This document shows positions 1 to 60,344 of a stretch of DNA of 60,344 nucleotides, in pieces. The position numbers and the translations under genes were made by a program. The notes beneath the pieces were generated by a model, which saw only the letters and a program-made list of their open reading frames with translations, was not told where the DNA came from and ran no database searches. Source of the stretch: Lachnospiraceae bacterium (GTDB taxonomy: Bacteria > Bacillota > Clostridia > Lachnospirales > Lachnospiraceae); NCBI GenBank assembly GCA_017449765.1, contig JAFTFE010000171.1, positions 1-60,344 on the forward strand, written 5' to 3'. Positions within the stretch are counted from its first letter, which is position 1, and every line of letters begins with the position of its first letter.

Positions 1-2
1 GT

Positions 3-410
3 TTTTCATTAGATGAAAAATATATAAAAAGAAGTGGAGTTAATTATATTAAATATTGTGAATATGAAGTATATGAAAATATAGATGAGTTTTTTTCAAA
101 AAATAAAGGTACTTATTATTTTTTAACTAGATATGGTCATAAACCACATACATCATTTGATTATTCTAATAAAGAAGAAAATATTTATTTTTTCTTTGGA
201 AAGGAATCAACAGGAATTCCTACAAATATTTTAAAACCATACATAGATAAGTGCATGAGAATTCCTATGACAGATAAATATAGAGCATTAAATGTATCTA
301 ATGCTGTTGCTATAATGATATATGAAGCATTAAGACAACAAGATTATTTAGATCTTTTAAGAGATGAACCTCATAAATCTAGTAACTTTATTGAAGAAAG
401 TGGTGATTAA
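3..410 (+). CDS. trmL: tRNA (cytidine/uridine-34 2'-O)-methyltransferase, C-terminal part (5' end off the window)
   Basis: An open frame runs from base 3 to the TAA at 408-410 with no start inside the window, giving the last 135 residues of a SPOUT-class methyltransferase. The knot motifs are visible: FFFGKESTGIP near the middle and RIPMTDKYRALNVSNAVAI near the end. TrmL methylates the ribose of the wobble base of certain leucine tRNAs. Codons are overwhelmingly A/T-ending (TTA, AAA, AAT, ATA), unlike the flagellar genes that begin at ~720. This and the opposite strand suggest that the fragment comes from a different, very AT-rich genome. The family call is firm; the trmL subfamily is likely rather than proven. 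Confidence 0.85.
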   Translation, partial: FSLDEKYIKRSGVNYIKYCEYEVYENIDEFFSKNKGTYYFLTRYGHKPHTSFDYSNKEENIYFFFGKESTGIPTNILKPYIDKCMRIPMTDKYRALNVSNAVAIMIYEALRQQDYLDLLRDEPHKSSNFIEESGD

Positions 411-681
411 ATTGAAATGTAAACACTGTGGTCATGCCCTTTCTAATAATTCACCAATTTGTCCTCATTGTGGTATGCTAATGAGTGAAGAACAATTAAA
501 AAGAAGAAAAGAACTAAACGGTTATAATAATCCATATATGCAAAGATTAAATAAACTAAATGAAGAAAAATTAAAGTATAAAATTGAAGAAAATGAAGAA
601 CATATTAATATAGGGGCTATTATAGTAATTATAGCTATAGTACTAATAGTTATTTTAATAGCCATATTATTAAATGGGTGA
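403..681 (+). CDS. Zinc-ribbon protein with C-terminal membrane anchor
   Basis: A short protein with an N-terminal zinc ribbon (CKHCGHAL, then CPHCGMLM), a charged helical middle, and one hydrophobic segment of about 22 residues at the C-terminus (IGAIIVIIAIVLIVILIAILL). I place the start at GTG 403, which overlaps the trmL stop; TTG 412 is also possible. An ATG at 364 lies inside trmL and is less likely. Proteins of this shape are common in Bacilli and Mollicutes relatives and have no fixed function. Codon use is as AT-rich as trmL, so it belongs to the same foreign segment. Confidence 0.7.
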   Translation: MIKLKCKHCGHALSNNSPICPHCGMLMSEEQLKRRKELNGYNNPYMQRLNKLNEEKLKYKIEENEEHINIGAIIVIIAIVLIVILIAILLNG

Positions 682-686
682 TAAAA

Positions 687-740
687 ATGAATGTAGCACT
701 ACTTTGTATTGAAATATTATCTATCTCAATAATACAATAC
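687..740. other. Junction between an AT-rich foreign segment and the flagellar locus
   Basis: On the plus strand a new gene seems to start at ATG 687, just after the zinc-ribbon stop, reading MNVALLCIEIL, and then loses sense. On the minus strand motB reads normally through ASILVKYK and IIEID and then turns into unrelated residues where the family has GHTDN. The two coherent reading frames therefore meet near 715-725. Base composition and coding strand change at the same point. There is no insertion sequence, tRNA or long repeat here to explain a natural join. Confidence 0.7.
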
Positions 741-1333
741 TTATATTTCACCAAAATGCTGGCAATTTTTTGAAGAAACATCTTTGAATCTTCTCTTACC
801 TCAGCTTTTCCTGAATCAAAAAGTATTGATCCATTCAAGTTAAGTTCCACATACTGAGCGTTATAATCAAGTATTATCTGATCATCTATGGTATACGACT
901 CTGCCATCTGAACTATCTCTTCATACATTTCCTCAGATTGTTCCTCACCGCGTTTGTCGTATTCTTCTTTTAACTCCTCATCCGACAGCTGTCCGGACAG
1001 ATTGCCGGCATCTGTAGCAGACGAAGAAATATTATCTCCCGAATTGCCCTCTATGGCTTTTCCCGCCTCGGTTAAGATGCTCATCACATCAGGAACCTGA
1101 GTAACGCCGCCCGACATCATATCTCCTGATAAAAGGGATACCTGACTGTCATTCATGATTGAAAATGATACATTATTAAACGAAGCGGCTATCTTCTGTA
1201 TCTTACCCTCATCCATTGTAGAACTTGCAAAAAGCAACACGAAGAAACAAAGTAAGAGGTTCATAAGGTCACTAAATGTCGCCATCCACGCCGGTGAGCC
1301 TTCTTCTGCAGGTTGTTCTTTCTTCTTAGCCAT
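722..1333 (-). CDS. motB: Flagellar stator protein MotB, C-terminally truncated at the junction
   Basis: The N-terminus has the MotB plug and membrane segment (WMATFSDLMNLLLCFFVLLF), including the proton-channel aspartate at about residue 22. A long linker follows, then the start of the OmpA-like peptidoglycan-binding domain (VELNLNGSILFDSGKAEV). The peptidoglycan-contacting GHTDN motif and everything after it are missing because the sequence changes identity near 720. An open frame continues to 650 but encodes unrelated residues. The ATG at 1331-1333 overlaps the motA TAA by one base (TAATG), the usual stator pair coupling. As seen, this product could not anchor the motor; the truncation probably belongs to the chimeric join rather than to the organism. 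Confidence 0.88.
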
Positions 1334-2115
1334 TACTGTCCACCGCCTTCTTCACCAAATGAAGCTCTATCCTTAGGTGAAAGGAACGCCTTAAGCTTCT
1401 CTTCTATTACTCTCGGGTTCTCACCTGCCTGAATAGATAAAATACCCTCTATCATAACTTCTTTTAACTTAATCTCACTATCATTTAATTTTGCAAGCTT
1501 GCTTGATGCCGGTGCACAAACCCAGTTTGCAAGCACAGAACCATAAAGTGTTGTAATAAGAGCAACTGCCATATTAGGACCGATAGAATCCGGATCAGAC
1601 AAGTCTTTAAGCATCAAGATAAGACCGATAAGTGTACCAATCATACCCCATGCCGGTCCCATAGACGCAACATCCTTCCAGAAGCCTATATTTTCCTGAT
1701 GTCTTGAATCAACATTTATAATCTCAGCTTCAAGTATACTTCTTACAAGCTCCGGATCAGTACCATCGACTATAAGCATAATTCCTTTCTTCATAAACTC
1801 ATCATCAAGAGAATTTGCCGATTCTTCAAGCGCTAAAAGTCCTTCACGTCTTGCAAGGTTGGAAAGCTCAATAATTGATTTGATGGTATCTGTCTCACTA
1901 TTCTTAGGAGTTTTAAAAATCAGAAGATATGATTTCAATCCCGCAAGGAATCCCTTTAACGGATTCATCGCAAGAATAGTACCAAAAGCACCGCCAAATG
2001 TAATGTATACCGAAGGCATATCTATGAAGGTTTCAGTAAGAGCACTAAAACCGCCCATACCATTTATCATAAGGAACGCTGCCAATATTATACCGATAAT
2101 TGATGCTAAATCCAA
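1333..2115 (-). CDS. motA: Flagellar motor stator protein MotA
   Basis: A four-helix stator subunit that forms the proton channel with MotB and drives FliG. Helices lie at about residues 3-22, 28-50, 145-168 and 178-203. The conserved MGPAWGMIGTLIGL stretch of helix 3 and ALITTLYGSVLAN of helix 4 are present. I place the start at TTG 2113-2115 because GAGGTGG sits six bases upstream; the longer frame from TTG 2130 would have to start inside that ribosome site. The result is 260 residues, normal for the family. It lies between flbD and motB in one transcription unit. Confidence 0.93.
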   Translation of the reverse strand: MDLASIIGIILAAFLMINGMGGFSALTETFIDMPSVYITFGGAFGTILAMNPLKGFLAGLKSYLLIFKTPKNSETDTIKSIIELSNLARREGLLALEESANSLDDEFMKKGIMLIVDGTDPELVRSILEAEIINVDSRHQENIGFWKDVASMGPAWGMIGTLIGLILMLKDLSDPDSIGPNMAVALITTLYGSVLANWVCAPASSKLAKLNDSEIKLKEVMIEGILSIQAGENPRVIEEKLKAFLSPKDRASFGEEGGGQ

Positions 2116-2147
2116 CTTAAGCCACCTCAAAAACTAATATACATAAG

Positions 2148-2336
2148 CTAAATAGCCATATGTATCTTTCTCTTATAATTTATAACCAGGTTAACAACTT
2201 CATCGCTTGATTCCGCAACAATAAGTTTCTTTCCGCTGGTAAGTGTAATAACCGTATCAGGAGTTTCCTCAACCATCTCTATAAGTTCGGCATTAATAAT
2301 AATTTTTGAACCCTTTAATCTGGTTACTTCTATCAT
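2148..2336 (-). CDS. flbD: Flagellar protein FlbD
   Basis: A 62-residue protein beginning MIEVTRLKGSKIIINAEL and containing EETPDTVITLTSGKKLIV, a close match to the short FlbD family found between flgE and motA in clostridia and bacilli. In Bacillus the homologue (SwrD) raises motor power; that role is inferred here. The start is ATG 2334-2336, preceded by GGGAG eight bases upstream. A longer frame from 2351 adds only MGVYK and would begin inside the ribosome site. It is the first gene of the flbD-motA-motB unit, behind its own promoter. Confidence 0.9.
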   Translation of the reverse strand: MIEVTRLKGSKIIINAELIEMVEETPDTVITLTSGKKLIVAESSDEVVNLVINYKRKIHMAI

Positions 2337-2397
2337 TTTGTAAACTCCCATCTCAAAAAAACAAAGTAATACTACATAAGCAAACTTATACTGACTA

Positions 2398-2426
2398 ATT
2401 ATAGCACATATTGTATTTTATGTCTA
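2398..2426 (-). promoter_or_regulatory. Sigma-A type promoter for flbD-motA-motB
   Basis: On the minus strand TAGACA (2421-2426), 17 bases, then a perfect TATAAT (2398-2403), about 60 bases upstream of the flbD start. It lies just beyond the terminator after flgE, so the stator genes can be transcribed apart from the hook-basal-body operon. Confidence 0.65.
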
Positions 2427-2467
2427 CAAAAAAAGTAAAAAAGGCACCGTCCAAAAGACAGTGCCTT
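2427..2467 (-). terminator. Rho-independent terminator after flgE
   Basis: On the minus strand an 11-bp stem AAGGCACTGTC / GACGGTGCCTT (one G-U pair) with a five-base loop is followed by a T-rich tail. It starts about ten bases after the flgE stop and ends the long flgB-to-flgE operon. Confidence 0.88.
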
Positions 2468-2477
2468 ATGTTTAATA

Positions 2478-3875
2478 TTATCTCTTGAGATTTACTAATT
2501 CTTCAAGCATTGAATCTGAAGTTGTAATGATTCTTGAATTAGCCTGGAAACCTCTCTGAGTAGTTATCATATCGGTAAATTCTGCTGACAAATCTACATT
2601 TGACATTTCCAAAACACCCTGTGACATCTTGCCTCCGTTTTCATCAACAGCAGAACCTATTCCATCGAATGTACCCGAGTTCTGAGTTGTAGTATAAAGG
2701 CTTTCACCGATTGCTTCAAGTCCCATAGGGTTATCAAAATTAGCAACAGCTATCTGACCCATGAGTTTTGTCTCACCATTTGTATATGTACCGTATATCT
2801 TACCCGAGTTATCTATAGCAACATCGGTAAGCTTACCTGCAGCTCTTCCGCCGCCCTTTGCATCAAGACCGGTTCTAACCATCTTAGCTGTTGATTTTCC
2901 ATCAGACTTATACATTGTAAGGTTTGAAAAATCAACACTAACTCCATCAGTCTTCACGCCATCTATAACGGATGTAAATACATCAGCCTTATCACCCTGA
3001 GGAGTTATGGCAAGGAGTGCCTCCTTATTTCCTGCTGAGCCGGCATATTCAAAAGTACCTGAATCAGCATCAAATTTTATCTGTATTGAATTGCCGCCGC
3101 CGATTGTAGCAGTATATCCGCCCTCAACCACATCTGTAGAAGGATCATCAGCACCTGTTATGGTTACATTGTTTGCATCCTTTACAGATACAAGTTCAAG
3201 ATTGTAAAGCGATTTATCAGTCTGACTCGGATCCTGTGTCATCTTGAATTTTACGGTATAATCATAACCAAGATTGTCATATATGGAAACAGTTATTGTC
3301 TTGCCATCTGCAGAAGTAAGCTCAGTATCAGTTAAATCTACATTTCCTGTCATATGAGCTTTTGAAGTCATTTCAGGAGCAGAAACCTTATTAGCTTCTG
3401 ACTCAGGATATAAAGCTGATACAGTATCTTTTCTTATTCTTGTAGGATCATCCGGGTCTACCTGCCAACCCATTACCTGATAACCATTACTTGTAGTAAG
3501 ACATCCTACAGCATCTGTCTGGAACGCACCAACTTTGGTAAAGTAATTCTGTCCTCCTCTTGATACGATGAAAAAGCTTGAATCATTGAGCATCAAATCA
3601 TAAGGGTTATTTGTACTCTGTGCTGCACCGGTTGTCATTGATGCCTGTATTGAAGCCATCTTTGTTCCAAGACCTATCTGAGTGGCATTTGTACCACCTG
3701 TTGACTCCTGTGCACCTGTAGCACTTGAAGTCTTTTGATATAATACATCTCTGAATAATACACTTGAAGACTTAAATCCTATTGTATTAACGTTTGCTAT
3801 GTTGTTACCAATTACATCCATCTTTGTCTGGTGAGTCTTAAGACCTGCAACACCAGAATAAAGTGATCTCATCAT
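2478..3875 (-). CDS. flgE: Flagellar hook protein FlgE
   Basis: 465 residues with the flagellar rod/hook signature at the N-terminus (MMRSLYSGVAGLKTHQTKMD, then VIGNNIANVNTIGFKSS) and the matching C-terminal segment (GVLEMSNVDLSAEFTDMI, then TQRGFQANSRIITTSD). Both ends form the coiled-coil D0 domain of the hook filament; the middle is the variable exposed domain. It is exported by the flagellar type III system and capped by FlgD. AGGAGGG lies nine bases upstream of the first of two adjacent ATG codons. It is the last gene before the operon terminator. Confidence 0.95.
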   Translation of the reverse strand: MMRSLYSGVAGLKTHQTKMDVIGNNIANVNTIGFKSSSVLFRDVLYQKTSSATGAQESTGGTNATQIGLGTKMASIQASMTTGAAQSTNNPYDLMLNDSSFFIVSRGGQNYFTKVGAFQTDAVGCLTTSNGYQVMGWQVDPDDPTRIRKDTVSALYPESEANKVSAPEMTSKAHMTGNVDLTDTELTSADGKTITVSIYDNLGYDYTVKFKMTQDPSQTDKSLYNLELVSVKDANNVTITGADDPSTDVVEGGYTATIGGGNSIQIKFDADSGTFEYAGSAGNKEALLAITPQGDKADVFTSVIDGVKTDGVSVDFSNLTMYKSDGKSTAKMVRTGLDAKGGGRAAGKLTDVAIDNSGKIYGTYTNGETKLMGQIAVANFDNPMGLEAIGESLYTTTQNSGTFDGIGSAVDENGGKMSQGVLEMSNVDLSAEFTDMITTQRGFQANSRIITTSDSMLEELVNLKR

Positions 3876-3973
3876 AATGATTGCCCTCCTATTTTTTAAT
3901 CCCTTCTGTCATTCCGGGATATCAAGAGCCTCCTTGTATTTTTAAATACTTCGGTCCGGCTGTCAAAAAGTTA

Positions 3974-4369
3974 CTAAACTATTACTGCTCCATCAATATT
4001 GGTAAAGACATTACTATCTTCATTTTGTTCCAAAGCTGTGACAACTGTGTTGTTCTTAACATTTACTATAAACGCCAGATTATCCATCATAACCAGTGTG
4101 TCATTTATGCTTTTATCTCTTGCCCTCTCAACGCCCTCGTTAAGCCTTAGCTTCTGTGACGGAGAAAGCGTTATGTTTCTGCTTTCAAGTCTTTGATTAG
4201 CATGCTTTGAAAATTTCACATCATCACTTTCAGGATTTGTCTTTGCAGCAAATATTTCCTGAAATGATTCATGTTCGGTGGTATCTTCTGTATCAGCAGT
4301 CTTTGTATTATGAAGATATAAATCATTTACCTGCTCAATGGATATAAGTCTTGCATTTAATCCATCCAT
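3974..4369 (-). CDS. Flagellar operon protein of the TIGR02530 family
   Basis: 131 residues. The recognisable part is FSKHANQRLESRNITLS followed by LNEGVERARDKSINDTLVM, the core of the small conserved family encoded between flgD and flgE in Firmicutes and spirochaetes. Its exact role is not settled; a part in hook assembly or export is usually inferred from position. The first 45 residues are acidic and not conserved. The gene sits in the expected place, 22 bases after flgD. Confidence 0.85.
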   Translation of the reverse strand: MDGLNARLISIEQVNDLYLHNTKTADTEDTTEHESFQEIFAAKTNPESDDVKFSKHANQRLESRNITLSPSQKLRLNEGVERARDKSINDTLVMMDNLAFIVNVKNNTVVTALEQNEDSNVFTNIDGAVIV

Positions 4370-4391
4370 AATATCTCCACCTTCTTATTAA

Positions 4392-4925
4392 CTATGCTTC
4401 AGCTGTCGTTGTATTTGCTCCTGCGTCGGAAGCTGCTTTTTCTGTAGTCTCAGCTGTCTTAGCTGCGTCATCATTCTCATGTTCCTTAAGATACAGATAG
4501 TAATCATAATCTACAACAGAATCCAAATCGCTTACCGGATAATAGTTGTCATTTATTGAAAGCATTACTTCGCCATTTTTAACTGTTGCATATTGAACAA
4601 GTCCGCTTACTACAGTTTCTTTACCTGCCGAATCTGTAGAATTCATAAGTACATACTTGCCAACCAAATCAAGTCCGCTGCTCTTGTCTATAGAACTGCT
4701 GATATTCATCGTTGCTTCAAGTGATGAATATTGTGCAAGCTGCGACATATACTCCGTATTATCGGTAGGGTTCATAGGATCCTGATATTTCATCTGGGTT
4801 ACAAGCAGTTGCAAAAAAGCATCTTTATCAAGATCGTTTGATTTCTCGCTCTTTTTTGATGAGGCAGCTGTCTTTGATGCAGAAGCGATATCAGTTACCG
4901 CAGAATCAATTCCTATATTAGCCAT
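4392..4925 (-). CDS. flgD: Flagellar hook assembly (cap) protein FlgD
   Basis: 177 residues. The N-terminal FlgD signature is clear: DAFLQLLVTQMKYQDPMNPT, then NTEYMSQLAQYSSLEAT. FlgD caps the growing hook and guides FlgE addition. The C-terminal half (LDLVGKYVLMNSTD and onward) resembles the short FlgD/Tudor-like region, ending in an Ala/Thr/Glu-rich tail. The protein is shorter than the ~220 residues of enteric FlgD, as is common in clostridia. It follows fliK with a 24-base gap. Confidence 0.92.
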   Translation of the reverse strand: MANIGIDSAVTDIASASKTAASSKKSEKSNDLDKDAFLQLLVTQMKYQDPMNPTDNTEYMSQLAQYSSLEATMNISSSIDKSSGLDLVGKYVLMNSTDSAGKETVVSGLVQYATVKNGEVMLSINDNYYPVSDLDSVVDYDYYLYLKEHENDDAAKTAETTEKAASDAGANTTTAEA

Positions 4926-4949
4926 ATTATGTCTCCTTTCATTAATTTA

Positions 4950-6713
4950 TTATATAGAATAGCTTACACTGCTACCCTGTGCTCTTAAAATCTCAGTTTC
5001 CAACGGTTCATCAGAAGAAGTCTCATCCGCCATACCGTTCGAATTAACGTGACCGTTTCTTGAGTTATTGTTATTTTGTTTATCTCCTTCTGCCATCCCC
5101 TGCTGTTCATCCTCAAAGAAACCGTAATTTGCTATGGTTACTTCCACCGCCTCAACCTTTAAATCCTGATTATTAAGTGTCTCTCTCAATGTAGCGATAT
5201 TAGCTTCTATAGCATTTTTAGCAGCTTCTGTCTCAGCTACTATATGAGCTTCCATAACGCCATTTCTCGAACTTACCGTTATCTGAACTTTACCAAGGCT
5301 TTCAGGATTAAGTCTCATATCAAGTGTTGTAACATCATTTGATATATTGGCTTTGATTTCGTCGACAACCTGTCTTAATATGTCCGCCTGCTGTATATCC
5401 TCGGTAAATGCCTGTGTTCCTTCGACATCCTCCGCAACAACCTCATTTATGGCATTGCTAAGATTGTTGATTATACTTTCGCTCATTGTATCAAAGCTTT
5501 CAGATGAGCCGTCTTTTGATGTTTGATTATCAGCACCATTATTAACGGTTATTTTAACATCATCATTAATATTATCGGCATTTTGAGAAATATCTGAATA
5601 GTCTGTCGCTTTATAATCTGCTAATTCGATGTCTTCTTCATTTGATATTTCATCTACCTTTTCTATTATATCCTTTAATGATACCTGTACTTCATTTAGT
5701 ACGTTACCCTCTGTATCAACAGGAATATACTTATTTTCAAGCGTTTCATTATTAAGAAAGTCCTCTGCTTCGATATCAAATGCTTCGAATTCCCGAATCA
5801 TATCAGATACCGTTGAATCAATATCTTTTACAAGTGAAGCAATCTGTTCATTGATAAGTATATCTACCTCTGAAACATCCTGTATTTCAAATACTATTTC
5901 ATTCACATTTTCGGTATTCAACAAATCTCCCGAACCTAATCCAAGAGATGACATAGCGTCATTTATATCATCATCGGTTACATCAAGTTTTTGTTCGATT
6001 ATATTTTTTATATCGTTAATGAGATTAGCTAATTCTGCAGCAAATTCTGAAATAATATCATCAATCTTTTTATCTGTATCTTCCGTTTTATCGGGTAAGA
6101 CAGAAGATATTTTAACAATATCATCTGTTTCATCAATAACCGGCATAAAAGGTGTATGAACATCTTCAGCCTGTACATCTTCAGCCTGTACATCTTCAGC
6201 CTGTACATCTTCAGCCTGAATACTTTCAACCTGCACACCTTCAATCAGATTTTCATTATAAGTATTGACAACAACGAAATCATCAATTTCCGCTTCATTG
6301 TCTGCACTCTCATCGGATATTATAACATCATTAGTGTTAACATCATCTTCATTCTTTATATTTTTATCAGATTCTGTATTGGCACTCTGATCAACATCAT
6401 TTTTTGAGTTTTTTACGTTATCAGGTGTTTTTTTACCGCTGATATTTGATTCTGAATCATCATTAGTCTTTTTCTCTGAAGTCAGGGAAATTTTTTTGTC
6501 AGATTGGTTTTTATTTACATCATTTGCAGAAGTTATTGAATCTGTACTTTTATTAAAATTTCCACTTGTATCTTTGTTTAATTCATTTGAGGTCATATTT
6601 ATTATACTTGAAAATGAATCCGATGCCTTTTCCTCGGATTTTGACTTTGAATTAGCTTTAGAAACATTAGAAACTATATCAACCGAGCTTATTCCTTTTG
6701 TCGAAATCACCAT
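4950..6713 (-). CDS. fliK: Flagellar hook-length control protein FliK
   Basis: 587 residues. The conserved C-terminal domain is seen at about residues 455-530: LDMRLNPESLGKVQITVS, then EAHIVAETEAAKNAIEANI and LRETLNNQDLKVEAVEV. FliK is secreted as a molecular ruler and switches export from hook to filament substrates. The N-terminal 440 residues are low complexity, rich in Ser, Asn, Asp, Glu and Lys, typical of the ruler part. At about residues 160-185 there is a run of five-residue repeats (VQAED). GAAAGGAGAG precedes the ATG. Confidence 0.9.
   Translation of the reverse strand: MVISTKGISSVDIVSNVSKANSKSKSEEKASDSFSSIINMTSNELNKDTSGNFNKSTDSITSANDVNKNQSDKKISLTSEKKTNDDSESNISGKKTPDNVKNSKNDVDQSANTESDKNIKNEDDVNTNDVIISDESADNEAEIDDFVVVNTYNENLIEGVQVESIQAEDVQAEDVQAEDVQAEDVHTPFMPVIDETDDIVKISSVLPDKTEDTDKKIDDIISEFAAELANLINDIKNIIEQKLDVTDDDINDAMSSLGLGSGDLLNTENVNEIVFEIQDVSEVDILINEQIASLVKDIDSTVSDMIREFEAFDIEAEDFLNNETLENKYIPVDTEGNVLNEVQVSLKDIIEKVDEISNEEDIELADYKATDYSDISQNADNINDDVKITVNNGADNQTSKDGSSESFDTMSESIINNLSNAINEVVAEDVEGTQAFTEDIQQADILRQVVDEIKANISNDVTTLDMRLNPESLGKVQITVSSRNGVMEAHIVAETEAAKNAIEANIATLRETLNNQDLKVEAVEVTIANYGFFEDEQQGMAEGDKQNNNNSRNGHVNSNGMADETSSDEPLETEILRAQGSSVSYSI
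6160..6234 (-). repeat. 15-bp tandem repeat inside fliK
   Basis: Four near-exact 15-base units (plus-strand ACATCTTCAGCCTGT) at 6160-6219, plus a degenerate fifth to 6234, encode VQAED/VQAEDVHT-type repeats on the minus strand. The unit keeps the frame, so copy number can change without breaking FliK. Confidence 0.9.
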
Positions 6714-6739
6714 ATATTCTCTCCTTTCATATTATTTCG

Positions 6740-7474
6740 TTATGGTAACAATTTCTTAGTCAGAGAAGCAGCAAATTCCGGATCCATCTCAGCTAAAATA
6801 TCAGCTTTACCCTCAGCACTCATATTATTCATAATAAGTGCGACTGTATCAAGGTCATTTTTCATACTCTGTAAAATCTCGGCAGCATTTTTAGCTTTCA
6901 TACTTTCATAGGTAACTGCCAAGTCTTTAATTTCCGAATCAACCTCTCTTGCCGAAATAAGCGATTCATAGATTTGTTCTGCCCTTTCAGGACTAATCTC
7001 ATTGTACCACTCAATATATGTATCGGCATCAGGAGCAGAATCTCCATAGACTATTTCATTATAAAATTCATTTTTTTTGGCTTCAAAATCCTCCTGATCG
7101 GTCTGAATTAAGGTTAAACGGTCAACTTCTGCCTGAAGTTCGGCATTCTTATCATTAAGGGCAACTATTTCCGCATCCTTTGAATTTATACTTTCATCCA
7201 TAATTTTTATCTGCTCCAGAGCCTCAGCCAAAGTATTATACGGATAATCACTTTCTTTGGCTACTTCTTCATCTGAAGCATCAGGAAGTATTTTATTTAT
7301 AACAGGAACATCCTTTAATACAGGTCTTAGAACCTCGCTTCCGAAACCGCCAACATCACATTTTATCAGAAGTGCCATAACGGAAAGAAAGGTAGTGATC
7401 ATCAGAACGGCAATCAATATGCCCACACCCTTCGAACTACCCTTTTCACCTCTATCCCTTTTATCCTTTGCCAT
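6740..7474 (-). CDS. Membrane-anchored coiled-coil flagellar protein, MotE/YlxF-like
   Basis: 244 residues: a basic N-terminus, one membrane helix at about residues 17-37 (VGILIAVLMITTFLSVMALLI), a coiled coil (about 95-125), and a C-terminal region (AKNAAEILQSM, then LDTVALIMNNMSAEGKADIL) like the MgtE N-terminal helical repeat found in MotE and YlxF. Proteins of this type sit between fliJ and fliK in many Firmicutes and are thought to help stator or export function; that is inferred here from family and place. It lies three bases after the fliJ stop with a GGAGGAA ribosome site. Confidence 0.75.
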   Translation of the reverse strand: MAKDKRDRGEKGSSKGVGILIAVLMITTFLSVMALLIKCDVGGFGSEVLRPVLKDVPVINKILPDASDEEVAKESDYPYNTLAEALEQIKIMDESINSKDAEIVALNDKNAELQAEVDRLTLIQTDQEDFEAKKNEFYNEIVYGDSAPDADTYIEWYNEISPERAEQIYESLISAREVDSEIKDLAVTYESMKAKNAAEILQSMKNDLDTVALIMNNMSAEGKADILAEMDPEFAASLTKKLLP

Positions 7475-7477
7475 ATC

Positions 7478-7936
7478 CTATTCCTCCACATCAACGGCCT
7501 TACTGCCGAATTGATAACTTACAACCTCATCTGTTTCTTTATTTTCCTGAGCATTTAATTCGGTCAGGAACTCATCAAATTTTTTCTCTTTAAGCTTTTC
7601 ATGCATTTTTCTTTCCTGCATGACCGTGTTAAGCTTTTGCCTGGCTTTTTCAAGATTCTTGCTCGCTTTTTTTACCTGTTCTTCCTGAGCATATATAAGG
7701 TCATCCATTACCTCCAATGCATTCTCACATTCCTGTATCTTAAGAAAATCCAGTTTTCCTGTCAGAGCTTCAAGATAAAGCTTATGATACTCCTCTTTTC
7801 TAAGGTTTAACTTGTCCAACTTTTCCTCCTCAAGAGTTAAGGCATGCCTTGCCTCGCCGTATTCCTGTTTTGCTGCTTCTTCGAGCTTCATCTTGATATC
7901 TAAAATATTCTGCATTCGATAAATAAATCTTGCCAA
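7478..7936 (-). CDS. fliJ: Flagellar export chaperone FliJ
   Basis: 152 residues, nearly all charged coiled coil, beginning MARFIYRMQNILDIKMKLEE, the usual FliJ N-terminus. FliJ is the central stalk of the export ATPase and escorts empty chaperones. I place the start at TTG 7934-7936 because GAGGTG lies six bases upstream; the longer frame begins at a GTG that is part of that ribosome site. It sits directly after fliI, as in most flagellar operons. Confidence 0.9.
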   Translation of the reverse strand: MARFIYRMQNILDIKMKLEEAAKQEYGEARHALTLEEEKLDKLNLRKEEYHKLYLEALTGKLDFLKIQECENALEVMDDLIYAQEEQVKKASKNLEKARQKLNTVMQERKMHEKLKEKKFDEFLTELNAQENKETDEVVSYQFGSKAVDVEE

Positions 7937-7950
7937 ATAAAACACCTCAA

Positions 7951-9261
7951 TTATTCAAATATGCCCGTAAGCATATTAATTTCATCATCAAACAAAAATT
8001 TGCTGTCAACATCCTGTCTCAAGAACTCATTAACCTTTCCTATCTTGCTTATAGCATAATCAATATCAGGATTTGAACCGGATCTGTATGCACCAATGTT
8101 AATCAGGTCTTCAGCATCATTATATGTTGCAAGAACATTTTTGAGACGCCCTGCCACATTTTTATGTTCCTTTGTTGCTATCGAACTCATACAACGTGAT
8201 ATGCTTGCCAATACATCTATGGCAGGGTAATGATTCTTATGTCCTAATTTACGCGATAAAACTATATGTCCATCCAGTATACCTCTGGCAGTATCGGTAA
8301 TCGGTTCATTAAAATCATCACCGTCTACAAGTACGGTATAAAGTCCCGTTATCGACCCTTTATATGTATTTCCGGCACGTTCAAGAAGCTTCGGGAGTTC
8401 TGAATATACCGATGGCGGATAGCCTCTTGTTACAGGCGGTTCACCTGATGCAAGCCCGATTTCTCTCTGTGCCATGGAAAAACGTGTAAGTGAATCCATC
8501 ATAAGAAGTACATCATGCCCATTATCTCTGAAATACTCAGCTATAGCTGTTGCAGTTTTTGCAGCTTTATTACGGATGAGAGCCGGCTTGTCAGATGTAG
8601 CAATAACAAGTACCGAACGCTTAAGACCTTCTTCGCCCAAGTCTCTTTCAATAAATTCTCCTACCTCCCTGCCACGCTCTCCAATCAGTGCAATGACATT
8701 TATATCAGCTTTCGTATTACGCGCAAACATTCCAAGCAGAGTACTTTTACCGACACCACTACCCGCAAAAATACCGATTCTCTGGCCCTTTCCTATGGTG
8801 AGGAGTCCATCAACAGCTTTAACCCCAAGAGGCAAAACCTCGGATATAAGTTTTCTTTCCAAAGGGTCAGGTGATGCACTGTCTATAGGATATTCGTCTA
8901 CATAGCTGAATTCCGTACCATCCATGGGACGTCCGATACCATCCAAAACTTTACCCAAAAGCTCCGGACCAACCTTTACTTTGAGCATATCGCCGGTATT
9001 TTTTACAATGGCCCCAAGCCCGATACCATCAACAACATCATACGGCATAAGTAAAACTTTGTTATCCCTAAAGCCTACAACCTCTGCCATAACACTTACG
9101 CTTCCGTCCTTTGATATAACCTCACACAAGTCATTCAGCTTGCATGGAGGTCCGACAGACTCCATAGTCAGACCGACGATTTTGCTAACTTTGCCAAAAT
9201 TCATAACGTAATCGCCATCTAACAGACTGTAATATTTTTGAATATCAAACGCTTTTCTCAT
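7951..9261 (-). CDS. fliI: Flagellum-specific export ATPase FliI
   Basis: 436 residues. Walker A GSGVGKST is at 167-174, followed by IALIGERGREVGEF and the Walker B region LLMMDSLTRFSMAQREIG. FliI is the F1-beta-like hexameric ATPase at the base of the flagellar type III exporter; FliH inhibits it and FliJ activates it. Length and motifs are complete. The start ATG is preceded only by a weak GGA, and translation may be coupled to fliH. A terminator-like hairpin lies in the 59-base gap upstream. Confidence 0.96.
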   Translation of the reverse strand: MRKAFDIQKYYSLLDGDYVMNFGKVSKIVGLTMESVGPPCKLNDLCEVISKDGSVSVMAEVVGFRDNKVLLMPYDVVDGIGLGAIVKNTGDMLKVKVGPELLGKVLDGIGRPMDGTEFSYVDEYPIDSASPDPLERKLISEVLPLGVKAVDGLLTIGKGQRIGIFAGSGVGKSTLLGMFARNTKADINVIALIGERGREVGEFIERDLGEEGLKRSVLVIATSDKPALIRNKAAKTATAIAEYFRDNGHDVLLMMDSLTRFSMAQREIGLASGEPPVTRGYPPSVYSELPKLLERAGNTYKGSITGLYTVLVDGDDFNEPITDTARGILDGHIVLSRKLGHKNHYPAIDVLASISRCMSSIATKEHKNVAGRLKNVLATYNDAEDLINIGAYRSGSNPDIDYAISKIGKVNEFLRQDVDSKFLFDDEINMLTGIFE

Positions 9262-9287
9262 ATCATCAATTCCATTATATTTATTCT

Positions 9288-9312
9288 AAAAATCCCCGAA
9301 CTTAATCGGGGA
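9288..9312 (-). terminator. Weak intra-operon hairpin between fliH and fliI
   Basis: TCCCCG / CGGGGA with an eight-base loop, followed on the minus strand by five Ts. It begins eight bases after the fliH stop. It could act as a partial terminator or an mRNA 3'-end stabiliser inside the flagellar operon. Confidence 0.5.
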
Positions 9313-9320
9313 GTTATTAA

Positions 9321-10103
9321 CTATGACAGCATTTTAAATGCGGTAATAAGATTCTGAATCTGTATATCCATTGAAAGATCTATAATTCCATTATCAGTTT
9401 CTATCGTGCATTGTCCTTTTTCAAGTTTAGGATCCGAGAATATATCTATAGTAATATTGGGATTTGCTGCCCCGACTATCCTTTCCTTATTATCTTCAAC
9501 ATAATAATAACTGTCTTCACATATTTTAATTGTATATTTCAGGCTTGCTTCGGCTTCATTAAGAGCATTATTAATCATATTGAACATTACCGGCTTGTAA
9601 TCATCTAAAAGTATTCCTGTGATTTTCTCTATCATATCACAGGTAAAATTTACAAGCTTATGTTCCGCATCCGCAAGATACTCGTCATTTTCCTCTTCCA
9701 GCTTTGCTGCCATTTTCTCCTGTTCTTTTTTTACATCCGCAAGATACTCATCTGTACGCCTCTGACCTTCTAAGTTTCCTTCTTCAAGTCCCTGCTCAAA
9801 GCCCGCCTTATAAGCGTTCTCCTTTATTTCTTCTGCCTGCGCATGTGCAGATTCTATTATTCTATCCGCTTCTGCTTCGGCAGCTTCTTTTATCTTTTTA
9901 GCTTCGTCTAAAGCATCATTTAAGAAAGCCTGATTACCTATTGTGTCTGTTTTATCTTCACCCGAGTATTCTTCAGAAGTTTTCTCAGCATTTCCCGCCC
10001 CTTGATTCACAGGTGAAATAACCTTTGTATTTCCATCAACAATATAAGGAGTAGTATCTAAATTATTAAAATTAACAAATCCCGATTTGAACAGACTAGA
10101 CAA
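9321..10103 (-). CDS. fliH: Flagellar assembly protein FliH
   Basis: 260 residues, beginning MSSLFKSGFVNF. A long Glu/Ala-rich helix (about 60-150) contains the FliH-type glycine-spaced stretch AGFEQGLEEGNLEGQ, followed by a V-ATPase subunit-E-like C-terminal domain. FliH holds FliI in the cytosol and docks it on the C-ring and export gate. The start is TTG 10101-10103, overlapping the last eight bases of fliG, with GGAGGTG within the fliG end as ribosome site; translational coupling is likely. Confidence 0.88.
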   Translation of the reverse strand: MSSLFKSGFVNFNNLDTTPYIVDGNTKVISPVNQGAGNAEKTSEEYSGEDKTDTIGNQAFLNDALDEAKKIKEAAEAEADRIIESAHAQAEEIKENAYKAGFEQGLEEGNLEGQRRTDEYLADVKKEQEKMAAKLEEENDEYLADAEHKLVNFTCDMIEKITGILLDDYKPVMFNMINNALNEAEASLKYTIKICEDSYYYVEDNKERIVGAANPNITIDIFSDPKLEKGQCTIETDNGIIDLSMDIQIQNLITAFKMLS

Positions 10104-11112
10104 CTACCTCGTCACCTCCACCACGTGAGATAACAATTTCACCTGAATCCTCAAGCTTTCTGATAATATTAACAATCTTCTGCTGAGCATCTTCAACATC
10201 CTTAAGCTTGACAGGTCCCATGAATTCCATATCTTCTTTTATCATCGAAGCAAGACGTGATGAAAGGTTATCAAATATAACTTTCTGAACATCCTCATTG
10301 GCATTTTTAAGAGCGATAGCAAGCTCGTTATTATCAACCTCACGAAGAACTGTCTGTATTGCCCTGTTATCAAGGGTAAGAATATCTTCGAATACAAACA
10401 TCTTCCTTCTGATTTCATCAGCAAGTTCAGGATCTTCAACTTCAAGAGTTTCCATAATATGCTTCTCTGTACTTCTATCAACAGTATTAAGAATACTAAC
10501 GATAGAATCAACACCTCCGACAATGGTGTAATCCTGATTAACAAGAGATGCAAGTTTCTTTTCAAGCACAGCTTCTACCTCTTTTATCACATCCGGGCTT
10601 GTTCTGTCCATAGATGCTATTCTTTTGGCAACATCAGCCTGTTTCTCCGGTGGCAGTGCACTGACCACAGCCGCCGCCTGAGCTGACGGTAAATATGCAA
10701 GTATAAGAGCTATGGTCTGCGGATGCTCATCCTGTATAAAGCTTAGGAGCTGTGAAGCATCTGCTTTTCTTACGAATTCAAACGGTCTTACCTGAAGTGA
10801 TGCTGTAAGCTTACCAATAACTTCCTTAGCCCTGTCAGCACCAAGAGCCTTATCAAGAAGGTCTTTAGCATAAGCGATACCGCCCTCGGCGATATACTGC
10901 TGTGCGAGACAAACTTCATAGAATTCATCCATAACCATATCTTTAACTTCTGCCGGAACACTCTTTGTATTGGCAATTTCCAAAGTAAGAGACTCTATCT
11001 CATCATCCTTTAAATGTTTGAATATCTGAGCAGATCTCTCAGGTCCGAGAGATATAAGAAGAACCGCAGCCTTCTGTACACCGGATATGTCATCTATTGA
11101 TTTAACTGCCAT
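10096..11112 (-). CDS. fliG: Flagellar motor switch protein FliG
   Basis: 338 residues, full length. EHPQTIA is at 129-135 in the middle domain, and the C-terminal torque domain carries the charged helix (LREVDNNELAIALKNA, then SSRLASMIKEDMEFMGPV). FliG forms the top of the C-ring, binds FliF through its N-terminus, and meets MotA through charged C-terminal residues. The start is ATG 11110-11112, six bases after the fliF stop. Confidence 0.97.
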   Translation of the reverse strand: MAVKSIDDISGVQKAAVLLISLGPERSAQIFKHLKDDEIESLTLEIANTKSVPAEVKDMVMDEFYEVCLAQQYIAEGGIAYAKDLLDKALGADRAKEVIGKLTASLQVRPFEFVRKADASQLLSFIQDEHPQTIALILAYLPSAQAAAVVSALPPEKQADVAKRIASMDRTSPDVIKEVEAVLEKKLASLVNQDYTIVGGVDSIVSILNTVDRSTEKHIMETLEVEDPELADEIRRKMFVFEDILTLDNRAIQTVLREVDNNELAIALKNANEDVQKVIFDNLSSRLASMIKEDMEFMGPVKLKDVEDAQQKIVNIIRKLEDSGEIVISRGGGDEVVV

Positions 11113-11118
11113 TAGTTA

Positions 11119-12720
11119 TCACTCCCATTCATCATTCAGCCAGTTTCTGAGAAGAAGCGCAACCGCTTCAGGATTCTCATCCACAAACTTCTCAATCTGA
11201 GTCTTAGCCGCTGAATTCTCACCGAATTCTATATCATCAAGTGTCTGATTTTCCTTAGTTGTAGCAAGCAGAGTTTCAACGGAAAGTTCCGGTTCAAGTT
11301 CAACAACTTCCTCTGCTCTCATACTTCTAAGAACAACAAACAATAATAAAATTCCAATTATTACCGCCAAAACAATCGACAGTATACTTTGTACCGGAAC
11401 CTGACGTTCTTCTTTTGGATAAAAGATTGGTACTGTTCTTTCTATGACATAGATGTTTGCGGCTTTTATTCCTGTACCGGAAGCCAACAAATTAATTATT
11501 CCTTCCGGATTGGTTACCTCTATAGCTTCACTGTTCGCCTGTTTGAACTCATTAAAAGTCATTTCCTCAAGAAGTCCCTGTTCTTCAAGGTCCTCTTCGT
11601 AATATATCTGATACTTTGTAAGGTACATTGATATACTTGAGTTGGCAAGATTGACACTTCCCACAGGTTCAACGGTTTTTGTTCTTGTACTGCTTGTAGC
11701 ATAAGTTTCCTTAACAAGATTAAGTGAAGACTCGGCATTCGCCTGATCTAACAGATTATAATCCGTTATTTCCTCACCGTTAGCATCGGTACCGACTACT
11801 CCGCCCGTGCCATCGACATTTTCAGCAAGATAATAATAATACGTCTCTTTAGGACCTGTATCATCCTCCTGATTTGAATAATATTCTATATTTTCCACTT
11901 CTTTATTACTTATGTTAATATCAAGATTAGAAGAAACCGAAACATCATCATATACACCGGAATTAACCATCAGATTCCACAACTTACTGTTGTAGTATTC
12001 TTCAACCTGCTGTTCAACCATAAGTGTAGAAGTAAGCACTGAAGCACTGTTTGCTCCTGAGAACAAAAGATTTCCCTGCTTATCTAAGATCGTAATATCA
12101 TTTGTATCCGTATTTCCTACACAGGTTCTTGCATATTCGGCAATTCCCTGTACGTTTTCCGCCTTGAAATTACTATCAGTCGTAAGCATGATACTTACTG
12201 AAGCATTCTTCTCGGTATTATATATAGAACTGCTTGATTCCGGAAGGTTTATGGTTACTGACGCCTTAGACACACCTTCCATACTCTTTATGGCAGCTTC
12301 CATATCAGACTCAAGCTTAATTTTAGCTTTAAGCTTTCTCTCGGAATCCGTCGTACTGAAGCTATTATCCAAAAGCCACTCATTATCAACCCCTGATGAA
12401 GTTGCGCTTATTCCGTTTTGTCCAAGTATGAGCCTTGCCTGTGATATCTGATTTTCATCTACATCTATGCTTAGAGCATCATCCGATATTCTGTGAGTTA
12501 TATTGTTTTCGGTAAGCAGTGTATCCGCCTCCGCAGTCTGGGCTGAATCCTCAAAAGTCGCCAGCCGCGTATATGTAGTTCTGTTCAGGATAGCAAAAAG
12601 AGCGACAAGGGTTATAATAACCGCTGCCACTACCGAGAAAAACAAAACCTTCTGTCTTCCTGTATATCTATTCCAAAATTCCACTATCCTTGCAGGCAAT
12701 TGCCTGAACCATTCCCTCAT
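11119..12720 (-). CDS. fliF: Flagellar MS-ring protein FliF
   Basis: 533 residues with two membrane helices, one near residues 23-45 (KVLFFSVVAAVIITLVALFA) and one near 435-460 (ILSIVLAVIIGILLLFVVL). The periplasmic ring-building part includes MEGVSKASVTINLPESS. The C-terminal cytoplasmic tail (NPEAVALLLRNWLNDE) is the FliG-binding segment. FliF assembles first and holds the export gate and switch. The order fliE-fliF-fliG is kept. Confidence 0.96.
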   Translation of the reverse strand: MREWFRQLPARIVEFWNRYTGRQKVLFFSVVAAVIITLVALFAILNRTTYTRLATFEDSAQTAEADTLLTENNITHRISDDALSIDVDENQISQARLILGQNGISATSSGVDNEWLLDNSFSTTDSERKLKAKIKLESDMEAAIKSMEGVSKASVTINLPESSSSIYNTEKNASVSIMLTTDSNFKAENVQGIAEYARTCVGNTDTNDITILDKQGNLLFSGANSASVLTSTLMVEQQVEEYYNSKLWNLMVNSGVYDDVSVSSNLDINISNKEVENIEYYSNQEDDTGPKETYYYYLAENVDGTGGVVGTDANGEEITDYNLLDQANAESSLNLVKETYATSSTRTKTVEPVGSVNLANSSISMYLTKYQIYYEEDLEEQGLLEEMTFNEFKQANSEAIEVTNPEGIINLLASGTGIKAANIYVIERTVPIFYPKEERQVPVQSILSIVLAVIIGILLLFVVLRSMRAEEVVELEPELSVETLLATTKENQTLDDIEFGENSAAKTQIEKFVDENPEAVALLLRNWLNDEWE

Positions 12721-12745
12721 ATCTTAAGTGCCTCCAAAAGCATTA

Positions 12746-13063
12746 CTATAATTGCATATTCATAAGCTCTTTGTATGCAGTTACAAAGGTATTTGTTACT
12801 TTAACCGTATATTGAAGAGATATGTTCGCCTTACGCTGTGCATTTGCAAGGTCATGAATACTGTCGGTATATCCGAGCGCAAAGCTTATTTCCTCAGCCT
12901 CAGCTTTCTTCTGGTACGAATCCGCTTCCTTATACATATCTACCGCAGCACTTAATATACTGTCAAAAGCATTGCTGCTGTTATCCGTAGACACTTTATG
13001 TCCGGAATATGTACTGTTAATATTAAAATCATTACCATATAATTCTACAGGTGTAATTGACAT
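12746..13063 (-). CDS. fliE: Flagellar hook-basal body protein FliE
   Basis: 105 residues. The C-terminal part DSIHDLANAQRKANISLQYT then VTNTFVTAYKELMNMQL is the FliE signature. FliE joins the MS ring to the proximal rod and is an early export substrate. The small size and position between flgC and fliF are standard. Confidence 0.94.
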   Translation of the reverse strand: MSITPVELYGNDFNINSTYSGHKVSTDNSSNAFDSILSAAVDMYKEADSYQKKAEAEEISFALGYTDSIHDLANAQRKANISLQYTVKVTNTFVTAYKELMNMQL

Positions 13064-13094
13064 ATTTTATCACTCCTAATCTATGTGACTCTGG

Positions 13095-13532
13095 TTAACC
13101 AAAAAGTTCCAATCCTTTCTCGGCTATGGTCTTGGATGAATTAAAAGCTGTAATGTTAGCCTCATAAGCACGGCTTGAATCTATAAGGTTAGTCATTTCA
13201 GTAACGGTATCCACATTAGGATATTCAACATATCCCGCGTCATTGGCATCAGGATTATCCGGTTCATAAACAAGTCTTAAATCCGACGGATCTTCCACTA
13301 TTCGCGTAACCTTAACGCCATTAGGTTGATAATTTGTCATATATCCATTCAAAATATTGTCAAATGAAGTTGTTGCCTTCTCTGCAAAAACAACCGTTTT
13401 TCTTCTGTATGCCGTACCGTCCTGCGTCCGCGTCGTGCTTGCGTTGGCTATATTTTCTGAAATAATATCCATTCTAAGCTGCTGCGCAGTCATTCCGGTA
13501 GAAGATACATTCATCGCCGAAAAAACACTCAT
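13095..13532 (-). CDS. flgC: Flagellar basal-body rod protein FlgC
   Basis: 145 residues. The N-terminus MSVFSAMNVSSTGMTAQQLR then MDIISENIANASTTRT is the rod signature, and the C-terminus (DSSRAYEANITAFNSSK) is the matching D0 helix. FlgC forms part of the proximal rod with FlgB and FlgF. It is 27 bases after flgB. Confidence 0.95.
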   Translation of the reverse strand: MSVFSAMNVSSTGMTAQQLRMDIISENIANASTTRTQDGTAYRRKTVVFAEKATTSFDNILNGYMTNYQPNGVKVTRIVEDPSDLRLVYEPDNPDANDAGYVEYPNVDTVTEMTNLIDSSRAYEANITAFNSSKTIAEKGLELFG

Positions 13533-13559
13533 ATCCTAAAACCTCCTAAAAGATATTGA

Positions 13560-13958
13560 TTAAGAAGAACCCGAGAGCACTGTACTGTATCTTGAATATT
13601 CCTGCTCCATCTGTTCAATAAGCAGCTGATATCTGATTGTATTTTCTGCAAGATATGCTTCCTCAGTACTAATATCCACGTTGTTACCGTCCAATCTGTA
13701 AGACAGGTTAGAGTTATCGGTAAAAACCTGCGGATCTAAAACAGATAAATCCCTGTTCGTCGCCCTGACACTTGTATCAAGAGTTCTTCCACCTGCAAGC
13801 TCGGCCTGAAGAACCGTTTCAAAGTCAATATCCTTTCTCTTATAATTCGGAGTATCAACATTTGCGATATTATTTGATATCAATTCATTTCTCATATTAG
13901 CAGCATCTGCCGCTTTATCCAGTATATTGATATAGTTATAAATATCTGTATTAATCAT
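13560..13958 (-). CDS. flgB: Flagellar basal-body rod protein FlgB
   Basis: 132 residues, with the rod motif RNELISNNIANVDTPNYKRK and the C-terminal helix (TIRYQLLIEQMEQEYSRY). I place the start at ATG 13956-13958, where GGAGGAAGG lies seven bases upstream; a longer frame from 13979 would start upstream of the ribosome site. It is the first gene of the flagellar operon and has a structured leader. Confidence 0.93.
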   Translation of the reverse strand: MINTDIYNYINILDKAADAANMRNELISNNIANVDTPNYKRKDIDFETVLQAELAGGRTLDTSVRATNRDLSVLDPQVFTDNSNLSYRLDGNNVDISTEEAYLAENTIRYQLLIEQMEQEYSRYSTVLSGSS

Positions 13959-13995
13959 ATACTTACCTTCCTCCTGCAATTTAACAGGTAATGAT

Positions 13996-14039
13996 AAAAC
14001 AAAGAAAAGGATTTATGAGAACACTCACAAATCCTTTTG
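13996..14039 (-). terminator. Strong hairpin terminator upstream of flgB
   Basis: On the minus strand AAAAGGATTTGTGAG pairs fully (one G-U) with CTCATAAATCCTTTT around a four-base loop, followed by CTTTGTTTT. It ends about 40 bases before the flgB start. It could end topA transcripts, but the only good flgB promoter I see lies upstream of it, so it may be an attenuator in the flgB leader. Confidence 0.8.
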
Positions 14040-14042
14040 TAT

Positions 14043-14101
14043 GACACTCTAAAAATCCATTTTTAAAGCTGTTACCATTGTAAAATATGGTATTTTGTGC
14101 C
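14043..14101 (-). promoter_or_regulatory. Possible structured leader of the flagellar operon
   Basis: Between the candidate flgB promoter and the terminator, the minus strand can fold as a three-way junction: GGCAC (14097-14101) with GTGTC (14043-14047) as closing stem, TACCAT/ATGGTA as the first arm (14073-14092), and TAAAAA/TTTTTA as the second (14050-14065). The arms are AT-rich and short, so chance folding cannot be excluded. It does not match the GEMM c-di-GMP riboswitch consensus as I know it. Confidence 0.35.
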
Positions 14102-14113
14102 TGTCCACACTAT

Positions 14114-14142
14114 ATACTACCATATAATGTGTTTTTCATCAA
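14114..14142 (-). promoter_or_regulatory. Candidate sigma-A promoter for the flgB operon
   Basis: On the minus strand TTGATG (14137-14142), 17 bases, TAGTAT (14114-14119). It is 155 bases upstream of the flgB start and downstream of the topA stop at 14183. I found no clear sigma-28 type promoter here. Confidence 0.5.
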
Positions 14143-14182
14143 CACAAAATATCAAATTACGACAAAAAATTTTTTCCATTTA

Positions 14183-16171
14183 TTATTTTGTCTGATTTTC
14201 AGTCTGCTTGCTGTCAGTCTGTGGCTTGGACCAGGACATAAAGTCACATTCAGGGTTATTGATACAGCCATAATATCTTCTACCCTTCCTCGTCTTCTTA
14301 ATAACTATATCGGCATTACACTTAGGACACTTAATACCTGTTTTTTCAAAATATGGTTTTGTATTTCTGCACTCAGGAAAGCCCGGACATGCAAGAAATT
14401 TTCCATGCGGACCATATTTTATAACCATCATCCTGCCACACAGCTCACATTCCGTATCCGATACTTCATCATCAATCTTGATATTTTCAAGCTCCTTCTG
14501 TGCATTATCGACGGAAGTTTTTAAATCAGGATAAAAGTTTCTAACTACAACCTTCCATTGAACATTACCTGCCTCTATCTCATCAAGAAGCGACTCGATA
14601 TTTGCAGTAAAATTAACATCTACAATCTCAGGAAAAGCCAGATTCATAATTTCATTTACAGCCTCTCCAAGTTCAGTAATATATAAATTTTTATTTTCCT
14701 TAACTATATATCTTCTGTTCAGAAGTGTAGTAATGGTTGGTGCATAAGTTGAAGGTCTGCCTATACCAAGCTCCTCCATCGTTTTAACCAACAAACTCTC
14801 CGTATAATGTGCAGGCGGTTGAGTAAAATGCTGCTTTTCCTCAAGGTTCGACACTTCAAGAACATCTTTTTCTTTTATTACATTTATTTTATTATTTCCT
14901 TTTTCCTCATCATCCGGCTTATATACAGACATAAAGCCTTCAAATTTGACCTTGGATGATGATGTTCTGAAAAGGTAATCACCTTTTTTTGTATCAGCCT
15001 TTAATGTTATAGTATTTGTCTCATATACTGCATCACTCATACGGCTTGCAAGAAAGCGGTTATAAATAAGCTGATATAATCTGAACTGTTCTCTTGAAAG
15101 CTGATCCTTAAGTAAAACAGGTGTAAGTGTTACATCTGTAGGTCTTATAGCTTCGTGTGCATCCTGTATCTTCTTATCCGATTTTTTATTTGATACGGTG
15201 CCAATATAATTTTCTCCGTATTTATCTTTAATAAATTCTCTTGCGTTATACTCAGCCTCATCTGATATTCTGGTAGAATCGGTTCTGAGATAAGTTATAA
15301 GTCCTATAGATCCACGTCCCTTTATATCAACACCCTCATATAACTGCTGCGCTATCCTCATAGTTTTGCTTGTGGAAAAATTAAGCTTTGTACCCGCATC
15401 CTGTTGTAATGTACTTGTAGTAAACGGAAGAGGTCTTTTCTTGATTTTCTCACTCTTTTTTATATTATCCACAAGCATATTTTTTCCTTTGACAGATTTA
15501 AGAACCTCATCAAGCTTATCTTTTTCCATCTTCTCATCTATATAATGAAAACTTACAGGTTTAAGATTCTTTCCCGGTATCACGTCAGCATTAAGGCTCC
15601 AATATTCCGACGGAACAAATGCGTTTATATCATTCTCCCTGTCACATACAAGTTTTAAAGCTGCTGACTGGACTCTGCCGGCACTTAATCCCCTTTTAAT
15701 CTTTTCCCATAAAAGCGGACTTATGGAATATCCAACCATTCGGTCAAGCACACGTCTTGCCTGCTGTGCATCAACCAGATCCATATCTATCTTTCTTGCA
15801 TGCTTAATAGAATCCTTTACTGCTGTTTTAGTAATCTCGTTAAATGTAATCCTCTTGTATTTTTTATTTTCAAGCTTAAGTGCCACGGATAAATGATAAG
15901 AAATTGCTTCTCCTTCTCGGTCAGGGTCGGTAGCAAGATAGACCTTATCAGCCTTTTTCACGGCATTTCTAAGTTCTGCCAAAAGATCTCCCTTACCTCT
16001 TATAGTGATATACTTGGGTTCATAATCATGTTCAAAATCAATACCCATATTACTTTTCGGCAAATCTCTCACATGACCGTTTGAAGCTATCACTTCATAG
16101 TTTGTCCCCAAAAATTTTTTAATCGTTTTCGCCTTAGCGGGCGACTCCACAATAACAAGATTTTTAGCCAT
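14183..16171 (-). CDS. topA: DNA topoisomerase I (type IA)
   Basis: 662 residues. The TOPRIM motifs are LVIVESPAKAKTIKKFLG (Glu 9) and ATDPDREGEAI (80-90). The nicking tyrosine is Tyr 294 in GLITYLRTDST. Near the C-terminus are two four-cysteine zinc ribbons (CELCGRM then CPGFPEC; CPKCNAD then CINNPEC). The enzyme relaxes negative supercoils. GAAGGAG lies eight bases before the ATG, and a promoter is visible upstream. Placement after dprA/comM is usual in Firmicutes; here the EAL gene intervenes. Confidence 0.97.
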   Translation of the reverse strand: MAKNLVIVESPAKAKTIKKFLGTNYEVIASNGHVRDLPKSNMGIDFEHDYEPKYITIRGKGDLLAELRNAVKKADKVYLATDPDREGEAISYHLSVALKLENKKYKRITFNEITKTAVKDSIKHARKIDMDLVDAQQARRVLDRMVGYSISPLLWEKIKRGLSAGRVQSAALKLVCDRENDINAFVPSEYWSLNADVIPGKNLKPVSFHYIDEKMEKDKLDEVLKSVKGKNMLVDNIKKSEKIKKRPLPFTTSTLQQDAGTKLNFSTSKTMRIAQQLYEGVDIKGRGSIGLITYLRTDSTRISDEAEYNAREFIKDKYGENYIGTVSNKKSDKKIQDAHEAIRPTDVTLTPVLLKDQLSREQFRLYQLIYNRFLASRMSDAVYETNTITLKADTKKGDYLFRTSSSKVKFEGFMSVYKPDDEEKGNNKINVIKEKDVLEVSNLEEKQHFTQPPAHYTESLLVKTMEELGIGRPSTYAPTITTLLNRRYIVKENKNLYITELGEAVNEIMNLAFPEIVDVNFTANIESLLDEIEAGNVQWKVVVRNFYPDLKTSVDNAQKELENIKIDDEVSDTECELCGRMMVIKYGPHGKFLACPGFPECRNTKPYFEKTGIKCPKCNADIVIKKTRKGRRYYGCINNPECDFMSWSKPQTDSKQTENQTK

Positions 16172-16205
16172 CTTATAAGCTCCTTCTTCGCTTTAAACTC
16201 CCACA

Positions 16206-16234
16206 ACTATACACCATTTCTTTTTTTGGTGCAA
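16206..16234 (-). promoter_or_regulatory. Sigma-A promoter for topA
   Basis: On the minus strand TTGCAC (16229-16234), 17 bases, TATAGT (16206-16211), about 35 bases before the topA start and just after the terminator of the upstream gene. Confidence 0.6.
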
Positions 16235-16245
16235 GTTAATTTTTG

Positions 16246-16306
16246 AATAATTAAAAAACTGCACATATTTATAAGTATAATTAACACTAAAAATATGTAC
16301 AGTTTT
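16246..16306 (-). terminator. Terminator after the EAL gene
   Basis: On the minus strand AAAACTGTACATATTT pairs with AAATATGTGCAGTTTT (one mismatch or wobble) across a ~20-base loop, followed by T-rich sequence. It separates the EAL gene from topA. Confidence 0.75.
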
Positions 16307-16331
16307 ATATATGTATCTTTTCTTTCTTATA

Positions 16332-17372
16332 TTAACGATTTATTATAGATTTTTTTATAAATTCAATCATATAATCGTAAAACGCCTCCTCCGGAAGAGG
16401 TTTTGAAAAATAATATCCCTGTATAAGATTGGCGCCTGCACCTACAACAAGATCCAATTGCTCCTTAGTTTCCACACCCTCCTGAATAACGTTCATACCA
16501 AGTCTTCTGATGGTTTTAATTGTATCCGTAAGCATAATTGACGAACTTTCTCTTGTATCCGCATCCCAAAGCAAGCCCTTGTCGGATTTTATATTAAGAA
16601 AATCCATGCTCATAATATATGACAGATTGGAATATCCCGTACCATAATCATCTAATGAGAACTTAAAGCCCCACTCCTGCATTTCATTAATGGCAGAAAT
16701 CATGGTATTGGATGTAGCAAGAGAGCCTGTCTCGGTAATCTCAAGATTAATCTGGTCAGAAGTTACACCGTAACGCTTCATTATCTCCAGGAAATGCTCT
16801 AAAGTGTTACCGACTAACAGTTGAAAAACACTTAGGTTTACTTCTATATATCTTAGGCCAAGTGCCCTTGTTCTTTCTTTTGTTATGAACTGACACACCT
16901 TCTCAAATACATAAAGACCAATCTCTGTAATCAGACCGCTTTGTTCCGCTATCGGTATAAATTCCTCCGGTGAAATGAAGCCAAGCTCCGGATCTGTAAG
17001 TCGAATCAAAGCCTCTGCAGACTCCATCCTGTTTTTCTCGGCGTTCCATATCGGCTGATAATAAACCTGAAATGTATCCTCTTCAAGCGCCTTTTTAAGT
17101 GCTTCCTCAACCTGAGCCTTTCTCTTAAACGAATCAAGCTCATCCCCTCTGAAAACTCTTACTCCCGGAGTCTCAATATCCGAATTGGATTCAGTAAGCT
17201 CCGTTAGAAGTGTTACATCATTGAATTCCTCAGGTACATAAGCAACTCGTATTTCGGCATTTAATTCTATTTCTGATTTACCATATATCCAAGTATCTCT
17301 GAATCTGTCAGCTATGGTAGAAACCAAAGCATCAACCTCTTTTTCATTTTTATAAAGAAGAATCAGTGTCAT
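16332..17372 (-). CDS. c-di-GMP phosphodiesterase (EAL domain): C-terminal part of a gene split by an in-frame TGA
   Basis: 346 residues from ATG 17370-17372. The EAL domain is complete: AEALIRL, NLSVFQLL, NLEITET, DDYGTGYSNLSYI, EGVET and QGYYFSKPLP; the lysine of the usual KxDK motif is kept in NIKSDKGLL. This should cleave c-di-GMP to pGpG. A degenerate GGDEF-like region precedes it and lacks a GGDEF motif. The frame is the same as the upstream membrane part: the stop at 17424-17426 and this ATG are exactly 18 codons apart, and the intervening codons read as plausible protein (LRSCNKNVRVYRNATNN). The ATG has no good ribosome site, so this looks like the back half of one protein. Confidence 0.85.
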   Translation of the reverse strand: MTLILLYKNEKEVDALVSTIADRFRDTWIYGKSEIELNAEIRVAYVPEEFNDVTLLTELTESNSDIETPGVRVFRGDELDSFKRKAQVEEALKKALEEDTFQVYYQPIWNAEKNRMESAEALIRLTDPELGFISPEEFIPIAEQSGLITEIGLYVFEKVCQFITKERTRALGLRYIEVNLSVFQLLVGNTLEHFLEIMKRYGVTSDQINLEITETGSLATSNTMISAINEMQEWGFKFSLDDYGTGYSNLSYIMSMDFLNIKSDKGLLWDADTRESSSIMLTDTIKTIRRLGMNVIQEGVETKEQLDLVVGAGANLIQGYYFSKPLPEEAFYDYMIEFIKKSIINR

Positions 17373-17423
17373 GTTGTTTGTGGCATTACGATATACTCTT
17401 ACATTCTTATTACAGCTTCTGAG

Positions 17424-18263
17424 TCATGCGGCAATCATCCTCACCACATCACGCATAGCATTATAATCAAGGATTCTCGTATAAAAACGCAGATTTGTCA
17501 TATTAACACTGATTACAGCATAATGCTGCCCGGTACAAAGCAGACGTACATTTTCATTTGTGAAAGCACTTCTGTTATAAACCAGAGAGCCTGAATCTAT
17601 CAATGCATCCTCATTCTCAATAGTAAGCATAACACCGAGCATTGATACAGATTCAGCAAAAAGTTCAACCTTTAATTCTGAATTAATCAACTGAATTATT
17701 ATTCCTATTATTGTAAAGCTGAAGAAATACCATAAGGCAATATTCGTCTCTCTTGAAACCGCCTTTCTGTAACGAAGCATAAAATACATACTGATAAAAA
17801 GATATAAACCGGCTGTAATATATAGTATAAATTCATATGGTCCGCGCACAAAGTCAGAATGTCTGTCATAATAAAACATCCAATTTGTCCATGGATTAAT
17901 AATAAGTAAAACCTCAGATATGACAAGTGGTGACAATATCAGATAAAAGAAACTGTTTTTTCTGTTAAGTCCCGATCCGTTAACCATCATAACATAGAGT
18001 GCATAAAGAGGCGCCAATGTAGTGTGTGCCAAAAAGAATATTATTTGTGTAGCATACTGCCATCTGAATAAAACTCCGGTAGCATTTAAAGAATTCTCAA
18101 TGTAATTACTTATTATATCTGCTACTGCAGATACTGAGACATTTATCATAATTGTCAAAAAAAGGTAACTCTGTACCTTCTGCAGCTGTTTATTACTTAA
18201 GAAATATACTATACATGAAAACGACAATATAAATGTACAGGATAAAATTGCTACATCAATCAT
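17424..18263 (-). CDS. Membrane sensor part of the same interrupted EAL protein (N-terminal half)
   Basis: 279 residues from ATG 18261-18263, which has GAGGTG four bases upstream; a longer frame from 18305 would begin before that site. About seven hydrophobic segments span residues 1-210, followed by the start of a degenerate GGDEF-like domain (LVYNRSAFTNENVRLLC, then YAVISVNMTNLRFYTRI). It ends MRDVVRMIAA then TGA. One base change (TGG to TGA at 17424) would explain the stop, and reading through gives a single protein of about 643 residues with a membrane sensor, inactive GGDEF and active EAL. The function would be lowering c-di-GMP, beside the flagellar genes. Confidence 0.8.
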   Translation of the reverse strand: MIDVAILSCTFILSFSCIVYFLSNKQLQKVQSYLFLTIMINVSVSAVADIISNYIENSLNATGVLFRWQYATQIIFFLAHTTLAPLYALYVMMVNGSGLNRKNSFFYLILSPLVISEVLLIINPWTNWMFYYDRHSDFVRGPYEFILYITAGLYLFISMYFMLRYRKAVSRETNIALWYFFSFTIIGIIIQLINSELKVELFAESVSMLGVMLTIENEDALIDSGSLVYNRSAFTNENVRLLCTGQHYAVISVNMTNLRFYTRILDYNAMRDVVRMIAA

Positions 18264-18359
18264 TATGCACCTCAGAAAAAAACATACTTTACAAAAATAT
18301 AACATTCTAACGGATATATTGCAAGAAAAATATGGGTTCCAAGAGTAGAAAATATAGCA

Positions 18360-19502
18360 TTATTTGGGAGACAGATTAACTATATAATATCCTTTTATCA
18401 CCTGTCTGATAATCCCTTTTTCCTCCATAGTATATAGAAGCTTCAGACAATCAGAGACATTAAGCCTCATAGCTTTTATAATTTCGTCAATATAAACAGG
18501 CTCAAGACTTAATATATCCAGCAGAGTCTTTTCATTACCATTTAAATTATCAACACTGTTTTCCTCCGGTTCATCAGCATCTTTTTCATCTGCCATATGT
18601 ATAGGATTATCCGAGTACAAATTAAGATCATCTATTATATCCTGTGGTGTTGTGACACACATAGCTCCCTGCTTAATCAGATTATTTGTTCCGGCACTTT
18701 CTTTATCACCTATCCTGCCGGGTATGGCATAAATACTCCTGCCCTGGTCAAGTGCAAGATCAGCAGTTATAAGTGAACCGCTTTTTTTCTTTGCTTCCAC
18801 TACAAGCACACCGTCAGATAAGCCGCTTATTATCCGGTTTCTTAAAGGAAACCGCATAGGCATAGGGACAACTCCCGGACCATATTCTGATATTATTGCA
18901 CCACGTTTTTCAAGTTCATCATATATGTCATAGTTCTCCCTTGGATATATCACATCTATACCACCGCCTAATACCGCAACTGTATATCCATCTGTCGAAA
19001 GTGCTCCCCTATGAGCCATGCCGTCTATGCCAAGAGCCATTCCGCTTATTATACTTATTCCGCTTTTACTAAGTTCCCTGCCATATGAATACGCTAATTC
19101 TCTTCCATAAGTATCTGCATTTCTTGAACCTACTATACCTATACTTCTGTTTTGTTCATCAAGAACCGCCTTAAGCCTTCCTTTTATATACAAAATATCA
19201 GGTATATCATGAATATTCTTAAGCTTAACCGGATAACTCTTATGCTCAGGATAGACTATATCTATATTCTTCTCAACGAGATATTCCCATCTTTCATTTG
19301 CCTGTGCCAGACTTTTATTCTCTGCCAAAAGTCTTGCTTTTTCTTCGGGGATTATCCCACTCAAAACCTTTAACGATGCCTCGTATACACTCTGAATATC
19401 TCCAAGTTCATTAATTAAACGTCTCTTGGAAGTATTTCCTATAATTTCAAAGCTGTCAAGCCATAGATGTAATATATCCTTTTCACTGCTTTTTTTATCC
19501 AT
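18360..19502 (-). CDS. dprA: DNA-processing protein DprA
   Basis: 380 residues. The Rossmann core shows SIGIVGSRNADTYGRELAY and SGMALGIDGMAHRGAL, then AVLGGGIDVIYPREN and PLRNRIISGLSDGVLVVEA, all typical of DprA. A winged-helix DML1-like domain is at the C-terminus (LLDILSLEPVYIDEIIKAM). DprA protects incoming single-stranded DNA and loads RecA in transformation. GGAGGG precedes the ATG. It lies three bases after comM, as in many Firmicutes. Confidence 0.95.
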   Translation of the reverse strand: MDKKSSEKDILHLWLDSFEIIGNTSKRRLINELGDIQSVYEASLKVLSGIIPEEKARLLAENKSLAQANERWEYLVEKNIDIVYPEHKSYPVKLKNIHDIPDILYIKGRLKAVLDEQNRSIGIVGSRNADTYGRELAYSYGRELSKSGISIISGMALGIDGMAHRGALSTDGYTVAVLGGGIDVIYPRENYDIYDELEKRGAIISEYGPGVVPMPMRFPLRNRIISGLSDGVLVVEAKKKSGSLITADLALDQGRSIYAIPGRIGDKESAGTNNLIKQGAMCVTTPQDIIDDLNLYSDNPIHMADEKDADEPEENSVDNLNGNEKTLLDILSLEPVYIDEIIKAMRLNVSDCLKLLYTMEEKGIIRQVIKGYYIVNLSPK

Positions 19503-19505
19503 ATC

Positions 19506-21044
19506 TTATCTTCCCTCCTTATAATCAAATATTCCGGAGTTACGATAAAATATCGCCTCATTTATATGTTCTTCGGATATATTCTCACTATCAGCCATAT
19601 CGGCTATGGTTCGTGACAGCTTCAAAATCCTGTCTATACCCCTTGCTGATAATTCGAGTTTTTTAAGCCTGTCTTTAAAATAATCATCTACTTTATCATC
19701 AAGCCTAATGTATTTTTTTATCAATTTACCTTCAAGCTGTGAGTTAAAGCTTATATTATCCTCCATATACCTTCTTTTCTGAATCAGTCTTGCCTTTTCA
19801 ACTCTCGCTCTTATAATCCCGGAACTTTCTTCCTCGGAATATGAAAAAATATCCTCATATTTTACCGGTTTGACCTCCATATTTATATCTATTCTGTCAA
19901 GCAGTGGTCCGCTTATCCTCTGCTGATACCTTCTTATTTGAAAAGGCGTACAGTTACATTTATTCCTATCAGGAAAATAACCGCAGGGGCACGGATTCAT
20001 CGCTGCAACAAGCATAAAGTCAGCAGGAAAAGAATATGTTGCATTTACTCTTGAAATAGTTATTTTCTTATCCTCTAAAGGCTGTCTTAATACTTCGAGA
20101 ACATTTTTATTAAACTCAGGCAATTCATCTAAGAAAAGAACTCCATTATGAGCAAGCGTTACTTCTCCCGGTCTTGGAATACTACCTCCTCCCGTTAATG
20201 CATGATTGGATATGGTATGATGCGGTGAGCGAAAAGGTCTTTTGGTTATAAGGCGGCTCTTTTTATCAAGCATACCACTTACACTGTATATTTTAGTCAC
20301 CTCAATACTCTCCTCAAAGGAAAGTTTAGGCATTATAGTTGGTAGTCTCTTGGATAACATAGACTTACCTGCCCCCGCCGCTCCTGTCATAAGTACATTG
20401 TGAAATCCCGAAGCAGCAATCTCCATACCACGTTTGAGTGTGGTCTGTCCTTTTATCTCAGAAAAATCATATTGGTTTTCGGACACATCGCACTCATCAT
20501 TGAATTTTTCTCTGTCAAACGGCTCAATACTTATATTTCCCTGTATGTATTCTAATGTTTTAGATAAATTATCTACGCCTATTACTCTCATTCCTTCAAC
20601 CAAAGCAGCCTCCATAGCATTATCCATCGGAACTATGCAGGTTTTTATACCATTCTCGTAGGCATGATAAACTACAGGAAGTACACCGTTTACTGATTTA
20701 ATTTCTCCATTTAATCCCAATTCACCAATTATAATGGTTTTATCTATGTCTATATCAGGGATGATCCCTATAGTTAAAACTATTGCGATAGCTATAGGCA
20801 AATCAAATCCTGAGCCATCTTTTCTTATATCAGCCGGGGATAAATTGATTGTAATGCGCTTAGGAGGTATATAGTATCCTGAATTCTTAAGCGCTGTTCT
20901 TACTCTCTCACCGGCTTCCTTCACAGAAGAAGACAGATAGCCGATCATAGTAAGCATAGGCAGACCATCACTTAAGTCTGCCTCAACATTAATCAGTGCA
21001 CCGTCTATACCTAAGACGGTGCCGCTAATTACCTTGTTAAACAT
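19506..21044 (-). CDS. comM: YifB/ComM family Mg-chelatase-like AAA+ ATPase
   Basis: 512 residues. An N-terminal Lon-like domain (ITINLSPADIRKDGSGFDLP) is followed by Walker A GAAGAGKS at 221-228, Walker B-region LFLDELPEF, and the C-terminal Mg-chelatase domain with a cysteine cluster (NPCPCGYFPDRNKCNC). In Gram-negative bacteria ComM is a branch-migration helicase in transformation; the same is inferred here. AAAGGAG precedes the ATG. Pairing with dprA is common. Confidence 0.94.
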   Translation of the reverse strand: MFNKVISGTVLGIDGALINVEADLSDGLPMLTMIGYLSSSVKEAGERVRTALKNSGYYIPPKRITINLSPADIRKDGSGFDLPIAIAIVLTIGIIPDIDIDKTIIIGELGLNGEIKSVNGVLPVVYHAYENGIKTCIVPMDNAMEAALVEGMRVIGVDNLSKTLEYIQGNISIEPFDREKFNDECDVSENQYDFSEIKGQTTLKRGMEIAASGFHNVLMTGAAGAGKSMLSKRLPTIMPKLSFEESIEVTKIYSVSGMLDKKSRLITKRPFRSPHHTISNHALTGGGSIPRPGEVTLAHNGVLFLDELPEFNKNVLEVLRQPLEDKKITISRVNATYSFPADFMLVAAMNPCPCGYFPDRNKCNCTPFQIRRYQQRISGPLLDRIDINMEVKPVKYEDIFSYSEEESSGIIRARVEKARLIQKRRYMEDNISFNSQLEGKLIKKYIRLDDKVDDYFKDRLKKLELSARGIDRILKLSRTIADMADSENISEEHINEAIFYRNSGIFDYKEGR

Positions 21045-21098
21045 TATATTAAACTCCTTTTCTACCTCAAAAGGAGCAGATCAAGCATTTTTTATAGT

Positions 21099-21764
21099 CT
21101 ATTCAAGCATATTCCGTATTTCCTGCATCTTGTAATCCATAGCAGTTACCATATCAGCACACTTTTTCAATTCCTGTGCAATTATCTCAGGATGCTTTAA
21201 GTTATCTTTTTTATATTTCAGTTTATGATCAAGGCTTGCCCAGAAATCCATAGCTATGGTTCTGAACTGAACCTCAACCTTCATATACTTTTTTTGGTCT
21301 GATAAAAAAATCGGAACATCCACTATAAGATGAAGACTTCTATAGCCATTCGGCTTAGGATTCCTTATGTAATCTTTTACCTGTACCACATTTATATCAT
21401 CCTGTTTGGACAACAACTCGGATACTGTATATATATCCTCAGGAAATGAGCATATAACTCTTACTCCTGCAATATCTGTCAGATTATTCTCGATATTTTC
21501 TATAGTAATATCAAGATTCTTCTTCTTCATCTTCTCGATTATACTTATAGGTTTTTTTATCCTGCATTTTATTGATTCAAAAGGATTTCTGTTATGTTGC
21601 AAAGCAAACTCGGAATTTAAAACCTTTAATTTTGTCTCTATCTCCATCAGCGCACATTCATAATACATCATAAGATTCATGAAAGGCTGCATATTTTTAA
21701 GAATTACCTCCGGATTATCTGAATTCATCAGAAGCTCCATACTCATATCCGTAACCGCACTCAT
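21099..21764 (-). CDS. Small alarmone synthetase (RelA/SpoT-type GTP pyrophosphokinase)
   Basis: 221 residues with only the (p)ppGpp synthetase domain: IKCRIKKPISIIEKM, DIAGVRVICSFPEDIYTV, NPKPNGYRSLHLIV, KVEVQFRTIAMDFWASLDHK. There is no hydrolase, TGS or ACT domain, so it belongs to the RelQ/RelP-like single-domain group; I cannot tell which. I place the start at ATG 21762-21764, six bases after GAGGTG; a longer frame from GTG 21773 begins within that ribosome site. Likely role: stress-induced alarmone synthesis. Confidence 0.9.
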   Translation of the reverse strand: MSAVTDMSMELLMNSDNPEVILKNMQPFMNLMMYYECALMEIETKLKVLNSEFALQHNRNPFESIKCRIKKPISIIEKMKKKNLDITIENIENNLTDIAGVRVICSFPEDIYTVSELLSKQDDINVVQVKDYIRNPKPNGYRSLHLIVDVPIFLSDQKKYMKVEVQFRTIAMDFWASLDHKLKYKKDNLKHPEIIAQELKKCADMVTAMDYKMQEIRNMLE

Positions 21765-21789
21765 TGTAAACACCTCATAATATGTGAAT

Positions 21790-21942
21790 TCATGTTTTGC
21801 CGCATCTTAAAAGCAGAATATAAGCTCCAAGCAAAAGGGCAACAACCACTATGAATTCACAAAAACCACTTATAAAATATGATATTAATATACCAACTGC
21901 AACAAAAAGCATGGCATACCCAATCAATGCACTCATACACAT
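21790..21942 (-). CDS. Small hydrophobic membrane protein (50 aa), unrecognised
   Basis: A 50-residue frame starting MCMSALIGYAMLFVAVGILI. Two hydrophobic helices (about residues 4-24 and 28-46) are separated by a short polar turn (SGFCEF), with a basic end (RCGKT). AAAGGAA lies 11 bases upstream of the ATG. It fills the gap between gerW and the alarmone synthetase, on the same strand. Function unknown; the hairpin-like two-helix form recalls many small membrane proteins of sporulating Firmicutes. Confidence 0.6.
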   Translation of the reverse strand: MCMSALIGYAMLFVAVGILISYFISGFCEFIVVVALLLGAYILLLRCGKT

Positions 21943-21999
21943 CACATAAAATATTCCTTTAGAACATTATATGCTTATATTTCTCAATAAAGAATAATC

Positions 22000-22407
22000 T
22001 CAGATAATTTCTTCCTTAATATCCTTTATCACTTCTTCTGCTGCCTCATCAGCCTTCTTGTCCTTTTTTGACACGATACCGCTCACCTTATCTATAACTG
22101 CCGGTACAAAGTCGATAACCTTGCTTATGGTATCCTCACTTTTAACATTTACCATCTTTGCATATCCGTTCTGGATTACAAGAACAGCCGAAGGTGACAT
22201 CTTACCTCCCATACCTCCGCCGGCTGAATTATGCTTCTTGTCCTGCTTCGCAAAAGCTCCCGCTGCCACTCCAAAGTTTACATCCACCAAAGGAAGTATA
22301 ATCGTATCTCCTATCTTGGTCGGTTCTCCGACTACGGTTTTAGTTGAAAGGAGTGAATCCATTCCCTTAAAAAGTGAACCTACTGTCTCATTAAAATTAT
22401 TATCCAT
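22000..22407 (-). CDS. ytfJ: GerW/YtfJ family sporulation protein
   Basis: 135 residues. The family core is clear: VVGEPTKIGDTIILPLVDVN, then FGVAAGAF, a glycine-rich GGGMGGKMSPSAVLVI, and a terminal charged tail. In Bacillus, YtfJ (GerW) is a spore protein needed for normal germination with some nutrients. AGGAGG lies nearby before the ATG. It follows a YtfI-like gene, as in Bacillus, which supports the call and suggests that the organism sporulates or descends from spore formers. Confidence 0.9.
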   Translation of the reverse strand: MDNNFNETVGSLFKGMDSLLSTKTVVGEPTKIGDTIILPLVDVNFGVAAGAFAKQDKKHNSAGGGMGGKMSPSAVLVIQNGYAKMVNVKSEDTISKVIDFVPAVIDKVSGIVSKKDKKADEAAEEVIKDIKEEII

Positions 22408-22462
22408 TATATAATCCTCCTGATTCGTTACATATTATCTGTATATATCCTGCATCTGTATT

Positions 22463-23458
22463 TTAATTTGCTAATCTTCTTGCCGCTTTAATCGTCTTCC
22501 AGATATAACCCTTAAGTGCTATTCTGGCTATATATCCAAGAACTATTCTTCCTTTAAGCTCAACATTTCCTTCGATAACCTTCTCATAAAAATCCGGTTC
22601 AAGATGAAAATTCTTATGATAGACAAAAGGCATAAGACTCAAATACCCTGTTACTGTCCCTGTCTTATACGGCTCATCCATGCCGTATCTTATTCGTCCT
22701 TTTATCTTTTTAGGAGCTATATGCTTAAATATACTTATAAGATATTTTCCTAAGTATTCTCTTGTTTTTACAGTACATTTAAGATTCCAGAATCTTTCAA
22801 AACGCCTATACTTTTTTTCGAGTTTCTCATACTTTTTCTTAATTGCTTCGCTTTTTTCTTCTATCTTAGCAAGTATGTTCTCCTTGACTTCATCCTCCGG
22901 CTTGTCTTTATTTTTTTCAAAAAACCGCTTTATTTTATCAAACAATTTCTTCTTATTCTTACCATCACTCTCGTCATCAAAAAGGGCATATTCATCATAA
23001 TCCCCGGAGTCGTCATAATCTACAGCTTCAATTGTATTACTTTCAGTACTTATTTCCGTGGATTCATCATCAGATGCCATATATAATTCTTTATCGCTGT
23101 CAACATTATCATCACCGGAAGAATCATCAGCTTTTTGTTTTTTCTTTCTCTCTTTTTTTGTCTTATTATCTTTGCTGCCGGTATTGTTTTTATCCTTATT
23201 AATTCTTATACCACATATCCGAATCGCCGTATCAAGCTTATTATCCTCACCTTTTTTTTCGAATAAAACCCCGACACTTACAATCAGAAACCGAATCTTT
23301 GCATTAACGCCAATGTCCTCATCAATATCTGCCGCCACCTTATATCTTATTGGCGCAAACAAAACAAGCAGAACAATCAGAAGTACCAAACCAAGCAATA
23401 CAGCAAGCACTATCAATATCACTTTTAGTATTAACCATAATATATGAAGCATATTCAC
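22463..23458 (-). CDS. ytfI: YtfI-like DUF2953 membrane protein
   Basis: 331 residues: an N-terminal membrane segment (about 7-33), then a strand-rich part (RYKVAADIDEDIGVNAKIRF), a long acidic and Lys-rich linker (about 95-185), and a conserved C-terminal part (GRIRYGMDEPYKTGTVTGYL, then LEPDFYEKVIEGNVELKGRI). This matches the DUF2953 family, which pairs with YtfJ in sporulating Firmicutes. Biochemical role unknown. Confidence 0.82.
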   Translation of the reverse strand: MNMLHILWLILKVILIVLAVLLGLVLLIVLLVLFAPIRYKVAADIDEDIGVNAKIRFLIVSVGVLFEKKGEDNKLDTAIRICGIRINKDKNNTGSKDNKTKKERKKKQKADDSSGDDNVDSDKELYMASDDESTEISTESNTIEAVDYDDSGDYDEYALFDDESDGKNKKKLFDKIKRFFEKNKDKPEDEVKENILAKIEEKSEAIKKKYEKLEKKYRRFERFWNLKCTVKTREYLGKYLISIFKHIAPKKIKGRIRYGMDEPYKTGTVTGYLSLMPFVYHKNFHLEPDFYEKVIEGNVELKGRIVLGYIARIALKGYIWKTIKAARRLAN

Positions 23459-23461
23459 ACC

Positions 23462-23776
23462 CTATATTCCAAAAAATCCCTTTACATCGAACTCGTATCC
23501 CGCATCATACATATCCTGAACTATGTTGACTATAAGTTCTTTTGCTTCTTTTTTACCCTTAGCTATGCCAAATATGTACATATCGTCTCTTATATTATCA
23601 TAAAACTTAGTCAAAAGCTGACTGTACTGATAAATATCCATTATACCATCGGTTATTACAGGTGATGTAATGACATATACCCCATCAGCCTTAGCTTTAT
23701 GCTTAATTTTCTTTATGATCTTATCCTTTTTCTTATCCTTAAATCCTACAATATAAGGAGCATCAACAATCTTCAT
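23462..23776 (-). CDS. Conserved hypothetical small protein
   Basis: 104 residues starting MKIVDAPYIVGFKDKKKDKI; I chose ATG 23774-23776, the frame with GGTGG just upstream, over the longer frame from 23788. The protein is Lys/Asp-rich with an alternating strand-helix pattern (DGVYVITSPVITDGIMDIY, then MYIFGIAKGKKEAKELIVNI). The last motif, IFGIAKGKKEA, looks like a small nucleotide- or RNA-binding fold, but I do not recognise the family. It lies three bases after the ytfI start side and directly before the 469-aa gene, suggesting co-transcription. Confidence 0.7.
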   Translation of the reverse strand: MKIVDAPYIVGFKDKKKDKIIKKIKHKAKADGVYVITSPVITDGIMDIYQYSQLLTKFYDNIRDDMYIFGIAKGKKEAKELIVNIVQDMYDAGYEFDVKGFFGI

Positions 23777-23791
23777 TAAACCACCCAAGTT

Positions 23792-25201
23792 CTAATAATC
23801 TTCTTCCATCAACTCACATATAAGATTATTGCAGGCAAAAAGTTCACTCTTATCCTTACAGCCCGATAAAGTATAGTCAAAATAATCCTTTATTTCCTGC
23901 TTGGAATTAAGAAATACCGGCATAGCAGCAATTATCTTACACATAATACTTCGATTAACAAGCTTGGAATTAGCTTCAAACAATTTTGAAAATTCCTCTG
24001 TCAACTCAAGCTTTAAATCATTTATATATTTATCATCAACAGTCTTTTCTTCTTTTTTATCATCCTTATCAATATCTATAAATAAACTTGAGGATAAAAG
24101 CTTGCTTATTGTATCAAGTTTTTTAAATTCATCATCCAACGAATATTCCGATATCTTGTCCGACTTGCCCGTATTAATCACATCAAATGCCGACTCAAGC
24201 TGCATAATATCCTCTGCAGCCTTCTCCTGAACACCTTCTATGCTTACAAAATTATCCATTATAACATCCGTATAATCCTCAATATCATCACTTTCTGTAC
24301 AAATCCGCATTATCTCTGTCGCCGCCTTATATGCGGGATAAGTAATATTAATATCATACTGACTGTCTATGGTAAGAAGAAGTGTATATAAATCATTCAC
24401 TATCTCCTGTAACAGCAGATAATTGGACGCCTCCTCATTTATTATATCCGCAGCCTGTGTAAGTCTTGTCTGTAAATCATCAAATTTTTCCCCGCTTAAC
24501 GCCTTATAATCCTCAGACTTTAAATCATTATAGACGTGGAATAAAAACGGATACTCAGTATCAAAGCCCTTCGGCTTTTTAATAAGCGCAGATGTTCTTA
24601 ACATATCTGCAAATTCATCTAATGATAATGTATCACCGCCTTTATAAAGCAGCAATGTATTCGCAATAACATCATAAAATTTATTTTTAGTCATTCTAAT
24701 AGGCAGCTGTGCCATAATTAATTGAAGTTTACTGTTAATCACAACCTTGTCATTATCAGAGAAAACATATTGAAACATCTTATCGGATAGTTGTTCAACA
24801 TTTACATCTTCAACTATATTCTTAATACCTGCCTCTACTCGATTTAAGACATATTCGTATATTTCAAAGGCATCTGTATAGGCTGTAAGAATCTTCATCT
24901 TATATTCAATATTCTCTCTAACCTGCTTTATCGCAGTCACAGCTTCCTCATCTACTGTCTGCCTTTTAATTATATTATTATTTATAAGTCTTGTAATTAT
25001 AGAAAAATACTTGCATACATCGGTATTTTTATCGGTCATCTCAAGTATGATTTCCTTCATGGTATAATAATTCATGCTTGCCTTAACCAATGCATAATAA
25101 TTATATTTCTCACCTAATATCTTAGTATACTCCCTGATATTATCTTCCAAATTGTAATCGCTCTTTATCTCTCCGACAAGCTTCTTTATATTTTTACCCA
25201 T
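23792..25201 (-). CDS. Large helical protein of unknown function
   Basis: 469 residues, acidic and predicted almost all helical, without signal peptide, membrane helix or catalytic motif I can recognise. An internal Asp/Lys-rich linker (IDIDKDDKKEEKTVDDKY) is at about 370-390, separating a ~360-residue N-terminal part from a ~75-residue helical end. Its repeating helix pattern could be a scaffold or TPR-like fold. It sits between the small hypothetical gene and the rhomboid-like gene, on the same strand with short gaps. Confidence 0.7.
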   Translation of the reverse strand: MGKNIKKLVGEIKSDYNLEDNIREYTKILGEKYNYYALVKASMNYYTMKEIILEMTDKNTDVCKYFSIITRLINNNIIKRQTVDEEAVTAIKQVRENIEYKMKILTAYTDAFEIYEYVLNRVEAGIKNIVEDVNVEQLSDKMFQYVFSDNDKVVINSKLQLIMAQLPIRMTKNKFYDVIANTLLLYKGGDTLSLDEFADMLRTSALIKKPKGFDTEYPFLFHVYNDLKSEDYKALSGEKFDDLQTRLTQAADIINEEASNYLLLQEIVNDLYTLLLTIDSQYDINITYPAYKAATEIMRICTESDDIEDYTDVIMDNFVSIEGVQEKAAEDIMQLESAFDVINTGKSDKISEYSLDDEFKKLDTISKLLSSSLFIDIDKDDKKEEKTVDDKYINDLKLELTEEFSKLFEANSKLVNRSIMCKIIAAMPVFLNSKQEIKDYFDYTLSGCKDKSELFACNNLICELMEEDY

Positions 25202-25277
25202 CTTAAAATATATCTCCTTAGTAATCTTAGTTATGTTGTATACAGCATAATCAAATATCCTTTATCCGAAGATTCAT

Positions 25278-26225
25278 CTACTTCACATGCTCATGTGTAT
25301 AAATATGCTCATCACAATATTCATAGCTTCCGTTACATTTAGTACAAAATCTGAATACTAAATCATTACCGTCCTTCTCAGTCTTTCCACAGATGGCACA
25401 TTTATGTCTTGTGATACTCTCCGGCATCTGCCTGTCCGACGATTTCTTTCTGTTAAGATAATCAGCAAAATCAGTTACATTATTTTCATTATCTCTAACC
25501 TTAAAGCCTTGCTTTTTCTTTTTAGTCTTTGAATACTCAGTAAACGAATATCTTCCACGTCCTCGTAAGCTGTATCTTTTGAGAATATTATAAAATATAA
25601 AAAAGTTAGCTATCGTAACGACTATAAGTGCCCTATATACAACACTTGGATATGCAAAATAATCATATGCTAAAATTGCAAACTCAATGCCGGCCATATA
25701 CTTTGCTTTCATCGGAATAATGAGCATGAACATAATTGAACCTTCCATATACGCCATCGCAAACGCAAAAAACACTATGGTAGGAACAAGAATATTGACA
25801 TATAACCCTCCTGCAAAAACATCAATAACAGAAAACATATTACTGCTTAAATTTTTATTATAATAAATAAATGCAGATACCGCCAATACAGTAAGGAAAT
25901 TAAGGAGCATACTTCCAAGCATATACAGATTAAACATAAATGTTCCCATTCCACGTTCTGCGGCAGAGCCTAAGAAATATAAAACCACCAGTTCTATTAC
26001 TGTCCATGCATTAAATGAATGCGGTGGCGAAAAAATCCATGTAAACAACCGCCAATACTCATGTTGGTTAAATATAAGATACGGTGAAAAGTATAATTTA
26101 ATATACACATCCGGTACTGCAACCGGTAAAAAGTAATCAAATGCGAAAAGCAATGCCAGAATAAGCGGCAAATTTTGAATAGAATATTTTCCAAATTTTT
26201 TTTCAAGCTTGTACAAGAATTTCAT
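25278..26225 (-). CDS. Rhomboid/derlin-like membrane protein with C-terminal zinc finger, probably not a protease
   Basis: 315 residues. About six membrane helices span residues 18-215. Rhomboid/derlin-like features are EYWRLFTWIFSPP and LGSAAERGMGTFMFNLYMLG, the loop-1 type signature. The catalytic GxSG serine is absent: the equivalent region reads FAGGLY, so I expect a pseudo-enzyme of the derlin or TMEM115 kind. After a basic linker, a zinc-finger-like domain holds CAICGKTEKDG, FCTKCNG, YCDEH and a final H-rich end (YTHEHVK). Such a fusion suggests a membrane quality-control or scaffolding role, an inference only. Confidence 0.75.
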   Translation of the reverse strand: MKFLYKLEKKFGKYSIQNLPLILALLFAFDYFLPVAVPDVYIKLYFSPYLIFNQHEYWRLFTWIFSPPHSFNAWTVIELVVLYFLGSAAERGMGTFMFNLYMLGSMLLNFLTVLAVSAFIYYNKNLSSNMFSVIDVFAGGLYVNILVPTIVFFAFAMAYMEGSIMFMLIIPMKAKYMAGIEFAILAYDYFAYPSVVYRALIVVTIANFFIFYNILKRYSLRGRGRYSFTEYSKTKKKKQGFKVRDNENNVTDFADYLNRKKSSDRQMPESITRHKCAICGKTEKDGNDLVFRFCTKCNGSYEYCDEHIYTHEHVK

Positions 26226-26374
26226 GTTATTCAGTCCTTATTTTAGTTTATTATATGTATAATTATAATTATTCACGTATATGCATCGTCCACCTCAAAA
26301 GCTACACTTTTTCGGTGTCCGTTACATATACGCTCATTGTACCACAATTAAGCAAGCTACGCAAACATTTATGT

Positions 26375-26722
26375 TTAATTATCATTATTACCTGTCGGAG
26401 GTATTCTTATTATAGTTCCAAGAGGAATCGGCATATCATAAAGTTCCTTATTATAATTCATAAGACTTCCAATATCAGAATTAATCTCTTCAAGAATACT
26501 TCCAAAGGTTTCACCTGTTCTTGCAGTATAATACCTTCTCTCCTCTTCCTCATAAATCTCAGTAGGCACACATATCTCATCACCCGGCTGTAAATTGTAT
26601 ACATTAACAAACGGATTCTCTTTCATAACATCTATAAGCCGTACTCCATACATCTTAGATATCTTATATAACGTATCTCCCGCCACAACTTTATGGATGA
26701 CTCCCTTACATTCTTTTTCCAT
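26375..26722 (-). CDS. LysM-domain protein
   Basis: 115 residues from ATG 26720-26722, with AAGGGG six bases upstream; the longer frame from 26872 has no ribosome site. It has an N-terminal LysM (HKVVAGDTLYKISKMYGVRL, then NPFVNVYNLQPGDEICVP) and a second, weaker LysM-like repeat (YTARTGETFGSILEEI, then LGTIIRIPP). There is no signal peptide, so the protein may be a cytoplasmic or forespore LysM protein, as with SafA-type spore factors; that part is inference. Confidence 0.85.
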   Translation of the reverse strand: MEKECKGVIHKVVAGDTLYKISKMYGVRLIDVMKENPFVNVYNLQPGDEICVPTEIYEEEERRYYTARTGETFGSILEEINSDIGSLMNYNKELYDMPIPLGTIIRIPPTGNNDN

Positions 26723-26878
26723 ATTTTTCCCCTTTTTGATTATTCTATGCCGATTAACAAAAATTGTAGCTAAAAATTCACATTTTTTCAGTTGTATTTT
26801 ATATTTTATTCTATTATAATATTTTATGCTGTCGAAATAAGTTAAAGGATAGGAGGCAAGGCTTTTAGCCACAGTTAT

Positions 26879-29800
26879 ATGTACAGATTAGGTATAGATA
26901 TAGGTTCAACCACAGTAAAGGTTGCCATAATAGACGAACAACACAATATACTTTTTTCAGAATACAAAAGGCATTTTGCTAATATAAAAGAGACATTAAA
27001 GGAGCTTCTTGATAATGCTTCGGAGAAGCTTGGTAATATAGAAGCCGCTCCAACCATAACCGGATCCGGCGGACTTGCACTTGCCAAGGTTATCGGAGTT
27101 CCTTTTGAACAGGAAGTAATCTGCGTAACAGACGCACTAAAGGATTATGCACCTCATACTGATGTTGCTATAGAGTTAGGCGGCGAGGATGCCAAAATCA
27201 TTTATTTTACAAACGGTGTTGAGCAGCGTATGAATGGTGTATGTGCCGGAGGTACAGGTTCATTTATCGATCAGATGGCATCACTTTTACAGACAGATGC
27301 AACCGGACTTAATACATACGCAAAGGATTATGATACCATATACCCTATTGCCGCACGCTGCGGTGTATTTGCCAAGACTGATATTCAGCCTCTTATTAAT
27401 GAAGGTGCAACCAAGTCAAACCTTGCCGCATCCATATTCCAGGCTGTTGTCAATCAAACCATAAGCGGTCTTGCCTGCGGTAAGCCAATCAAAGGAAATG
27501 TTGCCTTCTTGGGAGGACCTCTCCATTTCTTAGACCAGCTTAAAGCTGCATTTATAAGAACCCTCAATCTTGGAGATGACAATGTGATTGCTCCGGAGCA
27601 CTCACATTTATTTGCAGCTGTCGGCGCAGCACTTCAGGCAAAGGAAGATACAATATTCAAGTTAAAGGATCTTAGTTCAAAATTAAATGACGATTTGAAA
27701 TTTTCCGTAGATGTAGACAGACTCCCTCCGCTTTTTGCTTCGGAGGAGGAATATGCCTCATTTATTAAAAAGCAGTCAAAATATCACGTCAAGAGAGGCA
27801 AACTCTCTGAATATAAGGGCAAATGTTTCTTAGGCATAGATGCAGGCTCAACCACAACAAAGGTAGCACTTGTAGGTGAGGACGGCTCACTGCTCTATGA
27901 CTTTTACAGTAGCAACAACGGAAGTCCGCTAAAGACAACTATACGTGCCATGAAAGATATATTCAGTAAGCTTCCTGAAGGAGTTGAAATAGCTTCAGGC
28001 TGCTCAACAGGATATGGCGAAGCGCTCATCAAATCTGCTCTTATGCTTGATTACGGAGAAGTTGAAACCATAGCACACTATACTGCCGCTGCATTCTTTG
28101 ATTCAGATGTAGACTGTATATTAGACATCGGCGGTCAGGATATGAAATGTATTAAAATTAAAAATGAAGTTGTAGATAACGTTATGCTCAATGAGGCATG
28201 TTCCTCGGGCTGCGGTTCATTTATAGAGACCTTCGCAAAATCTCTGAATTATGACATCAAAGACTTTGCTAAGATTGCACTCTTCGCTGAGCACCCTATA
28301 GATCTCGGATCAAGATGTACGGTATTTATGAATTCAAAGGTAAAGCAGGCGCAAAAAGAAGGTGCATCCGTGGCAGATATATCAGCCGGTCTTGCTTATT
28401 CTGTTATAAAGAATGCCTTACTTAAAGTTATAAAGCTTACAGATCCTAAGTCACTCGGCAAAAATATCGTTGTACAAGGAGGAACCTTCTATAATGATGC
28501 CGTCTTAAGAAGCTTTGAACTTATATCCGGCAGAGAAGCCATAAGACCGGATATAGCAGGTATTATGGGAGCTTTCGGTGCTGCACTTATAGCAAGAGAC
28601 AGATATGAGGACGGAGTCGAAACTACTATGCTGTCCCGTGAAGATATCGAGAATCTCACATATGAAACCAGTATGTCAAGATGTAAGGGATGTACAAACA
28701 ATTGTCTCCTTACCATCAATAAATTCTCAGGCGGAAGACGTTTTATATCCGGTAACAGATGTGAAAAAGGTATCGGATTAAAGAAAAACGCCAATAACGT
28801 ACCTAATTTATTTGAATATAAATTCAACAGACTATTCAACTATGAGCCGCTCGCTGAGGCAGAAGCTCCACGTGGAACAATAGGTATACCGAGAGTACTT
28901 AATATGTATGAAAACTATCCATTTTGGTTTACCTTCCTTACAAAGCTCGGTTACAGAGTTGTACTCTCGCCTAAGTCATCACGTGACATATATACACTCG
29001 GTATAGAATCAATACCAAGTGAGTCCGAGTGCTATCCTGCCAAGATTGCACACGGTCATGTAATGTGGTTATTAAAGCACGGAATCAAGAATATATTTTA
29101 TCCTTGCATCCCTTATGAAAGGGATGAAACACCTGACGCAAACAACCACTACAACTGTCCTATAGTCACATCTTATTCTGAGAATATTAAAAACAATATG
29201 GAGGAATTAAGTGCACCCGATACAGTTTACATAAGACCATTCCTCTCTCTGGATAACAGACAGGCACTAAAAGAAAGATTATTACGCGAATTCAAAAAGT
29301 ACACAAACGTCACAATACAGGAGATATCTGATGCTGTTGATGCTGCATATGATGAGGCTGACGCAGTTAAGCACGATATTGAAGAAAAAGGTAACGAAAC
29401 AATTAAGTATCTTGAGGAGAACAACAAGCTTGGAATAGTATTGGCAGGTCGTCCATATCATATTGATCCTGAGATCAATCATGGTCTTCCGGAGCTTATT
29501 AACAGTTTCGATATAGCAGTTCTTACGGAAGATTCCGTAGCACATCTCGGAGAGGTAGAAAGACCGCTTATCGTTTCAGACCAATGGATGTATCATTCAA
29601 GACTTTACAAAGCAGCAAACTATGTAAAAACCAGTCAAAATCTCGAGTTGATACAGCTTAACTCTTTTGGCTGCGGACTTGATGCGGTAACAACCGATTG
29701 TGTAAATGACATACTTACTAATTCAGGTAAAATATATACTGTCCTTAAGATAGACGAGGTAAGCAACTTAGGTGCTGCACGAATCAGAATACGTTCTTTG

Positions 29801-31096
29801 ATAAGCGCTGTAAATGTAAGACGCAAACGTCATATAACACCATGTCCGGTATCAAGTGCCATAAACCGAGTAGAATTTACTCAGGACATGAAGGATTACA
29901 CTATACTTGTACCGCAGATGTCACCTATACATTTCTCATTGGTTGGTCCGGCTTTTGCACAAATGGGACTTAATATTGTAATGCTTCCTGATGCAACTAA
30001 AGATGTGGTTGATACAGGACTTAAATATGTAAATAATGACGCCTGCTATCCTTCACTTATTGTAGTCGGACAGCTTATGTATGCCATCAATTCAGGCAAG
30101 TATGATGTAAATAAATTAGCTGTAATCATGACACAGACAGGCGGCGGATGCCGTGCAACCAATTATGTCGGTTTCATAAGACGTGCCCTTGCAAAAGCGG
30201 GCTACGGACAGATACCTGTTATCTCACTTAGTGTACAGGGTATTGAGGAAAACTCAGGCTTTAAATATAATCTGAAAACAATTAAATGCGCCCTTCAGGC
30301 TGTAATATACGGTGACTTATTCATGAGAGTATTATATCGAACAAGACCTTATGAAAAAGTACCGGGTTCTGCTGATAAATTACATAGAAAATGGGAAAAA
30401 ATATGTATAAAGAGTATACAGAACAATGGTCGTGGATACAGAAAAATCATAAACGGTATTATCAATGACTTTGATAATCTCCCAATTAATGAAGATGTAG
30501 TTAAGCCCCGTGTTGGTATAGTCGGAGAAATCTTAGTTAAATTCCTCCCATCAGCCAACAATCATCTTGTCGAATTACTTGAGGCTGAAGGCGCCGAAGC
30601 AGTTATGCCTGACCTTTTAGATTTCTTTATGTACTGCTTCTACAATAATAATTATAAATATGAATATTTGGGTAAAGCAAAGAGTACCGCAAGAAAGAGT
30701 AATCTTGGTATATGGGCATTGGAACAGCTCAGAAAACCTATGTCAGATGCCCTTGCTAAGAGCAAGAGGTTTACCCCACCTGTACATATCTCTCATCTTG
30801 CAGATTATGCTAAGCCTATCGTATCAATCGGTAATCAGACCGGTGAAGGCTGGTTCTTAACAGGTGAGATGGTTGAGCTTATCAAAAGCGGCGCAAGCAA
30901 TATAGTATGTTGTCAGCCATTTGCATGTCTGCCTAATCATATCGTAGGTAAAGGTGTAATAAAATCTTTGAGAAAAGCTTATCCTGATGCCAATATCGTA
31001 GCAATCGACTACGATCCGGGAGCATCGGAAGTCAATCAGGTTAATCGTATAAAGCTTATGCTTGCAACTGCAAGAAAGAATCTTAATGCAAGCTAA
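26879..31096 (+). CDS. 2-hydroxyacyl-CoA dehydratase activase-type fusion (two BadF/BcrA ATPase domains plus DUF2229 and dehydratase-like region)
   Basis: 1405 residues. ATPase domain 1 starts [18 protein letters not shown] and has the signature [12 protein letters not shown]; ATPase domain 2 (from about residue 315) has [17 protein letters not shown] and [14 protein letters not shown] cysteine cluster ([12 protein letters not shown], then NRCEKG) follows near 605, then DUF2229 (about 660-870) and a dehydratase-like C-terminal region. These activases hold a [4Fe-4S] cluster at the dimer interface and drive electrons with ATP. The role of the giant fusion is not known; it is widespread in Clostridia. 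The gene is alone on the plus strand, and its AGGAGG lies 22 bases before the ATG. Confidence 0.92.
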
Positions 31097-31103
31097 AAGA
31101 TAT

Positions 31104-31210
31104 GTCCTTGGGGACGGGGGTTAATGACGAGCTGCCCTTGGGGACGGGGTTAGTGGCGAAAATGAAATAAAGCACATTTTCGCCACTAACCCCTGTCCCC
31201 AAGGGCAGCT
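31104..31210. repeat. REP-like long inverted repeat acting as bidirectional terminator
   Basis: Left arm 31130-31164 pairs with right arm 31175-31210 over 35 bases with a single one-base bulge, around a ten-base loop. Both arms carry the CCTTGGGGAC...GGTTAGTGGCG motif. A third, partial copy (TCCTTGGGGACGGGGG) lies at 31105-31120 in direct orientation. It ends with a T run after the right arm and sits between two convergent genes. The sequence type matches short GC-rich palindromes often linked to RAYT (REP-associated) transposases in Firmicutes; no transposase is in this window. Confidence 0.88.
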
Positions 31211-31213
31211 TTT

Positions 31214-32482
31214 TTATCTGTTCTTTCCAAGAGATACAATTATTGTATTTTCGACATATTCATTACCCTCAAGACGTTTTATTGTGACTTCAACTTTCTC
31301 GCCGGCTCTGTAATACTCAAGCATACCAACCAATGCATCAGCCGATGATACTGATTGTCCATCAAATTTGGTTATAATGTCATTCTTCTTTATACCGGCT
31401 TTCTCGGCTGCAGATCCATTCATAACCTCTGACACCATAACACCTACAGGCATATCATACATTTCTGCTATATCTTGTGTTATAGTTCCACAGGAAATAC
31501 CAAGACGTCCCTGTGCTTCCTCATCAACCTTCTCCCTCGTCTTCTTAGAAACAAGACTATCTATAATTTCTTTAACCTCACTGATAGGAATTGCATATCC
31601 CATACCCTCAACATCTGTTGAAGCATACTTTGAGGAATTAATACCTACGAGCTCACCACTCATATTTAAAAGCGCACCGCCACTATTACCCGGATTAATA
31701 GCTGCATCAGTCTGAATAAGTGGAAGTTCATTAGTGTCTGTAGTCCTCTCCTTAGCACTGACTATACCGGTTGTAACCGATTGTCCGTATCCTAATGCAT
31801 TTCCTATTGCTACAACCTGTTCGCCTACCTTTAATTCATCGGAGCTTCCTATATTGGCAACCTTTATTGCCGCTCTTGTATCTGAACTTAAATCATCAAG
31901 TGATACAACAACAATTGCTAAATCATAACTGCTGTCTACACTTTTAACCTTCGCATCATATGTTTCATCATTTATAAAAGTTACCGATACCGTATCGGCG
32001 GATGCTACTACATGATTGTTAGTTACAATAAGAAGTTCCTTATCATTTTCTCCATATATTATACCGGAACCTGAGCCTTCGGCTTCATACTGATATGAAC
32101 CAAATATTCCCTGGTCTATCTCCTGAATTGCCTTGACATTTATAGCCACTATGGATGGCATAACATTCTCGGCAATACCCGATACATCCATACCGCTTCC
32201 TGAATTGTTCACGATGCTTGATGTCTGAATCACTCCTGAGTTCTCAATATCTGTGTTCTCCTCTGTAATGTCAGATAATTCTCCTCCGTCTGATATAACA
32301 TCCCGGACGATATTTTCAATCTGATTGCCTGAACCATCATTATGAATCTTATCGTATGCTACAAAATTAAATACTCCTCCTGCTACACCTCCAAATACTG
32401 CGGCCGACAAAACAAGCGCAATTGTTTTCTTAAAGAAACGACCTGCTCCACCTTTTTTTGTTTTAATTTCATCATTATTCAT
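31214..32482 (-). CDS. htrA: HtrA/DegP-type membrane-anchored serine protease
   Basis: 422 residues. A membrane anchor spans about residues 20-42, with basic residues before it. The trypsin-like triad is His 157 (TNNHVV), Asp 187 (SSYDLAIV) and Ser 267 (NPGNSGGAL). One PDZ domain follows (about 325-415: LGISCGTI, AGIKKNDIITKFDG). The enzyme degrades misfolded exported proteins on the outer face of the membrane. A promoter with a perfect -35 lies upstream. It ends just inside the REP-like hairpin. Confidence 0.95.
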   Translation of the reverse strand: MNNDEIKTKKGGAGRFFKKTIALVLSAAVFGGVAGGVFNFVAYDKIHNDGSGNQIENIVRDVISDGGELSDITEENTDIENSGVIQTSSIVNNSGSGMDVSGIAENVMPSIVAINVKAIQEIDQGIFGSYQYEAEGSGSGIIYGENDKELLIVTNNHVVASADTVSVTFINDETYDAKVKSVDSSYDLAIVVVSLDDLSSDTRAAIKVANIGSSDELKVGEQVVAIGNALGYGQSVTTGIVSAKERTTDTNELPLIQTDAAINPGNSGGALLNMSGELVGINSSKYASTDVEGMGYAIPISEVKEIIDSLVSKKTREKVDEEAQGRLGISCGTITQDIAEMYDMPVGVMVSEVMNGSAAEKAGIKKNDIITKFDGQSVSSADALVGMLEYYRAGEKVEVTIKRLEGNEYVENTIIVSLGKNR

Positions 32483-32523
32483 CTTATCATCAACTTCCTT
32501 TCATCCTCCGGCATTTAAGAATT

Positions 32524-32552
32524 GTAATATTTAACAAATCTTAGTATGTCAA
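32524..32552 (-). promoter_or_regulatory. Promoter for htrA
   Basis: On the minus strand a perfect TTGACA (32547-32552), 17 bases, TATTAC (32524-32529), followed 42 bases later by the htrA start with an AAAGGAAG ribosome site. Confidence 0.65.
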
Positions 32553-32577
32553 ACCTAAATATGAATAATTTTATATT

Positions 32578-32613
32578 AGATAAGTGCCGTAAATATTATT
32601 CCGGCACTTATCT
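32578..32613 (-). terminator. Hairpin terminator between the CobW/DUF1980 gene and htrA
   Basis: AGATAAGTGCCG (32578-32589) and CGGCACTTATCT (32602-32613) form a perfect 12-bp stem with a 12-base loop. The minus-strand tail is AT-rich but not a run of T; the plus-strand tail has more T. I assign it to the end of the metal-GTPase operon. Confidence 0.6.
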
Positions 32614-32691
32614 TTATATTTGTATATATAATAATTCTTTATTTTGATGAAAATTTGTTAAAAATTTGATAAAATTGTGAACTTGAATATA

Positions 32692-33654
32692 TTAATTAAA
32701 ATATACCAGTTCTTCATCTGCAGGTGATGTCATTGCTACCTCGGAAACCTTTATTACAGGTCCCTCTCCTTGAAATTCAGGATAGTATTCTTTTCCAACC
32801 TCTCCTGTAACCATAACCCATTGCCTGTCATGAAGTCTTTTTGCGCCCTTATAATATGACTTAAAGCCGACAAATGCTATATCATCTGCACAACATGTCA
32901 TAGCAAATCTTCCCGGAACAAACTCATCAGAGTTATACTCCTTTGGCTTATGCACCATCGCCTTGAAATGTACCTTCTTACCAAGATATTTATCCGGATT
33001 ATCACAGGCATCTATATAGAATAATCCAAAATCTTCATCTTCAATATCAATAGACGGCTGATTTATATCATAAGGAAGAAATACCTCATCTTCACCGACC
33101 TCTGCAAGTCCGTCCTTATTCTCAAATATTACCTGAGCTCTCCTGTTAACCGCTCTTAAGCTCCGTCTGTATTCAGCCTTCCTGGTATTTTCATCACATC
33201 TGTTGAATATAATCATATCTGCTGTAGAAAGCTGTTCCATCATCATAGCTTTCATATTCTGAATATAAACATCAAAGGTCTGAGCATCTACAAAAGATAT
33301 GACCTGAACGACGGTCCAACCCTTAGGAACTCTGATGGAGAAAAGCTTATCCATCTTCCATGTTCCGTTGTACTCAATCATAACTCTGGTAGGATTATAT
33401 TTATCCTGTAAATCCAGCAGATGCTCTGTATTTACATCAGCATCATCCAAATATTCAACAAATATATTTCTTTTCTTTAAGTCATCCTCATCGTATTCCT
33501 CTATGCCTTCTTCGCATACAAGAAGTAATGTCGGTTCACCCTCAGTAAAATCTCTGTCAATCAGAGTTTCCTTTGCAAAGGTTGTCTTACCGCTCTCCAA
33601 AAATCCAAGAAACATATAAACAGGTATTTCCTCTATCTGTTGCTCCTGTCGCAT
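32692..33654 (-). CDS. CobW-like GTPase fused to a DUF1980-type domain
   Basis: 320 residues. N-terminal P-loop GFLESGKTTF and a G4-like NRCD (IIFNRCDEN) mark a COG0523/CobW-type GTPase, but the family's metal-binding CxCC is missing. From about residue 205 a second domain (FGLFYIDACDNPDKYLGKKV, then FVPGRFAMTCCADDIAFVGF) resembles the YcgQ/TIGR03943 C-terminal domain, which is linked to zinc-regulated loci. It lies 27 bases after the His-rich CobW gene, so both likely work together in metal handling. Confidence 0.78.
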   Translation of the reverse strand: MRQEQQIEEIPVYMFLGFLESGKTTFAKETLIDRDFTEGEPTLLLVCEEGIEEYDEDDLKKRNIFVEYLDDADVNTEHLLDLQDKYNPTRVMIEYNGTWKMDKLFSIRVPKGWTVVQVISFVDAQTFDVYIQNMKAMMMEQLSTADMIIFNRCDENTRKAEYRRSLRAVNRRAQVIFENKDGLAEVGEDEVFLPYDINQPSIDIEDEDFGLFYIDACDNPDKYLGKKVHFKAMVHKPKEYNSDEFVPGRFAMTCCADDIAFVGFKSYYKGAKRLHDRQWVMVTGEVGKEYYPEFQGEGPVIKVSEVAMTSPADEELVYFN

Positions 33655-33681
33655 AATAATCGTTCCTTTCTAAAATCATAT

Positions 33682-34887
33682 CTAAGCAAGCTTAAATAAT
33701 TTTTCAAGCAAGTCTTCTTTTAATTCACTTCCGATAACACAAAGCTTACCGGTATAATCAGGTTTACCATCTCTAATCTCATACTCTCCCGGAACTAAAT
33801 CAAAGTATATCCAATCTGTATCTGTACTTGCTACAATACCTTTAGCTCTTAAGATGATTCCATACTTCTCGGATTCATATGCAAGTTCTTCAAGAATATT
33901 TTTCATATCTTCTTTGTCAAACTTAACGGCAGTTTCCTTGCCCCAGCTTGTAAATATATCATCTGCATGATGATGTCCATCATGGTCATGGTGATGATGT
34001 CCGCAAGAACATTCCTCGCCATGCTCGTGATGATGGTGATGATGTTCATGTTCGTCATCGTCGTCATCGTCATCGTGATGATGGTGGTGATGTTCATGTT
34101 CGTCATCGTCATCGTCGTCATCGTGATGATGATGGTGGTGATGTTCATGTTCGTCATCGTCGTCATCGTCATCGTGATGATGATGGTGATGATGTTCATG
34201 TTCGTCATCATGGTCATGATGATGGTGATGATGTTCGTGTTCATCCTCCTCAGCCTTAGCTTTGGCAGCTTCTATTAATGCATCAAGTGTATTTGAATGC
34301 TCCATTGCATCAAGTATAACCTTACCATCTATATCATCCCAAGGAGTTGTAATAATAGCACAATCCTTGTTATGCTCTCTTAAGAGTGCAACTGTATCAT
34401 TGACCTTCTTGTCATCTACATTTCCGGTACGGCTTAAAACGATAGTTCCTGCACTCTCAACCTGATTATTGAAGAACTCACCGAAATTCTTCATATACAT
34501 CTTAGCCTTTGAAACATCTACTACTGTAGTCGCACTGTTGATTACTGCATCAACCTTTTCCTTTACATCCTCAACTGCCTTCATAACATCTGACAGCTTA
34601 CCTACGCCTGACGGTTCGATAATTACTCTGTCAGGAGAATATTCATCTATTACCTGCTTTAGGGCATCACCAAAATCTCCTACAAGTGAGCAGCAGATGC
34701 AGCCTGAATTCATCTCATTTATCTGTACTCCTGTCTCCTTTAAGAAGCCTCCGTCTATTCCTATCTCTCCGAATTCATTCTCAATAAGTACAAGCTTTTC
34801 ACCTGAGAACGCCTGCTCAATAAGTTTCTTAATAAGTGTTGTCTTACCTGCGCCTAAAAAACCCGATACAATATCTATTTTCGTCAT
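33682..34887 (-). CDS. CobW/COG0523 metal chaperone GTPase with a long His/Asp repeat
   Basis: 401 residues. Walker A GFLGAGKTT is at 9-17 and the metal-binding GCICC at 62-66, as in zinc chaperones of the ZNG/YciC group. The usual NKxD base-recognition motif is replaced by SRTG (152-155). From residue 214 to about 315 runs a His-rich region of units like DEHEHHHHHH plus D6-D7, ending with CSCGHHHHDHDGHHH. The CobW C-terminal domain follows. The His/Asp stretch would bind several Zn or Ni ions. A GGAGGAA ribosome site precedes the ATG. Confidence 0.9.
   Translation of the reverse strand: MTKIDIVSGFLGAGKTTLIKKLIEQAFSGEKLVLIENEFGEIGIDGGFLKETGVQINEMNSGCICCSLVGDFGDALKQVIDEYSPDRVIIEPSGVGKLSDVMKAVEDVKEKVDAVINSATTVVDVSKAKMYMKNFGEFFNNQVESAGTIVLSRTGNVDDKKVNDTVALLREHNKDCAIITTPWDDIDGKVILDAMEHSNTLDALIEAAKAKAEEDEHEHHHHHHDHDDEHEHHHHHHHDDDDDDDEHEHHHHHHHDDDDDDDEHEHHHHHHDDDDDDDEHEHHHHHHEHGEECSCGHHHHDHDGHHHADDIFTSWGKETAVKFDKEDMKNILEELAYESEKYGIILRAKGIVASTDTDWIYFDLVPGEYEIRDGKPDYTGKLCVIGSELKEDLLEKLFKLA
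33960..34248 (-). repeat. Tandem repeat encoding the His/Asp-rich metal-binding region
   Basis: Roughly 51-bp units built of CAT/CAC and GAT/GAC codons, with about four full copies, encode alternating six-to-seven His and six-to-seven Asp. The units are almost the same at DNA level, so copy number is likely variable among strains, and assembly here may be unreliable. Confidence 0.85.
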
Positions 34888-34999
34888 TTCTATTCCTCCT
34901 TGTATAATGACATATTATATTTAACATCTTTGATTAATCCGAACCTTTGTTATAAAACGGTTTTAAATCAGATGTCTTTATTACATAATCATTTAACTC

Positions 35000-35851
35000 T
35001 CAATTATTTTTTACAGTTATATCAAGCCGGTTATACGGTATCTCGATACCATTATTATCAAACTGCAATTTTACTTCTTCTATTATCGCCCATCTGGCAT
35101 TCCAATAATCACTTGCCTTTACCCAACATCGAAAACCTATGATAATGGAATTTTCACCTAATGAACTTACAAAAACATTCACTTCACTTGTCGGCATTCT
35201 GTATGAAGATTCCTCCAATATTCCTGTTATAAGGTCCTTAACAGTTTTTATATCCTGTCTATAGGATATTCCTACAGTTAAATCAAGCATACGTTTACCG
35301 CTTGAAGTAACATTGGTAATCGAATTATTGGTTATATTTCCATTTGGTATTACTATCTGCTTATTATCAAAAGTTCTGAGTTTCGTATAAAAAATATCTA
35401 TTGACTCAACAGTTCCCTCACAGCCCTTATCATTCTCTATAATGTAATCTCCAACTTTGAAAGGCTTCATTATTAGAATCAGCACTCCGCCGGCAAAATT
35501 CGCAAGACTCCCCTGCAAAGCAAGACCTATAGCAAGTCCGGCAGTTCCAAGTATCGTAATAAGCGATGTAACTTGAAAACCTACCATAGCTGCAGCCATA
35601 ATAATTATAACCACATACATCAAAATCTTAATAAGAGACAATAAAAAACCTGATACGCTATAATCAAGCTTACTCTTATCAAAAGCCTTCTTAATAAGTT
35701 TAAGTATCAGCTTGGCTATCTTAAATGCTATAAATAAAAAGATAAGCATCACAAGAATCTGAAAAAGCTTATTCATAAGCCAGTCAGAAAGCTTATCAAG
35801 GTAGTTTTCCAATTTGGAAACCGATATATCTTCTATATCCGACAAAAACAT
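35000..35851 (-). CDS. mscS: MscS-type small mechanosensitive channel
   Basis: 283 residues with three membrane helices (about 27-48, 65-90, 95-125). The pore helix is GTAGLAIGLALQGSLANFAG, the MscS signature, and the beta domain starts with PFKVGDYIIENDKGCEGTVE and IDIFYTKLRTFDNKQIVIPN. It opens under membrane tension to release solutes in osmotic downshift. It lies behind the glgB terminator and before the metal-GTPase genes. Confidence 0.95.
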   Translation of the reverse strand: MFLSDIEDISVSKLENYLDKLSDWLMNKLFQILVMLIFLFIAFKIAKLILKLIKKAFDKSKLDYSVSGFLLSLIKILMYVVIIIMAAAMVGFQVTSLITILGTAGLAIGLALQGSLANFAGGVLILIMKPFKVGDYIIENDKGCEGTVESIDIFYTKLRTFDNKQIVIPNGNITNNSITNVTSSGKRMLDLTVGISYRQDIKTVKDLITGILEESSYRMPTSEVNVFVSSLGENSIIIGFRCWVKASDYWNARWAIIEEVKLQFDNNGIEIPYNRLDITVKNN

Positions 35852-35892
35852 TAATTACACTCCTTTAATTCGGTGTTATTCATCACCCTGCA

Positions 35893-35920
35893 AGTCAAAA
35901 CCCCGCAGCAAGCTACGGGG
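35893..35920 (-). terminator. Terminator after glgB
   Basis: On the minus strand CCCCGTAGC and GCTGCGGGG form a nine-bp stem (one G-U) with a two-base loop, followed by TTTTGACTT. It lies about 80 bases after the glgB stop and before mscS. Confidence 0.8.
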
Positions 35921-36002
35921 AAATATTACTCATTGCTCGCACAAAATAAATTTGCCTCCTAAGTCACGGAACAGCCATGAATAAGTTAATAATTATTGAT
36001 AT

Positions 36003-38210
36003 TTATTTATCAAGCTTTTTCTTGAAAACCGATATTGAAAGCGGAGGAATATTTACTGATATATAATGTTCCTGACCATCACACTCAGCCTTCTTCGCCT
36101 GTTTAACAGTTTTATTATTTCTTCCTTCACCACCGAATTTTGCATTATCACTTGAGAAGATTTCCTGCCATCTTCCACCTGACGGTGTAGCAAGTTTGTA
36201 ACTCTTATGAGCAATAGGTGTAAAGTTACATATTATAACAAGCGCATCATTTGGTTTTTTGCCTTTTCTGATAAATGACAACAAACTTGTATTCGCATTA
36301 TTCGGATTTATCCATTCAAAACCTTCAGGTGAACTGTCAAGTTCATATAAAGCCGGCTCGCTTTCATACAGCTTATTTAATTCCTTAACATATCCCTGCA
36401 TATAAACATGAGCATCAAACTCAAACAATGACCAATCTATCTCTGTGGCCTCATTGAATTCAGAAAACTGCGCAAATTCCTGTCCCATAAATAAAAGTTT
36501 CTTACCCGGATGTGTCATCATATATCCATATGCAACTCTTAAATTCGAGAACTTATCCTCATAGCCTCCCGGCATCTTTTCAATCATTGATCCCTTCTCG
36601 TGTACAACCTCGTCATGAGACAATACAAGAATAAATTTTTCACTATAAGCATACACCATACTGAATGTAAGGTTGTTATGATGATATTTTCTATATAGAG
36701 GATCATATTTTATATATTCAAGGAAGTCGTTCATCCAGCCCATATTCCACTTGTAATCGAATCCAAGTCCACCATCTTCCACAGGGTGCGTCATCATCGG
36801 CCATGCTGTTGACTCCTCAGCTATCATTAAAACTCCCTTATGAAGTTCATGCATCTTCTGATTAAGCTCTTTGACCATATCAATAGCTTCGAGATTTTCA
36901 TTTCCACCATATTTATTAGGCAACCACTCTCCATTGCCTCTTCCATAATCAAGATAAAGCATGGAAGCAACCGCATCCATTCTGATACCGTCTATGTGAT
37001 ATTTCTCTGCCCAATATAATGCATTTGCAATCAGAAAGTTCTTAACTTCGTTCCTGCCATAATTAAATATATACGTTCCCCAATGCGGATGCTCACCACG
37101 TCTTTTATCTTCATGTTCGTAAAGACATGTTCCATCAAATCTTCCAAGCCCATGTTCATCTTTCGGAAAATGCGCCGGAACCCAATCAATTATGACACCT
37201 ATGCCCTTGCTGTGCAGATAATCAACAAAATACATAAAATCAGTAGGCTCACCATATCTTGATGTAGGAGCATAATATCCCGTCACCTGATATCCCCAGG
37301 ACGGATCATACGGATGTTCCATAATCGGCATAAGCTCAACATAATTATAATTCATTTCTTTAAGATAATCTGCCAGTTTATGAGCTATATCCCTATAATT
37401 AAAAAATTCTCTTCCATCATCCGGTCTCTTCCATGCTCCGATATGCATCTCGTATATGGACATAGGTTTCGATGAGGAATCATTTTCTTCTCTTTCTTTA
37501 ATCCATTTTTCGTCCTTCCATTTATATGTTAAATCAACTATCTTCGAAGCATTTGCAGGACGTACCTCACTTGAGAATGCATATGGGTCACTCTTCATAA
37601 AAATGCGACCGGACTTTGCCTGTATTTCATATTTATATATTTCACCGACATATTTACCCGGTATAAATAACTCAAATATACCTGAATAATCAATCTTTCT
37701 CATAGGATGTCGTCTGCCATCCCAATTATTGAAATTGCCGACTACCGATACTCTGTCTGCATTAGGTGCCCAGACCGCAAATAAAACTCCCTCGACACCG
37801 TCAACCACCATAGGATGAGCACCCATTTTCTCAAAAATGTTATAATGCTCACCTTCATTAAATAAACTGACATCAATCGGGTCGATAACAGAGTCAAATA
37901 TATACGGGTCGATATAAGTTATCTCCTGACCGTCATTGAACTTGACTTCAAGTTTATAATCAAAACTCTTTTTATCTTTAATTACAACCGAATAAAAACC
38001 TTCAACTCTGTCCGATACCAATGTATATTTTTTCTTAGTTGACACATCTATTGCACTTACAACCTTGGCATCCGGCAGAAAAGCATTGATATAAACATCA
38101 TCTATACATTCGTGCATTCCAAGTATATGATGAGGATTGTTGTGAATTCCCTTCTTAAGAGCGTCCACTTCCATCCAGTTTATAGCAAATACTGTTTTTC
38201 TTTTGGACAT
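36003..38210 (-). CDS. glgB: 1,4-alpha-glucan branching enzyme
   Basis: 735 residues. There are two N-terminal carbohydrate-binding regions (the second includes VLFAVWAPNADRVSVVGNFN and WDGRRHPM), then the GH13 barrel: ELMPIMEHPYDPSWGYQVTG, the nucleophile region GIRMDAVASMLYLDYGR, the acid AEESTAWP, and VLSHDEVVHEKGSM. It introduces alpha-1,6 branches in glycogen. Length matches the family. No other glg genes are in view, so glycogen synthase must lie elsewhere. Confidence 0.97.
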   Translation of the reverse strand: MSKRKTVFAINWMEVDALKKGIHNNPHHILGMHECIDDVYINAFLPDAKVVSAIDVSTKKKYTLVSDRVEGFYSVVIKDKKSFDYKLEVKFNDGQEITYIDPYIFDSVIDPIDVSLFNEGEHYNIFEKMGAHPMVVDGVEGVLFAVWAPNADRVSVVGNFNNWDGRRHPMRKIDYSGIFELFIPGKYVGEIYKYEIQAKSGRIFMKSDPYAFSSEVRPANASKIVDLTYKWKDEKWIKEREENDSSSKPMSIYEMHIGAWKRPDDGREFFNYRDIAHKLADYLKEMNYNYVELMPIMEHPYDPSWGYQVTGYYAPTSRYGEPTDFMYFVDYLHSKGIGVIIDWVPAHFPKDEHGLGRFDGTCLYEHEDKRRGEHPHWGTYIFNYGRNEVKNFLIANALYWAEKYHIDGIRMDAVASMLYLDYGRGNGEWLPNKYGGNENLEAIDMVKELNQKMHELHKGVLMIAEESTAWPMMTHPVEDGGLGFDYKWNMGWMNDFLEYIKYDPLYRKYHHNNLTFSMVYAYSEKFILVLSHDEVVHEKGSMIEKMPGGYEDKFSNLRVAYGYMMTHPGKKLLFMGQEFAQFSEFNEATEIDWSLFEFDAHVYMQGYVKELNKLYESEPALYELDSSPEGFEWINPNNANTSLLSFIRKGKKPNDALVIICNFTPIAHKSYKLATPSGGRWQEIFSSDNAKFGGEGRNNKTVKQAKKAECDGQEHYISVNIPPLSISVFKKKLDK

Positions 38211-38228
38211 ATACTACTTCCCCACTTT

Positions 38229-39458
38229 CTACAGTTTGTGAATAAATATTCCGCTTCTTAATTTTGGCTCAAACCATGTAGATTTAGGCGGCATCAACAA
38301 ATTTGCATCCGCAACCGAAAATAATTCATCAATCGACGTTGGGTACATAGAAAATGCAATCTCCATATCTGAATCTGCTCGTTTTTCGAGTTCTTCAAGA
38401 CCTCTTATTCCACCTACAAAATCAATCCTTTTATCAACTCTCGGGTCATCAATTCCAAGAATAGGTTTAAGTAAATTATTTTGTAATATTGACACATCCA
38501 ATCCATCCACGGGATCAGATGATTTAATATTCTCTTTTGCAGTAAGCTTATACCAGTTTTTACCTAAATACATTCCATAGGTATATTTCTCAGAAGGCAT
38601 AAACTTATCGCTTACTTTTTCAATCTCAAAAGATTCCTTAATCTTATCTAAAAACTCTGTTTCAGAATAACCATTCAAATCCTTAACAACTCTGTTGTAA
38701 GGAAGTATCTTTAGCTGATTATGCGGGAATAAAACCGACAGAAAATAATCCGATTCCCTGTATGAAACATCCGGATTTTCCTTTCTTCTTTTTATCCCGA
38801 CTTTTACCGCAGATGCCGCTCTGTGATGTCCATCCGCAATATAAATATCCGACAGATTATTAAATTCATTTTTTATTGTATCTATATCTTCTTTATTATC
38901 TATAATCCATACATTATGACCTATACCATCCTCCGATATAAATGAATATAAAGGAGCACCGGCTTTAACCTTATTAACTACTGCATCTATATTCTCCTGT
39001 GCACGATAAGCAAGGAATATAGGTCCGGTCTGTGCATTACAGGTGTCAACATGAGTTATCCTGTCGACTTCTTTCTCTTCACGGGTATTCTCATGTTTCT
39101 TAATAACACCATTAATATAATCATCGATAGATGCACATGCAACAATACCGGTCTGATGTCTTCCGTCCATAATAAGCTCATAGATATAGTATACTTCTTC
39201 TTTATCTAATACATATTCGCCATCCTCAATCATCTTATCGAGTAATTCCTTAGCCTTGGCATATACAGCCGGTGAATACATATCAAAATCATCATCGAAA
39301 GAAGTCTCTGCCCTGTCGATCTTTAAGAATGACAAAGGATTTTTACTTACAACATCTTTAGCTTCTCTACGATTATATACATCATAGGGAAGCGCCGCTA
39401 CCTTGTCAACTATATCTTTTCTTGGTCTGTATGCTGAAAACGCTTTAATAACTGCCAT
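38229..39458 (-). CDS. DUF1015 family protein
   Basis: 409 residues, beginning MAVIKAFSAYRPRKDIVDKV and with AALPYDVYNRREAK, IADGHHRAASA, and a C-terminal VGGIRGLEELEKRAD, typical of the DUF1015 family. The IADGHHR motif recalls ParB-like nucleotide-handling enzymes (SbnI-like kinases), and a free-serine kinase role has been shown for related proteins in other organisms. Its neighbour is a P-loop kinase nine bases downstream. Serine biosynthesis genes lie nearby but on a separate unit. Confidence 0.82.
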   Translation of the reverse strand: MAVIKAFSAYRPRKDIVDKVAALPYDVYNRREAKDVVSKNPLSFLKIDRAETSFDDDFDMYSPAVYAKAKELLDKMIEDGEYVLDKEEVYYIYELIMDGRHQTGIVACASIDDYINGVIKKHENTREEKEVDRITHVDTCNAQTGPIFLAYRAQENIDAVVNKVKAGAPLYSFISEDGIGHNVWIIDNKEDIDTIKNEFNNLSDIYIADGHHRAASAVKVGIKRRKENPDVSYRESDYFLSVLFPHNQLKILPYNRVVKDLNGYSETEFLDKIKESFEIEKVSDKFMPSEKYTYGMYLGKNWYKLTAKENIKSSDPVDGLDVSILQNNLLKPILGIDDPRVDKRIDFVGGIRGLEELEKRADSDMEIAFSMYPTSIDELFSVADANLLMPPKSTWFEPKLRSGIFIHKL

Positions 39459-39466
39459 AATATCTT

Positions 39467-40033
39467 CTATCCTCTGATTGCCTTAACAGCCTCATCTATT
39501 GATCTCTTATAATCTTCTTCTGAATTATTATTAAATACAAATAACTCAGGAATATTACTTGGCTTTTGGAAATTCTGAGTTGCAACATACTCATCCCAAT
39601 GCTCAAGTTTCCACACATCTCTGTCGGAACCACGCTTAATCATCCTCTGATGAGCAACTTCAACATCAGTATGTACCCATACAACAAAAAGCTCTGCACC
39701 TTTTTCTGCAAGCTTATGTCTTAGCCTGTCAAGATAATCATCATCTCTTATCTCTTCAGTAAAAGGAGCGTTTATAAGTACAGTATCATTATAATCCAAT
39801 GCTTCAAATGCAATATCAAGTACAGCGTAATACTCATAATCCCTGATTTCTCTCTGGAAGAAATCTGATGAACGATTATATTCCTCACCGGCAACCTTGA
39901 ATATCTGTTTTGATAAAACTATAAGGGTATCCTTATCAAGATACACACAATTTGTAAGAGCCTTGGCAAGCTTTTTTGATATAAAAGTCTTACCGCAGGC
40001 AGGCGGTGAAGTAACTAATATTAACTTCTTCAT
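39467..40033 (-). CDS. P-loop AAA-type nucleotide kinase
   Basis: 188 residues. Walker A SPPACGKTFISKKLA is near the N-terminus and a lid-like arginine segment HQRMIKRGSDRDVWK follows near residue 135, as in small-molecule or gluconate/shikimate kinase-like AAA_33 proteins. The substrate is unknown. It lies nine bases from the DUF1015 gene, so the pair may act on a shared substrate. Confidence 0.75.
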   Translation of the reverse strand: MKKLILVTSPPACGKTFISKKLAKALTNCVYLDKDTLIVLSKQIFKVAGEEYNRSSDFFQREIRDYEYYAVLDIAFEALDYNDTVLINAPFTEEIRDDDYLDRLRHKLAEKGAELFVVWVHTDVEVAHQRMIKRGSDRDVWKLEHWDEYVATQNFQKPSNIPELFVFNNNSEEDYKRSIDEAVKAIRG

Positions 40034-40136
40034 ATTCTTGTGCCTCCAAATTTAAAAATATTCCACTAAAATACTATTATTTTATCACAAAAGTTCGCCT
40101 TAAACAACCATAAATGATAAAAGTTTTTCATTTATA

Positions 40137-40847
40137 CTATCCGATATTATTTACAATACCGACAGAAATATAATTATCGATTATCGCAGCAAGGTCGCTT
40201 CCTTTTTCCGCCTCCCAGATTCTTTTTGGAATAATGTTATATTCATATACTCCATCTTTTACAATCTCTTCAGAATATCCATCATCATAAAAGGTGTCCG
40301 TTGAAACCTTGCAATCTCTTTTAATACCTTTACAATCCTCTGATTTGCATGCAGGAAAATTAACATTCCAAATCTTATTTACACCCAAAGGTTTATTTAT
40401 AAATTCTTCAATTATCCCGTCAAGATATTTATCTACAACCTCCCCGTATTCATATGAGCCTTGTGAAACAGCTATAGCATGAATGCCAAACAACGAAGCT
40501 TCCATAGCTGCTGCAACAGTTCCCGAATATTGAATGTCCCTTGAAATATTATATCCGTCGTTAATACCGGCAAGCATTACATCAATTTTTCCCTCCAAAA
40601 AACCTGCAAAACAAACACGCGCAGTATCTGCAGGCGTACCGTTGCATTTATATGCACTGACCCCTTCAACCGGAAATTCACACCTTGAGATTCTTATCGG
40701 CTTTCCATATGTCATAGAATGCGATATACAGCTTCTTTGTCCATCAGGAGCCACAACCCAGACATTTCCGAACTTTTTTGCAGCCTTCGCAAGCTTAGCA
40801 ATACCTACAGAATCAATTCCGTCATCATTTGTTATTAAAATATTCAT
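40137..40847 (-). CDS. surE: 5'/3'-nucleotidase SurE
   Basis: 236 residues. The metal-binding N-terminus reads ILITNDDGIDSVGI, followed by VVAPDGQRSCISHSMTY, CNGTPADTARVC and INDGYNISRDIQYSGTVAAA. SurE removes phosphate from nucleoside monophosphates in stress and stationary phase. GAGGTAAG precedes the ATG. Confidence 0.95.
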   Translation of the reverse strand: MNILITNDDGIDSVGIAKLAKAAKKFGNVWVVAPDGQRSCISHSMTYGKPIRISRCEFPVEGVSAYKCNGTPADTARVCFAGFLEGKIDVMLAGINDGYNISRDIQYSGTVAAAMEASLFGIHAIAVSQGSYEYGEVVDKYLDGIIEEFINKPLGVNKIWNVNFPACKSEDCKGIKRDCKVSTDTFYDDGYSEEIVKDGVYEYNIIPKRIWEAEKGSDLAAIIDNYISVGIVNNIG

Positions 40848-40893
40848 ATATACTTACCTCAATAGATTTATTAAAACTATAATCATCTGATAT

Positions 40894-41289
40894 TTAACAA
40901 AAAATAAAATTATCCTCAAACAAAACCGCACCAAAGCCAAGCTCTTTTGCCTTCTTCAAAGAATAATCCAGCAAGATTTTACCATAACCTTTACGCTTTA
41001 GTTCCGGAATAATTCCTATTGGTCCCATCGTAAGAACATCAATCTTTCTTCCGTCATCCGAATCAATAACAGTACTCATAAACATATTTTGTCCAATCAG
41101 CCTGCCATCCTTTTCCATAACAAAATCAAGTTCCGTAACAAACGCCGGATCATCCCGTAACACATGAATCACATAATGCTCACTGCACCCCGGACGATAC
41201 ACATTCCAAAAAGATTCCCTGACCAGTTTTTCAACTTCTCTGTAATCCTTCTTTTCTTCCAAACGAATTATGTAGTCATTTTTATTCAT
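40894..41289 (-). pseudogene. GNAT acetyltransferase, truncated at the C-terminus
   Basis: 131 residues. The acetyl-CoA loop region is visible (MGPIGIIPELKRKGYGKILL). The protein stops in FGAVLFEDNFIFC, where relatives continue with about 40 further residues that build the last strand and cap. The bases after the point of truncation are unrelated and AT-rich. It has a good start (GGGAG upstream), so it may be expressed, but probably without activity. Confidence in GNAT family is high; in pseudogene status moderate. Confidence 0.7.
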
Positions 41290-41491
41290 TATTTATTCTC
41301 CCGAAAAACTTACGACCTTAAGTTGCTATATAGCGGAAGGTTTGTTTTGACTGTCAGCAAACCTCCCGGTTATGCCACAGTCTCCGTTGTGTTGTACTTT
41401 CTCAAACAGCACTCTCCTTAAAATAAAATTTATAATCAAGCCTATAACAGACCAAGATTATGAACAAAAGCTATAATGTCGGGATAAGGTA
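41290..41491. other. Intergenic stretch with a short hairpin
   Basis: A near-perfect ten-base inverted repeat (GGAAGGTTTG at 41335-41344 and CAAACCTCCC at 41358-41367) lies next to a small GCTATATAGC palindrome (41325-41334). No T run follows on either strand. No gene is visible. It belongs to the repeat-rich stretch between surE and asd. Confidence 0.4.
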
Positions 41492-41917
41492 TCATTCCTT
41501 TGATGAAAGAAGTTTTTTTAATCGGTCTATCTCTGCCTTTTGATTGTCTATAATCGCCTGACTTTCGGCACGACCTTTTTCTATTCCTTTTTCTATTCCT
41601 TTTTCAAATCCCTCATCGTATCCTTCTTCACGAATTGACTTTTTATATAATTCCTCATCAAATTCAAATATGCTCATTGATATCACCTCAGCCTTATTTG
41701 CTAACAGGAAGTCCTTCAATATATCATGCTTTATACAGTAGTCTATTGCAAACGGTACAGCTTCTTCAAGAGAATGACTCTTTAAGTAATCATGTACCAC
41801 ATCAACGTACTGCATATATTGAAATAATGTAGGACATTTTCTTTTTACTTCCTCATTATAGCCCTTATTTATATTTAATTGCAATACCTTTAACTCAAGA
41901 AAAAATGTGCAGACCAA
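41492..41917 (-). pseudogene. Remnant of an Rpn/PD-(D/E)XK nuclease family transposase-like protein
   Basis: The frame codes for the C-terminal half only: ELKVLQLNINKGYNEEVKRK, LEEAVPFAIDYCIKHDIL, DFLLANKAEVISMSIFEFD, then the Gly/Lys-rich tail GFEKGIEKGIEKGRAE typical of the family. The N-terminal nuclease domain with its catalytic residues is absent. The first residues come from the neighbouring 53-bp repeat, and no ribosome site is present. Rpn proteins are recombination-promoting nucleases with mobile habits; this one is decayed. Confidence 0.78.
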
Positions 41918-42165
41918 ATCTGCATTTATCCTTGTTTAGTCCGTATGACTCTCAAAAATATACAGACTAAATCTGCACTTATCCCTGTTTAGTCCGTATA
42001 ACTTCCAAAAATATACAGACTAAATCTGCACTTATCCTTGTTTAGTCCGTACAACTTTCAAAAATATACGGACTAAATCCGCGCCTACCTCTGTTTAGTC
42101 TGTACAGCTTTTAAAAATATACAGACCAAATCTTCACACTGCCCAATTTAGTCTGTATCGCTCTA
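41901..42165. repeat. Five-unit 53-bp tandem array, each unit an inverted repeat
   Basis: Units start at 41901, 41954, 42007, 42060 and 42113, each exactly 53 bases and beginning AAAAATATAC (AAAAATGTGC in the first). Each has a left arm like TACAGACTAAAT and a right arm like TTTAGTCCGTA around a ~16-base middle, so each can fold into a hairpin. Units 2 and 3 are nearly identical; unit 5 has drifted most. Base changes in arms are partly matched (GGACTAAA in unit 4). There is no direct-repeat/unique-spacer pattern, so this is not CRISPR. Confidence 0.88.
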
Positions 42166-42233
42166 TAAAAAGTTCGAACCCATGTAATATTTGGATCAAA
42201 AAACTATCTGATGTATTTTCATACGCGAAGTGT

Positions 42234-42513
42234 GTCGGTTATATAGAGGTGTAACTGCCTGCTAAATCACATTAAATGGGCGCTAAGTCGTATATAGGTC
42301 TTTTAAAGGACCGTATTGAGACGTGGCTACTTAATGAAAAATAAAAAGATATGACATACTTGCATTTATAAAGATGTATGTCATATCTTTTTATTTTGAA
42401 TTTAGTAGGCTTACGTCGAAATCCGAGTGAGAACGTGTCCCTTTGAAGACCTATATACGACAAGCCCCTTCAGTAAGTCTAATCAGGCAGTTATACCAAT
42501 CAATATAACCGAC
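42234..42513. repeat. 280-bp nested inverted repeat (MITE-like or structured RNA element)
   Basis: Four blocks on the left recur in reverse complement and in mirrored order on the right: GTCGGTTATAT (42234/42503), TAACTGCCTG (42252/42484), GTCGTATATAGGTCTT (42287/42446) and a perfect 22-bp block (42338-42359/42376-42397) around a 16-base loop. The stretches between blocks are similar but not identical. The central stem is flanked by A and T runs and may end asd transcripts. There is no coding potential and no clear target-site duplication. Confidence 0.85.
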
Positions 42514-42525
42514 CAACTCACATAT

Positions 42526-43611
42526 TTATTTCTTAGTTATATATCCCTGTGCTTTAAGAAGCTCAGCGCAAAGCACTGCTCCGCCTGCGGCACCTCTTAC
42601 GGTATTGTGGGATAAGCCTACAAACTTCCAATCGTAGATTGAATCCTCACGAATACGTCCTACAGACACACCCATACCGTTTTCATAATCCACATCAAGA
42701 GATACCTGAGGTCTGTTATCCTCCTCAAGATACTGGATGAACTGCTTTGGCGCACTCGGAAGCTCAAGCTCCTGTGGAACACCCTTGAACTCTACCAACT
42801 TTTGGATAAGCTGTTCCTTGGTAGGATTCTTCTTAAACTTAACAAAAACCGCTGCAGTATGTCCGTTAAGAACAGGAACTCTTATACACTGGCAGGTAAT
42901 CTTTGGTGACTCTGCAGGAACGATAACTCCGTCCTTGATTTCACCCCAGATTCTTAATGGCTCCTTCTCAGACTTTTCTTCCTCACCACCGATGTATGGA
43001 ATGATATTTCCAACCATCTCCGGCCAATCCGCAAAGGTTTTACCCGCACCGGAAATAGCCTGATAAGTCGTAGCAACAACCTCGTATGGCTCAAATTCCT
43101 TCCAAGCAGTAAGAACAGGTGCATAACTTTGAATTGAACAGTTAGGCTTAACCGCTACAAAGCCTCTTGTAGTACCGAGTCTCTTCTTCTGGAACTCAAT
43201 AACCTTCATGTGCTCAGGATTAATCTCAGGCACTACCATAGGAACATCAGGCGTCCATCTGTGTGCACTGTTGTTGGATACAACAGGAGTCTCAGTCTTT
43301 GCATAAGCTTCCTCGATAGCCTTTATCTCATCCTTAGACATATCTACTGCACTGAATACAAAGTCAACAGTCTTTGCAACCTCTTCAACCTCATTTACAT
43401 TATGAACAATAATATTCTTGACAGCCTCCGGCATAGGAGTATCCATCTTCCATCTTCCACCTACTGCCTCTTCATAGGTCTTTCCGGCACTTCTCGGGCT
43501 GGCTGCTATAGTTACAACCTCAAACCAAGGATGATTCTCAAGAAGAGAAATAAATCTCTGACCTACCATACCCGTACCGCCAAGTATACCAACCTTTAAT
43601 TTTTCGCTCAT
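42526..43611 (-). CDS. asd: Aspartate-semialdehyde dehydrogenase
   Basis: 361 residues. The NADP-binding N-terminus is VGILGGTGMVGQRFISLL, and the catalytic Cys 158 lies in VKPNCSIQSYAP. The presence of NNSAHRW and the longer length place it with the archaeal/fungal-type Asd subgroup. It makes aspartate semialdehyde for Lys, Thr, Met and cell wall precursors. It ends beside the 280-bp inverted repeat. Confidence 0.95.
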   Translation of the reverse strand: MSEKLKVGILGGTGMVGQRFISLLENHPWFEVVTIAASPRSAGKTYEEAVGGRWKMDTPMPEAVKNIIVHNVNEVEEVAKTVDFVFSAVDMSKDEIKAIEEAYAKTETPVVSNNSAHRWTPDVPMVVPEINPEHMKVIEFQKKRLGTTRGFVAVKPNCSIQSYAPVLTAWKEFEPYEVVATTYQAISGAGKTFADWPEMVGNIIPYIGGEEEKSEKEPLRIWGEIKDGVIVPAESPKITCQCIRVPVLNGHTAAVFVKFKKNPTKEQLIQKLVEFKGVPQELELPSAPKQFIQYLEEDNRPQVSLDVDYENGMGVSVGRIREDSIYDWKFVGLSHNTVRGAAGGAVLCAELLKAQGYITKK

Positions 43612-43702
43612 ATCTCATTCCTTCTTTCTGACTACGCATGGATTTCGATTGTGATATAACTCAATCCTTAATTATTTAAAAAGATAAGTTCATTGTCATT
43701 CG

Positions 43703-44863
43703 CTACTTTATCTTTCTTACCTTTACGACACCATCAATAGCTAATATCTCGTCTAATAATGCGGCATCAGCGCTTTCGGATATATCAAGTATGCTGTATG
43801 CCCAATCTCCCTTAGACTTGCTTATCATAGATGTTACATTTATACCCTTTGCAGATATATGTCCCGTAAACTGTGTAAGCATATTAGGAATGTTCTTATG
43901 ACATACCGTAATTCTGTAATCTGTTGTAACACCTGCATCTATAGACGGATAGTTAACGGAATTCTTAATATTACCGTTCTCAACAAATTCCATAATTTCC
44001 TGTACAGCCATTATAGCACAGTTATCCTCTGACTCTGCTGTTGAAGCACCAAGATGTGGCAGTGTAATTACATTATCAACTCCTGCAATCTTAGCATTAG
44101 GGAAGTCTGTAACATATTTGGCAACCTTACCGGATGCAAGAGCCTCTATCATATCATCATCATTTACAAGAATATCTCTTGCGAAGTTAAGAATCTTAAC
44201 CCCATCTTTCATAAGTGCAAATGCGTCCTTATTTATCATACCCTTAGTTGAATCAAGAGCAGGTACATGAACGGTAATGTAATCACATTCTTTATAAATG
44301 TCCTCAACATTTGTGATGTGCTTAACGTGGCTCGAAAGTCTCCATGCTGCATCAACCGATACAAATGGATCATATCCGTAAACCTCCATGCCCAGTCTGA
44401 AACCGATATTGGCAACCTTTGCACCGATTGCTCCAAGACCGATTACACCGAGCTTCTTACCCATTACTTCATTTCCGGCATATTTTGACTTCTGCTTTTC
44501 AACAGCCTTACCGATATTTTCATCTGACGCATTTTCCTTAACCCAGTTGTATCCACCCATCAAGTCTCTTGATGCAAGTAAAAGACCTGCCACAACAAGC
44601 TCTTTAACACCGTTTGCATTTGCACCCGGAGTATTGAAAACAACTATACCTTTTTCGGCACATTTATCAAGCGGAATATTGTTTACACCTGCGCCTGCAC
44701 GACCGATTGCAAGAAGCTTATCCGAAAGCTCTAAGTCATGCATAGCGGCACTTCTTACAAGCACAGCATCTGCATCTGCATAATCCTCAGTTTTTTCGTA
44801 ATTATCAGTAAATAAATCCATACCACATGAAGCAATCGGATTTAAGCAATTAATCTTTATCAT
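43703..44863 (-). CDS. serA: D-3-phosphoglycerate dehydrogenase
   Basis: 386 residues. The Rossmann NAD site is KLGVIGLGAIGAKVANIGF, with an active-site arginine in ILNFARDILVN and a histidine in ITLPHLGASTAESEDNCA. A C-terminal ACT domain (from about residue 315: YRITVCHKNIPNMLTQFTG) would sense serine. It starts serine biosynthesis. It lies 52 bases after serC, forming a serC-serA pair. Confidence 0.95.
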   Translation of the reverse strand: MIKINCLNPIASCGMDLFTDNYEKTEDYADADAVLVRSAAMHDLELSDKLLAIGRAGAGVNNIPLDKCAEKGIVVFNTPGANANGVKELVVAGLLLASRDLMGGYNWVKENASDENIGKAVEKQKSKYAGNEVMGKKLGVIGLGAIGAKVANIGFRLGMEVYGYDPFVSVDAAWRLSSHVKHITNVEDIYKECDYITVHVPALDSTKGMINKDAFALMKDGVKILNFARDILVNDDDMIEALASGKVAKYVTDFPNAKIAGVDNVITLPHLGASTAESEDNCAIMAVQEIMEFVENGNIKNSVNYPSIDAGVTTDYRITVCHKNIPNMLTQFTGHISAKGINVTSMISKSKGDWAYSILDISESADAALLDEILAIDGVVKVRKIK

Positions 44864-44915
44864 ATCAAAATCTCCTTAAAATTATAAATATCTAAATATA
44901 TCGGCAAATTGTATA

Positions 44916-45998
44916 TTATGAATTAGCCTCTTCAAACTCCTTCATAAATGCAACAAGCTTCTCTACACCCTCGATTGGCATAGCATTGTAGATAGATGCA
45001 CGCATACCGCCTACACTTCTATGTCCCTTAAGGTTTACAAAACCGGCCTCGGTTGCTTCCTTAACAAACTTAGCATCAAGCTCTTCATTACCTGTTACAA
45101 ACGGAACATTCATCAAAGAACGATCTTTCTTTTCTACTGTTCCTTTGAAAAGCTTTGATGAATCCAGAAAATCATAAAGTATTGCAGCCTTCTTTTCGTT
45201 GTGAGCCTTCATAGCGGCAAGACCGCCCATTTCCTTAACCCACTTAAAGACAAGTCCACATACATATATACCATAACATGGCGGAGTATTATAAAGAGAA
45301 TCATTGTCAGCCTGAGTCTTATACTTAAGCATTGTAGGACAAAACTCAGGAACATCATCTCTGATTAAGTCTTCTCTTATGATTACAACTACAACACCGG
45401 CAGGTCCTACATTCTTCTGAACGCCAAAGTAGATTAAACCATAATCACTTACATTTACAGGCTGTGAAAGTATATCTGATGACATATCCGCAACAAGAAT
45501 CTTACCCTTAGTATTTGGAAGTTTCTTAAATGTTGTTCCATAAATTGTATTGTTATGGCAGATATATACATAGTCTGCATCCTCGGATATAGGTAAATCC
45601 GAGCAGTCAGGTATGTATGAGAAGGTCTTGTCTGCTGAAGAAGCGATAGCATTTGCCTTAAGGTATTTCTTACCTTCCTCATAAGCCTTCTTAGCCCACT
45701 GTCCTGTAATTATATAATCAGCAACGCCATTCTTCATAAGGTTCATGGGAATAGCAGCAAACTGCTGTGAAGCACCACCCTGAAGGAAAAGCACCTTATA
45801 GTTGTCAGGAATCTCAAGTAAATCTCTTAAATCCTTTTCTGCTTCCTTGATGATATTATCATATACCTTCGAACGATGACTCATCTCCATAACGCTCATT
45901 CCCGAGCCCTTATAATCCATCATCTCATCCGCTGCCTGCTGTAAAAAAACCTCAGGTAATACTGAAGGTCCTGCTGAAAAATTAAATACTCTTGCCAT
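44916..45998 (-). CDS. serC: Phosphoserine aminotransferase
   Basis: 360 residues. It begins MARVFNFSAGPSVLPEVFLQ, includes FLQGGASQQFAAIPMN, and the PLP lysine lies in YFGVQKNVGPAGVVVV. It converts 3-phosphohydroxypyruvate to phosphoserine and acts in PLP synthesis too. AGGAGG precedes the ATG. With serA it gives two of the three serine steps. Confidence 0.96.
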   Translation of the reverse strand: MARVFNFSAGPSVLPEVFLQQAADEMMDYKGSGMSVMEMSHRSKVYDNIIKEAEKDLRDLLEIPDNYKVLFLQGGASQQFAAIPMNLMKNGVADYIITGQWAKKAYEEGKKYLKANAIASSADKTFSYIPDCSDLPISEDADYVYICHNNTIYGTTFKKLPNTKGKILVADMSSDILSQPVNVSDYGLIYFGVQKNVGPAGVVVVIIREDLIRDDVPEFCPTMLKYKTQADNDSLYNTPPCYGIYVCGLVFKWVKEMGGLAAMKAHNEKKAAILYDFLDSSKLFKGTVEKKDRSLMNVPFVTGNEELDAKFVKEATEAGFVNLKGHRSVGGMRASIYNAMPIEGVEKLVAFMKEFEEANS

Positions 45999-46047
45999 TA
46001 GTTTTTATCCTCCTAAATCTTAATTAACTATATTTAATAAACGGTTT

Positions 46048-47736
46048 CTACTTTTCTTTTGCATCTAAGTCCTGTTGGTCAAAGCATGTCTCAAGAGGTG
46101 CTCCCGCAGGAACCATAGGCCATACCTTGTCATCCTTGTCAATAATACAATCTATGACAACAGGCTTATTTAACTTGATAGCGTCCTTAAGTGCTTCTTC
46201 GAATTCTGTAAGATTAGTTGCTTTAACTCCTGTTGCACCAAGCGCATCTGCTACCTTTACAAAATCCACATTATCCTCAAGGACGGTATTGGAATATCTT
46301 TCACCGTAGAATAATGTCTGCCATTGTCTAACCATACCTAATACGTGATTATTGATAACAACCTGTATAATCGGTATATTGTATCTTGCAGCGGTTGCTA
46401 TCTCATTCATATTCATTCTGAAGCAGCCGTCACCTGCAATATTTATTGTAACATTCTCAGGCTTTCCTACCTTTGCACCTATACAGGCACCTACACCGTA
46501 TCCCATAGTTCCGAGTCCACCTGATGAAAGAAGCTGTCTTGGTTTTGTATACTTATAATACTGTGCAGCCCACATCTGATGCTGTCCGACATCAGTTGTA
46601 ATGGTAGCCTTGCCCTTTGTAATCTCATATATCTTATTGATGATTGCAGGACCTGAAAAAGCCTTAAGATCAGCATGATCAGGGAACTTAGCCTTTAATT
46701 CACTAAGCTCTGCCTCCCACTCAGGTTTCTTGGATGATTTGATTCTTGATGAAATCATCTTAAGAACTTCCTTAGCATCACCGATAACACTTGCATCTAC
46801 AACTACATTCTTATCAACTTCCGCTGCGTCAACATCAAGTTGTAATATCTTAGCATTTGCTGCAAACTTCTTAGCATCTCCGATAACTCTGTCTGAAAAT
46901 CTTGCTCCAACAACAATTACAAGGTCAGCCTTATTTACAGCAAAGTTGGAAACCTTTGTACCATGCATACCTATCATGCCGGTGTATCTCTCGTCTGTTC
47001 CATCATATGCACCCTTACCCATAAGAGTGTCACATACAGGAGCATCTATCTTATCAGCAAGCTTCTTTAATTCCTGTGAAGCATCTGCAGCAATCACACC
47101 ACCACCTGCTATGATAAACGGTCTCTCGCTCTTATCTATAAGCTTAACTGCTCTTTCTATATCCTCAGCCTTGATTGTACTTGTAACTCTTTCAATACTC
47201 TCAGGAACCTTAGCCTCGTAATCTGCCATATTTGCAGTTACATCCTTAGTTACATCAACAAGTACAGGTCCCGGTCTTCCGGTCTGAGCAATCTTAAATG
47301 CTCTTCTTATCGTATCTGCAAGCTGATGTACATCCTTTACTATAAAGCTGTGCTTGGTAATAGGCATTACCACACCTGCTATATCTATCTCCTGAAAACT
47401 GTCCTTACCAAGTGCCGTAACATTTACATTTGCAGTTATGGCTACAAGTGGTATTGAATCCATATATGCTGTCGCAATTCCTGTTACAAGATTTGTAGCG
47501 CCCGGACCTGATGTTGCCATACATACGCCAACCTTGCCGGTAGCTCTTGCGTATCCGTCTGCGGCATGTGCAGCCCCCTGCTCATGTGATGTAAGTATAT
47601 GATGTATCTCATCCTGATGCTTATAGAGTGCATCATATACATTAAGTATAGTTCCGCCCGGATATCCAAATACTGTATCAACGCCCTGCTCTTTCAAACA
47701 TTCAATTATTATTTCTGAGCCTGTCAATTGTTTCAT
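46048..47736 (-). CDS. ilvB: Acetolactate synthase large subunit
   Basis: 562 residues. The catalytic glutamate is in HEQGAAHAADGYARATGK. The FAD-binding middle domain includes ADLVIVVGARFSDRV, and the ThDP motif is GDGCFRMNMNEIATA. It condenses two pyruvates, or pyruvate and 2-ketobutyrate, in Val/Leu/Ile synthesis. The regulatory small subunit (ilvN/ilvH) is not next to it, which is somewhat unusual. Confidence 0.95.
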   Translation of the reverse strand: MKQLTGSEIIIECLKEQGVDTVFGYPGGTILNVYDALYKHQDEIHHILTSHEQGAAHAADGYARATGKVGVCMATSGPGATNLVTGIATAYMDSIPLVAITANVNVTALGKDSFQEIDIAGVVMPITKHSFIVKDVHQLADTIRRAFKIAQTGRPGPVLVDVTKDVTANMADYEAKVPESIERVTSTIKAEDIERAVKLIDKSERPFIIAGGGVIAADASQELKKLADKIDAPVCDTLMGKGAYDGTDERYTGMIGMHGTKVSNFAVNKADLVIVVGARFSDRVIGDAKKFAANAKILQLDVDAAEVDKNVVVDASVIGDAKEVLKMISSRIKSSKKPEWEAELSELKAKFPDHADLKAFSGPAIINKIYEITKGKATITTDVGQHQMWAAQYYKYTKPRQLLSSGGLGTMGYGVGACIGAKVGKPENVTINIAGDGCFRMNMNEIATAARYNIPIIQVVINNHVLGMVRQWQTLFYGERYSNTVLEDNVDFVKVADALGATGVKATNLTEFEEALKDAIKLNKPVVIDCIIDKDDKVWPMVPAGAPLETCFDQQDLDAKEK

Positions 47737-47813
47737 ACAAATTCTCCTTTTCTAATATGTTTGATAGAATAACACATTCTATATAATATTTCAAATCATA
47801 ATTTGTTATGTTG

Positions 47814-49481
47814 TTACTCTTTTATTTCAAGTACTGCGCCTCTGTTGCCTGAGGTTACCATCTTGGCATATCTTGCAAGATATCCTGTTGTTACCTTTGG
47901 CTCCTTTGGTGTCCAGTCAGCTTTACGCTTTGCAAGCTCTTCGTCGGACACCTTAAGATTGATGGAGTAATTATTGATATCGATCTCAATTATATCTCCC
48001 TCTTCCACAAATGCGATAGGTCCGCCAACAGCTGCTTCCGGTGACACATGTCCTATGGAAGCACCACGACTTGCACCCGAGAAACGTCCGTCTGTTATAA
48101 GTGCTACAGATGAACCAAGTCCCATACCTGCAATTGCTGATGTAGGATTGAGCATCTCTCTCATACCCGGACCGCCCTTAGGTCCTTCATATCTTATAAC
48201 AACAACATCTCCGTCAACAATCTTTCCTCCAAGGATTGCTGCAATCGCATCCTCTTCCGAATCAAATACTCTTGCCGGTCCTTCATGCTTAAGCATCTCA
48301 GGGACTACTGCTGAACGCTTTACAACCGAGCCATCCGGTGCAAGATTACCCTTAAGAACCGCAAGTCCACCGGTCTTAGAATATGGATTATCAACAGGAC
48401 GTATAACCTCAGGATTTCTATTTACCGAATTCTTAACAGCCTCACCGATAGTCTTTCCGGTAACTGTCATACAATCTTCATTTATAAGTCCGATATCACA
48501 AAGCTCTTTAACTACTGCATATACACCACCTGCTTCATTGAGGTCTTCCATATATGTTGGACCTGCAGGTGCAAGGTGGCAGAGGTTAGGAGTCTTCTCA
48601 CTGATTGGATTGGCAAATGATATATCAAAGTCAAAGCCTATCTCATGTGCAATTGCAGGAAGATGAAGCATGGAATTGGTCGAGCATCCAAGTGCCATAT
48701 CTACTGTAAGAGCATTTAAGATGGCATCCTTAGTGATAATGTCACGAGGGCGGATATTCTTCTCTAACATATCCATAACCGCATATCCGGCTTTCTTAGC
48801 AAGACGAAGTCTTTCAGAATAAACCGCAGGTATAGTTCCGTTTCCCGGAAGTCCCATACCGAGTACCTCAGTAAGACAGTTCATGGAGTTAGCTGTGTAC
48901 ATACCTGAACAGGAACCACAGGTAGGACAAACCTTTTCTTCAAACTCTACAACATCCTCATCTGTAATCTTTCCTGCAGTACGTTCTCCTACTGCTTCAA
49001 ACATAGATGAAAGACTTCTCTTTCTTCCATGGATATGTCCTGCAAGCATAGGTCCTCCTGATACAAATACAGTAGGAACATTTACTCTTGCAGCTGCCAT
49101 AAGAAGTCCCGGAACGTTCTTATCACAGTTTGGTATCATAACGAGTGCGTCAAACTGATGAGCGATAGCCATACACTCTGTAGAGTCAGCTATCAAATCT
49201 CTTGTTACGAGTGAATACTTCATACCCACATGTCCCATAGCGATACCGTCACATACTGCTATCGCAGGAAACATAACAGGGGTTCCGCCTGCTTCGGCAA
49301 CTCCCAGCTTAACAGCTTCAGCGATTTTATCAAGGTTCATATGTCCCGGTACAATCTCATTGTATGAACATACGATACCGACCATAGGTTTTTTGATTTC
49401 TTCGGCAGTATAACCGAGCGCATTCAGAAGTGAACGTGCAGGCGCCTGTTGAAGACCGCATTTCATATTGTCACTTACCAT
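47814..49481 (-). CDS. ilvD: Dihydroxy-acid dehydratase
   Basis: 555 residues. The Fe-S cluster cysteines are in [30 protein letters not shown] and [14 protein letters not shown] place the start at ATG 49479-49481, eight bases after AAGGAG; a preceding ATG at 49487 is only two bases from it. It makes 2-keto acids for Val and Ile. It lies upstream of ilvB in the same direction. Confidence 0.95.
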
Positions 49482-49537
49482 AATCATTTCTCCTTTTTTA
49501 TGTTTTAATTACGTTTGTTATTGATTGAATTTAATTA

Positions 49538-50620
49538 TTATATTCTTTCTGCTATTAAGCTGCCCATCTCATCACATTTAACCTGAGGCTCACCCGGTTT
49601 AGCTATGTCGATTGTGCGGTAGCCTTCTTCAAGGACTTTTTTAACCGCATTTTCAATGGCATCCGCTTCTTTATCAAGGTCAAATGTATATCGAAGCATC
49701 ATAGCTGCGCTTAAGATTGTTGCAATAGGATTTGCTATATTTTGTCCCGCTATATCAGGAGCCGAACCGCCTGATGGTTCATAAAGTCCGAACTTTGTTT
49801 CATTAAGCGATGCTGAAGAAAGCATTCCGATCGAACCTGTTATCATGGATGCTTCATCCGAAAGAATGTCACCGAACATGTTCTCGGTAAGCATTACATC
49901 GAACTGAGCCGGATCCTTTACAAGCTGCATGGCGGCATTATCTACAAGCATTGTTTCATATTCCACCTCAGGATAATCCTTTGCAACTTCTTCGGTTACC
50001 TTTCTCCAAAGTCTGGATGAATCAAGTACGTTTGCCTTATCTACAAGGGTAACCTTTTTTCTTCTCTTCACAGCTATATCAAAGCCCTTAACAGCTATTC
50101 TTCTAATCTCGTTTTCATTGTATGTAAGTGTATCAACCGCTGTCATTACACCATCGATTTCCTTGGTGTATCTTTCTCCGAAATAAAGTCCTCCGGTAAG
50201 CTCACGCATTATCATCATATCAAAGCCTCTTTCGGCAACACTTTCCTTTAAAGGACAAGCCTCTTTAAGTTCAGGATAAAGATATGCAGGACGAAGATTT
50301 GCAAAAAGTCCAAGTTCCTTACGGATTTTTAAAAGTCCCGCTTCAGGTCTTTTATTTGGCGGAAGCTTATACCAAGGTGAGGTCTGAGTATTTCCACCAA
50401 TCGAGCCAAGCAAAACCGCGTCCTTGGACTTTGCTATGGCAACTGTTTCGTCAGTAAGAGGATCACCGTATTTGTCTATGGAGCAGCCACCCATAAGAAG
50501 CTGTTCATAGTTAAATGTATGACCGAATTTTTTTCCTACCGCATCAAGCACCTTCATGGCTTCGGTTACGACCTCGGGACCGATGCCGTCACCCTTAATT
50601 ACTGCTATATTACAATTCAT
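49538..50620 (-). CDS. leuB: 3-isopropylmalate dehydrogenase
   Basis: 360 residues. The N-terminus is NIAVIKGDGIGPEVVTEAMK, the substrate-binding part MRELTGGLYFGERY, the metal-binding aspartates in ENMFGDILSDEASM, and the NAD part GSAPDIAGQNIANP. It performs the oxidative step of leucine synthesis. Its leader holds copy A of the conserved hairpin element, only about 20 bases before the start, next to the GGAAGAG ribosome site. Confidence 0.96.
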   Translation of the reverse strand: MNCNIAVIKGDGIGPEVVTEAMKVLDAVGKKFGHTFNYEQLLMGGCSIDKYGDPLTDETVAIAKSKDAVLLGSIGGNTQTSPWYKLPPNKRPEAGLLKIRKELGLFANLRPAYLYPELKEACPLKESVAERGFDMMIMRELTGGLYFGERYTKEIDGVMTAVDTLTYNENEIRRIAVKGFDIAVKRRKKVTLVDKANVLDSSRLWRKVTEEVAKDYPEVEYETMLVDNAAMQLVKDPAQFDVMLTENMFGDILSDEASMITGSIGMLSSASLNETKFGLYEPSGGSAPDIAGQNIANPIATILSAAMMLRYTFDLDKEADAIENAVKKVLEEGYRTIDIAKPGEPQVKCDEMGSLIAERI

Positions 50621-50642
50621 TTTTCTCTTCCTTTCTCATTAC

Positions 50643-50781
50643 GGAAGTAATTGTATATGATAAATTCATCGCAGGCACGCTCTCGCTACACTCACACGCA
50701 ACGGTACTAAGTTCGAAAACCTCACTAAGTACCGGCGTGTTCAAAGTACCTGCTTATGAATTATCATATCCAATTACTTCC
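50643..50781 (-). repeat. Hairpin element copy A, upstream of leuB
   Basis: Outer arms GGAAGTAATTG (50643-50653) and CAATTACTTCC (50771-50781) are perfect; next come TATGATAAATTCAT and ATGAATTATCATA (one bulge). The core 50670-50755 begins CGCAGGCACGCTCTCGCTA and ends ACCTGCTT, with an inner stem CGGTACT/AGTACCG. Inside, ACACGC and GCGTGT can extend the inner stem in this copy. The same core occurs at 51747-51885 and 53853-53940. Confidence 0.88.
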
Positions 50782-50826
50782 TGTTATTTTTAAGTTCTAC
50801 TCAAATAAATTGTATAATTATTTATT

Positions 50827-51696
50827 CTATAACTTCTTACCTGAAAGCTTCTCATATCCTTCGAGGTAAATTGCTATGGTTTTATCAACTACGTCCTGTG
50901 GGAGTGTCCAGTTGTGACCTTCATGGCTCTTGAGCCAGTCACGGGCGAACTGCTTATCAAAAGACGGCTGGGAATGTCCCGGCTCGTATACGTCTGCCGG
51001 CCAGAATCTGGAGCTGTCCGGTGTAAGCATTTCATCACCGAGAACCATATTTCCATCTTCATCAAGTCCGAATTCAAATTTTGTATCTGCTATGATTATG
51101 CCCTTGGTAAGTGCATAATCGGCACATTTCTTATAAAGTGCTATTGTATAATCTCTGAGCTTTGAAGCGTATTCCTCACCCTTACCAGGGAAATACTTTT
51201 CAAGATGTGCCACACTCTGCTCATAGGAAATATTTTCATCATGTTCACCTATCTCAGCCTTTGTTGAAGGTGTGTATATCGGCTCCGGGAGCTTATCTGA
51301 CTCCTTTAATCCTTCAGGAAGTTTGATACCGCACACGGTGCCATCCTTCTTATAACTCTCCCAACCGCTTCCTGTTATGTATCCACGCACGATACACTCG
51401 ATTGGAAGCATCTCAAGCTTCTTACACATCATTGAATTACCGTCAAACTGCGGCTGTCTGAAATATTCAGGCATATCATTTACATCGACAGATATCATAT
51501 GATTAGGAATGATATCCTCTGTCATATCAAACCAAAGCTTTGACATCTGTGTGAGCACTGTACCCTTCTTGGTTACCACATTATTAAGTATTACATCAAA
51601 ACAGCTTATTCTGTCAGTTGCAACCATAATAAGGTTATCGCCGTTATCGTATATCTCACGTACCTTTCCTTCTTTTACCGGTTTAAATTCTTTCAT
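50827..51696 (-). CDS. purC: Phosphoribosylaminoimidazole-succinocarboxamide synthase
   Basis: 289 residues. It begins MKEFKPVKEGKVREIYD, then DRISCFDVILNN, ECIVRGYITGSGWESYK and LTPDSSRFWPADVYEPG, the standard SAICAR synthetase motifs. It acts in purine synthesis and is an odd guest between leuD and leuB. Its leader contains hairpin copy B. GGGAGG lies just before the ATG. Confidence 0.96.
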   Translation of the reverse strand: MKEFKPVKEGKVREIYDNGDNLIMVATDRISCFDVILNNVVTKKGTVLTQMSKLWFDMTEDIIPNHMISVDVNDMPEYFRQPQFDGNSMMCKKLEMLPIECIVRGYITGSGWESYKKDGTVCGIKLPEGLKESDKLPEPIYTPSTKAEIGEHDENISYEQSVAHLEKYFPGKGEEYASKLRDYTIALYKKCADYALTKGIIIADTKFEFGLDEDGNMVLGDEMLTPDSSRFWPADVYEPGHSQPSFDKQFARDWLKSHEGHNWTLPQDVVDKTIAIYLEGYEKLSGKKL

Positions 51697-51718
51697 GTTT
51701 TCCTCCCTTATTCTTTGA

Positions 51719-51913
51719 GGTACTTACTCGACTATGATTAATTCATCGCAGGCACGCTCTCGCTAAGATTCGCTCGCAGCGGTACTAACTTCTTTAATCC
51801 TGAATCATCATATTAACTCGCTTCTCTCGTTATATGATGCTCCAGTCTTAAATCAGTAACTACCGGCGGCTCATATTACCTGCTTATGAATCAATCATAT
51901 CCGGCTAAGTGCC
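51719..51913 (-). repeat. Hairpin element copy B, upstream of purC, with an internal insertion
   Basis: Outer arms GGTACTTA (51719-51726) and TAAGTGCC (51906-51913, one G-U) enclose ATGATTAATTCAT (51734-51746) and ATGAATCAATCAT (51886-51898). The core (51747-51885) shares CGCAGGCACGCTCTCGCTAA and ACCGGCGGCTCATATTACCT with the other copies. It is about 50 bases longer: an extra segment at about 51790-51860 holds its own hairpin (ATCATATTAAC and GTTATATGAT). Confidence 0.85.
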
Positions 51914-51952
51914 GCTTAGTATTGTTGTGTAAATATAATTAAAGTAATTTAA

Positions 51953-52444
51953 TTATTGTTGTGTTGCATTTATTCTCGCTATAAGTCCGCCACTTTTTAT
52001 TATCTCCTGCATAAACGGCGGAAATGCCTGTCCCTTATACTCTGTGCCTTTGGTCTTGTCATATATCATTCCGGTATCGAAATCTATTTCGACCTCATCA
52101 CCTGCTTCAATTGCCTTGGCTGCCTCAGGACATTCTATAATAGGAAGTCCGATATTAATAGCATTTCTATAAAATATTCTTGCGAATGTCTCTGCTATTA
52201 CACAGCTTATACCCGATGCCTTTATGGCAATAGGTGCATGTTCTCTGGATGAGCCACATCCGAAGTTCTTATTTGCAACTATAATATCTCCCGGTTTAAC
52301 CCTCTTGACAAAATCCTTATCTATATCCTCCATACAGTTCTTGGCAAGTTCTGCCGGATCTGATGAATTGAGATATCGTGCAGGAATTATAACATCTGTA
52401 TCTACATTGTCGCCATATTTATGTACTGTTCCATTTGCTTTCAT
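51953..52444 (-). CDS. leuD: 3-isopropylmalate dehydratase small subunit
   Basis: 163 residues, short bacterial/archaeal LeuD type. It begins [20 protein letters not shown], with the substrate motif [19 protein letters not shown]. It pairs with LeuC to isomerise 2-isopropylmalate. AGGAGG is upstream of the ATG, 55 bases after leuC. Confidence 0.95.
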
Positions 52445-52498
52445 TTTTTACCTCCTAATTATGTAAACCAACTGATTTATTGTCAGAAATTTCTTTAA

Positions 52499-53764
52499 TT
52501 ACAGTCCAAGCTCACATGGACAGCTTATCTTACCTGTTATAGCTGATGCGGCAGCAACGGCAGGGCTTGCAAGGTAAACCTCTGAATCCACGTGTCCCAT
52601 TCTGCCTACGAAGTTACGATTGGTTGTAGATACAGCACGCTCACCGGCCGCCATAACTCCCATGTGTCCGCCCAGACATGGTCCACAGGTTGGTGTCGAA
52701 ACAATCGCTCCTGCTTTGATAAATATTTCCGTAAGTCCTTCATTTAACATCTGAAGATAAACATCCTGAGTTCCCGGTATTACGATAACTCTTACTCCGT
52801 CAGCAGCATGTCTGTCTTTCATTATCTCAGCAGCAATCCTCATATCTGAGATACGTCCGTTTGTACAGGAACCGATTACAACCTGATCTATCTTTATATC
52901 TCCCACTTCGTCGATTGTCTTAGTATTCTCAGGGAGATGAGGAAATGCTACCGTCGGCTTAAGTGTTGATAAGTCAATAGTATATTCTTCATCATATTCT
53001 GCATCCGGATCAGCCTCATACTTGGTATATGCTTTAGCCGAATGAGCCTTCATATACTCTTCGGTAAGCTCATCTACAGGGAATATACCATTTTTTGCTC
53101 CGGCCTCTATAGCCATATTTGCTATGGTAAATCTATCATCCATAGTAAGATTCTTTATTCCGTCTCCGACAAACTCCATTGAACGGTATAATGCACCATC
53201 CACTCCTATCATACCTATTATGTGAAGGATAACATCCTTACCGCTAACCCATTTAGCCTTTTCGCCAACTATATTAAACCTGATTGCAGACGGTACTTTG
53301 AACCAAGCTTTGCCTGTAACCATTCCGGCAGCCATATCTGTACTGCCTACACCTGTTGAAAATGCACCAAGTGCACCATATGTACATGTATGTGAATCAG
53401 CACCGATACAGGTTTCTCCGGCAACAATAAGTCCTTTCTCCGGGAGCAGTGCATGCTCGATTCCCATAGCACCTACATCAAAGAAATTCGTTATATCATA
53501 ATCCTTTGAAAATTCTCTTACACATTTACAATGCTCTGCACTCTTGATGTCCTTGTTCGGAGTAAAGTGATCCATAACAAGAGCAACCTTGTCCTTGTCA
53601 AACACTTCTTTCTTATTAAATTTCTCCATCTCGTGTATTGCTACAGGAGCAGTGACATCATTGGCTAATACCAAATCCAAGTCTGCCTCAATAAGCTGTC
53701 CTGCACATACACTTTCAAGTCCTGCATGAGCGGCAAGAATCTTCTGTGTCATTGTCATACCCAT
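52499..53764 (-). CDS. leuC: 3-isopropylmalate dehydratase large subunit
   Basis: 421 residues beginning [16 protein letters not shown] place the start at ATG 53762-53764, since GGAGGAA lies eight bases upstream; a longer frame from 53779 would put the ribosome site inside the gene. The Fe-S ligands are in [12 protein letters not shown] and [13 protein letters not shown], and [13 protein letters not shown] is present. Archaeal-type LeuC, as fits LeuD. Its leader has hairpin copy C, and a LysR gene diverges upstream. Confidence 0.95.
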
Positions 53765-53795
53765 ATCGTATTCCTCCATTAAAATCTTTTTTGAA

Positions 53796-53996
53796 GGCTT
53801 TTTGCATACCGGCTAAAATTTTTTAATCAGGTTATCCGGAAAATCAATGTACCGCAGGCACACTCTCGCTAAGATTCGCACGCAGCGGTACTAAGCTCGA
53901 AAATACCTCGCTAAGTACCGGCGGCTCATATTACCTGCTTGTACATTATTTTCCATCTAACCTATTCAAATTCTATTAAACAGTATGCAAAAAGCC
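53796..53996 (-). repeat. Hairpin element copy C, filling the leuC leader
   Basis: From outside in: GGCTTTTTGCATAC/GTATGCAAAAAGCC (53796/53983, perfect), AGGTTA/TAACCT (53829/53958), GGAAAAT/ATTTTCC (53838/53948) and AATGTAC/GTACATT (53846/53941). The shared core is at 53853-53940 with CGCAGG at its start and CCTGCTT at its end. It lies between the predicted leuC transcription start and the ribosome site, so it would be in the mRNA. Confidence 0.88.
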
Positions 53997-54028
53997 GCCA
54001 TTAAACTGATTGTAATTGTAACATAATA

Positions 54029-54034
54029 AGTATA
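54029..54034 (-). promoter_or_regulatory. Likely -10 of the leuC promoter
   Basis: TATACT on the minus strand with only a poor -35 (TTAATA) 17 bases upstream. A weak -35 with a LysR-type palindrome centred about 50 bases upstream of the start fits an activator-dependent promoter. Transcription would start near 54022. Confidence 0.45.
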
Positions 54035-54065
54035 ATATTTATAATAAAAAATATTAATAGTTGTT

Positions 54066-54080
54066 ATAACTTGAGGTTAT
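54066..54080. promoter_or_regulatory. LysR-type operator between leuC and the lysR gene
   Basis: The palindrome ATAAC-TTGAG-GTTAT has the T-N11-A form of LysR-family binding sites. It overlaps the -35 box of the regulator's own promoter and is suitably placed to activate leuC, which suggests autorepression plus activation of the leu genes. Confidence 0.55.
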
Positions 54081-54099
54081 GATTATTGTATGTTATAAT
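54071..54099 (+). promoter_or_regulatory. Promoter for the LysR gene
   Basis: TTGAGG (54071-54076), 17 bases, TATAAT (54094-54099), about 42 bases before the start codon with an AAGGTAGGA ribosome site between. Confidence 0.6.
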
Positions 54100-54140
54100 A
54101 AATTACTGTTATATAATAGTGATAAGGTAGGATATGTGTT

Positions 54141-55118
54141 ATGTATGATAATCTTAATAATTATAAGGTTTTTTATAATGTTGCAAATTATAAGAATCTG
54201 AGCAGAGCTGCGGAGAATCTGTATATCAGCCAGCCAGCGATCAGTAAGTCGATAGCTAAGCTTGAGGAAGGGCTTGGGGCAAAGCTTTTTGACAGAACTT
54301 CCAAAGGCGTCGTACTTACAGATGAAGGAGAGGTACTGTATAAGCATATTGAGACAGCTTTTGATAATATTATCAAGGGCGAGGATGAGATTAAAAAGAT
54401 TAATGAGCTTGGTATCGGTCAGCTAAAGATAGGTGTCAGCACATCTTTATGTAAACACATATTACTGGATTATCTGAAAGGGTTTATAACTATGAATCCT
54501 CACATTAAGGTTATCATTAACTGTCACTCTACCATAAATACTATAAAGCTTTTACTGGAGGAAAAAATTGATATCGGACTTATATGTGAGACAGATATTC
54601 CGAGGAATTATGAATATAAGAAACTTCAAGACATTCACGATATATTTGTTGCTTCAGATACCTATATAGATAATCTTCATTTAAGAGAAAAAGATGATGC
54701 AGAGCTATCGGACAATCCATATTTTTTTGCCGGTAATCTGACCTCATTTATACCGGAAGAGAAAAAGTCAAATGATTTCAAGCTGTCAATCAAGGATATT
54801 CTTGAAAAGTCCAATCTTATGCTGCTTGAGCCAAATAACATAACCAGAACCCACATAGATAACTACCTTGCTAATGAAGGAATATATCCTAACCAGATAC
54901 TTGAAATCAACAATATGGATTTGCTTATTGATTTTGCAGCTATCGGTATGGGGGTGGCAAGTGTCGTACGTGAATTCGCAACCGATTATCTTGAGAACGG
55001 ACAAATAATCGAGCTGCCTCTTGAACATGAGGTAAAAAAAAGAACCGTTGGCTTCATCTATCCAAGTAATAAAACAAAGTCTGCGGCTCTTGAGAAATTT
55101 ATCGAATATTGTATGTAA
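54141..55118 (+). CDS. LysR-family transcriptional regulator, divergent from leuC
   Basis: 325 residues. The helix-turn-helix is at about 18-60: FYNVANYKNLSRAAENLYIS, QPAISKSIAKLEEGLGAKLF, then DRTSKGVVLTDEGE. The substrate-binding domain follows (about 90-310). Divergent placement from leuC, with a shared operator, suggests it controls branched-chain amino acid synthesis; the ligand is unknown. It could equally sense a leucine pathway intermediate such as 2-isopropylmalate, as some relatives do. Confidence 0.9.
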   Translation: MYDNLNNYKVFYNVANYKNLSRAAENLYISQPAISKSIAKLEEGLGAKLFDRTSKGVVLTDEGEVLYKHIETAFDNIIKGEDEIKKINELGIGQLKIGVSTSLCKHILLDYLKGFITMNPHIKVIINCHSTINTIKLLLEEKIDIGLICETDIPRNYEYKKLQDIHDIFVASDTYIDNLHLREKDDAELSDNPYFFAGNLTSFIPEEKKSNDFKLSIKDILEKSNLMLLEPNNITRTHIDNYLANEGIYPNQILEINNMDLLIDFAAIGMGVASVVREFATDYLENGQIIELPLEHEVKKRTVGFIYPSNKTKSAALEKFIEYCM

Positions 55119-55134
55119 TAATTCTTTATGCTTT

Positions 55135-56046
55135 CTATGTTTTAGATTTAATCGGCAGCTCAGCAAGTATTATCGCCACAAACATTATGACACATCCTAT
55201 TATCTCGTCTGTTGAAAGCTTCTGATGAAGTATCAGAAAGCCGGATATTGCGGAGACAACAGATTCTAAACTCATTATAAGAGATGCAACCGTCGGATTG
55301 ACGTCCTTTTGCCCTATAATCTGTAGTGTATAAGCCACACCACAGGACATGATGCCGGAATAAAGGATTGCCGGCGCTGCTTTCATCACAAGGTCAATTG
55401 TAGGAAGCATATTATACACGCTTCCATCCATAGGATATACGAAAAATGCACTTAAAATCGCAGCTGTGTAAAACTGTGTACAGGATATGACCACTCCATT
55501 TACATCTTTAGTATTAGCATAATCAACAAATATGATATGAAATGAAAAAATTAGCGCACATATAAGGAGTTCAATATCCGATATCTCAAATACATAACCT
55601 CCACCTCTTCCTATGCATAAAAAATATAATCCGACAAGCGCAAGAAGCACACAGAACCATATAACAGGTGAAGTCTTTTTCTTAAAAAAAATACCGACAA
55701 TCGGCACAAGTATAATATAAAACGCAGTTATAAACCCGGCCTTACCCGCAGATGCATGAAGCATCGCCATCTGCTGAAAATTACTTGCTGCACAAAGGAT
55801 TATTCCACAGACGATACCGTATTTGACAGATAACCCTATGTTGCTTTTTTGGTTACCATTCAGCTTATTCATAACTAAAATAACCGGTATAAGCACCGTT
55901 CCACCGATTATATATCTTATCACACTAAATGAAAATGGTCCGATATACTCCATCCCTGCTGACTGGGCAACAAAAGATGTTCCCCAGATAATTGCAGTAA
56001 GCAAAAGTAAAAATGAATTTCTGAGTGAATTATTCTTTTTAGTCAT
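55135..56046 (-). CDS. EamA/DMT-family transporter
   Basis: 303 residues from ATG 56044-56046; the longer frame from 56106 adds residues encoded by the upstream terminator. Ten membrane helices in two EamA halves are visible (for example SFLLLLTAIIWGTSFVAQSA and ILYSGIMSCGVAYTLQIIG). Such carriers export amino acids or metabolites; substrate unknown. It is convergent with the LysR gene, 16 bases apart. Confidence 0.88.
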   Translation of the reverse strand: MTKKNNSLRNSFLLLLTAIIWGTSFVAQSAGMEYIGPFSFSVIRYIIGGTVLIPVILVMNKLNGNQKSNIGLSVKYGIVCGIILCAASNFQQMAMLHASAGKAGFITAFYIILVPIVGIFFKKKTSPVIWFCVLLALVGLYFLCIGRGGGYVFEISDIELLICALIFSFHIIFVDYANTKDVNGVVISCTQFYTAAILSAFFVYPMDGSVYNMLPTIDLVMKAAPAILYSGIMSCGVAYTLQIIGQKDVNPTVASLIMSLESVVSAISGFLILHQKLSTDEIIGCVIMFVAIILAELPIKSKT

Positions 56047-56067
56047 TAAGTATTTTGTCCCTTCTTC

Positions 56068-56096
56068 ATAAAATCGGCGCAGCAACCGCTGCGCCG
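56068..56096 (-). terminator. Terminator after the surface protein gene
   Basis: CGGCGCAGC and GCTGCGCCG form a perfect nine-bp GC-rich stem with a four-base loop, followed on the minus strand by ATTTTAT. It lies about 17 bases after the stop of the surface protein gene. Confidence 0.85.
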
Positions 56097-56112
56097 AACA
56101 AATCATTAAAAA

Positions 56113-59100
56113 TTACCTTTTAATACGTCTTCTATGTCTCTTACTCATCAACATAAGATACATTAATCCTGCCAACGAAGACATCATCATTGTTGCAGCC
56201 GGCTTAACAGGTGCATTATCTCCGGTCTCAGGTGCAGGAGGTGTCTCAGGAGGAGTAATCGTAGTTGTAATCTTAGGTGCATCCTTCATTATAACAGAGA
56301 TTGTATCGGCACCATCTGCTCCTGCTTTTTCTTCAATAGTGAAACTTACAGGATCCGCTATAGCATATCCTTCAGGTGCTTCCACCTCGACAAGACTATA
56401 TGTCTCACCGGCTACAAATACTCCATCGACTACATATGCATCTGTAGTTGATGTCCAAGATAAGATATCTTTTCCGTTTGCGTCAACAACTTTAAGCTTA
56501 GCTCCTGCAAGGTTATGTCCTTCAAGATCCTGTTTTAAGAAGCTTACTCTTATCTCAGGCTCAAGCCAGGTTATTCCACCGTCTGCAGAGAGAAGTATCG
56601 TACCATTACCATCATCGATCTTATCTATTACAACCTCTCCGTCATCATTAAGTCTAAAGCTGATTGTAATAGGGTTCTCAGATACATAGAATCCACCCGG
56701 TGATACAAGCTCTCTTACGGTATATTCTACATCTGTCAGCACACCTTCAAACTTAAGAACGCCTTCACTGTCTGTAGTTGCCTCAGCTATCTTAATCAAC
56801 TTGTTATCGGCATCCTTCTTGTATAATCCGTATGTTGAACCCGGAAGTTTCTCATCCTTATTGCCAAGATTAACCTTTACAAAACTAATATCCGTACGAT
56901 GTTCATCATTAATAATAATATTATTCTCTACTGCCTTACCTGATGCATCTATCAATCCCGAAACAGAACCGTCGGCATTAACTTTGACAGTATAAACCTG
57001 ATTATCAAGTACATAGTTGTCTATAGTCTGTATCTCTTTAAGCTCGTATGTACCCGGTTCCAGACCTGAGAAAGTAACAATACCATCGACGTCTGTGGTT
57101 TTTACCTGTCCGAATACAGAATCACCCGGTCTGGTAAGTTCAAACTTAACGCCTTCCAATGGTTTTGTAGCATCGCGGTCTTCGGAACATAACTCATTAT
57201 ACAATCCCTGCTTATTAACTATGAGAACACCAAGCGGCGCATCTTCAACAAGAAGAATACCTTCTTTAGAAATAGCCGTTGTAGTCTTAACACCATTTAC
57301 GCTTCCATCATCATTTAATACAAACTCAGTATCTGTAGTAAGCTGATATCCATCAGGGGCAACCGTCTCACGTAATGTGTAAGTCACGCCTGTCTTAAGT
57401 CCTGTTATCTCATGAGGCGTATCTGTCGAAGTCCATGACTCCACTACATTACCTTCCTCGTCTATGATTTCTATCACAGCACCTGAAAGTTCTTCCTGTG
57501 AAGTAACATCAACCTTTGATATCTTAACACTGGTCTTCTTATCTTTAAGCTCTATGGTTTCTGATGTATCATCATACTCTGCTTCATCTGATATGTCAGA
57601 TGTAAATGTAACAACATTATCCGTTCCTATCATGAAATCCACATCAGAAATTAATGTATATCCATCAGGTGCACTGATTTCATGCAAAGTATATGTAACA
57701 TCAGACTTCAATCCCGAAATAGTCTTAATACTACCATCTGTAGTCCATGTCTCGATAATATCATTGCCATAAAGCAGCTGCAGCTTAGCCCCCGACAAAG
57801 GCGTGCCATCTGTAAAATCAACCTTTGATATCTTAACACTGCGGTTCTCAGTATAAACATTAGTAAGAATTACCGTCTTTGTCTCATTTGCTTTAATCAC
57901 CGCACTGCCTGTAACCGTGCTGTCAGCCGAAACAAATACATAGTCTGATAAACCTACACTTCCCGTATCCTCAGTAACTGTATAAGTTCCAAAAGGAATA
58001 CCTTTAATCTTCAAAGTCTCACCGGATTTAACAGTTGGTACGGCATTTCCCGCCGGAACATCATCTACAAGCTTATATCCTGTGCTTGAATCCGAAGCAA
58101 CAGCTATATACTTAGTATCCTTACCATTTGTATATTTAATTTGAAGCTTGAATTCTTTGTTACCTGCATTTACTCCTGATACGACCTTGGTTATATCCAA
58201 TTCAGCCTTCTGAATAACAGTATAATTATTTGTAAATGTTACTGAAGCATTATCTCCTGCCGAAATATCAACAGAAACAATGTCAGATTCAGCTTCCGAT
58301 CCTGATTCAACCTTAACCTTTGTTGTTCTGTTATACTCAGAATCCGGTATATATGAGGACTCGGTAATAGTATACTCACCTGCACTCAAATCAGATATTG
58401 TTATACTTCCGGCATCCTTGAATGTATAATAATCTATCGTGTTAGAATAGTCATCAGGTCCTGTAATAGTAAATACTATAATATCTTTATCCGTTATATC
58501 TGAAGATTTTATATCACTTTCTTCTCCGAATAACTTATTAATCGTCAGACTAACCGAAGCCGGAGAATACTTATTCTTCATCTTAACAGTATGTGAACCG
58601 CTTATAGTTCCACTACTTCCTGAAGTAACAATCTGATATCCGTCTGAAGGCTGCTGTTCTTTAACCGTATATTTATATCCATATGGAATTCCGGTTATTT
58701 CCTTAGATGAATTAACAGACACCTGTACAACAGCTTCACCATTTGTAAATTTAACTCCGCCATATGTTCCGTCTACTAATTCGCCATTTTCATCCTTCAA
58801 TGTAATCTTGGTATCGAACTTAACAGTCTTATAATCAGCAGGAGGAACTGTAGTCAAATCAAATTCCTTAACAACAGTTAATTTACCTGTCTTCCTTGTA
58901 TATGTGTTCTTAAAATATGCATTACCGATAGGTGTAGTTGAATTAATTGTAATACCATTTACAACCCTATCTGTGCTAACAGTCAAACCATCCTGAGCGG
59001 TTCCCGTCTCAGTCTTAACATCATAGTTAGCCCAGACTGTACCCGTCGGTGTATTCATCGTCTCAGTTATATTATAAGTCTTATTAAGAGTACAATTACG

Positions 59101-60344
59101 GATTGTATATGAAGCTGTCTTAGTCGCACCATCATATACCCATCCTGAAGCACTTCCTGAGATTACCTTATCCTCTGCCGCCGTTCCGTTTGATACCTTA
59201 AATGATATGTTTGCCTTGACTTCATTCCAGCTCTTATCTCCTGATATAGTCTTATATATAACTATCTTTCCTTCCGGAATGAAAATGTTATTTACCGTCA
59301 CATTAACATTACTGTCATCAGATGTAATCTCACCCTGTGATCCACCGTTACTATATACAATAGTTGCATTCTCATATCCTTTATAATCAGTAGTAGCAGG
59401 AATCGTCTCAGAAACCTTATAAGTAGTTCCGTAAGGGATATCACTGAATTCTGCTGTCTCACCATTTGCAAGCTGAACCGTAACTACATTAGCCGTAATA
59501 TCTTTTTCCGTATTATCAGCAGTTGTTGTATAAGTTCCAGCCGCAGTAATTCCTGTAGGGAAAGTAAATGTTACAGTGATAGGGAACTTCTTATTATTAT
59601 CTGCTCCTGTTCCTGTCAATGCCTTGGTTACAGTGAAAGAACCTGTCTTACTTTCATAATTATTTATAAATTCAACCGTAGCACTTCCACCGGATGTCAC
59701 AGATGCAGCAGCACTATCAGCTGTATTCGCTTCACCATTATTAACCTTTACGGTAGTTGTCCTTGTATAATTAGAACCTTCTACCGTTGAGGTCTCGGTT
59801 ACAGTATATGCTCCCGGCTCAAGTCCTGATATGGTCTTTGTACCATCAGAATCGAAATCCTTGTAATCATATGAATTGTTAAATGTAATACCATTTGTTC
59901 CCTCAACTGTAAAAGTAATAGCTCCTGCAACAGCTGTTGAAGGTGTCAATGTTATATCACTTGATGAGGCAAATGTCTTCTTAAGTACGAGACTTCCTGT
60001 AGTCTCTGAGTAAGTGTTTGTTACTGTAGCCGTCTGGGTTCCTGATGTTATACTTCCCGTAGCGGTTCCCTTACCGCTTACTATACTATATCCTTCTGTT
60101 GTAGGAGTTTGTTCAACTACAGTATACTTATAACCATAAGGTATACCTGTTATAGTCTTAGATGTATTACCGGTTATAGTCAACTCAGGTGATACGCCAT
60201 TTGTAAATGTCACATCGCCACATACTAATGTACCTGTAAGGTCATGATTATTTTCATCTTTTAACGTTACAACAACCTTGAAATCTACATTTTTATAATT
60301 TGTAGGATAATTTGTTACTGTAGCATCAAATGCTTTTGCAAGAA
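56113..60344 (-). CDS. Giant Cna-B/SpaA-repeat surface protein (5' end off the window)
   Basis: The frame is open from the right edge to the stop, so at least 1409 residues are seen and the N-terminus is missing. The first ~870 visible residues are repeats of about 100-140 residues, each ending in strings like TVTNTYSETTGSL or VEFINNYESKTGSF, typical of Cna-B domains with Lys-Asn isopeptide bonds. The last ~480 hold about five SpaA-like domains, each opening with a lysine motif (VKISKVD, FVKVN, FLKQD) and closing near a glutamate (TLHEISAPDGY, SLVEVEAPEGY). The end has PETGD, a hydrophobic stretch and RHRRRIKR, a sortase-type signal. Probably an adhesin or pilin-like fibre. Confidence 0.9.
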   Translation of the reverse strand, partial: LAKAFDATVTNYPTNYKNVDFKVVVTLKDENNHDLTGTLVCGDVTFTNGVSPELTITGNTSKTITGIPYGYKYTVVEQTPTTEGYSIVSGKGTATGSITSGTQTATVTNTYSETTGSLVLKKTFASSSDITLTPSTAVAGAITFTVEGTNGITFNNSYDYKDFDSDGTKTISGLEPGAYTVTETSTVEGSNYTRTTTVKVNNGEANTADSAAASVTSGGSATVEFINNYESKTGSFTVTKALTGTGADNNKKFPITVTFTFPTGITAAGTYTTTADNTEKDITANVVTVQLANGETAEFSDIPYGTTYKVSETIPATTDYKGYENATIVYSNGGSQGEITSDDSNVNVTVNNIFIPEGKIVIYKTISGDKSWNEVKANISFKVSNGTAAEDKVISGSASGWVYDGATKTASYTIRNCTLNKTYNITETMNTPTGTVWANYDVKTETGTAQDGLTVSTDRVVNGITINSTTPIGNAYFKNTYTRKTGKLTVVKEFDLTTVPPADYKTVKFDTKITLKDENGELVDGTYGGVKFTNGEAVVQVSVNSSKEITGIPYGYKYTVKEQQPSDGYQIVTSGSSGTISGSHTVKMKNKYSPASVSLTINKLFGEESDIKSSDITDKDIIVFTITGPDDYSNTIDYYTFKDAGSITISDLSAGEYTITESSYIPDSEYNRTTKVKVESGSEAESDIVSVDISAGDNASVTFTNNYTVIQKAELDITKVVSGVNAGNKEFKLQIKYTNGKDTKYIAVASDSSTGYKLVDDVPAGNAVPTVKSGETLKIKGIPFGTYTVTEDTGSVGLSDYVFVSADSTVTGSAVIKANETKTVILTNVYTENRSVKISKVDFTDGTPLSGAKLQLLYGNDIIETWTTDGSIKTISGLKSDVTYTLHEISAPDGYTLISDVDFMIGTDNVVTFTSDISDEAEYDDTSETIELKDKKTSVKISKVDVTSQEELSGAVIEIIDEEGNVVESWTSTDTPHEITGLKTGVTYTLRETVAPDGYQLTTDTEFVLNDDGSVNGVKTTTAISKEGILLVEDAPLGVLIVNKQGLYNELCSEDRDATKPLEGVKFELTRPGDSVFGQVKTTDVDGIVTFSGLEPGTYELKEIQTIDNYVLDNQVYTVKVNADGSVSGLIDASGKAVENNIIINDEHRTDISFVKVNLGNKDEKLPGSTYGLYKKDADNKLIKIAEATTDSEGVLKFEGVLTDVEYTVRELVSPGGFYVSENPITISFRLNDDGEVVIDKIDDGNGTILLSADGGITWLEPEIRVSFLKQDLEGHNLAGAKLKVVDANGKDILSWTSTTDAYVVDGVFVAGETYSLVEVEAPEGYAIADPVSFTIEEKAGADGADTISVIMKDAPKITTTITPPETPPAPETGDNAPVKPAATMMMSSLAGLMYLMLMSKRHRRRIKR

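Follow-up and report, generated by a model that had tools for sequence, protein, structure and literature searches.

A dispersed, covarying hairpin family of Lachnospiraceae that putatively acts in cis on mRNA

Hairpin units with a conserved core between two paired arms precede leuB, purC and leuC in a 60,344-nt stretch of Lachnospiraceae DNA (contig JAFTFE010000171.1; the whole stretch is hereafter the window). They belong to a dispersed, repeat-like family that, in the genomes sampled, is restricted to Lachnospiraceae. Its fold is conserved by evolution, most likely in mRNA, and from the comparisons below we infer for sense units a cis-acting role in mRNA as structured RNA. The reading that we favour, with modest confidence and on sequence comparison, is a repeat-like structured RNA family that putatively sets mRNA ends in cis, by processing or stability.

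Units in the window

Models from NCBIfam identified leuB, purC, leuD and leuC above their cut-offs, and units A, B and C are all oriented in sense with them (Table 1). A preliminary description of this DNA had placed three cores at 50670, 51747 and 53853, upstream of leuB, purC and leuC. Genes and positions were both confirmed: CGCAGGCACNCTCTCGCTA (at most 3 mismatches) has 3 occurrences in the window, on the + strand at these positions, compared with a mean of 0.00 in 100 shuffles. The three copies are real, but a fourth, diverged one had been overlooked. The inverted repeats around this fourth unit reach out to 42229-42518.

Table 1 Hairpin units in the window, with matches from the window scan with the covariance model.
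Feature	Position	Strand	Arms and core	Context	Model match
Unit A, short form	50643..50781	-	arms 50643-50669 and 50756-50781, core 50670-50755	between purC and leuB	50663-50761, 105.4 bits
Unit B, long form with additional apical hairpin	51719..51913	-	core 51747-51885	between leuD and purC	51740-51891, 86 bits
Unit C, short form	53838..53954	-	arms 53838-53852 and 53941-53954, core 53853-53940	before leuC	53846-53946, 114.2 bits
Imperfect outer palindrome enclosing unit C	53787..54005	-	arms 53787-53844 and 53948-54005
Fourth unit, diverged, long form	42287..42461	+		antisense to asd, near asd stop	42298-42451, 55.8 bits, E 1.9e-11

Left and right arms match within units A, B and C, as had been described, although in unit B they pair well over ~14 bp (51733-51746 with 51886-51899) and imperfectly further out. 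The view that arms differ fully between copies needs correction: the quoted arms do pair, but A and B have the inner arm TGATaAATTCAT / TGATtAATTCAT in common, and the quoted segments were not equivalent, being the outer part of the arm in A and the inner part in B. At unit C, GGCTTTTTGCATAC/GTATGCAAAAAGCC (53796-53809 / 53983-53996) forms the outer portion of a palindrome around the unit (58 nt, 71% complementary); at the same site in genomes G029, G026 and G030 the outer arm has other letters (GGCGTGCCG/CGGCACGCC). RNA folding of the transcribed strand gave z-scores of -9.05 for unit A (139 nt) and -4.87 for unit C (117 nt), the two units compared with shuffles (unit B was folded without them). 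Units A and B do sit directly before a ribosome site, their arms ending 25 nt and 26 nt from the start codon, but unit C lies farther away, 64 nt from the second in-frame ATG of leuC and 15 nt less from the first.

Architecture of the unit

The unit comprises two arms of nearly free sequence, a conserved core of ~85 nt and, at a three-way junction, a side hairpin with a GNRA cap; the longer form has an extra apical hairpin. A U.U mismatch is conserved in the core stem, and the side loop was GNRA in 167/173 site-loop entries and GNYA in 0 (copies L238 and L434 yielded no loop). Host-genus arms measured 24-28 bp at 51/69 sites and were Watson-Crick at 1917/1985 ungapped positions. Arms are near-constant in length, and their outer GG...CC ends are the sole part common across copies (59 rows shown, with duplicates of one arm and arms >29 excluded).

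Near-identical cores carry unlike arms. Copies L044 and L047 differ at 1/136 core positions, and genome G122 holds eight units with different arms and 105-nt cores that vary at a single position; within G122, and likewise within G384, the arms share a weak consensus. Next to ATTCAT, several sites and species have the same bulge of one base (L032, L034, L145, L155, L181). Inverted pairs of copies occur at several loci, and in G223 a longer inverted repeat encloses three units, one of them with a flanking 14-base direct repeat; by eye, direct repeats were seen only around these G223 units.

Distribution of the family

The host genome (G000) has 39 model matches and G029 has 40. A covariance-model search of Lachnospiraceae, which the preliminary description had proposed, matched 167/397 sampled genomes, and the 230/397 without a match show that the unit is dispensable. 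In a class-wide sample, 11/391 genomes matched, every one Lachnospiraceae. Both surveys used stricter filters under which weak matches were lost, and per-genome copy numbers among the 397 genomes are lower bounds, at most 10 candidates having been scored in each. From the search that gave the G000 and G029 counts, the copies analysed were taken from among the matches listed.

The preliminary description had recognised no named RNA family here, and a comparison with Rfam 15 gave 0 matches in the window at the gathering score. At E up to 10, unit A had only three sub-threshold matches, and the single match among 20 loci from other genera was to a glycine riboswitch lying outside the unit. We did not recognise the hairpin family in any published description in an open-access literature search. 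Searching phages and plasmids with one unit gave no match, and no viral contig was found with one exact 18-mer. Since arm letters drift while the fold stays, repeat finders that rely on sequence would break up the family or overlook it. What emerges is a covarying RNA-like family without an Rfam entry, of which some genomes hold dozens of copies; if the unit does set mRNA ends, it would shape how operons are expressed throughout a major family of the gut and rumen.

Covariation and paired evolution of the arms

In an alignment of 75 distinct rows (37 genomes, 35 genera), 33/35 pairs vary on both sides with pairing kept, and 95.1% of cells were paired, compared with 71.9% after shuffling and 25-47% when slid. 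Arms paired with their own partner in 164/166 copies (score of at least 4 beyond the inner 8 nt), whereas against arms of copies from other genomes 3/466 reached a score of 8. The Watson-Crick count above and the G.U ratio at the laxest arm settings below also refer to these 166 copies, and the orientation analyses to 226 copies at 157 independent sites.

Sites common to several species formed 22 orthologous groups with 44 pairs, the pairs within a group being non-independent; the single-flank pairs L150-L179 and L179-L185 were excluded, as were the partial copies L040 and L049, which were also left out of later counts. Double arm changes with pairing kept outnumbered one-sided changes by 38 to 11 (3.5 and 80 expected if arms were independent) and, in a second tally, by 62 to 13 (11.1 and 114.7 expected). 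Counted once per orthologous group, the figures were 47 and 15. Transversions made up 19/47 compensated changes, above the expectation if every change had passed through G.U (pairs with left-arm identity <0.75 were excluded from this breakdown and from the per-group count). Arms were more alike than the adjacent flanks in 17/23 close pairs (medians 0.94 and 0.73), and non-orthologous copies had arm and flank identities of 0.60 and 0.57; on this last comparison, a MITE with sequence-conserved terminal inverted repeats was rejected. The arms of L033 and its orthologs L150 and L185 differ in length by an equal step on both sides, and at L121 mismatched arms persist in three species. The compensated arm changes, the covariation across genera and the G.U preference of sense units described below support the earlier suggestion of selection for the fold. 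The family also offers a natural test set for RNA-fold selection versus DNA-level arm-to-arm correction.

Orientation and placement at genes

The ratio of G.U to A.C was 85:19 at sites whose unit runs in sense with both flanking genes and 33:21 at antisense sites (Fisher p 0.007), and mixed-orientation sites leaned to G.U too (24:9). An excess tied to sense orientation points to RNA. Model-wide there were 99 G.U and 33 A.C, an excess that is weak without one recurrent column (51:33, p 0.06) and fades at the laxest arm settings (177:144, p 0.07).

The host genus has 45 sense and 18 antisense sites (p 0.0009). Its sense units end a median of 25 nt before the start codon (<=40 nt in 37/44), and its antisense units adjoin the stop of the preceding gene (<=40 nt in 14/18), a gene-edge position that insertion preference could explain. 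Gene orientation throughout this section is taken from simple open-frame calls, and all spacings to start and stop codons assume 26-nt arms. The common orientation reported for units A, B and C does not extend to other genera, with 29 sense and 34 antisense among 88 sites; there, spacing to start codons is loose (<=40 nt in 3/26). A leader RNA or mRNA-processing signal, as proposed earlier, would be consistent with the constant position ahead of start codons in the host genus, but even orientation and loose spacing elsewhere mean that a leader role is not family-wide.

Nor is the link to biosynthetic genes general. Among 10 further downstream host proteins, 6 passed an NCBIfam cut-off (trpD, proA and also amt, phosphoglycerate mutase, GPR protease and sufB), 2 fell below it and 2 were unmatched. 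Diverse downstream genes and the occurrence of both orientations led us to reject a riboswitch or attenuator of one regulon. An intrinsic terminator was likewise rejected, as just 4/69 independent host-genus sites had a T-rich arm end (at least 5 T within 8 bases); a terminator scan, blind to loops >8 bases, found none at the units.

Proposed function and alternative explanations

As we envisage it, the transcript would fold from the arm helix into the conserved core stem and on to the GNRA side hairpin at the three-way junction, and the unit would set the ends of mRNAs between the genes of an operon. A double-strand RNase of the RNase III type may bind or cut the long duplex, the leftover hairpin may protect the downstream message just 5' of the ribosome site, and the core might fix the position or bind a second factor. 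Arms of free sequence and near-constant length would fit an enzyme that reads the duplex and not its letters.

Known repeats offer partial parallels. The ERIC/RU and BOX elements are modular intergenic hairpins of ~100-200 bases with longer forms, but they occur in other taxa and their stem sequence is conserved; we know of no GNRA junction in either. The inverted repeats of the Correia repeat enclosed elements (CREE, NEMIS) in Neisseria are also conserved in sequence, unlike the Lachnospiraceae arms, whose similarity between non-orthologous copies does not exceed that of the flanks. By analogy, CREE/NEMIS are the closest working model: these are gene-adjacent inverted repeats enclosing a conserved core, with reported RNase III binding and cleavage or protection (PMC2649163).

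An appreciably less probable alternative to an mRNA-end module is a selfish, non-autonomous mobile repeat, whose hairpin (RNA or ssDNA) is the substrate of a putative enzyme, whose gene-edge position reflects insertion preference and whose effects on genes are incidental. Dispersal and copy number fit the mobile hairpin that had been suggested earlier, as do the patchy occurrence across Lachnospiraceae, even orientation outside the host genus, the G122 cores with unlike arms, the inverted copy pairs and the G223 units. A dead insert, however, would need no arm pairing, which is kept in the 22 orthologous groups; the dependence of the G.U bias on flanking-gene orientation also speaks against this reading. 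Neither a clear insertion event nor an enzyme was found, and phages and plasmids gave no match. REP/REPIN elements with RAYT (PMC3116915, PMC3733652) are similarly dispersed intergenic palindromes with inverted doublets, but the Lachnospiraceae unit is longer, has a variable stem with a conserved core and comes without a Y1 transposase in the host and in most copy-rich congeners. That domain (PF01797) occurs in 8/37 congeners, in 2/15 congeners with at least 10 match rows and not in the host, so RAYT mobilisation was rejected. MRSC-65-2 resembles our unit in reaching dozens of copies per genome, in covariation, in inconsistent orientation and in being possibly selfish, and its authors leave RNA versus DNA open (PMC11109978). 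It is, however, described as a single long stem carrying a UYCCGG repeat and as present in diverse phyla (PMC11109978), whereas our unit has a side hairpin of GNRA type at a three-way junction and matched one family in the class sample; membership was rejected on this comparison with the published description.

It is also conceivable, but improbable, that the unit, as a family-wide RNA element, spreads and swaps cores between sites via its RNA fold, through a putative Lachnospiraceae ribonucleoprotein machinery for which the GNRA junction would be the recognition site and the free-sequence arms a structural end, one genus having adopted the unit as its standard mRNA-end module.

Slightly more doubtful again is that template switching during replication (quasipalindrome correction) copies arm onto arm and yields pairing without selection. 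The surplus of double changes at modest divergence, the share of transversions, the almost wholly Watson-Crick host-genus arms and the equal two-sided length steps are what this process would give; the orientation-dependent G.U excess, the bulge repeated over sites and species and the mismatches kept at L121 are not, and it accounts neither for the GNRA rule nor for conservation of the U.U mismatch.

Very improbable is an origin of the arms from the site itself, whether a core enters pre-existing palindromes, as the preliminary description had considered, or insertion makes an inverted flank copy, despite near-identical cores with unlike arms (L044, L047): no palindrome is present at the empty sites of relatives (A in G001 and G009, B in G009, C in G001 and G009, L122 and L124 in G434, L128 in G433), and near-constant arm length, GG...CC ends and the weak consensus within G122 and G384 speak against it too. 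At L122, L124 and L128, no clear target-site duplication was seen. The one site in its favour, L125, where G434 retains one arm without the core and the other arm, fits a deletion between two ATAAAT repeats, like the G434 deletions at L123 (TATGA) and L126 (AACG).

The hairpin units and their genes

The units in the window belong to a real, widespread and covarying, RNA-like repeat family, for which Rfam holds no entry. The three cores of the preliminary description were confirmed at their starts, in a number far above chance expectation, and all three units were sense to leuC, purC and leuB, in agreement with their single orientation. The arms had been described as different in every copy; this holds for the outer arms of units A and B, which are unlike, but the inner arm is common to both. 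The operon reads leuC, leuD, purC, leuB, ilvD and acetolactate synthase large subunit on the minus strand, every gene being above its NCBIfam cut-off. Searching the window with covariance model R1 (built on 11 short copies) also returned a fourth copy with long arms (E 1.9e-11) beside asd, which is likewise above its cut-off. Each of the direct repeats adjoining this unit is itself a TTTAGTCCGTA...TACAGACTAAA-type hairpin.

Hairpin units and adjoining features in the window
Feature	Position	Strand	Core start	Gene context
Unit C	53838-53954	-	53853	before leuC; sense
Unit B	51719-51913	-	51747	between leuD and purC; sense
Apex of unit B	51782-51860
Unit A	50643-50781	-	50670	between purC and leuB; sense
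Fourth, diverged unit	42287-42461	+		antisense to asd, near its stop
Model R1 match to fourth unit	42298-42451
Four consecutive direct repeats of ~53 bases	41935-42130			adjoining the fourth unit
Stretch compared with loci L084 and L087	50480-50990

Distribution of the family

The host genome (G000) contained 22 pattern matches (≤3 mismatches) and 39 covariance-model matches (E ≤0.1). In the window's genus, 26 of 37 genomes matched in a DNA search, and the covariance model matched 167 of 397 sampled Lachnospiraceae genomes (147 of 334 genera). It also matched 11 of 391 genomes in a sample of the class, all 11 of them Lachnospiraceae. The exact 22-base pattern occurred in 79 named stretches, many from rumen or gut assemblies, with Lachnospiraceae titles in all but three (Butyrivibrio, Clostridium and Muribaculaceae, one each). 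The Muribaculaceae title (locus L285) denotes another phylum, and this contig is possibly mis-binned. Phages and plasmids gave no match to one unit as query, nor did viral contigs to one exact 18-mer.

Fold and paired evolution of the arms

In transcript sense, the unit runs from a first arm, commonly starting with GG or GGTTG, through ATAAGCAGGTA, a stem CGCCGGTACTTAG...CTTAGTACCG interrupted by a U.U mismatch (72 of 75 rows have U in that column) and TAGCGAGAGCGTGCCTGCGAT to a second arm with CC at its end. At 51 of the 69 independent sites in the genus, arm length was 24-28 nt. Cores were short (83-87 nt), 97 nt or long (134-137 nt), and orthologous sites with identical arms can differ in having the short or the long form (L164, L158). 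Of 173 site-loop entries for the side hairpin, 167 had a GNRA loop (GAGA 94, GAAA 39, GCAA 15, GGGA 15, GGAA 4) and none had GNYA. At the apex of unit B and in other long forms, an extension has its own variable arms flanking ATATTAACTC...CTCGTTATAT; it is replaced wholesale between orthologs.

The results show a family with a shared fold whose paired positions evolve together. Both-sided change was found at 33 of 35 pairs across 75 distinct rows (37 genomes, 35 genera, one being the window's genus), and 95.1% of cells were paired vs 71.9% in shuffles, in an alignment that was fitted to the model and counts related rows more than once. Beyond the inner 8 nt, arms tested against their own partners scored at least 4 for pairing in 164 of 166 copies (median 16); against copies of other genomes, the median was 0.7 and 3 of 466 reached 8. 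Among non-orthologous copies of four genomes, identity was 0.60 in arms, 0.57 in flanks and 0.82 in cores.

Across 44 orthologous pairs in total, double changes with pairing kept outnumbered one-sided changes both among genomes G026, G029 and G011 (38 vs 11) and in pairs with the host (62 vs 13). Counted once per group, with arms at least 0.75 alike, there were 47 double changes (28 transitions, 19 transversions), 9 one-sided changes with pairing kept and 6 broken pairs. Arms were also more conserved than the adjacent flank in close orthologous pairs (0.94 vs 0.73 identical; arms higher in 17 of 23) and in host pairs (0.77 vs 0.67; 13 of 21). Given these double-change counts and identities, the arms are inherited by site, change slowly and are altered in pairs. 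Template switching as the process that maintains arm pairing carries some weight.

Gene context and the acting form

The units have a fixed place in the genus. Its 69 independent sites comprised 45 sense, 18 antisense, 4 divergent, 1 convergent and 1 undefined (sense and antisense referring to both flanking genes). Sense units ended a median of 25 nt upstream of the start codon, 37 of them within 40 nt (start found for 44 of 45), and antisense units lay a median of 16.5 nt from the adjoining gene's stop (≤40 nt in 14 of 18). The 88 sites of other genera were 29 sense, 34 antisense, 22 mixed and 3 undefined, with a start codon within 40 nt of the sense unit in 3 of 26. Leaving aside leuB, purC and leuC, we checked 10 further host downstream proteins against NCBIfam: trpD, amt, phosphoglycerate mutase, GPR protease, proA and sufB were above cut-off, two were below and two had no match.

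On the core-sense strand of the arms, G.T exceeded A.C by 109:41 (166 copies) and 143:49 (independent sites). This bias is linked to gene orientation, at 85:19 in sense, 33:21 in antisense and 24:9 in mixed contexts (sense vs antisense, Fisher p 0.007). Model columns gave 99:33, falling to 51:33 (p 0.06) minus one recurrent column, and the laxest arm settings gave 177:144 (p 0.07). Because the pairing bias depends on transcription, and given the GNRA rule, RNA is favoured as the acting form; single-stranded DNA may be that form instead.

We regard an RNA fold by itself as highly probable, and the combination of that fold with action in cis at mRNA ends as slightly favoured. The units would act in cis on mRNA, possibly in its processing or stability by way of an enzyme that reads duplexes, for instance RNase III; the analogy is with Correia repeat enclosed elements (CREE) of Neisseria. 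Some weight also goes to a selfish repeat with an insertion preference.

Gain, loss and exchange of copies

No mobilising enzyme was found, and Y1 transposases were rejected as a general agent of copy spread. Among relatives, G001 and G009 have no unit at sites A (spacer of 18-19 bases) and C; site B is likewise empty in G009 and retains a single arm in G011. In G026 and G030 the leuB/purC gap (L086, L088) is occupied by tandem repeats of a different hairpin, CAAACAGGTAACAAATCTTG...TTTTGTTACCGGC, in place of the host's unit A, a case of one hairpin type substituting for another.

Genome G122 has eight units whose 105-nt cores have one differing position and whose arms are unlike. When this genome was set against its congeners G434 and G433, with flank identities of 86-100%, the whole unit was absent at L122 and L124 in G434 and at L128 in G433, L123, L125 and L126 were shortened at short repeats in G434, and the L121 unit was kept in both. 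Host cores were slightly more alike mutually (0.854) than to their own orthologs (0.806-0.819), which is a modest sign of concerted change; in closer species, orthologous cores were the more alike (0.92-0.98).

Over its first 143 bases leuB matches G011 (L087) at 99.3% identity, and unit A and its spacer are near-identical to G029 (L084), while leuC is 87-88% identical to both, which is a sign of recent recombination in the leu/pur operon. Inverted unit doublets lie within ~200 bases at L136, L215, L220, L245, L246, L248 and L206. At L137-L139 (genome G223) and L050 (host), units are enclosed by a longer inverted repeat whose ends resemble AGGTAATTGCGAAAC (for L050, GATAATTGCGAAATC); L139 has a 14-base direct repeat on both flanks and looks like a unit captured by a MITE. 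At L025 (host contig C63) the core is mostly lost and both arms are kept, with a short T run after one arm on the other strand, giving the appearance of a unit en route to a terminator.
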